From assembly GCA_031258135.1 (NCBI GenBank), contig JAIRNG010000014.1:1-36030 (forward strand): a DNA stretch of 36,030 bases, written 5' to 3'. This document shows positions 1-36,030 of this stretch, one piece after another. The translations under genes and the position numbers were made by a program. Each line of letters starts with the position of its first letter. The stretch's first letter is position 1. The notes beneath the pieces were generated by a model, which saw only the letters and a list, made by a program, of their open reading frames with translations, had not been told where the DNA came from and did no database searches. This DNA comes from Mediterranea sp. (in: CFB group bacteria) (lineage in GTDB: Bacteria; Bacteroidota; Bacteroidia; Bacteroidales; Bacteroidaceae).

Positions 1-1
1 A

Positions 2-778
2 GAAGGTAATGCTGTGGTCGCTATTAAGAAGGGTAGTGACATTGTCTGGTCTTATCATATCTGGGTGACGGATTATGATGGTTCCGCTACGTACGCCAAT
101 ACGTATAATACGAATAACAACGGCAAGAATTTTGTCTTTATGGATCGTAATCTGGGGGCTACTAAAGCCGGTCTTCTCACCAGTAGCGGTACCGGTGCGA
201 ACGCTGGTTTTGGTTTGTTCTACCAGTGGGGTAGGAAGGATCCATTCCCTGCCACACTTGCCCCAGGCGCTACCCAACCTGGCAGTGGTACGTTTACGGC
301 TACGGCCACTTCTTCTTCTAACGGTACAGTTGCATATACACTCAAAAATCCGAATACGTTCCTTACGGCAGGCAGTAGCAGTTCTTATGATTGGTATTAT
401 GGTTCCCGTGATAATGCGTTGTGGGGTCATTCCGGTGTGAAGACGATTTATGATCCTTGTCCTTCGGGTTGGCGGGTGCCCAAGAATTCGGGTATGTCTG
501 AGGCTACTAGTCCCTGGAAAGGTTTTACCAGCAGCAATGGTACTTGGAGTTATGGTTATAATTGGGGCACTAATACCAGGTACCCGGCCGCCGGGTCTCG
601 TGGCAACAGTAGCGGAAGTATCGGCAACGAGGGGTCCTACGGCGTCTATTGGAGTGCATCGCCCTCCAGTAGCAGCAGCAACAACGCCTCGAATCTGAAC
701 GTCTATTCCGGCTACGTCCGCGTGGATGACAGCCGCGGTCGCGCCACCGGCTTGTCTGTGCGGTGTGCCCAGGAATAG
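2..778 (+). CDS. FISUMP/fimbrillin-like surface protein, 3' part
   Basis: The reading frame is open from base 2, upstream of the GTG at 14 where the ORF track begins, so the gene enters from outside the window and only its C-terminal part (about 258 residues) is visible. The segment has the features of the Fibrobacter succinogenes major paralogous (FISUMP) domain: NFVFMDRNLGA near the start, FYQWGRKDPF, then DPCPSGWRVP, YWSAS and a terminal GLSVRC. Such domains occur at the C-terminus of secreted or surface-anchored Bacteroidota proteins, often fimbrillin-like; ligand and function are not established by the sequence. Low-complexity Ser/Asn/Gly stretches separate the conserved blocks. From about base 585 to the stop the DNA becomes distinctly richer in GC than the preceding part of the same gene, suggesting a mosaic 3' end. 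Family call fairly sure; role unknown. Confidence 0.75.
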   Translation, partial: EGNAVVAIKKGSDIVWSYHIWVTDYDGSATYANTYNTNNNGKNFVFMDRNLGATKAGLLTSSGTGANAGFGLFYQWGRKDPFPATLAPGATQPGSGTFTATATSSSNGTVAYTLKNPNTFLTAGSSSSYDWYYGSRDNALWGHSGVKTIYDPCPSGWRVPKNSGMSEATSPWKGFTSSNGTWSYGYNWGTNTRYPAAGSRGNSSGSIGNEGSYGVYWSASPSSSSSNNASNLNVYSGYVRVDDSRGRATGLSVRCAQE

Positions 779-780
779 CA

Positions 781-840
781 GGCCCGCAGGGCCGTGTTTT
801 CACGGCGCAGCCTTTCCGCGGGGCATTTAAAGCCCCGCGG
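781..840. repeat. Cluster of three hairpins after the FISUMP gene
   Basis: Three perfect short inverted repeats follow the stop codon: GGCCC-gca-GGGCC (781-793), GCCGTG-tttt-CACGGC (791-806) and CCGCGGGGC-atttaaa-GCCCCGCGG (816-840). The last has a 9-bp GC-rich stem. None is followed by a T-run on the plus strand, so a classical intrinsic terminator is not proven. They may act as a 3' mRNA structure or belong to the mosaic GC-rich cassette that ends the gene. Confidence 0.5.
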
Positions 841-917
841 GGAATGGCCGCCAAACAGAGACAGAAGACAAAAAAGAACTAATTATTTTATTTATATCAA
901 CTAAAAAACTAAAAAGT

Positions 918-1616
918 ATGAGTATCAATCAGGAATTAGAGAAGTTGTATGCTGAAAAGTGGGATAATTTATATGCTCAGTTTCAGAACATTAAAGACGA
1001 AATAAAGCCTTGTAATCCGCTAATGCTTTCCATTGAGGATGAAGACGATTATAAGACAGCCGATCTGCGGGTCATGTTTTTCGGGCGGGAAACAAGCGGC
1101 GGAAAGTGGCGGCTTTCCGACACAAGCAAGAAACATCCCGTGAAGGAAATTATGGACGATTATCTGAGATTTTCCGACAAGAAACCCAGCGCAAGTAACA
1201 GAGGAATGGGCGCAGGAATGAATCTGTTCAAGACCCTGCTCGAAGAAAAATACCCGGGCAAAAGAATCAGGTATGTCTGGAACAATATCGTAAAATCGAG
1301 CAATCTACTCGGAACGTATCCTTCGGACGAAGTCCGCAATGTTGTTTTTGAACATTTCAATGTCATCAGGCAGGAGATCAATATCCTGAAGCCCGACATT
1401 ATTTTGCTTGCCCCGGGTGTAAAAGGCTACGGCGATATTGAACGGCAGTTTGGGAAATTGGACTATCAGCCCATTCCGCAGTTCCACCCCAACCAGTTGT
1501 GCAGAACGGCATTGCCCGAATTTCCGTTTGTGAAATACGCTTTCAGAATGTATCATCTGGCAGGGCATTACAATAAGTATCACTACCTGGGCGCCATAAT
1601 AAAGTTATTAAATTGA
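918..1616 (+). CDS. Hypothetical protein, possible uracil-DNA-glycosylase-like fold
   Basis: A 232-residue soluble protein without signal peptide or membrane segment. I do not recognise an exact family. Three blocks are compatible with the uracil-DNA glycosylase superfamily: DLRVMFFGRETSGG near residue 50 in the place of the first active-site loop after a hydrophobic strand, ILKPDIILLAPG near 155 as the central strand, and PQFHPNQL near 190 resembling the HPS-type motif that contacts DNA. The resemblance is weak and catalytic activity is not implied. The gene stands alone between the FISUMP gene and a repeat element. Its stop codon (TGA at 1614-1616) lies inside the first AATTGAAAATTGAGAATT block of that element, so the last one or two residues may derive from repeat sequence. 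The ATG at 918 is the first start and follows an AT-rich leader. Confidence 0.6.
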   Translation: MSINQELEKLYAEKWDNLYAQFQNIKDEIKPCNPLMLSIEDEDDYKTADLRVMFFGRETSGGKWRLSDTSKKHPVKEIMDDYLRFSDKKPSASNRGMGAGMNLFKTLLEEKYPGKRIRYVWNNIVKSSNLLGTYPSDEVRNVVFEHFNVIRQEINILKPDIILLAPGVKGYGDIERQFGKLDYQPIPQFHPNQLCRTALPEFPFVKYAFRMYHLAGHYNKYHYLGAIIKLLN

Positions 1617-1857
1617 AAATTGAGAATTAAGGGTACACGGATGACACGGATGAACGCGGATTTTTGAACACAGAGACACGGGTTTTAATTTTAATGAAGA
1701 AGACGAGAGATACACAGAGGCTCTTTAAATTGAGAATTGAAAATTGAAAATTGAAAATTACGATGCCGCATGGAAATCTGTGTTCAAAAATCCGCGTTCA
1801 TCCGCGCAATCCGCGTTATCCGTGTACCTGTCCGTTATTGATATAATCATAATAATC

Positions 1858-1877
1858 AGACGCAAAATATTGCGTCT
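1858..1877. repeat. REP-like palindrome AGACGCAA-aata-TTGCGTCT
   Basis: A perfect 8-bp stem with a 4-nt loop, followed by CTAC. Short palindromes of this AGACGC/GCGTCT type recur in intergenic DNA of many bacteria, so this is probably a REP-like module inside the larger element. Confidence 0.6.
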
Positions 1878-1887
1878 CTACATCATC

Positions 1888-1919
1888 ACATCACATTACA
1901 ATCACATCACATTACAATC
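1888..1919. repeat. 16-bp tandem repeat, two perfect copies
   Basis: The unit ACATCACATTACAATC occurs twice back to back and is followed by the first four bases of a third copy. It lies inside the non-coding element and has no visible coding role. Confidence 0.75.
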
Positions 1920-1978
1920 ACATTATAACCGGACGAATGGAATTAAATAAATCCGTGTACCATCTCAATTTTCAATTC

Positions 1979-2614
1979 TCAATTCTCAATTTTCAATTTA
2001 ATAATCGTTAATCCGTCGCGTAGCGGAAGAATGACTTTCTCCGTGCGGCCATCCTGCGCCACATAATCATTGAACGCCCTTATGCCGTCGGTTTGCCTGT
2101 CCGTTGTATGGGATTCCTGCAGGATATGCCCATCCCATAACGTATTGTCGGCAATGATATATCCTTCAGGAGAGAGATATTTGAGCGCCATATCATAATA
2201 CCCGATGTATTTCCGCTTATCCCCGTCTATGAAAACCATGTCAAACGTGATTCCGAGCCGGGGGACGATCTCCAGGGCATCGCCTATATAGAACTTTATT
2301 CTGTCCGCGTATGCCGACCGTTCCAACCAGGGACGGGTAAAATCTTCCTGCTCGTCGTTAATCTCAAACGTATGGAGCATGCCCCCCTCTTTAAGCCCCT
2401 CAGCCATACAGAGCGCGGAATATCCGCTGTATGTGCCTATCTCGAGAATCTGCCGGGGGCGTATCATTTCGACGAACATCTTCAGCAGACGTCCCTGCAG
2501 ATGTCCCGAAGCCATGCGCGGACGCAGCAGCCTCACGTGCGTATCCCTGTAAAGCTCCTTCAGATAGTCGCTTTCAGGGTCGATGTGTTGGAGTATATAT
2601 TCGTCGATGGACAT
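1979..2614 (-). CDS. SAM-dependent O-methyltransferase (caffeoyl-CoA OMT / TrmR-like)
   Basis: A 211-residue class I methyltransferase of the Methyltransf_3 family. The SAM-binding motif ILEIGTYSGYSAL is near residue 56, the acidic metal/substrate region VFIDGDKRKY near 127, and YIIADNTLWDG near 152 matches the conserved ADN(T/V)LW motif of divalent-cation-dependent O-methyltransferases. Bacterial members include the tRNA uridine-5-oxyacetate-pathway enzyme TrmR as well as small-molecule methylases; the sequence alone does not choose. It is the third gene of a tight minus-strand operon, 21 bp after pyk. Its final residues (KLKIEN) and stop are encoded by the AATTGAGAATT repeat element, so the native C-terminus may have been replaced by repeat-derived sequence. 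Cytoplasmic. Confidence 0.85.
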   Translation of the reverse strand: MSIDEYILQHIDPESDYLKELYRDTHVRLLRPRMASGHLQGRLLKMFVEMIRPRQILEIGTYSGYSALCMAEGLKEGGMLHTFEINDEQEDFTRPWLERSAYADRIKFYIGDALEIVPRLGITFDMVFIDGDKRKYIGYYDMALKYLSPEGYIIADNTLWDGHILQESHTTDRQTDGIRAFNDYVAQDGRTEKVILPLRDGLTIIKLKIEN

Positions 2615-2635
2615 TTCCGATACCCGCCCCGCCGC

Positions 2636-4090
2636 TCACCGTTGGCTGAAGCTGGGCAATAAGTAGTCGCCGGCATTAGCCAGGACCGTATTTACCTTGT
2701 TGATCTCGATGAAGGTGGTGCCTCCGCCTTCGCCGAAGCTACCGCTCAGATAGGCATACTGGTCGTCCGGTTTCACCCGTTTGCTTTGTATCAGCATCTC
2801 CAATGCCGAGAGGAAGTAGGTGCGTGCGCTCTCTTTTTCTTCCAGGAAGATGGGCAGTACGCCGTAAGACAACGCCAGCAGGCGCATCGTCTTTTCCCTG
2901 TAACAGATGGCCAACACCGGATATTTGCCGCGGAAAGCCGCCACATAACGGGCCGTACGTCCGGTGTAGCTATCCGTAATGATAGCGCGGATGTTCATTT
3001 TGGAAGAGGCCTTCACGGCTTGCTTGGCCAGAAAGGCCGTTACGTCGATGGTGTCCGAGCTTAACGGGATACGGATATCGTTTTCATCCAGTTTGTCTTT
3101 TTCGGCCTGCTCGGCAATCTGCGCCATTGTGCGCAAAGCCTCCACAGGATACTTGCCATAGGCCGTTTCGCCGCTCAGCATCAACGCATCGGTACGATAG
3201 TAGATGGCATTCGCAATGTCCGTAACCTCGGCGCGCGTCGGGCGCGGATTATGGATCATCGTATGGAGCATCTGGGTAGCCACGATGACGGGACGTTTCG
3301 CCAGGATGCATTTCTTGATCAGCTTGCGCTGGATGCCCGGTATCTTCTGTTGCGGAATCTCGATGCCAAGGTCGCCGCGGGCAATCATAACGCCGTAGGT
3401 CGCTTCCAGTATTTCGTCGATATTGTCTACCCCTTCCTGATTCTCTATTTTGGAGATGATCTTTATCTCACTGTGATGCCGGTCGAGGATTTCCTGAATG
3501 TCGAGCACATCCTGCTTTGTCCTCACAAAAGAGTGTGCGATGAAATCGATGTCTTTCTCAACGGCATACAGGATATTCGCCTTATCTTTCTCTGTCAGCG
3601 AAGGCAGATTGATACACATTCCCGGAACGTTCACGCTTTTACGGCTTCCCAGGGTCGCATCGTTCTGCACCTCACAAATCAGATAACCGTCTGCACGGTC
3701 TGTCACTTTCAGGTTCAGCTCGCCGTCGTCAATCAGTACGTCGCCGCCGGTTTTTACGTCTTCCGCGAAATCCGGATAAGATACGGCGATACAGTCGTGA
3801 GTCGTCTCAAGCCCGGGGTTACCGGTTATCTTTACCTTTTCGCCGGTACGGAAAAGAATGGGCGAAGCGCACGCCGTAGTGCGGATCTCAGGGCCCTTTG
3901 TGTCCATCAGAATGGCGATATTGTTCGATACGGCCCTCACGTTATGGATGATCTTATCAAATCCCTCCCTGTTCAAATGGGCGGAGTTCATACGGACGAC
4001 ATTCATTCCCGCCTTATACAGCTGGGTAAGGAACTCTATATCACAACGCTGGTCCGAAATGGTAGCGACGATCTTGGTATGCTTCTTCAT
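2636..4090 (-). CDS. pyk: Pyruvate kinase
   Basis: Full-length pyruvate kinase (484 residues), which converts phosphoenolpyruvate and ADP to pyruvate and ATP in glycolysis. Visible hallmarks are KIVATI at the start of the TIM barrel, LMDTKGPEIRT, the active-site signature ISKIENQEG with catalytic Lys near 220, MIARGDLGIEIP (metal-binding), and the TQMLHTMI...NPRPTRAEVTDIANA block followed by MLSGETAYGKYP. The C-terminal regulatory domain is present (to LLPSFSQR). The substrate loop reads NVVRMNSAH where many enzymes have NFSHG; this variant still keeps the barrel context. It lies between aroQ (33-bp gap) and the O-methyltransferase (21-bp gap), so it is probably transcribed from the aroQ promoter. 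Confidence 0.97.
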   Translation of the reverse strand: MKKHTKIVATISDQRCDIEFLTQLYKAGMNVVRMNSAHLNREGFDKIIHNVRAVSNNIAILMDTKGPEIRTTACASPILFRTGEKVKITGNPGLETTHDCIAVSYPDFAEDVKTGGDVLIDDGELNLKVTDRADGYLICEVQNDATLGSRKSVNVPGMCINLPSLTEKDKANILYAVEKDIDFIAHSFVRTKQDVLDIQEILDRHHSEIKIISKIENQEGVDNIDEILEATYGVMIARGDLGIEIPQQKIPGIQRKLIKKCILAKRPVIVATQMLHTMIHNPRPTRAEVTDIANAIYYRTDALMLSGETAYGKYPVEALRTMAQIAEQAEKDKLDENDIRIPLSSDTIDVTAFLAKQAVKASSKMNIRAIITDSYTGRTARYVAAFRGKYPVLAICYREKTMRLLALSYGVLPIFLEEKESARTYFLSALEMLIQSKRVKPDDQYAYLSGSFGEGGGTTFIEINKVNTVLANAGDYLLPSFSQR

Positions 4091-4123
4091 AAATCTGAAA
4101 ACACCTTTAAACTTTAAATAAAA

Positions 4124-4540
4124 CTAACACGACAACGCCTCGACCGCCAGACGGTAAGAATCGAGCCCGAAACCGCAGATCACCCCCTTGCATGCGGCGG
4201 CGATCATGGAAGTATGCCGGAATTCTTCCCGCTTGTGGACATTGGAAATGTGTACCTCGATGACGGGTGAAGGAACTGAGCGTATGGCATCCTGCAGGGC
4301 GATGGAAGTATGCGTGTAAGCCCCTGCGTTCAGAACAATCCCGTCGGCGTTGAACCCGGCTTCCTGAATCTTGTCGATCAATCCGCCCTCGCTGTTCGAT
4401 TGGCAGTAGTCGATTTCGATACCGGGATACTTGCCGCGGAGGTCTGCCAGATAATCTTCAAAAGAAACGACGCCGTAAACGGAAGGCTCACGCTTGCCCA
4501 ACAGGTTAATGTTCGGTCCGTTAATAATCTGTATTCTCAT
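4124..4540 (-). CDS. aroQ: 3-dehydroquinate dehydratase, type II
   Basis: A 138-residue type II dehydroquinase, third step of the shikimate pathway (3-dehydroquinate to 3-dehydroshikimate). The family features are in order: IINGPNINLLGKREPSVYG at the N-terminus with the loop Arg and catalytic Tyr, LNAGAYTHTSIALQDAI in the middle with the conserved Asn, and EVHISNVHKREEFRHTS with the catalytic His. Length is normal for the dodecameric type II family, which is slightly longer in many Gram-negatives. It is the first gene of the aroQ-pyk-OMT operon and faces xerD across a short divergent promoter region. Confidence 0.96.
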   Translation of the reverse strand: MRIQIINGPNINLLGKREPSVYGVVSFEDYLADLRGKYPGIEIDYCQSNSEGGLIDKIQEAGFNADGIVLNAGAYTHTSIALQDAIRSVPSPVIEVHISNVHKREEFRHTSMIAAACKGVICGFGLDSYRLAVEALSC

Positions 4541-4562
4541 CTTACAATCGGATTGTTTTTAA

Positions 4563-4570
4563 TATCTTTG
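4563..4570 (+). promoter_or_regulatory. -7 box TATCTTTG for the xerD-type gene
   Basis: TATCTTTG matches the Bacteroidota sigma consensus TAnnTTTG. A weak TTA at 4542-4544 sits 18 bp upstream as a possible -33 element. Transcription would begin a few bases downstream, which rules out the TTG at 4573 as the translational start. Confidence 0.55.
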
Positions 4571-4594
4571 TTTTGAGAACAATATTTCAAGGTG

Positions 4595-4623
4595 CAAAGG
4601 TAGAAAAAAGAATGAAAAACAAA
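4595..4623 (-). promoter_or_regulatory. Promoter of the aroQ operon
   Basis: Read on the minus strand, TTTG (4620-4623) is followed after 17 bp by TACCTTTG (4595-4602), a good match to the Bacteroidota -33/-7 pair. It points to aroQ with a leader of roughly 50 nt. The box lies downstream of the divergent xerD -7 box, so the two transcription units overlap at their 5' ends. Confidence 0.6.
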
Positions 4624-5571
4624 CGAAATATGGAGAAGAAGGATGAAAGGGACAGGATAATAAAACGATACCGGCAATACCTGAAACTGGAAAAATCGTT
4701 TTCCGGAAACACGCTGGACGCCTATCTGACCGACCTGGACAAACTCCTGTCGTTCCTGATACTGGAAAACATCGCCCTGCCGGACATCACCCTGGACGAC
4801 CTGCAACGGTTCACGGCCGGCCTGCATGACATCGGTATCCATGCCCGGTCGCAGGCGCGTATCGTTTCGGGCATAAAATCCTTTTTTAATTTCCTGATTC
4901 TTACCGACTACCTGGAAGCCGATCCGTCGGAACTGCTCGAAGGCCCCCGGATAGGATTGAAACTCCCCGAAGTGCTGACGATAGAAGAGATCGACGCCAT
5001 AATCGGAACGATAGACCTTAGCAAAAAGGAAGGACAAAGAAACAAGGCCATTCTGGAAACGCTGTACAGTTGCGGACTCCGCGTGTCGGAACTGGTCAGC
5101 CTGAAGCTATCCGAACTCTATCTCGACGAGGGCTTCATTAAAGTCGAGGGAAAGGGAAGCAAGCAGCGGCTCGTACCCATCTCTCAGAAAGCTGTAAATG
5201 AAATCAGGCTGTATAGCTTGGACAGGAACCGGGTCATAGCGAAAAAAGAGTTTGAAGACTACCTTTTTTTAAGCAAAAGAGGGACGGGTCTGTCCCGTAT
5301 CATGATATTCCATATAATAAAGGAACTGGCCGCGGCTGCGGGAATAAAGAAAAACATCAGCCCGCATACGTTCAGACACTCCTTTGCCACCCATCTCCTC
5401 GAGGGCGGAGCCAACCTGCGCGCCATCCAAAGCATGTTGGGACACGAAACGATCGCCACCACGGAAATTTATACACACATCGACCGGAATATGTTACGCG
5501 CCGAAATCATAGAACATCACCCCCGGAATATAAAATACCGGAACAGCAATGCTGCTAAAGACAGGCAATAA
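4612..5571 (+). CDS. xerD: Site-specific tyrosine recombinase, XerC/XerD family
   Basis: Cytoplasmic tyrosine recombinase (319 residues from this ATG) of the kind that resolves chromosome dimers at dif. The N-terminal SAM-like DNA-binding domain (YLKLEKSFSGNTLDAYLTDL) is followed by the catalytic domain: Arg in CGLRVSEL, Lys in EGKGSKQRLVPI, the SPHTFRHSFATHLLEGG box (H-x-x-R), LGHETIATTEIYTHI with the nucleophilic Tyr. All catalytic residues are present. The ORF track starts at a TTG (4573) that coincides with the predicted transcription start; ATG 4612 is preferred, and ATG 4630 (MEKKDERDR) is equally possible. It is a lone chromosomal gene divergent from aroQ and no integrase-type neighbours are seen, so a housekeeping Xer role is more likely than a mobile-element role. 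XerC versus XerD cannot be settled here. Confidence 0.9.
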   Translation: MKNKRNMEKKDERDRIIKRYRQYLKLEKSFSGNTLDAYLTDLDKLLSFLILENIALPDITLDDLQRFTAGLHDIGIHARSQARIVSGIKSFFNFLILTDYLEADPSELLEGPRIGLKLPEVLTIEEIDAIIGTIDLSKKEGQRNKAILETLYSCGLRVSELVSLKLSELYLDEGFIKVEGKGSKQRLVPISQKAVNEIRLYSLDRNRVIAKKEFEDYLFLSKRGTGLSRIMIFHIIKELAAAAGIKKNISPHTFRHSFATHLLEGGANLRAIQSMLGHETIATTEIYTHIDRNMLRAEIIEHHPRNIKYRNSNAAKDRQ

Positions 5572-5678
5572 TACATTCGTTTTTGCTGTTTATGGCGGAA
5601 TAATCCCCCGGTTGCATGATTTTTTATAAAATTATCATAATTTTGAGCCTTGAAATAATGAATTATCCAATAAATAGG

Positions 5679-5686
5679 TATCTTTG
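5679..5686 (+). promoter_or_regulatory. -7 box TATCTTTG for the OmpA/TPR lipoprotein
   Basis: TATCTTTG matches TAnnTTTG exactly and lies 87 bp before the ATG at 5773, giving a leader of about 80 nt. The -33 element is unclear; the best TTG (5650-5652) is too far away at 26 bp. Confidence 0.5.
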
Positions 5687-5772
5687 CCTACGTTCGCGGG
5701 AATCGGCTTACGGTAAAGCGATAAAAACGAAAAATAAATCAATTACAAACGTTTAATTTATACCTTAGAAAA

Positions 5773-7470
5773 ATGATTAAGAAACTGTATTTACCACTTC
5801 TGTTAACAGTGGTTGTTGCCCTATCTTCATGTAGCGGCAAAATGGGTGAATTGTCATCGGATTACTTCACGGCTGATCCGCAAGTTCTTGAAGCAGTGGG
5901 TGGAAAAGTACCTGTTACTATTTACGGTAAATTTCCGGAAAAGTATTTCAAGAAAAAAGCAGTTGTAGAAGTCACTCCGGTATTGAAATGGGATGGCGGC
6001 GAGGCCAGAAGCCAATCGACCACATTCCAGGGTGAAAAGGTAGAGGGTAACGACCAGGCTATTAACTACAAAGTAGGCGGTAACTATTCAATGAAAGCTA
6101 ATTTTGACTATATCCCGGCAATGGCTAAGTCGGAATTGTATCTTGAATTTAACGCAAAGATCGGCGATAAAGTCGTTAACATCCCTCCTGTCAAGGTGGC
6201 CGACGGTGTTATCTCTACTTCCGCTTTACTTGAAAATACGCTGAACAACGCCAACCCCGGACTGGGAACGGATGCGTTCCAACGCATCATCAAAGAGGCT
6301 AAACAGGCTAATATCATGTTCCTTATTCAACAGGCCAACCTGCGCGCCGGCGAGTTGAACAAAGGCGAGATAAAGAATTTCAAGAAAGACATTTCTGATG
6401 TTAGCGCGGCTGGAAACAAAAAGATCACTAACATTGAAGTTTCCGCCTACGCATCTCCTGATGGCGGCATTAAACTGAACACCGGTCTTGCCGGAAATCG
6501 TGAAGACAACACCGTTAACTACCTGAATAAAGAATTGAAGAAGGCTAAGGTTAACGCAACGTTGGATTCCAAATATACTGCACAGGACTGGGACGGCTTC
6601 CAGGAACTGGTTAGCAAATCGAACATACAGGACAAAGAACTGATCCTTCGCGTTCTTTCCATGTACAAAGACCCGGAACAAAGAGAAAATGAAATCAAGA
6701 ATATCTCTTCCGTATACAAAACTCTTGCCGACGAAATCCTTCCTCAGCTGAGACGTTCACGTCTGACATTGAACTACGAAATCGTCGGTAAACCGGACGA
6801 AGAAATCACGCGGTTAGCCGCTTCCAACCCAAGCGCACTGAGCATAGAAGAACTTCTTTACGCCGCAACATTGACAAATGACGCCGCAAAGAAAGAATCT
6901 ATCTATACCCAGGTTACAAAACAGTTCCCTAACGATTACCGTGGTTACAATAACTTAGGCTTGTTGGCCTATCAGGCCGGCGACTTCGTTAAAGCCGAAT
7001 CGTTCTTCAACAAAGCCAACAGCATTAAGAGCGCTCCTGAAGTTAACATGAACTTAGGCCTTATCGCCCTGAAGAAAGGCGACAAAGCTACTGCCGAATC
7101 ATACTTCGGTAAAGCGTCCGGTACTCCTGAACTGAACGAATCACTGGGTAACCTGTACATTGCCCAGGGTCAATACGGCAAAGCGGTGAGCACATTCGGC
7201 TCTGCCAAGACGAATAGCGCCGCTCTGGCTCAGATTCTTGCCAAGGATTACAACAAAGCTAAATCTACTTTAGATGCCGTTCAGGAGCCTGATGCTTATA
7301 CTGACTACCTGAAAGCTGTATTGGGCGCAAGAACCAACAACACTTCAATGGTTACGGACAATCTGAAAAATGCAATTGCAAAAGATGCTTCTCTGGCGAA
7401 ACAAGCCGCTACAGACATTGAATTTGCAAAATATGCAACCGATCCGGCTTTCACAGGCCTTATCAAGTAA
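5773..7470 (+). CDS. OmpA-like/TPR lipoprotein
   Basis: A 565-residue predicted lipoprotein: hydrophobic signal followed by the lipobox LSSC at residues 17-20. Residues 30-150 form a beta-rich region. Around 215-245, KITNIEVSAYASPDGG...NTGLAGNREDNTVNYL resembles the OmpA-family peptidoglycan-binding motif (xxGYASPEG...N..LS..RA..V..YL). From about 360 onward there are consecutive TPR-like helical repeats, for example NDYRGYNNLGLLAYQAGDFVKAESFFNKA and SLGNLYIAQGQYGKAVSTFGSA. It probably sits in the outer membrane facing the periplasm, as a scaffold linking envelope and peptidoglycan. The codon usage is neat and the gene ends in a very strong terminator, consistent with a well-expressed core protein. 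No specific name is recognised. Confidence 0.8.
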   Translation: MIKKLYLPLLLTVVVALSSCSGKMGELSSDYFTADPQVLEAVGGKVPVTIYGKFPEKYFKKKAVVEVTPVLKWDGGEARSQSTTFQGEKVEGNDQAINYKVGGNYSMKANFDYIPAMAKSELYLEFNAKIGDKVVNIPPVKVADGVISTSALLENTLNNANPGLGTDAFQRIIKEAKQANIMFLIQQANLRAGELNKGEIKNFKKDISDVSAAGNKKITNIEVSAYASPDGGIKLNTGLAGNREDNTVNYLNKELKKAKVNATLDSKYTAQDWDGFQELVSKSNIQDKELILRVLSMYKDPEQRENEIKNISSVYKTLADEILPQLRRSRLTLNYEIVGKPDEEITRLAASNPSALSIEELLYAATLTNDAAKKESIYTQVTKQFPNDYRGYNNLGLLAYQAGDFVKAESFFNKANSIKSAPEVNMNLGLIALKKGDKATAESYFGKASGTPELNESLGNLYIAQGQYGKAVSTFGSAKTNSAALAQILAKDYNKAKSTLDAVQEPDAYTDYLKAVLGARTNNTSMVTDNLKNAIAKDASLAKQAATDIEFAKYATDPAFTGLIK

Positions 7471-7503
7471 TAAGGAAACAGGAAACAGACGTTCGTCTAA
7501 TAT

Positions 7504-7537
7504 AATAAGGTGTCCGAAGCCGGACACCTTATTTTTT
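7504..7537 (+). terminator. Rho-independent terminator of the OmpA/TPR lipoprotein gene
   Basis: A perfect 13-bp stem, AATAAGGTGTCCG and CGGACACCTTATT, with loop AAGC, continues directly into a T-run (TTTTTT to 7537). It lies 34 bp after the stop codon at 7470. Confidence 0.92.
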
Positions 7538-7640
7538 GCGCTGAACCTTTTAAATAAGATGTTTCACGGTTCATCCGGAAAATGCATGGTTTTTATCATG
7601 TAGCGCTGTCTAAGCTGTGTGCTCATTGTACATTTCCCCC

Positions 7641-7724
7641 AAAAAGCTGCCTGCAGAATCTAAAAAGCTGCCTGCAGAATTCAAAAAGCTGCCTGCAGAA
7701 TTCAAAAAGTTGCCTGCAGAATCC
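7641..7724. repeat. Four tandem copies of a 21-bp unit
   Basis: The unit AAAAAGCTGCCTGCAGAATTC repeats four times without gaps (7641, 7662, 7683, 7704), with only single-base changes (TCT, TTC, TTC, TCC ends and one C to T). It lies in the 301-bp gap between two convergent genes (7470 and 7772). Each copy contains a short palindrome around CTGCAG. The rest of the gap, apart from the terminator, shows nothing recognisable. The 21-bp length keeps one reading frame open (heptad KSCLQNS), but the ORF has no other sign of being a gene. Confidence 0.85.
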
Positions 7725-7771
7725 AAAAAAACTTGTTGAGACTGATAATGGTTGTCTGTCCCGGCAAGAGA

Positions 7772-9445
7772 TTATTCCTTCGTTACCCTGAACCAGTCGA
7801 CTTCAGTCCAGCCGCCGTCGTTCGTTGTGATGGCCGGGCGGGTGCAGAATGTACCGATTTTGGCTCCGATCCATTTACCTTCTTTCGCCCGGAACGGTTG
7901 GCCGAACTTCGTGAACTCCTTTCCATCGGGGCTGTAGCTAAAGTCACACATCACCAGCAGGTCGTGTCCGCCTTCGCTCGATGTGATCTTCCTGCCGTCG
8001 GCGCTGAATCGTACTTTCAGGTAGATGGTATTGTCTTTCAGGCCGGTAGATGCATTGACCTGTTCGGCGGCGCCTCTGTCCGCCTGATTGCAGACCACTT
8101 GCGACAGGACAAGGCCCTTGTCTGTGTTTTCAAGGATCAATCCGGCATAGTCCATTCCCATAACGACAAGTCCGGTACGTTCGCCGGTGTATTTCTTTGT
8201 GGGTTTGAATGTCAGCTTGATTGTTGCGGCAAAGTTATCGGATGGCGTCTTTTGCAACATCAGGTTAGTCACATCCCACAGGCTCTTGTATGCCGGCGTT
8301 ACGGGATATGAGTACAGGCGGACGTTCCCTTTGCCTCCATCAAAGAAAGCCCATTTCTCGTTAATGGCGGCATGCCATTGCCATTGGGGGGATAGCGTGA
8401 ATCCGTCGAACTCATCGCTTTCCTGAGGGGTGCAGATGGGATATGTCTTTCCTGCGTCCGGTTTTTTATACGTAAGCACAGGCTCTCCACATCCGTCGCC
8501 GTCTTTGTCGACGCCGATAACGGGCCAGTCGTTCACCCATTTCATCGGCTGGAGATGTACGATACGCCCGTAAGCGCCTACATCCTGAAAGTGCAGGAAC
8601 CAGTCTTCTCCGGTAGTTGTGTTTACCCATGCGCCCTGGTGGGGCCCATTGACCTGAGTGTTACCCTGGTGAAGAACATCTTTCGATTCGTAGGGGCCAT
8701 ATACATTTTTTGAACGAAGAACGGTTTGCCATCCTGTCGGTACTCCGCCGGCCGGTGCAAAAATATAGTAATACCCGTTACGTTTGTAGAATTTAGGGCC
8801 TTCAATCGTCTCGTGGCTTTCGTGTCCATCGAAGATGATGCGGGATTGAGTGGCGGCTTTGCTTGCATCCGGCGTTAATTCGCAAATGCTCAGGATACTT
8901 TTTAATTGCGCACGGCTTCCTGCGTAACCATGTACCAGGTATATCTTACCGTCATCGTCCCATAGGGGAGATGTGTCGATGATCCCTTTGCCCGGCTTAA
9001 CCAAGACCGGTTCCGTCCAGGGGCCTTCCGGGTATTTGGCTTTTACCATGAAAGCTCCCTGATCGGGATCGCCCCAGAAAATGTAAAACTCACCTTTATG
9101 AAAGCGGATGCAAGGCGCCCATACACGATTGCCATGTTCGGGGCGATCCGTTTCTTCTATCGGGGGGAGGGCGGGCGCGGCCGCGCCGATAATCGTCCAG
9201 TTAACCAAATCGTTGGAGTGCAGAATCTGTAACCCCGGCAGACAATTGAAACTGGATGATGTCATGTAATAATCATTATCGACGCGGCAAACATCCGGGT
9301 CGGAATAGTCTGCATAAAGAACAGGATTTTTGTATGTGCCGTTTCCCTGGTCGGCGACCCATACTTCGGATACATCATTCTTCTGTGCTGTTACGGGAAG
9401 CGCCATTAATAGGCAGAGGCTCAATGTCTGTACCGGTCTTTTCAT
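7772..9445 (-). CDS. Secreted glycoside hydrolase family 43 enzyme with C-terminal beta-sandwich
   Basis: A 557-residue secreted enzyme; signal peptide MKRPVQTLSLCLLMALPVTAQ. The five-bladed GH43 propeller spans about 35-330 with the catalytic triad in place: general base Asp in LYADYSDPDVCRVD, the pKa-tuning Asp in GIIDTSPLWDDDGKIY, and general acid Glu in HETIEGPKFYKRNGYYY. A second domain (about 345-557, starting ESDEFDGFTLSPQWQW) is the concanavalin-like C-terminal module seen in beta-xylosidase/arabinofuranosidase-type GH43 proteins. GH43 enzymes mostly act on alpha-L-arabinofuranosides, beta-xylosides or galactans; the particular substrate cannot be read here. It is the last gene of a GH28-DUF4861-GH43 set, which suggests pectin side-chain processing. 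A dispersed repeat separates it from DUF4861. Confidence 0.9.
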   Translation of the reverse strand: MKRPVQTLSLCLLMALPVTAQKNDVSEVWVADQGNGTYKNPVLYADYSDPDVCRVDNDYYMTSSSFNCLPGLQILHSNDLVNWTIIGAAAPALPPIEETDRPEHGNRVWAPCIRFHKGEFYIFWGDPDQGAFMVKAKYPEGPWTEPVLVKPGKGIIDTSPLWDDDGKIYLVHGYAGSRAQLKSILSICELTPDASKAATQSRIIFDGHESHETIEGPKFYKRNGYYYIFAPAGGVPTGWQTVLRSKNVYGPYESKDVLHQGNTQVNGPHQGAWVNTTTGEDWFLHFQDVGAYGRIVHLQPMKWVNDWPVIGVDKDGDGCGEPVLTYKKPDAGKTYPICTPQESDEFDGFTLSPQWQWHAAINEKWAFFDGGKGNVRLYSYPVTPAYKSLWDVTNLMLQKTPSDNFAATIKLTFKPTKKYTGERTGLVVMGMDYAGLILENTDKGLVLSQVVCNQADRGAAEQVNASTGLKDNTIYLKVRFSADGRKITSSEGGHDLLVMCDFSYSPDGKEFTKFGQPFRAKEGKWIGAKIGTFCTRPAITTNDGGWTEVDWFRVTKE

Positions 9446-9483
9446 GGTAAGTAAATGTTTAAAATTAAATAATAGTAAAATGA

Positions 9484-9529
9484 TGGGTACACGGATGACA
9501 CGGATTAAGCGGATGAACGCGGATTTTTA
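9484..9529 (+). repeat. Dispersed CACGGAT/GCGGAT repeat, single copy
   Basis: GGGTACACGGATGACACGGATTAAGCGGATGAACGCGGATTTTT is a close relative of the modules at about 1629-1663 and, inverted, about 1778-1830. It lies in the 104-bp gap between the DUF4861 and GH43 genes, inside what otherwise looks like one operon. The unit itself is built from short CGGATNA sub-repeats. Confidence 0.75.
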
Positions 9530-9549
9530 GTTTTCTTATTCAATCTGTT

Positions 9550-10761
9550 TTATCTTATTGAAACGGTGACCGGATGATCCAGTTCGTCTTTCCATTCACG
9601 AACGGATGCAAACCAGGCTTCAGGGGTTTTATACCCGAAGGTTTCTTTCATGGAAGTGAAGGTAATGTAATAACGGATATAGCTGGCGCCTTTCGCTCCG
9701 ACCGTATACAGGTAGTTCGATGGGTCTTTAACTTCCGCCTTCACATATTTTTGTGGGACGTAAGCGGCCAATCCGACCGTTTCCTTTGCGTATTTCAGGG
9801 TATCGTTTACCGGCCAGTCGGTTCCCCAGCACGCAATGAGTCCTTTATGGTCCGAGAACGAAACCGAACCTTTAACGTCTTGTACGCCGGTACAAAACAC
9901 TTCGTCTTTCAGTGGTTCTTCAAAGAATGTCTCTACCAGGACGTCGCGATGACCGGCATAAAGTGTATAACGATTGATCATGTTCAGGCTTGAACCTTGG
10001 TAGTCCCACTCGTTGGCTTCTACCTCTACCACCGTGCGTACCGGGCCGTAAGCCAGGATGCGTTCTGTACGGGCAGACACGGGTTCAATATGGGTTGCTT
10101 TCGTTCCGTTCCAACCTTTCCATGCGCCGGCGCCACAGCTTCCGCTTACGCGCAACACGTCATCGCCGAAGCCGCGGGCCAGTTGCTCGTCCGTAGGATA
10201 GAATTGACACGCTTCGATTTCAAGGCCTTTATTGAACTTACCATAGATATCGACCGTTTGCTTCTGGTCGAAATAGATGCGGTACGCCGCCAGCTCCGAT
10301 TCAAAGGCGGGGCCGTGGTGATGGAGTTGATTGTAGATGTGGCTTGTACCGGGAATGGTGAGCGAACGGACGGGAACATGTTTGCCTTTCCTGTCACTGA
10401 CCAGCATTTCCGCAAATACGCGGGCTTTATACGGTTTATCGTTTCTCTCGGAACAGAGCGTGATTTCAAACCTCTTTTCGCCGTTAGCGGGCAGGTCAAC
10501 CACAAATGCCAGTTCATCGGCTTTGCGGTCGTTGTTCAGATCGTCCAACTGCGAAGGGATTTCCAGGGAGCCGTCCCGGACCGTAGCCGATCTGGCTTGG
10601 AAGTTCAATCCGAGATCACTTAATTTGATGGCTACCGGAACGTCGGTTTGTTCTTTCTTCCGGTTATTCTTCACTTCTACGGTTATCGCCTTTTCTATTC
10701 CTTGTGCCCATATTGCGGTACAAGTTGCTGCAAACAAAAGGGAGACAAAAATCTTTTTCAT
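9550..10761 (-). CDS. DUF4861 family secreted protein
   Basis: A 403-residue protein with a clear signal peptide (MKKIFVSLLFAATCTAIWAQG). The body matches the DUF4861 family as I know it: an N-terminal beta-sandwich with EVKNNRKKEQTDVPVAIKL, the central HHHGPAFESELAAYRIYFD block, and the later VSGSCGAGAWKGWNG and WGTDWPVNDT segments. The family is common in pectin-degrading loci of Bacteroidota, but I cannot assign a reaction. Conserved His, Glu and Tyr in LHHHGPAFESELAAYRIYF could be functional residues. The gene lies 14 bp after the GH28 gene, so both are almost certainly co-transcribed; this supports a periplasmic or surface step in pectin breakdown. Confidence 0.8.
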   Translation of the reverse strand: MKKIFVSLLFAATCTAIWAQGIEKAITVEVKNNRKKEQTDVPVAIKLSDLGLNFQARSATVRDGSLEIPSQLDDLNNDRKADELAFVVDLPANGEKRFEITLCSERNDKPYKARVFAEMLVSDRKGKHVPVRSLTIPGTSHIYNQLHHHGPAFESELAAYRIYFDQKQTVDIYGKFNKGLEIEACQFYPTDEQLARGFGDDVLRVSGSCGAGAWKGWNGTKATHIEPVSARTERILAYGPVRTVVEVEANEWDYQGSSLNMINRYTLYAGHRDVLVETFFEEPLKDEVFCTGVQDVKGSVSFSDHKGLIACWGTDWPVNDTLKYAKETVGLAAYVPQKYVKAEVKDPSNYLYTVGAKGASYIRYYITFTSMKETFGYKTPEAWFASVREWKDELDHPVTVSIR

Positions 10762-10775
10762 GGCTTTCGCTACGG

Positions 10776-12380
10776 CTACCTGAAATTCAATGTTTCGAGC
10801 TTATTGCCTGCGCTGTATGTTTCTCCATTCACTTTGATCCCGGCATTCCTGATACGGAGCGGCGCGCCTTCCCGGGCTTCTATCTTCATGTTTTCCAGAG
10901 TAACGTTCACAGCCTGACTGATGACTACCCCTTCTTTGGCGTCGCTGATGACCACGTCTTTTACGGTTATGTTTTCGATAGGCATTTCAGGAAGTCCGTT
11001 GAAGAACATTGCACGGCCCGAACCTTTGCAATAGACGTTAGAGATATGTATATCACGGAAAGCGGGCGTTTCTTCGGTAACCGGCAACGGGGTCATATCC
11101 TGGTTTCCTTCATCTTCCGCCGTAACCTCGCCGGGCCCTTTACCACCATAGAACAAGTCGAACAATAAAGGTTCGTTAGGTATATCGATCATGTGAATGT
11201 TGTGAATGTAGATGTTTTCTACAACGCCGCCGCGCCCGCGGGCGCTTTTGAATCGGAGACCGACATCCGTTCCTAAGAAAGTACAGTCGGCCACATAGAT
11301 GTTTTTCACGCCGCCCGACATTTCGCTACCGACGACGAAGCCCCCATGCCCATGGAATACGGTATTGTTTCTGATGATCACGTTCCGGCACGGCTCGCCT
11401 CTTCTGCGTCCGTTTTCATTCTTGCCCGATTTGATGCAAATGGCGTCATCTCCGGCATCAAAGATACAATTGATGACCAGTGCGTTTTTGCACGATTCCA
11501 GGTCGAGCGCATCGCCGTTCTGTGAATACCAAGGATTGAACACCTTTACATTATTCAGAGTGATAAACTCACAGGATAGCGGATGAATACACCAGCTTGG
11601 AGAGTTTTTGAATGTCACGCCCTCAAGCAGCACCTTTTTACACTTGATGAAGCTAAGCAGTACCGGGCGAAGCCATGGACGTATCTCATTCCATTCTTCT
11701 TCGGTTTCAATACCTTCCGGATTATTGAACGATTTGGTTGCCATAGCGCCTTTCAACGCGCCTGCGGTTGGATACCATATCCTGCCGTCAGCATGAACAA
11801 CGCCACCCGATCTTACCAGATCGTTCCATTGCCTTTCTGTCATTTTCTCCTTTTTAACAGGCCTCCAGGCATCGCCGGCGCCATCAAATACGCCATATCC
11901 GGTGATAGCGATGTTTTCCGCATTGCGGGCGGAAACAGGCGATTGACAACGGCGTGTATCCAACCCTTCAAATGACGTTTCAATAACGGGATATGCCTCA
12001 AAGTCGGCCGTAAAGATCACCAATGCATTCTTTTCCGTATATAGATTAACATTACTGAGTATTTCGATAGGCCCTGTGAGCCACAGGCCTCCGGGAATAA
12101 TGACTTTCCCTCCGCCTTTGGCATGAACGTCTTTAATGGCATGATTGATAGCATCGGTATTCAGGGTTATCCCATCGCTTTTAGCGCCGAAGTCGAGAAT
12201 GTTAACCTCGTATGCAGGGAAAGACGGTTGTTCTACTTCCGGCATATCGAATGGAAGGTTCTCATAGATACTGTTATTGATGGCGACAGCCTCTTGCTGA
12301 TGACAGTCCGTACAAGCGCCCCAGAAGAGCGGAACACATGCTACTGCCGACATTAGAATCTTATTGGATAATGTATTCAT
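10776..12380 (-). CDS. Glycoside hydrolase family 28 (polygalacturonase-type), lipoprotein
   Basis: A 534-residue right-handed beta-helix pectinase. All four GH28 active-site motifs are readable: NGDALD (NTD position), DAGDDAICIKSG (catalytic Asp pair), GHGGFVVGSEMSGG (GHG) and RFKSARGRGG (RIK position). GH28 enzymes hydrolyse alpha-1,4-galacturonic acid or rhamnogalacturonan linkages; NGDALD and the large inserts favour an exo-acting type, but this is inference. The N-terminus (VPLFWGACTDC) has a plausible lipobox ending at Cys22, so the enzyme may be lipid-anchored. It is the first gene of the GH28-DUF4861-GH43 operon and has its own upstream -7 box. It is divergent from fabI. Confidence 0.92.
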   Translation of the reverse strand: MNTLSNKILMSAVACVPLFWGACTDCHQQEAVAINNSIYENLPFDMPEVEQPSFPAYEVNILDFGAKSDGITLNTDAINHAIKDVHAKGGGKVIIPGGLWLTGPIEILSNVNLYTEKNALVIFTADFEAYPVIETSFEGLDTRRCQSPVSARNAENIAITGYGVFDGAGDAWRPVKKEKMTERQWNDLVRSGGVVHADGRIWYPTAGALKGAMATKSFNNPEGIETEEEWNEIRPWLRPVLLSFIKCKKVLLEGVTFKNSPSWCIHPLSCEFITLNNVKVFNPWYSQNGDALDLESCKNALVINCIFDAGDDAICIKSGKNENGRRRGEPCRNVIIRNNTVFHGHGGFVVGSEMSGGVKNIYVADCTFLGTDVGLRFKSARGRGGVVENIYIHNIHMIDIPNEPLLFDLFYGGKGPGEVTAEDEGNQDMTPLPVTEETPAFRDIHISNVYCKGSGRAMFFNGLPEMPIENITVKDVVISDAKEGVVISQAVNVTLENMKIEAREGAPLRIRNAGIKVNGETYSAGNKLETLNFR

Positions 12381-12414
12381 ATTGAGTGTAAATTCTATTG
12401 TTATTTGTAATGTA

Positions 12415-12441
12415 CAAAGATATTGCGGATAAGTCCCGCAA
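12415..12441 (-). promoter_or_regulatory. Promoter of the GH28-DUF4861-GH43 operon
   Basis: On the minus strand TATCTTTG (12415-12422) matches TAnnTTTG exactly. A TTG at 12439-12441 lies 16 bp upstream, slightly close for a -33 element. The leader to the GH28 start at 12380 would be about 30 nt. Confidence 0.5.
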
Positions 12442-12492
12442 GTGTGTACTATTTGATAATATAGGTGTATTTTTTGTTGATTTGCGCTTTTC

Positions 12493-12525
12493 TTGGTAAG
12501 GATAATAATAAAGTTCTTATCTTTG
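12493..12525 (+). promoter_or_regulatory. Promoter of fabI
   Basis: TTG at 12493-12495 is followed after 22 bp by TATCTTTG (12518-12525). This matches the Bacteroidota -33/-7 arrangement, 30 bp before the fabI ATG. Confidence 0.6.
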
Positions 12526-12555
12526 CCGCCTGATTCAACAAATTGAAAAATAGAT

Positions 12556-13413
12556 ATGAGTTACAACTTACTGAAAGGTAAAAAAGGTATTATTTTCGGC
12601 GCGCTCAATGAGCAATCCATCGCCTGGAAAGTAGCTGAACAAGCTGTAGAGCAGGGAGCGGCCATTACATTGACAAACACTCCCATCGCAGTGCGCATGG
12701 GTGAGGTTTCCGAGCTGGGCAAGAAGTTGAACTGTGAGATTATCCCTGCAGATGCTACCAGCGTAGAAGACCTGCAAGAGGTATTCCGTCGTTCGATGGA
12801 AGTACTTGGCGGGCAGGTAGACTTTGTGCTGCACTCCATCGGCATGTCTCCTAACGTACGCAAGAAACGTACGTATGACGATTTGGACTACGATATGCTG
12901 GATAAAACATTGGATATATCGGCCGTTTCATTCCACAAAATGATACAGGTAGCCAAAAAGATGAATGCCATCGCTGAATATGGCTCGATTGTAGCATTAA
13001 GCTATGTAGCGGCGCAACGTACGTTCTTCGGATATAACGATATGGCCGATGCGAAAGCGCTGTTGGAATCGATTGCCCGTAGTTTCGGATATATATACGG
13101 CCGTGAGAAGAACGTTCGCGTAAATACAATATCCCAATCGCCAACCCCAACGACTGCCGGTTCGGGTGTGAAGGGTATGGATAAGCTGATGGACTTTGCA
13201 AACCGCATGTCTCCGCTGGGCAATGCTTCCGCCGATGAGTGTGCAAGCTATTGCATTGTGATGTTCTCCGACCTTACGCGTAAGGTGACCATGCAGAACC
13301 TGTTCCACGATGGAGGTTTCTCCAGTGTAGGCATGAGTTTGCGTGCTATGGCTACTTACCAGAAAGGCCTTGAAGAATACATGGATACTGACGGAAACAT
13401 TATTTACGGATAA
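12556..13413 (+). CDS. fabI: Enoyl-[acyl-carrier-protein] reductase (NADH)
   Basis: A 285-residue short-chain-dehydrogenase-type enoyl-ACP reductase, the last reduction step of type II fatty-acid elongation. The N-terminus GKKGIIFGALNEQSIAWKVAEQ is the FabI-type nucleotide-binding segment (G-x5-SIA), and FGYNDMADAKALLESIAR contains the catalytic Tyr-x6-Lys. The longer C-terminus (NLFHDGGFSSVGMS, then QKGLEEYMD) is usual for Bacteroidota FabI. FabI is an essential enzyme where no FabK/FabL/FabV substitutes. It has its own promoter and is separated from the RsmI-like gene by a 61-bp gap that holds a hairpin. Confidence 0.95.
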   Translation: MSYNLLKGKKGIIFGALNEQSIAWKVAEQAVEQGAAITLTNTPIAVRMGEVSELGKKLNCEIIPADATSVEDLQEVFRRSMEVLGGQVDFVLHSIGMSPNVRKKRTYDDLDYDMLDKTLDISAVSFHKMIQVAKKMNAIAEYGSIVALSYVAAQRTFFGYNDMADAKALLESIARSFGYIYGREKNVRVNTISQSPTPTTAGSGVKGMDKLMDFANRMSPLGNASADECASYCIVMFSDLTRKVTMQNLFHDGGFSSVGMSLRAMATYQKGLEEYMDTDGNIIYG

Positions 13414-13419
13414 TCGGGA

Positions 13420-13459
13420 GTAAGCAGTCAACAGCTCTTGGCAGTTACTGACTGCTTAC
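13420..13459. repeat. Hairpin between fabI and the RsmI-like gene
   Basis: GTAAGCAGTC (13420-13429) pairs perfectly with GACTGCTTAC (13450-13459) around a 20-nt loop. There is no T-run after it, so it is not a clear intrinsic terminator; a processing site or short dispersed repeat are alternatives. Confidence 0.6.
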
Positions 13460-13474
13460 CCCTTACTTCTGAAA

Positions 13475-14179
13475 ATGGATGCAGCTCTTTATCTTATTCC
13501 CGTGACTTTGGGCGATACGCCGGTTGAGAAGGTATTGCCTTCCTATAATAAAGAAGTCATATTGAATATCCGGCATTTCATTGTGGAGGATGTTCGTTCG
13601 GCCCGTCGTTTTCTAAAGAAGGTGGAATGTGGTATTGATATAGATACGCTTACCTTTTATGTATTAAACAAGCATACTTCTCCCGAAGCGCTATCCGGTT
13701 ACCTGAAACCTTTGATTGACGGAAAGTCTATGGGAATCCTTTCGGAAGCCGGCTGTCCTGCAATAGCGGACCCGGGCGCCGATGTGGTGGCTATTGCTCA
13801 ACATAAAGGATTGAAAGTCGTTCCTTTGGTCGGGCCTTCTTCCTTATTATTGGCTATCATGGGATCAGGGCTTAACGGACAGCGCTTTGCGTTTCATGGT
13901 TACCTGCCTGTCGACTCCGGTGAACGGGTTAAGAAATTGAAGCTGTTGGAGCAGCAGGCCTATACGGAAAAACAAACCCAGCTGTTCATTGAAACGCCTT
14001 ATCGTAACCATAAGATGGTTGAAGACATTTTACAGCACTGTCGTCCCCAGACAAAGTTGTGTATAGCAGCTAATCTTACCTGTGAAGGCGAATACCTGAA
14101 AACCCGGACCGTAAAAGAATGGCGGAATTGCGTTCCCGACTTGTCTAAGCTTCCTTGTATATTCCTCTTGTCTCCATGA
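13475..14179 (+). CDS. SAM-dependent methyltransferase, RsmI/tetrapyrrole-methylase family
   Basis: A 234-residue tetrapyrrole-methylase-fold protein. LYLIPVTLGDTP at the N-terminus, GKSMGILSEAGCPAIADPGADVVAIAQ near 90-115 and VVPLVGPSSLLLAIMGSGLNGQRFAFHGYLP near 120-150 match the RsmI family, which methylates the 2'-OH of 16S rRNA C1402. The protein is shorter than canonical RsmI (about 280 residues) and the first loop lacks the usual GNLGD, having VTLGD. It is therefore more likely a Bacteroidota paralogue of uncertain substrate than RsmI itself. ETPYRNHKMVEDIL is also family-typical. Its last 35 bp overlap the 3' end of the convergent membrane-protein gene. Cytoplasmic. Confidence 0.82.
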   Translation: MDAALYLIPVTLGDTPVEKVLPSYNKEVILNIRHFIVEDVRSARRFLKKVECGIDIDTLTFYVLNKHTSPEALSGYLKPLIDGKSMGILSEAGCPAIADPGADVVAIAQHKGLKVVPLVGPSSLLLAIMGSGLNGQRFAFHGYLPVDSGERVKKLKLLEQQAYTEKQTQLFIETPYRNHKMVEDILQHCRPQTKLCIAANLTCEGEYLKTRTVKEWRNCVPDLSKLPCIFLLSP

Positions 14180-15272
14180 TCTGTTTCAGGTGATCGTATT
14201 CATTCTCGAACATTTCGCTGAAGTAGTTCCGGTTCAGGTTAAATTCTATTTGTTGAAAAGTCCACAGTTTCCCGTTCTCAACCTTGGGACTGCATAAAAG
14301 CCCGTCCGCTGTTCCCAAATCTAAAATGAACAGATAAACCAGCCGGTCTGTCTCTTCATTCCTGAATTTATACTTAATGCTGAACTCCGGTTTGAGATCT
14401 TTCCAGGCCTGCGGAAAAGTCTCTTTCAAGAGACGCTCGACACCACTCCTGATGTCTTCTTTGAATAGCAAATAGGTCTCCAACAGAATATCTGTCTTCC
14501 CTTTATCGATAACCCGTTGCGGGGAACGTTTCGCTAAAAAAAGCATGTTGTAGTTTACTACGGCAATCCGTATGATGGGATGGATGTACTCATTCTTATA
14601 CTCGTCTGCCAGAATCTTGTCTATTCTGCCGATGACCTCTCCCTGAGGAGTGACTACAGGAACAAACTCCGGCGCTTTTACGCTTCGTAGTATTTGTATC
14701 TCGATTTGCTCCACAATCATGCTGGTTATACAAACAAAAACCGGAGCGATATGCAACATAAACCGCATAAAGCCATTGTCCGGCGACCGGGTAAAGATCA
14801 GCCCGATAGCGATAAAAGCGAAATGTATGGTGGTCAGTCCGAAGAATATACGGATGCAGCACAGTGTCAATGTGGTTACACACATCTGTCCTTTCAGGCC
14901 GGCGGCTGCTTTATGTTTATACGGAATCATTGAATATCGTTTCCTGTTCAGGAAAAGGATCAGCAATGGAAGTATTACGGTCATCTCAAGCGTAAGCGGG
15001 AGTAAATGTTGAGGCCATTCGTTGTGCGCGCCCATGAAAAAAGCTATGATGCTCAATATGACGAGTACAATCGTGCTTGAAAAGAGAATAAAGTGTATAC
15101 TCCGCGGTTTGTACGCCGCATAATAAAACATGGAAGACAGTATGGCTATCGCGGCCCCGATGTAGACGGTCAGGTTCACCGGAATGAATTTGCTTAATAA
15201 CATCGCAATGATTATCGGTATAAACCCCAATGACATGTTTGACCCGACTGAAAATCCACTATCATTTTTCAT
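14145..15272 (-). CDS. Integral membrane protein with degenerate Nudix-like C-terminal domain
   Basis: A 375-residue protein. Residues 1-210 contain about seven hydrophobic helices (for example LGFIPIIIAMLLSKFI, IHFILFSSTIVLVILSIIAFFMG, IHFAFIAIGLIFT, IAPVFVCITSMIVEQI). Residues 220-360 form a soluble domain whose order of segments resembles Nudix hydrolases: EVIGRIDKIL, a core strand IIRIAVVNYNMLFLAKRSP, then ETYLLFKEDIRSGVERLLKETFP in the place of the Nudix box and KYKFRNEETDRLVYLFILDL. The conserved Gly and REUxEE pattern of a functional Nudix box is missing, so catalysis is doubtful and a ligand-sensing role is possible. It is the last gene after DPP-IV and lipA (57 bp after lipA) and overlaps the convergent methylase by 35 bp. 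The Nudix assignment is tentative. Confidence 0.65.
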   Translation of the reverse strand: MKNDSGFSVGSNMSLGFIPIIIAMLLSKFIPVNLTVYIGAAIAILSSMFYYAAYKPRSIHFILFSSTIVLVILSIIAFFMGAHNEWPQHLLPLTLEMTVILPLLILFLNRKRYSMIPYKHKAAAGLKGQMCVTTLTLCCIRIFFGLTTIHFAFIAIGLIFTRSPDNGFMRFMLHIAPVFVCITSMIVEQIEIQILRSVKAPEFVPVVTPQGEVIGRIDKILADEYKNEYIHPIIRIAVVNYNMLFLAKRSPQRVIDKGKTDILLETYLLFKEDIRSGVERLLKETFPQAWKDLKPEFSIKYKFRNEETDRLVYLFILDLGTADGLLCSPKVENGKLWTFQQIEFNLNRNYFSEMFENEYDHLKQIMETRGIYKEA

Positions 15273-15329
15273 CCTGTCTGCTCTCTCCTTTGTTATAAAA
15301 CAATAAGGATGTGGATTAAGTTCTTCGTT

Positions 15330-16184
15330 TCAGGCTTTCTTTATGTGTTTTTCAGCATGATAAGAGGAACGTACCAGCGGGCCGCTTTCCACCTGTTCAA
15401 ATCCTTTGGATAAACCGGTCTTTCTATAGTTGTCGAATTGTTCGGGGGTAATGTACTCAGCGACGGGGTAATGTTTGTGTGAAGGCTGGAGGTATTGACC
15501 GATCGTTAAAATCCGGCAGCCTGTCCGAATCAGGTCATCCATCAATTCTTCCACTTCATTTACGGTTTCCGAAAGTCCGGCCATAATACCTGATTTGGCG
15601 GTTATACCGCTTCCGGCAACTTGTTTGATTACATCCAGACTCGTTTCATAGCGGGCAACGCTCCGCACAAGAGGAGTGATACGCCGAACCGTTTCCATGT
15701 TATGGGAAATGATATCCGGTCTGGCTTCGATAATTTTGTTTATCAGCGCAGGCTTTCCCTGGAAATCGGGAATCAGTACTTCTATCGTTAGTCCCGGATT
15801 TACCGACTTTATTTCACGAATGGTATCCGCCCAGTGTTGAGCGCCCAGATCGGGCAGGTCATCCCGGTCTACGGAAGTGATCACGGCATGTGTCAGCTTC
15901 ATCAGCCGTATGGATTCCGCTACCTGTTCCGGCTCTCCCGAATCGAGCGGCAGCGGCCGGCCTGTTTGTGTGTTACAGAATTTACAGCTACGCGTACAGA
16001 TATTTCCGGCAATCATGAAGGTGGCCGTTCCTTTTCCCCAACACTCTCCCATGTTCGGACAACGGCCGCTGCTGCATATCGTGTGCAGGCCATGCGACTC
16101 GACTATACGCTTTGTTTCCGTGTATTTTTCATTGGCTCCGATATTAATCCTGAGCCATTCGGGTTTACGTATCCGTTCTTTCAT
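15330..16184 (-). CDS. lipA: Lipoyl synthase
   Basis: A 284-residue radical-SAM enzyme that inserts two sulfurs into octanoyl groups on lipoyl-dependent complexes. Both cluster motifs are visible: the auxiliary 4Fe-4S CSSGRCPNMGEC near residue 37 and the radical-SAM CTRSCKFC (CxxxCxxC) near 63. RSSYHAEK at the C-terminus supplies the conserved Ser ligand. AVITSVDRDDLPDLGAQHWADTI is also typical. It starts 32 bp after the DPP-IV gene stop, so it is probably in the same transcript. No lipB is visible next to it. Confidence 0.96.
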   Translation of the reverse strand: MKERIRKPEWLRINIGANEKYTETKRIVESHGLHTICSSGRCPNMGECWGKGTATFMIAGNICTRSCKFCNTQTGRPLPLDSGEPEQVAESIRLMKLTHAVITSVDRDDLPDLGAQHWADTIREIKSVNPGLTIEVLIPDFQGKPALINKIIEARPDIISHNMETVRRITPLVRSVARYETSLDVIKQVAGSGITAKSGIMAGLSETVNEVEELMDDLIRTGCRILTIGQYLQPSHKHYPVAEYITPEQFDNYRKTGLSKGFEQVESGPLVRSSYHAEKHIKKA

Positions 16185-16216
16185 CTTTCATGACCGGAAT
16201 AAACAGCGTTTAATCC

Positions 16217-18406
16217 TTATAAATAGGTTATGAAGAAGTCTGTCAGTCTGGTGTACAGGTGATAACGGGTGTTTCCGCCATAAATACTGTGATTGCGGTT
16301 GGTGTATAGCTGCATCTCAAACTGTTTGTTTGCCTGTACAAGACATTCACTGTATTCCGCGCAGTTCTGGAAATGTACATTGTCATCGGTCAGGCCGTGT
16401 ACCAGCAACAGGCGTCCGTTTAACCGGTTCGCACGGGTAAAGGCCGATCCGGCTTTGTATCCTTCGGCATTTTCTTTTGGCGTGCGCATGAAGCGTTCAC
16501 TGTATATCGTATCATAATATTTCCAGTCGGTTACAGGCGCAACGGCTGCTCCGGCTTTGAATACCGGCGTACCTTCGCTCATACTCATGATCGCCATGTA
16601 TCCTCCATAGCTCCATCCCCAGATGCCGATCCGGTTCTTGTCTATGTAAGGCAGGCTGCCTAAATGTTTGGCTGCCTCCACCTGATCCTGTGATTCTTTT
16701 ACGCCGAGATTCAGGTAAGTGCACTTCTTGAATGTTTCGCCGCGACCGCCTGTTCCCCGTCCGTCTACACAAGCAACGATATATCCTTTGGCCGTCATAT
16801 AGTTCTCCCAACTCACACCGCCCCAGCGGTCAAGTACCTGTTGGCTGCCCGGCCCGCTGTATTGGAACATCAATACCGGATACTTCTTGCTTGCCGTAAA
16901 ACCGGCCGGTTTCATGATCCAGCCATTCAGGGAAACTCCCTGTGAGGTGTTGAACGTAAAGAACTCCTTAGTTGGTAAATCGTATTGCGCTAACGATTGC
17001 TGCAACGCATTGTTATTAATCAATGTTTTTAATGTCTTGCCGTTATTGTCGTTGATCGTTGTAACGGGAGGCGTTTGCAGATTGGAGAACGTATTGATGT
17101 AATACTTCATCGTACGGCTGAAATGTGCGTCGTTCGTTCCCTGCTTCTCCGACAGTCCGGTCTTTTTCCCTTTTTTGTCTATCTTATAGATAGCCTGGTA
17201 TAACGGGCCTTCTTCGTTGCTTTGGTAGTAGAACGTATCGCTTGACTCATCCCATCCCAGAAAGCCGGTCACTTCGTACTTGCCCTGGGTTACCTGTTTG
17301 ATCAGATTGCCTCCCATGCTATACCAATAGAGATGGGCATACCCGTCTCTTTCACTGACAAAGCTGAAACGATCCGTATAGAATCTGATGTTGTTCAGTG
17401 ATGTTTCGTCAATGTAGTATGGGCTTTCATCGCGAAGAACGAGTTTGCATACGGTTGAGCGCGGGTCGGCAAAGTAAAGGTCGAGCCGGTTCTGGTACCG
17501 GTTCATGGTGACGATAGCCAGCTTGTTCGCATCTTTGGTAAACTTTATGCGGGGGATATAACTGTCGGAATCTACCGGCAGATTCATTTTGCGCGTCACT
17601 TTTGAACGGATGTCAAACGTATGTACCGATACCTTTGAGTTAGGCTCGCCGGCTTTGGGGTATTTGTAGCTGTATGCCCCCGGATACGTATCGAACCGTG
17701 CAAGATGCGGAGCTTGTCCGGCATACGTGTGGAGCCGGAATAGAGGGACTTCCGATTCATCGAAACGGATATAGGCCAGCATTTCACTATTCGCGTCAAA
17801 TTCCAGCGCCTGGCCGAGTCCAAACTCTTCTTCATAGACCCAGTCGGGTACTCCGTTGATGATTTCATTGAATTTACCATCCTCCGTAACTTGTGATTCA
17901 CTGTTCCCATACAGCATCTTCACCAGGAAAATGTTTCCTTCCCGGACAAAAGCGATCATGGCGCCGTCCGGAGAGAAGACCGGCGCTTCCTGAGGCCCTC
18001 CGTCGGTAAGGGTTTCCAACCTGTTGTTCCTGACGGAATAGATGTAGTGCACCGCAGTATACGAACGGCGGTATTTCTGTGTCGTTCCGGTACGGATCAG
18101 GATTTTTGTTTCGTCGGGAGAGAATGTATATCCGTCGAACGTCCTGAAGTTACAGTCTCTGGCGGTCGTTACATCAAAAACTACTCCGACTTCTTCACCC
18201 GTACGGAATGAGTATTTAAGGATCCGGGTTCCTTCCCTGTTCATTCGTGTGTAATGTTCTCCATCGTTCATGGAGACTATACCCCGCAGGCTTTCCGCCC
18301 GGAACTTTCCGTCGGTTATCTCTTTCAGGTTTAAAGGCTGTGTCCCTTGCGCCCGGACAAGGCTGAACAGACAGCAGATCAAAAGGAGGCTACATCTTCT
18401 TTTCAT
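16217..18406 (-). CDS. Dipeptidyl peptidase IV, serine peptidase family S9
   Basis: A 729-residue secreted or periplasmic peptidase; signal peptide MKRRCSLLLICCLFSLVRAQG. Residues about 80-440 form the beta-propeller (with the DPP-IV element DWVYEEEFG carrying the Glu residues that hold the substrate N-terminus). The alpha/beta-hydrolase domain follows: nucleophile Ser in GWSYGGYMA (about 600), Asp in HGLTDDNVHFQN, His in NRNHSIYGG. DPP-IV removes X-Pro dipeptides from peptide N-termini and in asaccharolytic and gut Bacteroidales supports peptide uptake. It heads a probable operon with lipA and the membrane protein; the functional link to lipA is not obvious. Confidence 0.95.
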   Translation of the reverse strand: MKRRCSLLLICCLFSLVRAQGTQPLNLKEITDGKFRAESLRGIVSMNDGEHYTRMNREGTRILKYSFRTGEEVGVVFDVTTARDCNFRTFDGYTFSPDETKILIRTGTTQKYRRSYTAVHYIYSVRNNRLETLTDGGPQEAPVFSPDGAMIAFVREGNIFLVKMLYGNSESQVTEDGKFNEIINGVPDWVYEEEFGLGQALEFDANSEMLAYIRFDESEVPLFRLHTYAGQAPHLARFDTYPGAYSYKYPKAGEPNSKVSVHTFDIRSKVTRKMNLPVDSDSYIPRIKFTKDANKLAIVTMNRYQNRLDLYFADPRSTVCKLVLRDESPYYIDETSLNNIRFYTDRFSFVSERDGYAHLYWYSMGGNLIKQVTQGKYEVTGFLGWDESSDTFYYQSNEEGPLYQAIYKIDKKGKKTGLSEKQGTNDAHFSRTMKYYINTFSNLQTPPVTTINDNNGKTLKTLINNNALQQSLAQYDLPTKEFFTFNTSQGVSLNGWIMKPAGFTASKKYPVLMFQYSGPGSQQVLDRWGGVSWENYMTAKGYIVACVDGRGTGGRGETFKKCTYLNLGVKESQDQVEAAKHLGSLPYIDKNRIGIWGWSYGGYMAIMSMSEGTPVFKAGAAVAPVTDWKYYDTIYSERFMRTPKENAEGYKAGSAFTRANRLNGRLLLVHGLTDDNVHFQNCAEYSECLVQANKQFEMQLYTNRNHSIYGGNTRYHLYTRLTDFFITYL

Positions 18407-18513
18407 AAAACCGGTTTAAACTTTGTTAGAATCGTAAAAGCATTTGCTGTTCAAAGAACAAGTCCATTCAGTGGTTAACCGGCATGTACCTGATCTTATG
18501 AACGGCAAGTGTG

Positions 18514-18521
18514 CAAAGATA
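18514..18521 (-). promoter_or_regulatory. -7 box of the DPP-IV operon
   Basis: On the minus strand TATCTTTG matches TAnnTTTG, about 107 bp before the DPP-IV start. It lies immediately beyond the susD terminator. No good -33 TTG is seen, so support is from the -7 box and position only. Confidence 0.45.
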
Positions 18522-18558
18522 ACAAAAAACACCTTTATCCGAGGCGGATAAAGGTGTT
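18522..18558 (-). terminator. Rho-independent terminator of the susC-susD operon
   Basis: A perfect 14-bp stem (AACACCTTTATCCG with CGGATAAAGGTGTT, 3-nt loop) is followed on the minus strand by TTTTTTGTT. It sits 15 bp after the susD stop and insulates the DPP-IV promoter just downstream. Confidence 0.92.
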
Positions 18559-18572
18559 AAATGGCAAATGAT

Positions 18573-20183
18573 TTAGTATCTATCATTCTGCGACCAATTG
18601 GTATTGGTGTTCAGAATATATGTCGGAACCGGGAAGATACGGCGATAGCGTTCTGTTTTGGCGCTCGGATTGATGATGTGCTTGTAGCCCCAGTCGTCTT
18701 CGAACTTGCCGAAGCGGATCAGGTCGTTGCGCCGCCAGTTCTCGTCGGCAAACTCACGGGCGCGTTCGTCAAGAAGGTCGTCTAATGTCGGGGCTTGAGT
18801 GATTTGCGGAGCATGCACATAATCACGTATCCGGTTGATCAGCGACGTCGGCGTGTCGCCATTCGTGGCGGTGGCGCCGCGCAGGATGGCTTCGGCTTTC
18901 ATGAGCAGGATGTCTGCGTAGCGGAAGATGGGTACGTCGTTACTTTGGTTGCGGGATTGCGCGGCGGTTGTTTTCAAGTCCATATAGAACTTGATGGAGC
19001 GGTAGCCTTGTGAACGGCCGCCATGGGGTGTATTGTCCACCGGCATGGTCTCGTCCAGGCGATCCAGTGTAACGTCTTTCGTTAATGTTACCTGTTGTCC
19101 ATTGACGATCCAGGGGGTGGTTGTCGCTTTGTAGGTGTTCGGGTCGCGGACAAACAGCGGCCCGCCGATGATCTGTTCGTTGCGGTCGTCGCCCGGCAGA
19201 TTGAACTTGTCTGCAAATTCGGGGTTGACGGCGAGGCATCCGCCCACGCTGCTCGGCAGAGTCACGCCATAGAATCCTGTGTTGCCGTTGCGGTGCGTCC
19301 AGAAGCGGGCGTAGGTCATGCCTTGCTGCGTCTCGCGGTCGAAGGGCATGGCATAGATGAAGTCCTTGATGTGCGCACCGTTCTCCGGATTAAACTTAGT
19401 CATGTAGCTGTCCGTCAGGTCGAATTTACCGGAAGCGATGATGTCGTCACATACGGCTACTGCGTCGTTCAGCTTGTTGTTGCTTGCCGCCGGGGTGTAG
19501 GCGGCCACATCGCCGCAGGTATAGACCGCCCAGTTCAGGTAGAGTTTGGCCAGCAGTGCGTCGGCCATCCATCGGGTCGGCTTGCCGTAGGTGGAGATGT
19601 TCACATCGGTGGGCAGCCGGTCTATCACGGCCAGCAGTTCCGATTCGATGAACCGGGCGATATCGGCGCGGGGGGCGCGGTCGATGGCTTCATCTTCCGC
19701 CAGCACGTGGTCCAGCAGGGGTACGTCGCCGTAGCTGTCCATCAATACCCAGAGGTAGTAGGCGCGGACGGCGCGGATTGTCGCCGTAGCGTCGACGCCG
19801 TCTCCTCCCATCTCGTTGATCAGGCTGTTGCAGGTCGTGATTCCCCCTGTGAGACTCTCCCAGTAGCCGATAGCTACATCGTCCGGCGTCCAGCTGTGCA
19901 GCGCTATGTGTATGCGTTCTCCGTTATCGTAATAGTCTGAGCCATTGAACGAGAACGACATGGTTTCGTCGGACGATAGCGTCTGGGCGATGTTGTAGTG
20001 ACGCCCCAGCGGCCCGCGCATGGCGTAGTAGGCATTGGCCGCCTTGGCTTCGGCGGCGAGTTCCGAGTCGGGAAATTCAGTGTATTGCGACTCGATGTTC
20101 ACATCGAGGTCTGTGCAGCTTGCCGCCAGCGCCAGCAGCGCTACTGCCATAAAAGATTGTATATGTTTCGCTTTCATATTCAT
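18573..20183 (-). CDS. SusD/RagB-like outer-membrane glycan-binding lipoprotein
   Basis: A 536-residue SusD-family lipoprotein. The signal peptide ends in the lipobox LAASC (Cys23), followed by TDLDVNIESQ. TPR-type helices carry the SusD pattern: AYYAMRGPLGRHYN, RAVRAYYLWVLMDSYGDVPLLD, TRWMADALLAKLYLNWAVY, and near the end FRYADILLMKAEAILRG and LLDERAREFADENWRRNDLIRFG, all hallmark RagB/SusD segments. It caps the SusC channel and binds the incoming oligosaccharide. It starts 6 bp after susC, so the two are translated as a pair. Two adjacent Met codons (MNMK) make the exact start uncertain by two residues. Substrate cannot be read from sequence. Confidence 0.96.
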   Translation of the reverse strand: MNMKAKHIQSFMAVALLALAASCTDLDVNIESQYTEFPDSELAAEAKAANAYYAMRGPLGRHYNIAQTLSSDETMSFSFNGSDYYDNGERIHIALHSWTPDDVAIGYWESLTGGITTCNSLINEMGGDGVDATATIRAVRAYYLWVLMDSYGDVPLLDHVLAEDEAIDRAPRADIARFIESELLAVIDRLPTDVNISTYGKPTRWMADALLAKLYLNWAVYTCGDVAAYTPAASNNKLNDAVAVCDDIIASGKFDLTDSYMTKFNPENGAHIKDFIYAMPFDRETQQGMTYARFWTHRNGNTGFYGVTLPSSVGGCLAVNPEFADKFNLPGDDRNEQIIGGPLFVRDPNTYKATTTPWIVNGQQVTLTKDVTLDRLDETMPVDNTPHGGRSQGYRSIKFYMDLKTTAAQSRNQSNDVPIFRYADILLMKAEAILRGATATNGDTPTSLINRIRDYVHAPQITQAPTLDDLLDERAREFADENWRRNDLIRFGKFEDDWGYKHIINPSAKTERYRRIFPVPTYILNTNTNWSQNDRY

Positions 20184-20189
20184 TGTGTT

Positions 20190-23100
20190 TTAGAAGTTGA
20201 CATTAATCCCGAACATAAAGGTGCGTGTGCGCGGGTAGGTCTGACGGTTGTCGATGCCCGGCGTTATACCGCCCAGGTTCACTTCCGGGTCGATGCCCTT
20301 GTAGCCGGTGATGGTAAGGAGGTTGTTGCAGGTGGCATAGAAGCGAAGCCCTTTGATGGATTCGTTGATGCGCCCGAAGTTGTAGCCCAGCGTGAGCGAC
20401 GACAGCCGTACGTAGCTGCCGTTTTCCAGATAGCGGTCGGACGGGGCGTGTGCGTTGTTGTCCGTCACGGGATTCCCGTCGGCAATGGAGGCCAGCACAT
20501 TCTTGCCTGCCGTTACATTGCCGATGTTGCTCAGGTAGGCGCGCGATGCGTTCAGTATCTTGTTGCCGAATACGCCTTGGAAGAAGAGGGTCAGCGTCCA
20601 CTTTTTGTAGTCGATGGTGTTGTTCCATCCGGCGTTCAGCCTGGGTTGCGCCGAGCCGGCGGCGGCGCGGTCGTCGTAGAGCGGCTTGTTGGTGGTCACG
20701 TATTCGCCGGTGGCGTTGTCCGTGTAGCGTCCGTCCGCCTGCAGGGTCACGTTGCTTTCAAAGCCGCCCCGGTCTTTGTAGAGGTCGGTCAGGCTGCCCT
20801 CGCCGTAGACATAGAAGTGCGAAACGCCGTCTTTCACTCCGGCCCACTTCCACAGGTAGAACTGGCCGATGGGGCTGCCTTCCATGACCCGTTGGTTGGT
20901 TGCCGTGTTAAATCCCGGCGCATCTACGTTCACCTTGTCGAAGTAGTCTACGGAGTACATGGCGTTGGATAACCTGACGACTTCGTTCTTATTGTGCGAG
21001 AGGTTCAGGGAGGTTTCCCAGGTGAGGTCTTTGGTCTTCACGGGTACTGCGTTGACCGTCAGTTCGACGCCCTTGTTGCTGATCTCTCCTACGTTGGCGG
21101 TGAGCCAGTTGTGTTGGTATTTGGTGGTCGAGACGGCGTAGTCGGCTATCAGGTCTTTCGTCCGTTTGTCGTAGTATTCGATGGTGGCGCTCAGGCGGTT
21201 GTTGAAGAAGCCGAGGTCCAGGCCGATGTTGAACATGCCGGTGCGTTCCCATTTCAGGTCGGGGTTGGCGTTGCGCGTAGCGCCGAGAACGTGGATCTGT
21301 TCGGATTCGCCTGTGGAGGTGAGATGGTCGTACCAGCCGGTTGCGCCGTAGATCTGTGTGGCTGTGAATACGTCGAAGCCCAGCGAGTTGCCGCTGACGC
21401 CATAGCCTGCACGGAGTTTCAGGTCGTCGAACAGGTTGAGGCTTTTGATGAACTCTTCTTCGGAGAGGCGCCAGGCCAGGGAGACGGAGGGGAAGGTAGC
21501 CCAGCGGTTGTTCTTGCCGAAGGCGGATGAGCCGTCGCGGCGGACGGTTGCCTGAAGCAGGTATTTGCTGTTGTAGGCGTAGTTGAGGCGTCCGTAGAAT
21601 GAGATCATGCGCAGGGTGGAGAGCGCCCAGCCTCCCAGGCCGTTCTTGTCGATGTGGTTGGCCATGCCCATGTTGTGGTAGGTCAGTGCGTCGTTGTAAT
21701 ACCCGTAGGTGGTTACCTGGAAGCCGTCGTTGTCGTTGGATTCCTCCCAGGAGTATCCGCCCATCAGTCCCAGCTTGTGTACGGTGTTGAACGTCTTGTC
21801 GTAGTTGAGGTAGGTTTCCAGTATTTTCTTCCTGTACGTCACGGTAGAGCGGTCGGCTCTGCCGTCCATTCCGTTGGCTATCAGGGATTTGGAGGTGTTG
21901 TAATTGCTGTAGATGTTCTGTTCGTTCTGATAGGCCAGGCTCAGGTTATAGACCAGTCCGTCTATGATGTTCAGTGACGCCTTGCCTGTTCCCTGAATGT
22001 GTTTGGCTTCCGTGTCATAGATGTTTTCGTTGATCAGCGCCAGCGGGTTGTAGTTCTGCGAGATGCCGCCGTTCTCGTACCAGCTGCCGTCGTCGTTGCG
22101 GACGGGTACTAATGGGGAGTAGTAGCACATGGCGTCCAGCACGCTTCGTCCCTGGGTGTCCATGGGTATGTTGTGGTGGTTGGTTACGCTGGTGTTGATG
22201 TTGAACGATAGCGTGAGGCGGTCGTTGAGCGCTTTGGTCTGGAGCCAGGCGCGTCCGGTCAGGCGATCCACGTCCGTGCCTTTGATGACGCCCTGCCGGT
22301 CGAGGTAGTTGATGCCGGCGTTGTACGTGGTCTGTCCGGAGCCTCCGCTGATGGACAGGTTGTGGTTGTGGCTGAGGCCGGTGCGTTGCACTTCGTCTTG
22401 CCAGCGGGTGTCGGCGCCCAGGTCGTTGGGCAGCGTGATGCCGCCCGAGGCGGCGTAGCTGCGGAGTTGCGCGGCGTTCATGACGTCGTAGTTCTTCATG
22501 ACGTTGTCCACGGCTACATAGCCGCTGTAGGCAACGCTTGTGTGTCCGGCCTTGCCTTTCTTGGTGGTGACGATGATCACGCCGTTGGCTGCTTTCGAGC
22601 CATAGATGGCGGTTGCCGTGGCATCGCGGAGCACGTCGATGCTTTCGATGTCGTCCGGTGATATCAGGGAGAGGGATATTCCGGGCACGCCGTCGATGAC
22701 GTAGTAGGGTTCCATGGCGGATCCTTCACGCAGGGTGGAAGCGCCGCGCAAGGTCACGGAAGGAGCGGCGTTGGGGTTACTGCTTTGGGTGACGGTCAGC
22801 CCGGGAACTTTGCCTTGCAGCAACTGGGCGGGGTTTGCGTATACGCCCACGTTCAGCTTGTCGGCGCTTACGGTGGTGATGGAACTGGTCACGTCCTTGC
22901 GGGTCATGACGCCATAGCCCACGACGACTACTTCGTCGAGCGTCCGGTTGTCTTCTTCCAGCACGATGTCGATGACGCTGCGGTTCGCCTGTACCGCCTG
23001 CCGGATGAAGCCTATGAAGCTGAAGACAAGGGTTTTACCCCGCTCCGCTTCGATCGAGTATCTACCGTCGATGTCGGTAATAGCGCCGGCGGCGGAGCCT

Positions 23101-23225
23101 TCCACCACGACATTGACCCCGGTCAGCGGGTCGCCTGTCCGGTCGGTCACGGCGCCGGTCACCTTGTTCTGGGCGAACGCCGGGGCGCCGGCCAGCAAGA
23201 GCATAGCAAACAGAATACTTTTCAT
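20190..23225 (-). CDS. SusC/RagA-like TonB-dependent outer-membrane transporter
   Basis: A SusC-family porin. I start it at 23225 (MKSILFAMLLLAGAPAFAQ), giving 1011 residues with a signal peptide; the ORF track's longer start at 23384 lies upstream of the predicted transcription start. Domains in order: carboxypeptidase-regulatory-like beta-sandwich (KVTGAVTDRTGDPLTGVNVVV), TonB-box region (LDEVVVVGYG), plug (LLQGKVPGLTV, VIDGVPGIS, VLRDATATAIYGSKAANGVIIVTTK, the SusC signature), then a beta-barrel ending RTRTFMFGINVNF. It imports oligosaccharides together with SusD. A tandem AraC-type operator lies upstream at 23296-23326, matching the one before the GH92 gene. The susCD segment is visibly GC-richer than the housekeeping genes to the left. 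Confidence 0.96.
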   Translation of the reverse strand: MKSILFAMLLLAGAPAFAQNKVTGAVTDRTGDPLTGVNVVVEGSAAGAITDIDGRYSIEAERGKTLVFSFIGFIRQAVQANRSVIDIVLEEDNRTLDEVVVVGYGVMTRKDVTSSITTVSADKLNVGVYANPAQLLQGKVPGLTVTQSSNPNAAPSVTLRGASTLREGSAMEPYYVIDGVPGISLSLISPDDIESIDVLRDATATAIYGSKAANGVIIVTTKKGKAGHTSVAYSGYVAVDNVMKNYDVMNAAQLRSYAASGGITLPNDLGADTRWQDEVQRTGLSHNHNLSISGGSGQTTYNAGINYLDRQGVIKGTDVDRLTGRAWLQTKALNDRLTLSFNINTSVTNHHNIPMDTQGRSVLDAMCYYSPLVPVRNDDGSWYENGGISQNYNPLALINENIYDTEAKHIQGTGKASLNIIDGLVYNLSLAYQNEQNIYSNYNTSKSLIANGMDGRADRSTVTYRKKILETYLNYDKTFNTVHKLGLMGGYSWEESNDNDGFQVTTYGYYNDALTYHNMGMANHIDKNGLGGWALSTLRMISFYGRLNYAYNSKYLLQATVRRDGSSAFGKNNRWATFPSVSLAWRLSEEEFIKSLNLFDDLKLRAGYGVSGNSLGFDVFTATQIYGATGWYDHLTSTGESEQIHVLGATRNANPDLKWERTGMFNIGLDLGFFNNRLSATIEYYDKRTKDLIADYAVSTTKYQHNWLTANVGEISNKGVELTVNAVPVKTKDLTWETSLNLSHNKNEVVRLSNAMYSVDYFDKVNVDAPGFNTATNQRVMEGSPIGQFYLWKWAGVKDGVSHFYVYGEGSLTDLYKDRGGFESNVTLQADGRYTDNATGEYVTTNKPLYDDRAAAGSAQPRLNAGWNNTIDYKKWTLTLFFQGVFGNKILNASRAYLSNIGNVTAGKNVLASIADGNPVTDNNAHAPSDRYLENGSYVRLSSLTLGYNFGRINESIKGLRFYATCNNLLTITGYKGIDPEVNLGGITPGIDNRQTYPRTRTFMFGINVNF

Positions 23226-23264
23226 GTTTTCATGTTTTAAATTATACATTCGGTTTTGTCGGAG

Positions 23265-23272
23265 CAAAGTTA
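23265..23272 (-). promoter_or_regulatory. -7 box TAACTTTG of the susC-susD operon
   Basis: On the minus strand TAACTTTG matches TAnnTTTG. It lies 23 bp downstream of the operator end (23296). The position expected for a -33 element shows no TTG, which fits a promoter that needs an activator. It implies a transcript start near 23258 and supports the ATG at 23225. Confidence 0.65.
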
Positions 23273-23295
23273 TGCCGATGGGACGGACGGCGGGG

Positions 23296-23326
23296 GGAAT
23301 ATAGTGTAATTCAGGCGGAATATAGT
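23296..23326 (-). promoter_or_regulatory. Tandem operator of the susC promoter, 2 x ACTATATTCC
   Basis: Read on the minus strand, ACTATATTCC (23317-23326) is followed by GCCTGAATTAC and a second ACTATATTCC (23296-23305), a start-to-start spacing of 21 bp. Direct repeats two helical turns apart are the usual binding pattern of AraC-family proteins. The same sequence and geometry precede the GH92 gene (26936-26966), on the opposite strand. Confidence 0.75.
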
Positions 23327-23369
23327 AAAAAGGACGGATGGTCGTATGGCATTTGTCAACGGATCGTGT

Positions 23370-23377
23370 TATATTTG
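23370..23377 (+). promoter_or_regulatory. Possible -7 box of the DUF6078-like gene
   Basis: TATATTTG matches TAnnTTTG 18 bp before the ATG at 23396. The nearest TTG (23353-23355) is only 14 bp upstream, so the -33 element is unconvincing. An imperfect palindrome ATTTG-tgta-CAAAT overlaps the box. Confidence 0.4.
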
Positions 23378-23395
23378 TGTACAAATTGATTTAAT

Positions 23396-23833
23396 ATGGA
23401 AACATTCGATTTCTCACAAGTTCCTTACGGCTTCGTTGCATGTGCATCGGCCGGTTGTGCCAAAGCCTCTACCTGTCTGCGCCACATCGCGCTGGAGCAT
23501 GCGCCGCTGACATCTCCTTACATGCCCACTCTGACGCCGGCCTTCCTCAAAGCGATGAAGGAGGAATGTACGTATTATCGTTCCGACGTGAAGGTGCGTT
23601 ACGCCAGAGGCTTCACCGGGATTATCGGGCATCTGACCGTAACCGGTTTCAGAGCCTTCAAGGCAAGGTTGATCGGCCGCTACGGACGCAAGTATTACTT
23701 CATGTATCGCAAGGGAGACCGGCCTATAAAACCCGCCGACCAGCAGTACATTATCCACACCGCCCAGGCTTTTGGCCTGCAGCTCGACGACTACTTCGAC
23801 GCGTACTTTGAAGATTATCTGTGGGAAGACTGA
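23396..23833 (+). CDS. Small DUF6078-like protein next to susC
   Basis: A 145-residue soluble protein without signal peptide. The N-terminus FDFSQVPYGFVACASAGCAKASTCLRH contains a Cys-x4-Cys-x5-Cys cluster that could bind metal; the middle has KVRYARGFTGIIGHLT and RAFKARLIGRYGRKYYFMYRKG, a basic region; the acidic C-terminus ends YFDAYFEDYLWED. It resembles the Bacteroidota-restricted family I know as DUF6078, with no known function. The basic centre and Cys cluster would allow a regulatory or nucleic-acid-binding role, but that is speculation. The gene shares the intergenic region with susC (divergent) and precedes the regulator by 141 bp, which contains a large repeat hairpin, with no clear promoter between; co-transcription with the regulator is possible. 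Confidence 0.7.
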   Translation: METFDFSQVPYGFVACASAGCAKASTCLRHIALEHAPLTSPYMPTLTPAFLKAMKEECTYYRSDVKVRYARGFTGIIGHLTVTGFRAFKARLIGRYGRKYYFMYRKGDRPIKPADQQYIIHTAQAFGLQLDDYFDAYFEDYLWED

Positions 23834-23835
23834 GA

Positions 23836-23938
23836 GTGTCCATAGTTCCCTTGTACCGTAACCGTAGTTCCCTTGTACCGTAACCATAGTTCCCTCGCCG
23901 AGGGAACTATGGTTACCCCGCCAGGGAACTATGGACAC
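23836..23938. repeat. Nested inverted and tandem CATAGTTCCC repeats
   Basis: Two 22-bp direct copies of (A/G)TAGTTCCCTTGTACCGTAACC (23842-23863, 23864-23885) and a partial third are followed by inverted copies. The inner part forms a perfect 17-bp stem with 3-nt loop (23880-23896 with 23900-23916). The outermost GTGTCCATAGTTCCC (23836-23850) pairs with GGGAACTATGGACAC (23924-23938). It occupies nearly all the gap between the DUF6078-like gene and the regulator start at 23975. There is no T-run, so termination is not evident. Confidence 0.85.
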
Positions 23939-23974
23939 AGTACAAGTGTCATATCGTTAACTAACCGAACTGCC

Positions 23975-26920
23975 ATGAAACGACGTATCCTGCCGGCCTT
24001 TTTTTGTCTGACGCAAGCGCTGACCCTCTTCCCGCAAGGCGCGGACCGCTTCTTCAACCGGTACAACTTTACGTTCGTCACCGAAAGTAAAGGGCTGCCC
24101 TGCAACTTTGTGAGCGACATCCTTAAAGATTCCGACGGGTACGTCTGGGTGGCGACGCACTGCGGGATAGGACGGTATGACGGTTATGAATTTCTCAACT
24201 ATGGCGCGCAAACCGGGCCGGTACGCCTGAAGAACGATTTCGTTCATCAGGTATGCGAAGACAATTTCCGGCGGCTCTGGATAGCCTCCGAAGGTGGGAT
24301 CGACATTCTCGACCTGAATACGTATGCTTTGGTCGAGCTTTCCCTTCCGCCGGATCACCCGCTACGGCGACTCATGAACGAAGACATCCGTACGATCTGC
24401 AAAGACAAACAGGGCCACCTGTGGATAGCCGGCAACAGGGAACTCTGGTGCATGGAGCCGGACGACGCGGGAAATATCCGGGCGTATTATGGCATGAAGA
24501 ATGTCGGCGCATCGCCGGTGCACGCCATCGTTGACCTGGGCTGGGCTGTTTATGCGGGCATCGACAATCAGGTTTGCCGCATCGAAAAACAGCCGGGCCA
24601 CCGGCTGAAGGCCGTCGCCATGTCCGACAGCCTGGTTCCTTTCAGCGAAGACTGGCGCATCTCCTGCATGCAGGCTGACGGCGATCTGCTGTGGATCGGC
24701 TCGAACCGCGGCCTGTTCAGGTACAGCCATACGGAACGCAGCCTCAAAAGATACCGCTACTCCACACACCGTTCCGGCATGCTGAGCCAGGCCTACATCA
24801 CGGATATCGGACTGACCGGGCGCGGGCGACTGATCGTATCCACCCTCAACGGACTGAATGTCTACCACAGGGACACGGACACCTTCTCGTTCATCCGCCG
24901 GACAAGTGACCGGAACGGCGTCTCGATCAACTGCAACGCCGTCAATTGCCTCTTTACGGACGGGGAAACCATCTGGTCGGGCACCGGGACAGGAGGCATA
25001 AACCTGCTCACCCCCAAACACCTGCAAACCGAATTATGGCCCGGCGAAACGTATGCTGCGAATACAGACGCCCCTACGCCGGTAAACGCCATAGATGAAG
25101 ACAGGGACGGCAACCTCTGGTTCGGACAGGCGGAACGCGGACTGATAAAGTGGAACAGGGGAAGCAACCTCTGCACGCACCACCTCTTCTCGCCCGGCAA
25201 CGCCACCTCCATCAGCAACAACACCCTCAACGGCATCCTGATAGACTCCGACAACTACCTGTGGGCATACACCTGGGGCGTCGGCATCAACGGCCTCGAC
25301 CTGAACATCCCCAACAACCGCACGTTCAGGCGCTATACCCGTGAGAATATCCCCGGACTGGAAGACGACTTCATCAGCAGCGCCTGCGAAGACACGGTCA
25401 ACCGGGGAATATGGTTCGGCTCGACCCGGGGGATCTATTTCTACGACAAACGGAAAGACACCTTCACCCGGATACTGTTCGACCGCTCCGACAACGAATT
25501 CGAAGCGATCCGCGCCCTCCTGATCGACCGGAAAAAGCGCCTGTGGGTAGGCACCACGCAAGGCGTCTTTATGGTTGACCTGCTCTCTTTTGCCGGATCC
25601 CACAACAATTTTCACTATGAATACCTGAAATACAAGCTGGACCACCCGGAGTCAATGCAACCGGAAAAGATCAACAGTATGCTGGAAGACAGTAACGGCG
25701 ACCTGTGGTTCGGTGGCGACGGAAGCGGTCTGTATCGGTTGACCGGTGACAGGGAGCATCGTTTCGTGTTCAGGAACTACACCACGCGGCACGGGCTGTC
25801 CGGCAACACCATTACCGGCATGGCGGAAGACGGGCGGGGCAACCTCTGGCTAACCACGAACAACGGCGTTTCCCGGTTGAATATCCGGTCGATGACATTC
25901 TGCAATTACACACAGGCCGACGGGCTGCCCGCCACTCAATTCTATATGAACGGCATTCACTATTCGGCAAAACATGATTTTATTTATCTGGCCGCCATAG
26001 ACGGCCTGGTCATCATACATGCCGGTAAAGAGGCCTTGTTGCAGGCCTTGCTGCCCGTGCATGCACGGGTGAAATTGTCTTCATTGCTCATTGGGGGAAA
26101 CAGGGTTTATCCCTCCGGCTTAGCTTCCGGAATCTCCCTGCACGAGAAAGACAATCGTTTTTCCGTCGGCTTTACCACACAGGATTATGGAAACAGCGGC
26201 CGGATACGTTTTGCTTACCGGCTGAAAGGATATGAAGAAGAATGGAACGAAACTCAACCGGGGAACTATACGGCGCGATATACATCCGTATCTCCCGGAA
26301 GTTATACCTTGCAGGTACGCGCAACGGATGAGTTGGGACGCTGGTCGGACGAAGTGACGGAAATAGAAGTAGGCGTCACTCCCTATTTCTATAAGTCCGG
26401 CTGGTTCTACCTGCTGCTTGTTATGGCCGTTTCCTGGGGCGTCTTTTATTCTATAAAAAGGAAGACCCCGGTTTACCGCGAACGGCAGATAGCCTTCTTT
26501 ACCAATATTACCCATAAGTTCCGCCGGAACAAGTATAAAAAGATATTCTCTGCAAGCAGCAATGTGGAAGAACTGCATTTGCAGGAAGAATCAAGGGATA
26601 AGGCGTTTATTACGAATGCCGTCAACCTGATGAAGGAGAATTATGCCGATTCGGCATATAACCTGGATCGCTTTGTCCGCGATATGAGATATAGCAAGAC
26701 GTTGGTCAACAGGAAAATGCATGACCTGACCGGACAACCCATTGGCCGGTTCATGAAGAACTACCGCCTGAATGTAGCCAAGAAAATGATACAGGAAAGT
26801 ACGGGAGACATAAACGTCTCCGAGATAGCTTATGCCGTAGGCTTCAACGACCCGAAGTATTTCACGAAATGCTTCAAAGAGTTTTTCGGATATCTGCCGA
26901 GCTCTAAACTCAAGAAGTAA
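23975..26920 (+). CDS. HTCS-derived membrane regulator: propeller sensor, Y_Y_Y, TM, AraC domain, no kinase or receiver
   Basis: From the ATG at 23975 (signal peptide MKRRILPAFFCLTQALTLFPQG) the protein has 981 residues; the track start at 23873 lies in repeat DNA. Residues about 30-715 carry Reg_prop two-component propeller repeats (DSDGYVWVATHCGIGRYDG, DRDGNLWFGQAERGLIKWN, DSNGDLWFGGDGSGLYRL, DGRGNLWLTTNNGVSRLN). A Y_Y_Y domain follows (about 725-795), then one TM helix (about 808-828, WFYLLLVMAVSWGVFYSI). Where an HTCS has HisKA, ATPase and receiver, only FFTNITHKFR (H-box-like, His about 847) remains, leading directly into NKYKKIFSAS, a receiver-to-AraC type linker. The AraC domain (about 877-981, VSEIAYAVGFNDPKYFTKCFKEFFG) is intact. 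It probably senses a periplasmic glycan and binds DNA from the membrane. Matching operators flank it at susC and GH92. Usual HTCS length is about 1300-1400. Confidence 0.9.
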   Translation: MKRRILPAFFCLTQALTLFPQGADRFFNRYNFTFVTESKGLPCNFVSDILKDSDGYVWVATHCGIGRYDGYEFLNYGAQTGPVRLKNDFVHQVCEDNFRRLWIASEGGIDILDLNTYALVELSLPPDHPLRRLMNEDIRTICKDKQGHLWIAGNRELWCMEPDDAGNIRAYYGMKNVGASPVHAIVDLGWAVYAGIDNQVCRIEKQPGHRLKAVAMSDSLVPFSEDWRISCMQADGDLLWIGSNRGLFRYSHTERSLKRYRYSTHRSGMLSQAYITDIGLTGRGRLIVSTLNGLNVYHRDTDTFSFIRRTSDRNGVSINCNAVNCLFTDGETIWSGTGTGGINLLTPKHLQTELWPGETYAANTDAPTPVNAIDEDRDGNLWFGQAERGLIKWNRGSNLCTHHLFSPGNATSISNNTLNGILIDSDNYLWAYTWGVGINGLDLNIPNNRTFRRYTRENIPGLEDDFISSACEDTVNRGIWFGSTRGIYFYDKRKDTFTRILFDRSDNEFEAIRALLIDRKKRLWVGTTQGVFMVDLLSFAGSHNNFHYEYLKYKLDHPESMQPEKINSMLEDSNGDLWFGGDGSGLYRLTGDREHRFVFRNYTTRHGLSGNTITGMAEDGRGNLWLTTNNGVSRLNIRSMTFCNYTQADGLPATQFYMNGIHYSAKHDFIYLAAIDGLVIIHAGKEALLQALLPVHARVKLSSLLIGGNRVYPSGLASGISLHEKDNRFSVGFTTQDYGNSGRIRFAYRLKGYEEEWNETQPGNYTARYTSVSPGSYTLQVRATDELGRWSDEVTEIEVGVTPYFYKSGWFYLLLVMAVSWGVFYSIKRKTPVYRERQIAFFTNITHKFRRNKYKKIFSASSNVEELHLQEESRDKAFITNAVNLMKENYADSAYNLDRFVRDMRYSKTLVNRKMHDLTGQPIGRFMKNYRLNVAKKMIQESTGDINVSEIAYAVGFNDPKYFTKCFKEFFGYLPSSKLKK

Positions 26921-26935
26921 CGGTGCGTTATCGCC

Positions 26936-26966
26936 ACTATTTTCCGCCTGATCTTTACTATTTTCC
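26936..26966 (+). promoter_or_regulatory. Tandem operator of the GH92 promoter, 2 x ACTATTTTCC
   Basis: ACTATTTTCC (26936-26945), then GCCTGATCTTT, then ACTATTTTCC (26957-26966): a 21-bp start-to-start direct repeat. It is nearly identical to the susC operator, including the GCCTGA after the first copy. It begins 16 bp after the regulator stop and ends 23 bp before the GH92 -7 box. Confidence 0.75.
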
Positions 26967-26989
26967 TCTTTATATAGGGATGGACATCT

Positions 26990-26997
26990 TATTTTTG
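26990..26997 (+). promoter_or_regulatory. -7 box TATTTTTG of the GH92 gene
   Basis: TATTTTTG matches TAnnTTTG and starts 23 bp after the operator, the same distance as at susC. No TTG is found at the -33 position, in line with activator-dependent initiation. The leader to ATG 27020 would be about 15-18 nt. Confidence 0.6.
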
Positions 26998-27019
26998 CAT
27001 ATCATCATAAAGGATATAA

Positions 27020-29335
27020 ATGAAGCGAACCCTCTGCACATATAGCTCCATACTGTTGGCCGTGATGTCGTTACAGTGTATTGCGTCATGTACCGGTGAC
27101 AAACGCGATACAGCCAAAGATTCTCTCCTGGCGTATATCGATACCCGTGTCGGCACAGCCCCCAGCGCCACCCATACAGCCGGCAGGTTCGGCAGGAATA
27201 CGGAAGAATACGGGCAGACCCTGCCGGCCGTGCTCGAACCGAACGGCATGAACTTCTGGACTCCGCAGACACGGGACACAGAGCTGAAGTGTATAGCTCC
27301 TTATTATTATGCGGATACTTTGCTGCAAGGCTTTCGCAACTCCCATTGGATTGTGGGCGGTTGCATGCAGGATTATGGTTCGATGACGCTTATGCCGCTT
27401 TACGGCGCTCTGCGCTGCCGGCCCGGACTCCGTTCAACCCGCTTCTCCCATCAGGAAGAAGAAGCGACCCCGTCCTACTATGCCGTTTCGCTACCCGACG
27501 AACATCTCTTTACGGAAATGACCGCCCGCTCCCGCTCCGCCATCTTCCGTTTCACCTACCGCAAGGCAGGAAAAGGCTACCTGATAGTCAATCCCAACAG
27601 CGACGAAGCTAAGGGTTACATCCGGATCGACACGCTCAATCATCAGATCTACGGGTACAACCCCGTTCACCGCATCTATCAGGGATGGGGAGAACCGGCC
27701 GGATACAGCGGGCACTTTATTGTTCAGTTCAGGAAGAAGATAACAGACTACGGAATATATAGAGGAGACGCTTTATTTCCCCGCGCCCTTCAAACAGAGG
27801 ATGCCGCACAGATAGGAACATACGTGGAGTTTGACGTTGAAGAAGGAGAAGAAGTCCTGGTCAAGGTGGCTTCATCCTTCGTCGGCAGGGAAGGCGCAGC
27901 CCGCAATCTGGAAGCCGAAATTCCACATTGGGACTTTAACCGGACCCGGACAGAGCTAAACCGGATATGGGAACGACATCTTTCCGTAATAGAAGTAGAG
28001 ACTGAAAGCCGCACGGATAAGGAAAAGTTCTATGGCGCCTTCTACCGCGCCTCTTTCCTGCCCCGCACGTTCAACGATGTGGACGGGCGGTATCCCTCTT
28101 TTGCAAAAGGCAGTCCGGTACGCCGGTTACCGGAAGGAGAAACCTATTACGAAGATTACAGTATATGGGACACCTACCGCGCCCTGCATCCATTGATCAA
28201 CCTGCTCCACCCGACCAAAGGAGGAGACATGATGCAGTCCCTGGTATACAAATATGAACAAGGCGGATGGCTACCCATTTTCCCCTGCTGGAACAGCTAC
28301 ACCGCCGGCATGATTGGCGACCATTGCATTGCCGCCATTGGTGACGCTTACTGCAAAGGCATCCGCAACTTTGATGTAAGGAAGGCGTACGAAGGTATGC
28401 GGAAAAATGCCTTTGAAACCCCGTGCAACCCGGAGGAATACAGGAACGGTATGGGACGCCGTGCATTGACTTCGTATCTGAAGTATGGCTATATCCCCCT
28501 TGAAGATACCGTACCGGATGCGTTCCATACGAATGAGCAGACTTCACGTACACTGGAATATGCTTATGACGATTTTGTCCTTGCACAGATGGCAAAGGCT
28601 TTAGGCGAAACAGAAGATTATCAGGCCTTGATGGCACGCACCACCAATTACCGGAACGTTATCGATCCCCGCACCGGATACGCTCAGGGACGTTATGCCG
28701 ACGGCGCTTTCCTGAATGAAGATAACACATTCCGTTTCACCGGCTTCATTACCGAAGGAGCGCCTTGCCACTATACCTGGTATGTTCCCCACGACCCATA
28801 TGGGCTTATGGAGTGTATGGGTGGCAAAGCTAACTTTATAACCAAATTGGACTCTATGTTCAGCGAACAACGCTATTGGCACGGGAACGAACCTTGCCAT
28901 CAGATCGCCTTCATGTTTAACGATGCAGGCCAACCCTGGAAAACCCAACGAGCCGTCCGCCATATCATGGAGACCGAGTATCTGAATACGCCGGGCGGAC
29001 TTTCGGGAAATGATGACGCCGGACAGATGTCGGCATGGTACCTGTTTGCCGCCATGGGATTTTACCCCGTTTGCCCGGGCACGCCGTATTATCAGATTGC
29101 CAGTCCCTCATTCCCCAGCTTTACCCTGCAATTGGAGAATGGGAATACGTTTTCCGTAAAAGCCCTGAACGCATCGGGAAAAAACATCTATATCCGGTCG
29201 GCAACGCTGAACGGGAAACTTTATACACACCATTACATAACCCATCAGGACATCATGAAGGGTGGAGTGATGGAATTTGTGATGAGTGATGATCCCTTTG
29301 AAACGCCGGAGCCAAATCCCCATGCCTCGCCATAG
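27020..29335 (+). CDS. Glycoside hydrolase family 92 (alpha-mannosidase family), lipoprotein
   Basis: A 771-residue GH92 enzyme, a calcium-dependent inverting exo-alpha-mannosidase family. The lipobox IASC near residue 24 suggests anchoring. N-terminal beta-sandwich: YIDTRVGT, LPAVLEPNGMNFWTPQTRD, GGCMQDYGSMTLMP. The (alpha/alpha)6 catalytic domain shows SIWDTYRALHPL, GGWLPIFPCWNSYTAGMIGDHC, EGAPCHYTWYVPHD, WHGNEPCHQIAFMFNDAGQPWKTQ (general-acid Glu region) and GLSGNDDAGQMSAWYLFAAMGFYPVCPG (general-base Asp region). The catalytic segments are intact; NEPCH in place of the commoner NEPSH is a small variation. Substrates in the family are N-glycan or mannan alpha-mannosides; linkage cannot be read. 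It lies directly behind the regulator, shares its operator with susC, and is the only enzyme clearly tied to the susCD regulon here. Confidence 0.95.
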   Translation: MKRTLCTYSSILLAVMSLQCIASCTGDKRDTAKDSLLAYIDTRVGTAPSATHTAGRFGRNTEEYGQTLPAVLEPNGMNFWTPQTRDTELKCIAPYYYADTLLQGFRNSHWIVGGCMQDYGSMTLMPLYGALRCRPGLRSTRFSHQEEEATPSYYAVSLPDEHLFTEMTARSRSAIFRFTYRKAGKGYLIVNPNSDEAKGYIRIDTLNHQIYGYNPVHRIYQGWGEPAGYSGHFIVQFRKKITDYGIYRGDALFPRALQTEDAAQIGTYVEFDVEEGEEVLVKVASSFVGREGAARNLEAEIPHWDFNRTRTELNRIWERHLSVIEVETESRTDKEKFYGAFYRASFLPRTFNDVDGRYPSFAKGSPVRRLPEGETYYEDYSIWDTYRALHPLINLLHPTKGGDMMQSLVYKYEQGGWLPIFPCWNSYTAGMIGDHCIAAIGDAYCKGIRNFDVRKAYEGMRKNAFETPCNPEEYRNGMGRRALTSYLKYGYIPLEDTVPDAFHTNEQTSRTLEYAYDDFVLAQMAKALGETEDYQALMARTTNYRNVIDPRTGYAQGRYADGAFLNEDNTFRFTGFITEGAPCHYTWYVPHDPYGLMECMGGKANFITKLDSMFSEQRYWHGNEPCHQIAFMFNDAGQPWKTQRAVRHIMETEYLNTPGGLSGNDDAGQMSAWYLFAAMGFYPVCPGTPYYQIASPSFPSFTLQLENGNTFSVKALNASGKNIYIRSATLNGKLYTHHYITHQDIMKGGVMEFVMSDDPFETPEPNPHASP

Positions 29336-29365
29336 CCGTTAAAGAGCAACACAGGCCCCTACTAT

Positions 29366-30652
29366 TCATGGGAAGAGGTTAGGGCTTTTCTTCTCGCGGC
29401 GTTGCAATGATAAAAATCGTCTTTTCACTTCACCCTTTTCCAGCATTTTCTTATACCTGGTTAATGCTTCGATATAATAATAATCGGCATAATTGATCGA
29501 AGCGTCTATTTCGGATTTAGCCGGCCAATGACCTACGGAATGTAAAAGGAAAGAGGGTTTTGATGCCCTGCTCTGGAATTTTTCGGAAGACAGTTCCACC
29601 AACATGTTGGTGGCGGCAAGCCTGTATACTTCAGCCTTTTCCCTGTTGTCTTCCAGCTGTGACAATTCAATCAAAGCAGATGCTACAATAGCTGCGGCCG
29701 ACGCATCTTTTGGGGCATTGGGAATGTCGGGGTCGTCAAAATCCCAGTAAGGAATGTATTCTCCCTCAGGCAATCTACGCAAATACAGATCGGCCACTTT
29801 TTCCGCAAACCGAAGGAATTTCTTATCCTGTGTTTCCCTGTACACCATTGTATAACCGTATATTGCCCAAGCCTGCCCCCGCGCCCAGAGCGTACTGTCA
29901 CCGTAACCCTGATGAGTCACTCCCTTAATGAAATGTCCGTCGGCAGTATTATATACCGCTACATGGTAATTACCCCCATCTTCCCTGAACTGATTTTTCA
30001 TTGTAGTCTCGGCATGTCTGGTAGCCATATCATACAGTCTTTTATCTCCCCCGTTTTTTGCCGCCCAATACAGCAGTTCCAGATTTATCATATTATCCAT
30101 GATCGTATTGTGAGGCCAGTTGTTGGGTTCCACTTCGCGAGGCCATGAGAGGATTGTTCCCACTTCCGGATTATACAGAGTGGCCAACGTATCGGCCGCA
30201 TTCAGGATAATGCGTTTATATTTTTCGTAACCCGTAAGCCGATAGGCATTTCCATAGCTACAAAACAGTTGAAAACCTATATCATGATCATAAACGGGAA
30301 GGGTGGTCAATGGAACAAGCAGATCCGTATAATAAACTGCCGCGTCTTTATCTTCCATATCCCCGGTATTTTCATAGTTATACCACAAAATGCCCGGCCA
30401 GAAGCCAACGGTCCATTCCGTAATTTCTACCGGACAAAGGTTCCAATGCGCTTCGTTATGCAAAATATTGCGGGGCATCCCGTTTTTACCTGATATTTCT
30501 TTTAAAGCCTTTTGTACCTGACTGTCGCAATATGCCAGATTTCTATCTACATCCAAAGTCGTATTTTGTATATTACGTACCGTACAGCTACATAGCGCCA
30601 CCCATGCCGCCAGGATATAAACAGATGATTTTAAACACATTCTATTCCCCAT
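29366..30652 (-). CDS. Glycoside hydrolase family 88 (unsaturated glucuronyl hydrolase), lipoprotein
   Basis: A 428-residue (alpha/alpha)6-barrel protein. The N-terminus has a lipobox-like LCSC near residue 23; a second Met at residue 5 is an alternative start. GH88 features: ITEWTVGFWPGILWYNYENTGD, VYDHDIGFQLFCSYGNAYRLTG, SWPREVEPNNWPHNTIMDNMINLELLYWA (with a catalytic-site Asp), GDSTLWARGQAWAIYGYTMVYRET and YIPYWDFDDPDIPNAPKDASAAAI. GH88 enzymes hydrate the 4,5-unsaturated uronic acid left at the non-reducing end by polysaccharide lyases. That fits the lyase-like gene 126 bp upstream. It is convergent with GH92 with only 30 bp between them and no clear terminator. No TAnnTTTG is seen in its upstream gap, so it is likely co-transcribed with the lyase gene. 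Confidence 0.92.
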   Translation of the reverse strand: MGNRMCLKSSVYILAAWVALCSCTVRNIQNTTLDVDRNLAYCDSQVQKALKEISGKNGMPRNILHNEAHWNLCPVEITEWTVGFWPGILWYNYENTGDMEDKDAAVYYTDLLVPLTTLPVYDHDIGFQLFCSYGNAYRLTGYEKYKRIILNAADTLATLYNPEVGTILSWPREVEPNNWPHNTIMDNMINLELLYWAAKNGGDKRLYDMATRHAETTMKNQFREDGGNYHVAVYNTADGHFIKGVTHQGYGDSTLWARGQAWAIYGYTMVYRETQDKKFLRFAEKVADLYLRRLPEGEYIPYWDFDDPDIPNAPKDASAAAIVASALIELSQLEDNREKAEVYRLAATNMLVELSSEKFQSRASKPSFLLHSVGHWPAKSEIDASINYADYYYIEALTRYKKMLEKGEVKRRFLSLQRREKKSPNLFP

Positions 30653-30778
30653 ATTTTCATGTTTTTCAATATTCTTTTTACTGTCTGTTATATGGAAACG
30701 CGCAGGCCTCCTTTACAGACTTTTACTCTCAGACGGAGGAGTCTGTCGTCGACAGGTTTTGAACCATCGATAAAGACT
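30653..30778. other. Gap between the lyase-like gene and GH88 with weak hairpins
   Basis: A 126-bp spacer. ACAGACT and AGTCTGT (30714-30745) form a 7-bp stem with a long loop, and CTGTCG-t-CGACAG follows. There is no T-run on the minus strand and no TAnnTTTG box, so neither a terminator nor a promoter is supported; it may allow processing between two operon genes. Confidence 0.35.
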
Positions 30779-33517
30779 TCATAGTTTTATTTTCCGGTAT
30801 GTCATTTTATTGAATTTGATTGTTTTCCTGCCTGCCTTGACGGTAACCGGACTTTCCGTCATCAGATAATATTCACCGTTTTCATATTCCAATACGGCAT
30901 TTGTCCTTTCATCCGCCAGAATGGAGCATCCTTTTCCCTGAACGAAAGTTCCGTTTCCAAGGAACAAGGTGAAGTCTTTGCCGTTTTCGCTTACCATGGC
31001 ATAAGTGGCATTGACGAACATCTCGCGGTAGGATACTTTTTCATCTTTCGCCGAAGAGAAAATATAGTCGGTTCGCCCCGATTTGCTTTTTACCGTCAAT
31101 CCTACGAAATCAGGCGAGGCGTCCGGTACGCTGAATGATTCTATCGCCTGAATAGATCTACCTTCTTCCGTCGTGGGTTCAAAGACGGATACGAACGGGC
31201 GATTCCATGCTTCGCCATGCTGGCGTGCGGCGATAGTCAGGTAAGGCGCTTTATTTACTTCATAAGGGAAATCATTGTTGTTACGGAATGCTTTACAGGC
31301 AGGCGCCTTGATAGAGAATACCTCCCGTCCGTCCTGCCCTTGCATCCACAGGTTCATATAGATGTGATTACCATCAGGAAAGCTCATTTTCCATACGGCC
31401 TGATAGTCGTCATTTGTTTTGGCTGACTTCTTATCCCACATGTAATCGAGCGCGAAGAGATGCCTTCCGGCGAATGTCATTTCATCACTTTGTCTCAAAT
31501 CCAATGATTTTCCTTTGGTGTCCTGAATAATTAGTTCCTGCCCTAAATTGTGATAAAAATAGTCATGGAACTTATCTCCTTTCCGTTGTTTCCTCGAACG
31601 GAAAACATCTACATAGTAGCCCGTCGTTTCTCCTGTACTGACAATGCTTAGCAAACGGCTCTGGTCACTTCGGCTTTCAGGCTCTAAAAAGTAGATATCC
31701 GAATAAGTGATTTCTTTATAAAAACCGTCTTTCTGCATTGAACGGGGATAGCAGGCCAGCAAATCGAACGGATGGTTGCCCGACATTTCGGGATACTTGG
31801 AAATGCCGTCTACCATTACCGTATTGTGTGCCGGAAATTGCGAATAGTATTCCAGATATGGCTTTTCAAAATAACTCGACCCGATGCCTGATTCAGCGCC
31901 TAAGATGTACCCCTTGCCATATAGTTCCATCGCTATGCCGTTAGAGTGGACATGATTGCCGAATGAGGCATATTGCGAAATCATCAGGCCGTTTTCTTTA
32001 CTGTCATATTTGTTTCGCTGTACGAACCAGCTCACATTAGGCGCATAGAAGGTCTGCGTAACGTAATCGGGGAGTTTGGCCTTCGCCGTATTCCCGTCAA
32101 GGACGAGAGGTTTTGCCGTGAAGAAAGACGATACTTCGGCCGGCAATTTTGAGACCTTCCGGTTCTGAGCCTCTGCGCCGGCGCCGGGACTGAAGAGTTT
32201 ATACATGCCCGTAAAACGGATTTCGTCTTCGGCCTTCCCGTGTTTTTGCGCTATACGTATCATATCAAGCACAGGCCCGGTATCCAGGCCGCTGTAATAG
32301 GTGTCGCCAAATGCCGTAATTTTGCCGTTAGGAAACAGGTATTGCGGCAATACTTCTACCGCCTTGTACATAACAGGCATATAAGGCAGGATGTCCTGAC
32401 CGAATGTATTGTCGTAATTGTTGATAAAGCGCATAAATTCGCGGGTAACACTGCTCGCGTAACCCGGACACTCGTTCCAGACGCCATTGTCGCAGTCATA
32501 TCCGTATTGCATCAATTCAGTCAATGACCATTGACGGGAAGAGGTTTTATTAAGTACGTGATCAATATAGTATTCACGTCCTTTGCCGTCCGTATAGTTC
32601 CTGTTGTCATCGAGTACCATGGCTACGCTAAGTATAATGTTAGCCTGATGCAGATTCCAGTTGTTGTGCGGCACGCCGTGTTTTATCGTTACGTCGATAC
32701 CTTTTTTCAGGGCGGCTTCGTAGAGAGCGGCTTTATCTTTATGCTCACTCTTTATATAATTATAGAGGAAATCATAATACTGGGCGAGATCATGGTAAAC
32801 AGCTTCTTGTATTACTTCGAAAGTGGTTAGCCCGGCGAGAGTCTGTGCATGGCCTTTCCCGATATCTACAGGTTCGTTGCGATAATACAGTCCCGTCAGA
32901 TAAGTATCCAGAATGTCATAAGCGAATCTCCCGTATTTTTTGTCGCCTGTAAGCCAAAACACAAACGCTCCGTCACGTCCCAGACGTATTATTTCGGTAT
33001 TCACGCTTTCGATATTACCGCCGGAAACATTTCCCTGTTCCACCCACTCCGGCGAGCTGCCGTCTTTGGCTGTATTCAGGAAACAGACGCCTTTGGTGTC
33101 GTCCATATAAGGAACGATATTTTCCAGTTCCGGACGTTTGTAATGTGAGTGGACTCCGCGTGTACTGCCAAAGCGCACGGTCGGTACGGGAGCCTGTCCG
33201 CCGGCATGCGAGTATACGCCGCCATTGATATAGACATCCGTTGCGTGGCTTTTCCAGTACATCATCAGGCGGGAAAGCATCCAGTCGGGTTCCTTCTGTG
33301 TTTTTTCCACATAAGGATTTATACGGTCCATGATGCCCTGATATACATCTTTAGCCCATGCCTCATTTTTTATTTGTTGCTGCAAGGCCTGTTTATAACT
33401 GTCCGTTGTCAACAGGCGGGGGTGTCCTTGCGGCAAATCGGATGGCAGGGGAATTTGTTGTGCCGGCAAGCCTGCATTGACGGATAAAATGAATAAAACT
33501 GTAATTATGTGTCTCAT
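30779..33517 (-). CDS. Heparinase II/III-like polysaccharide lyase family protein
   Basis: A 912-residue secreted protein with signal peptide MRHIITVLFILSVNAGLPAQ. Residues about 30-420 form the alpha/alpha toroid (PQGHPRLLTTDSYKQALQQQ, VPHNNWNLHQANIILSVAMVLD, with Asn/His typical of the lyase cleft, and GVWNECPGYASSVTREFM). The C-terminal beta-sheet domain has the heparinase II/III pattern: SQYASFGNHVHSNGIAMELYGKGYILGAESG, then YYSQFPAHNTVMVDGISKYP. Members cleave uronic-acid-containing polysaccharides by beta-elimination (PL12, 15, 17, 21 and relatives). HSNGIAME differs from the more usual HxDxLS form, so the exact family and activity are uncertain. The gene is 10 bp after the beta-helix gene and upstream of GH88, a lyase plus unsaturated-uronyl hydrolase pair. 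Confidence 0.85.
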   Translation of the reverse strand: MRHIITVLFILSVNAGLPAQQIPLPSDLPQGHPRLLTTDSYKQALQQQIKNEAWAKDVYQGIMDRINPYVEKTQKEPDWMLSRLMMYWKSHATDVYINGGVYSHAGGQAPVPTVRFGSTRGVHSHYKRPELENIVPYMDDTKGVCFLNTAKDGSSPEWVEQGNVSGGNIESVNTEIIRLGRDGAFVFWLTGDKKYGRFAYDILDTYLTGLYYRNEPVDIGKGHAQTLAGLTTFEVIQEAVYHDLAQYYDFLYNYIKSEHKDKAALYEAALKKGIDVTIKHGVPHNNWNLHQANIILSVAMVLDDNRNYTDGKGREYYIDHVLNKTSSRQWSLTELMQYGYDCDNGVWNECPGYASSVTREFMRFINNYDNTFGQDILPYMPVMYKAVEVLPQYLFPNGKITAFGDTYYSGLDTGPVLDMIRIAQKHGKAEDEIRFTGMYKLFSPGAGAEAQNRKVSKLPAEVSSFFTAKPLVLDGNTAKAKLPDYVTQTFYAPNVSWFVQRNKYDSKENGLMISQYASFGNHVHSNGIAMELYGKGYILGAESGIGSSYFEKPYLEYYSQFPAHNTVMVDGISKYPEMSGNHPFDLLACYPRSMQKDGFYKEITYSDIYFLEPESRSDQSRLLSIVSTGETTGYYVDVFRSRKQRKGDKFHDYFYHNLGQELIIQDTKGKSLDLRQSDEMTFAGRHLFALDYMWDKKSAKTNDDYQAVWKMSFPDGNHIYMNLWMQGQDGREVFSIKAPACKAFRNNNDFPYEVNKAPYLTIAARQHGEAWNRPFVSVFEPTTEEGRSIQAIESFSVPDASPDFVGLTVKSKSGRTDYIFSSAKDEKVSYREMFVNATYAMVSENGKDFTLFLGNGTFVQGKGCSILADERTNAVLEYENGEYYLMTESPVTVKAGRKTIKFNKMTYRKIKL

Positions 33518-33527
33518 TTTGTCTGTT

Positions 33528-34931
33528 CTACTTAAAACGGATATCTTTAATGAATTTATTATGGCGGAAGAAATTCAGGTTATCTACCTTTTTACCGTTT
33601 ATAATTATATGGTCGAAAGTTACATCCTGTATGATCCTGTCCTTGTTTAAACCTTCCAGCACACATAAACTTTCGTTTGTGCCATGATAAGCGATATTAC
33701 GGAGAGTAACGTTTTCTATGCCCCGTCCGGGCTGCTTATCATACTTTTCGTTGAAACGTACTTTCATGTACAGGAGCCGCCCTTCCTGTATGCTTTCTAC
33801 GCGGATATCTTCGCACAACACATTGCGGACTAAATTCCGATCTCCGGCATCTATGGCGATACATCCCTGATAGGGAGGGTCATCTTCATCGTGTTCCAGA
33901 ATATCTATATTCCGAATCGTTATATTCTCCATGACTTCGCCGGGGTCATTGCCGGGATCGCCATGACCTCCCATGTTTACCGGATGGGCTATATCCGCCC
34001 ATAAGGTGGAATTCCGTACCGTGATATTCCTGCTTCCGCCATAAAACTCCCATCGGTGGTTATACAGAGCGATACAGTCGTCGCTGTTGCGCATAAATAC
34101 GTGATCGACCAGCACATCGCTGCAACACATCATGTCGATACCGTCACTCCAGCCCTGATTGCTGAACGACCGGAAATTGCGTATCATTATCCCGGAAGAC
34201 TGCCCACCGGAAATCGAGTAATGCCGGGGATTGATCACTATGATATCATGAACCTGAATGTTCGTGGAAAAATTGATAGCTATGCCCTGCTGCGGTTCCA
34301 ATAGAAAACCCCGTCCACAGATCCGCACGTTTTCTACATTCTCACAAAACAATTTGCCCTTCAATACCGCGCCGCTTTCCAAATATACCGTGGTATTAGA
34401 CGGAATGCGGAAAACGCCCTTTTCTTCTTCTGCCGGCACATGTAACCCCGCATCAAAATACATGACCCCTTTCCCGTTCTTTTCAGGCCGGTTTGCTTCC
34501 AAAGGGTTTGTAAAAACATGCAGGTTATGCAGGCGGTCTCCGTTGAACTCTACCGACAAATCTTCCGGCGAGGCGAGCGTAAAGGTGAGGGCGTTATCGT
34601 TGATTTCCGGAACGATTCCTTTGGATAACGGACGAATCACGGCTCTGTTTATATCTCCGTTGTTTTTTTGCACTTTTATTTCGACCGTACCGTTGAAATC
34701 GAAATAAACCATCGAAGCATCGGACTTCGTATCCATGTCGACCTTTACGTTATATTCGTACAAGTCGGTCCACTCCCGGTCTCCGGCTTTACGTACCTGC
34801 ACGGTGTAATCATCGTTGTGCGTCCCATAGTATAATTCTCTGGGGACAGAATGAGTTACAATTTGTGCAACAGTGATGTTGCTGATAAGTGTCATCACTA
34901 TTAAAGCGGTGAATAATAATCTTGCTTTCAT
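33528..34931 (-). CDS. Secreted right-handed beta-helix glycosidase, GH28/GH49-like
   Basis: A 467-residue secreted protein (signal peptide MKARLLFTALIVMTLISNITVAQ). An N-terminal beta-sandwich of about 130 residues (VYFDFNGTVEIKVQ, NRAVIRPLSKGIVPEI, LHNLHVFTNPLE) precedes a parallel beta-helix: IPSNTTVYLESGAVLKGKLF, NVRICGRGFLLEP, then QGWSDGIDMMCCSDVLVDHVFMRNSDDCIALYNHR. The DGID and SDDCIAL segments correspond to the catalytic Asp positions of GH28-type enzymes. The GHG and RIK motifs of true polygalacturonases are not obvious (NMGGHGDPGNDPGEV occurs in the right place). The N-terminal domain resembles that of GH49-type or related polysaccharide hydrolases, so pectin is not assured. It lies 13 bp after the GH97 gene and 10 bp before the lyase, so the three form one operon. 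Confidence 0.75.
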   Translation of the reverse strand: MKARLLFTALIVMTLISNITVAQIVTHSVPRELYYGTHNDDYTVQVRKAGDREWTDLYEYNVKVDMDTKSDASMVYFDFNGTVEIKVQKNNGDINRAVIRPLSKGIVPEINDNALTFTLASPEDLSVEFNGDRLHNLHVFTNPLEANRPEKNGKGVMYFDAGLHVPAEEEKGVFRIPSNTTVYLESGAVLKGKLFCENVENVRICGRGFLLEPQQGIAINFSTNIQVHDIIVINPRHYSISGGQSSGIMIRNFRSFSNQGWSDGIDMMCCSDVLVDHVFMRNSDDCIALYNHRWEFYGGSRNITVRNSTLWADIAHPVNMGGHGDPGNDPGEVMENITIRNIDILEHDEDDPPYQGCIAIDAGDRNLVRNVLCEDIRVESIQEGRLLYMKVRFNEKYDKQPGRGIENVTLRNIAYHGTNESLCVLEGLNKDRIIQDVTFDHIIINGKKVDNLNFFRHNKFIKDIRFK

Positions 34932-34944
34932 ACGTAAATTATTG

Positions 34945-36030
34945 TTATAACAGTTGTTTTCTCTTATACGGTTTATATTTCTTCAAGTCATCTTTTGCTG
35001 CGGGCACAAAATGGACGGCACATCCCCCGCTTGGTTTCAGGTCAAAGTGCAGTACGGCATTGCTATCCACAATAAGCCTTGTGACTTTCACTTTGGTTTT
35101 TGTGTTTACGGCATCGTCATCCGTATAAATATTGGCTACATACCTTTGTCCTGCTGTAAGGAAAGAGAGGGGAGTCGTTATGCTGCGCTTATCATTGTTG
35201 CCCAAAGTACCTAAAAACCAATTATCATCACTTCGACGCGCTACCGTAACATACTCCCCTATATCTCCTCCTATTACTTTTGTGTCATCCCAAACTGTTT
35301 TTACCTTATCGAAAAACTCTATTTCAGGTTCGCCGGTATATGCGCCGGGACTGTCATACCAATACAGGAACTGTAAAGGACTGTAATATACGGCAGCCAT
35401 TGCCAGTTGATGAGCATGAGTGGTCTTTATCCGGTTGTTATAATAACAGATCGTATAGTCCCCGGCGCCGGCAAGGAAACGGGTAAACGGCAGGATGGTA
35501 TTATGGGTGGCATCCGGCATCTCTTCATTTCCCCTGATTCCTTCCTGTGTGAGAAGATTGGGATAAGTGCGGCTAAAGCCCGTCGGGCGGTATTCGTCAT
35601 GTATGTCGGCCATCAACCGGTATTCGGCACATTTTTTCACAGCCTCGTGCAGCCATGCAGTCCACCATTGGTTCCCCACTTGCACAAAACCGAATTTGAT
35701 TCCTTTGATCCCCCATTTTTTATATATCGGAAGAATAGAGTCCAATTGGTGGTATAAGGCGCGTTGGTTCACATATATCCAGACTCCGATATCCTTTGAA
35801 GCGGCGTAAGTAGTCAACGCAGGCATATCCAGAGGCTTAGTTTCGTGAGGTTTTGCCGCATCCGAGTTGACTTTCATTTCCGGACCATACCAACCCGCAT
35901 CCAGGTGGATATATTGTAACCCGCGTTCAGCCGCGAAGTCAACACACTTCATTGCGTCAGCTTGTGTCAGTTTTCCTACGCGGATAGCCTTTCCGGGCCT
36001 GATCCATGATGTGTCTTTTATTTTATTTTC
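34945..36030 (-). CDS. Glycoside hydrolase family 97, 5' end outside the window
   Basis: The frame stays open from the Met at 35952 to the window edge (encoding SWIRPGKAIR upstream of it), so the N-terminal domain and signal peptide are outside; 361 residues are visible. The family blocks are YIHLDAGWYGPEM, IKGIKFGFVQVGNQWW, LMADIHDEYRPTGFSRTYPNLLTQEGIRGNEE, THNTILPFTRFLAGAGDYT, HAHQLAMAAVYYSPLQFLYWYDSP, followed by a C-terminal beta-sandwich. GH97 contains inverting alpha-glucosidases (SusB) and retaining alpha-galactosidase-type enzymes; an Asp-containing DIHDEYRPTG here, where SusB-type enzymes lack the nucleophile, would favour a retaining enzyme, but I hold this loosely. It is the most upstream visible gene of the GH97/beta-helix/lyase/GH88 set. 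Confidence 0.93.
   Translation of the reverse strand, partial: ENKIKDTSWIRPGKAIRVGKLTQADAMKCVDFAAERGLQYIHLDAGWYGPEMKVNSDAAKPHETKPLDMPALTTYAASKDIGVWIYVNQRALYHQLDSILPIYKKWGIKGIKFGFVQVGNQWWTAWLHEAVKKCAEYRLMADIHDEYRPTGFSRTYPNLLTQEGIRGNEEMPDATHNTILPFTRFLAGAGDYTICYYNNRIKTTHAHQLAMAAVYYSPLQFLYWYDSPGAYTGEPEIEFFDKVKTVWDDTKVIGGDIGEYVTVARRSDDNWFLGTLGNNDKRSITTPLSFLTAGQRYVANIYTDDDAVNTKTKVKVTRLIVDSNAVLHFDLKPSGGCAVHFVPAAKDDLKKYKPYKRKQLL

Follow-up and report, generated by a model that had tools for sequence, protein, structure and literature searches.

In gut Bacteroides, glycan utilization is regulated mainly by HTCSs, and the reason for the fusion of sensor, kinase, receiver and output in these proteins remains an open question. 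Does the sensor need the phosphorelay at all? The locus described here presents a natural experiment on this point, in the form of a matched pair: a regulator from which the kinase and the receiver are missing, and its ~70%-identical full-length orthologues. The gene resides in a 36,030-nt stretch of contig JAIRNG010000014.1 in the assembly GCA_031258135.1 (hereinafter the window); coordinates below are those of the window, and residue numbers are those of the 981-aa product. We consider it likely that this product is a membrane-tethered, phosphorylation-independent AraC regulator that evolved from a full-length HTCS via two in-frame deletions.

Architecture of the window protein

The frame opens with an ATG at 23975 (the mechanical ORF extends from 23873) and encodes the following features, all on the forward strand:

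23975..26920, forward: kinase-less HTCS-derived regulator of 981 aa, consisting of signal peptide, propellers, Y_Y_Y, transmembrane (TM) helix, tether and AraC DNA-binding domain (DBD) (ORF, Pfam, orthologue alignment, model)
24053..26179, forward: periplasmic two-propeller sensor, Reg_prop repeats (Pfam Reg_prop 4.5e-40; BT4663 structures)
26183..26371, forward: Y_Y_Y domain, residues 737-799 (Pfam 1.2e-16)
26399..26464, forward: TM helix, core of the predicted helix 809-841 (hydrophobic stretch FYLLLVMAVSWGVFY in the sequence; helix in the model)
26486..26489, forward: junction 1, with 35 coiled-coil linker residues lost (YRERQ / IAFF; linker length compared with orthologues)
26486..26524, forward: H-box island QIAFFTNITHKFR, residues 838-850, with His847 at 26513-26515 (orthologue alignment)
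26524..26525, forward: junction 2, with 368 residues lost (rest of HisKA, HATPase_c, REC); residues 935-1302 of the orthologue L083 (P0002) are absent between residues 850 and 851
26525..26593, forward: former post-receiver linker, RNKYKKIFSAS..., now in the flexible tether (orthologue alignment; pLDDT <50 at 833-873)
26594..26908, forward: AraC-type DBD, residues 874-978 (HTH_18 4.9e-15; seven helices in the model; dN/dS 0.10)

An earlier note made from the DNA sequence had recognized propeller repeats, a Y_Y_Y segment, one TM helix and an AraC domain. Pfam recovers the repeats, Y_Y_Y and the AraC domain (HTH_18 at residues 903-977), and all four features are seen in an AlphaFold model (23 aligned sequences, mean pLDDT 84). 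In this model, the propellers and Y_Y_Y are confident, a single long helix (809-841) includes the TM segment, a low-confidence coil spans residues ~833-873, and the AraC helices begin at 874, in agreement with the ~50 residues that the note had placed between the TM helix and the AraC domain. The sensor matches BT4663 by sequence (PDB 4a2l, 9.2e-58) and by fold (PDB 4a2m, 5.0e-51). The loss of HisKA, HATPase_c and REC, also claimed in the note, holds up: queries for HisKA, HATPase_c and Response_reg produce no Pfam match in the window protein even at E<=1, as opposed to matches for all three in the Bacteroides stercorirosoris orthologue.

The window protein resembles the HTCSs of Bacteroides, such as BT4663, BT4124 and BT3049, in its propeller/Y_Y_Y sensor, single TM helix, AraC output and SusC/SusD context, and descends directly from such a protein; unlike them, it lacks HisKA, HATPase_c and REC, so that no phosphorelay is possible. 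The Reg_prop/Y_Y_Y sensor with the TM helix and the C-terminal AraC DBD are thus in place, but neither the HisKA-HATPase_c pair nor a REC with the phosphoacceptor Asp is present (Pfam, aligned gap), and because these two defining features fail, the protein should not be filed as an HTCS. Its anatomy is that of a membrane-tethered one-component regulator, with sensor, TM helix and DBD in one chain that contains no phosphotransfer domains. The PDB label 'one-component system' attached to BT4673 and BT3049 is an older name for HTCSs and not evidence of kinase loss.

Full-length orthologues and the two deletions

The orthologues of the window protein (~70% identity) are full HTCSs of about 1400 residues from B. 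stercorirosoris, B. cellulosilyticus, B. timonensis, B. oleiciplenus, an uncultured Bacteroides and two records labelled Dysgonomonas; over residues 851-981, that is, past the large junction, identity reaches 84-86% in three of them. The source genome itself encodes nine recognizable longer HTCSs, the nearest of which, the C10 paralogue (1429 aa), is 37% identical. The genes that surround the regulator include:

20190..23384, reverse: SusC-like transporter (TonB-dependent receptor Pfam matches; 84% and 80% identical and syntenic in the two Dysgonomonas-labelled loci, L084 and L102)
18573..20183, reverse: SusD-like protein (SusD_RagB 3.9e-27; syntenic)
27020..29335, forward: GH92 glycoside hydrolase adjoining the regulator (Pfam 1.9e-170)

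All close orthologues have a GH92 gene beside or near them, and L084 and L102 conserve the divergent SusC/SusD pair as well. Judging by alignment and gene order, the window gene descends from the full-length HTCS of a SusC/SusD-GH92 locus. As a separate observation, the locus in L084 and L102 is 80-85% identical to that of a Bacteroides genome, which suggests either horizontal transfer or mislabelled assemblies. In a Bacteroides isolate labelled Lapin-019 (L074 6425-10875, also L090), the orthologue is interrupted inside HATPase_c by a frameshift or a sequencing error, which leaves two frames (1167 and 374 residues).

Alignment with the orthologues delimits a large in-frame loss of 368 residues that extends from the rest of HisKA through HATPase_c to the end of REC. 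At this point, FFTNITHKFR (residues 841-850) abuts RNKYKKIFSAS, the counterpart in the alignment of RGKYKKMFSAS, the orthologues' post-receiver linker; the earlier reading of these two segments as an H-box and a post-receiver linker is thereby vindicated, and the junction, 26524/26525, falls at the very start of the interval (~26525-26535) in which the deletion had been placed. The proposal of one in-frame deletion survives in part. The in-frame loss of the phosphorelay is borne out by the full-length orthologues in the same locus, but the deletion was not single: the stretch between the TM helix and the H-box consists of 30 residues in the window protein, whereas nearly all orthologues have 65 here, so that 35 residues, or five heptads, of the membrane-proximal coiled coil were lost, again in frame, at ~26488. 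Alignment and linker lengths together require two junctions and rule out a single deletion.

Given this second loss, the H-box remnant is an island between two deletions. Its 13 residues retain the His, the nearly invariant Glu848 is replaced by Lys (HE -> HK), and the segment is predicted to be disordered, all of which supports the view that the phosphoacceptor-like His persists only as a remnant. Some relatives that are otherwise full-length have a shortened linker too (of 38 residues in Bacteroides sp. 519, and visibly shorter in G038); the linker change thus belongs to ordinary variation, whether or not it preceded the large deletion.

Recurrence of kinase loss and integrity of the gene

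Is the window protein an isolated oddity? The search for homologues with the same Reg_prop-Y_Y_Y-TM-AraC architecture, which the earlier note had proposed, indicates that the arrangement is recurrent in Bacteroidales. Kinase-less proteins were collected from the homologue search (about a dozen loci, among them isolates of Prevotella/Xylanibacter ruminicola and Segatella copri), from a second family in the source genome and its relatives, and from a sample of 392 Bacteroidales genomes; Pfam detects no kinase or receiver in eight of the collected proteins. The second family is represented in the source genome by a protein of 846 aa as translated (G000:C158 68792-71329; L032, P0001), with orthologues of 54-56% identity in four further Bacteroides genomes, one of them a single contig. 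Uninterrupted Y_Y_Y-to-HTH matches were found in at least about 14 genomes of the 392 besides the source genome, a lower bound given that six candidates were scored per genome; most of the frames are 740-1030 residues long, and the few shorter ones may be contig ends. In two kinase-less pairs, pairwise dN/dS is ~0.1.

In a tree that omits the kinase-receiver part and comprises 63 full and 30 kinase-less proteins, the full/short label changes 12 times, at least 9 of these changes being forced by well-supported branches; deep placements are uncertain because of long branches, and every change was taken to be a loss. The window protein is the sole kinase-less member among seven full-length proteins (support 99). 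A short orthologue that lacks the H-box remnant is encoded in the Phocaeicola plebeius assembly SUG230 (L095 5872-9024). Common origin of this loss and that in the window was rejected with a focused tree (AU p=6e-6), so the Phocaeicola gene is a second, independent case of kinase-receiver loss within the same orthologous family. The other kinase-less proteins (C158, L105-L108, L117, L152) share the architecture, are ~860-1050 aa long, come in several cases from isolates and have separate origins in the tree; several constitute conserved families whose tethers have diverged; the window protein, by contrast, stands alone among full-length relatives and keeps the H-box scar. Because the same loss occurred many times in related bacteria, the phosphorelay seems to be dispensable. 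We found no description of kinase-less Reg_prop-Y_Y_Y-AraC proteins in the open-access literature searched, which is weak evidence of absence inasmuch as many subscription papers fell outside that scope. Both HTCSs and tethered one-component regulators are known; the repeated conversion of the former into the latter is what that literature was not found to describe.

These parallels bear on two deflationary explanations. One is that the deletion is an artefact of assembly, a concern that is legitimate given that the source genome is a fragmented assembly, 82% complete. Yet where the large deletion begins and ends, the sister sequences have no more than about one Arg codon in common, too short for a k-mer join by a short-read assembler; the assembly-wide search for a relocated kinase module came up empty, with no detached copy at orthologue-level identity (the best match, 53%, is the C10 paralogue); the junction sequence occurs once in the assembly; two separate in-frame joins would be required; and equivalent losses are found in isolate genomes. 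Assembly error is, then, a very unlikely cause. Somewhat less improbable, but still quite unlikely, is the explanation under which the gene broke recently and is now a non-functional remnant, still free of stops. The H-box Glu -> Lys replacement, the small size of the source genome compared with the 6-7 Mb of several sister species, and evolutionary rates are all in line with such decay: under a GY94-type branch codon model with F3x4 frequencies, written for this analysis, dN/dS of the sensor on the window branch is 0.145 against a background of 0.070 (elevated, p=7e-6), and that of the DBD is 0.10 against 0.03 (p=0.02). However, neutrality is rejected for both the sensor (p=3e-24) and the DBD (p=0.001), and the neighbouring GH92 gene exhibits a similar rise on the same branch (0.135 versus 0.083, p=0.006), so that the twofold increase looks mostly lineage-wide rather than specific to the regulator. 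Furthermore, both deletions are in frame, the large one spanning from the H-box to the receiver end, there is no stop or frameshift in 981 codons, and other kinase-less families are conserved across species. These values do not prove function after the deletion because the window branch mixes the time before and after it, inseparably in the codon model, and most of the branch may predate the event; to judge from the sequence, the gene is not visibly decaying.

Putative mechanism and relation to known regulators

In functional terms, a possible route to kinase-independent control is suggested by the B. thetaiotaomicron HTCSs, in which the receiver keeps the AraC domain inactive via a conserved contact (Gao, Wu and Stock 2024, PMC11253607); disruption of the REC-DBD contact results in phosphorylation-independent DNA binding in vitro (PMC11253607). 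Losses of the kind seen in the window bear directly on this proposal of REC as a brake. According to work cited in the same paper, placement of two AraC DBDs side by side via a fused dimerisation domain leads to activation (PMC11253607), and a scissor-like movement of BT4663 is mentioned, likewise by citation, in PMC8534201. Under the reading that we favour, two in-frame deletions, in either order, removed the five-heptad coiled-coil stretch and the whole HisKA-HATPase_c-REC cassette. What is left is the propeller/Y_Y_Y sensor in the periplasm, a single TM helix and the AraC DBD on a flexible tether of ~30 residues. Under the published inhibition mechanism (PMC11253607), loss of REC should free the DBD; DNA binding by the AraC domain would no longer depend on phosphorylation, with little or no basal inhibition, and the probably dimeric sensor would set activity by bringing two tethered DBDs together, the likely target being the neighbouring SusC/SusD-GH92 locus, for which GH92 points to mannose-containing glycans as the candidate substrate. 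Ligand-driven conformation or dimerisation, suggested in the earlier note, may then take the place of phosphorylation. The predicted disorder of the tether argues against a rigid transmission of sensor motion to the DBD and favours loose coupling, while conservation of the sensor points to sensing having been retained.

Both residues of the REC contact, D875 and K914, are present in the window DBD, as mapped by the 39-residue spacing of D1344 and K1383 together with an alignment that did not contain BT4124; hence no adaptation to the loss of REC is visible in this domain. Across the collected proteins, 61 of 64 full ones retain the contact D, as do 20 of 30 that lack the kinase (nominal Fisher p=0.0005, the rows not being independent); for the contact K the counts are 61 of 64 and 25 of 29 (p=0.2). 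With both residues in place, the window protein gains no support from this difference.

The serious rival to ligand-gated switching is a regulator that has lost regulation altogether, its AraC domain binding DNA constitutively, with constant activation or repression of the locus whatever the ligand. This explanation overlaps the favoured one, of which it is the unswitched form, and draws on the same in vitro finding of phosphorylation-independent binding upon removal of the REC-DBD contact (PMC11253607), as well as on the predicted disorder of the tether (833-873) and the shortened coiled coil. Strong purifying selection on the sensor along the window branch speaks against it, unless most of that branch predates the deletion, and on balance we regard constitutive binding as the less probable outcome, albeit one that carries real weight. 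Action in trans of a separate kinase and receiver on the tethered protein is far less credible still: the source genome does contain other kinases and receivers, but the window protein possesses no receiver, the H-box remnant lacks the rest of HisKA and the conserved Glu, and no kinase or receiver gene was recognized among the window genes scanned with Pfam. Returning to a tethered regulator that still senses, a more general and distinctly tentative hypothesis can be formulated, namely, that the propeller/Y_Y_Y dimer of HTCSs itself switches the paired AraC domains, so that the phosphorelay would be removable and might have been cut out repeatedly across Bacteroidales, giving rise to ligand-gated one-component regulators, among which the window gene, with its H-box scar, would be a young one.

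Membrane-tethered activators that combine a periplasmic sensor, a TM helix and a DBD in one chain and act without phosphorylation are well known, ToxR and CadC being the familiar examples. These have a winged-helix (OmpR-type) DBD at the N-terminus and unrelated sensors, in contrast to the C-terminal AraC domain and hybrid-kinase origin of the window protein. A further comparison is SusR of the starch locus, a membrane-located single-protein regulator that has no kinase, carries a different sensor and is not known to derive from an HTCS. Like SusR, the window protein is a kinase-free membrane regulator, probably of a Bacteroides glycan locus. The SusR family is noted in PMC3878776. Phosphorylation-independent operation has also been proposed for the non-consensus HTCSs BT2391 and BT4236 (PMC11253607), which, however, keep the kinase and receiver domains that the window protein has lost both of. 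Another HTCS-like protein of the source genome (G000:C83; L040 898-5043; 1382 residues) yields REC and HTH matches and none with the HisKA and HATPase_c queries, and possibly contains a diverged or degenerate kinase.

Several minor observations concern the region upstream of the regulator. Between susC and the regulator there is a DUF6078 gene (23396-23833); the two Dysgonomonas-labelled loci showed no frame of its length in the equivalent stretch. Comparison upstream of susC revealed no conserved operator, the noncoding sequence being too diverged. Just upstream of the regulator, at 23836-23946, there is a compact element with three direct repeats of 22 nt and inverted repeats of 38-48 nt; its 21-nt core occurs in two further places in the source genome.
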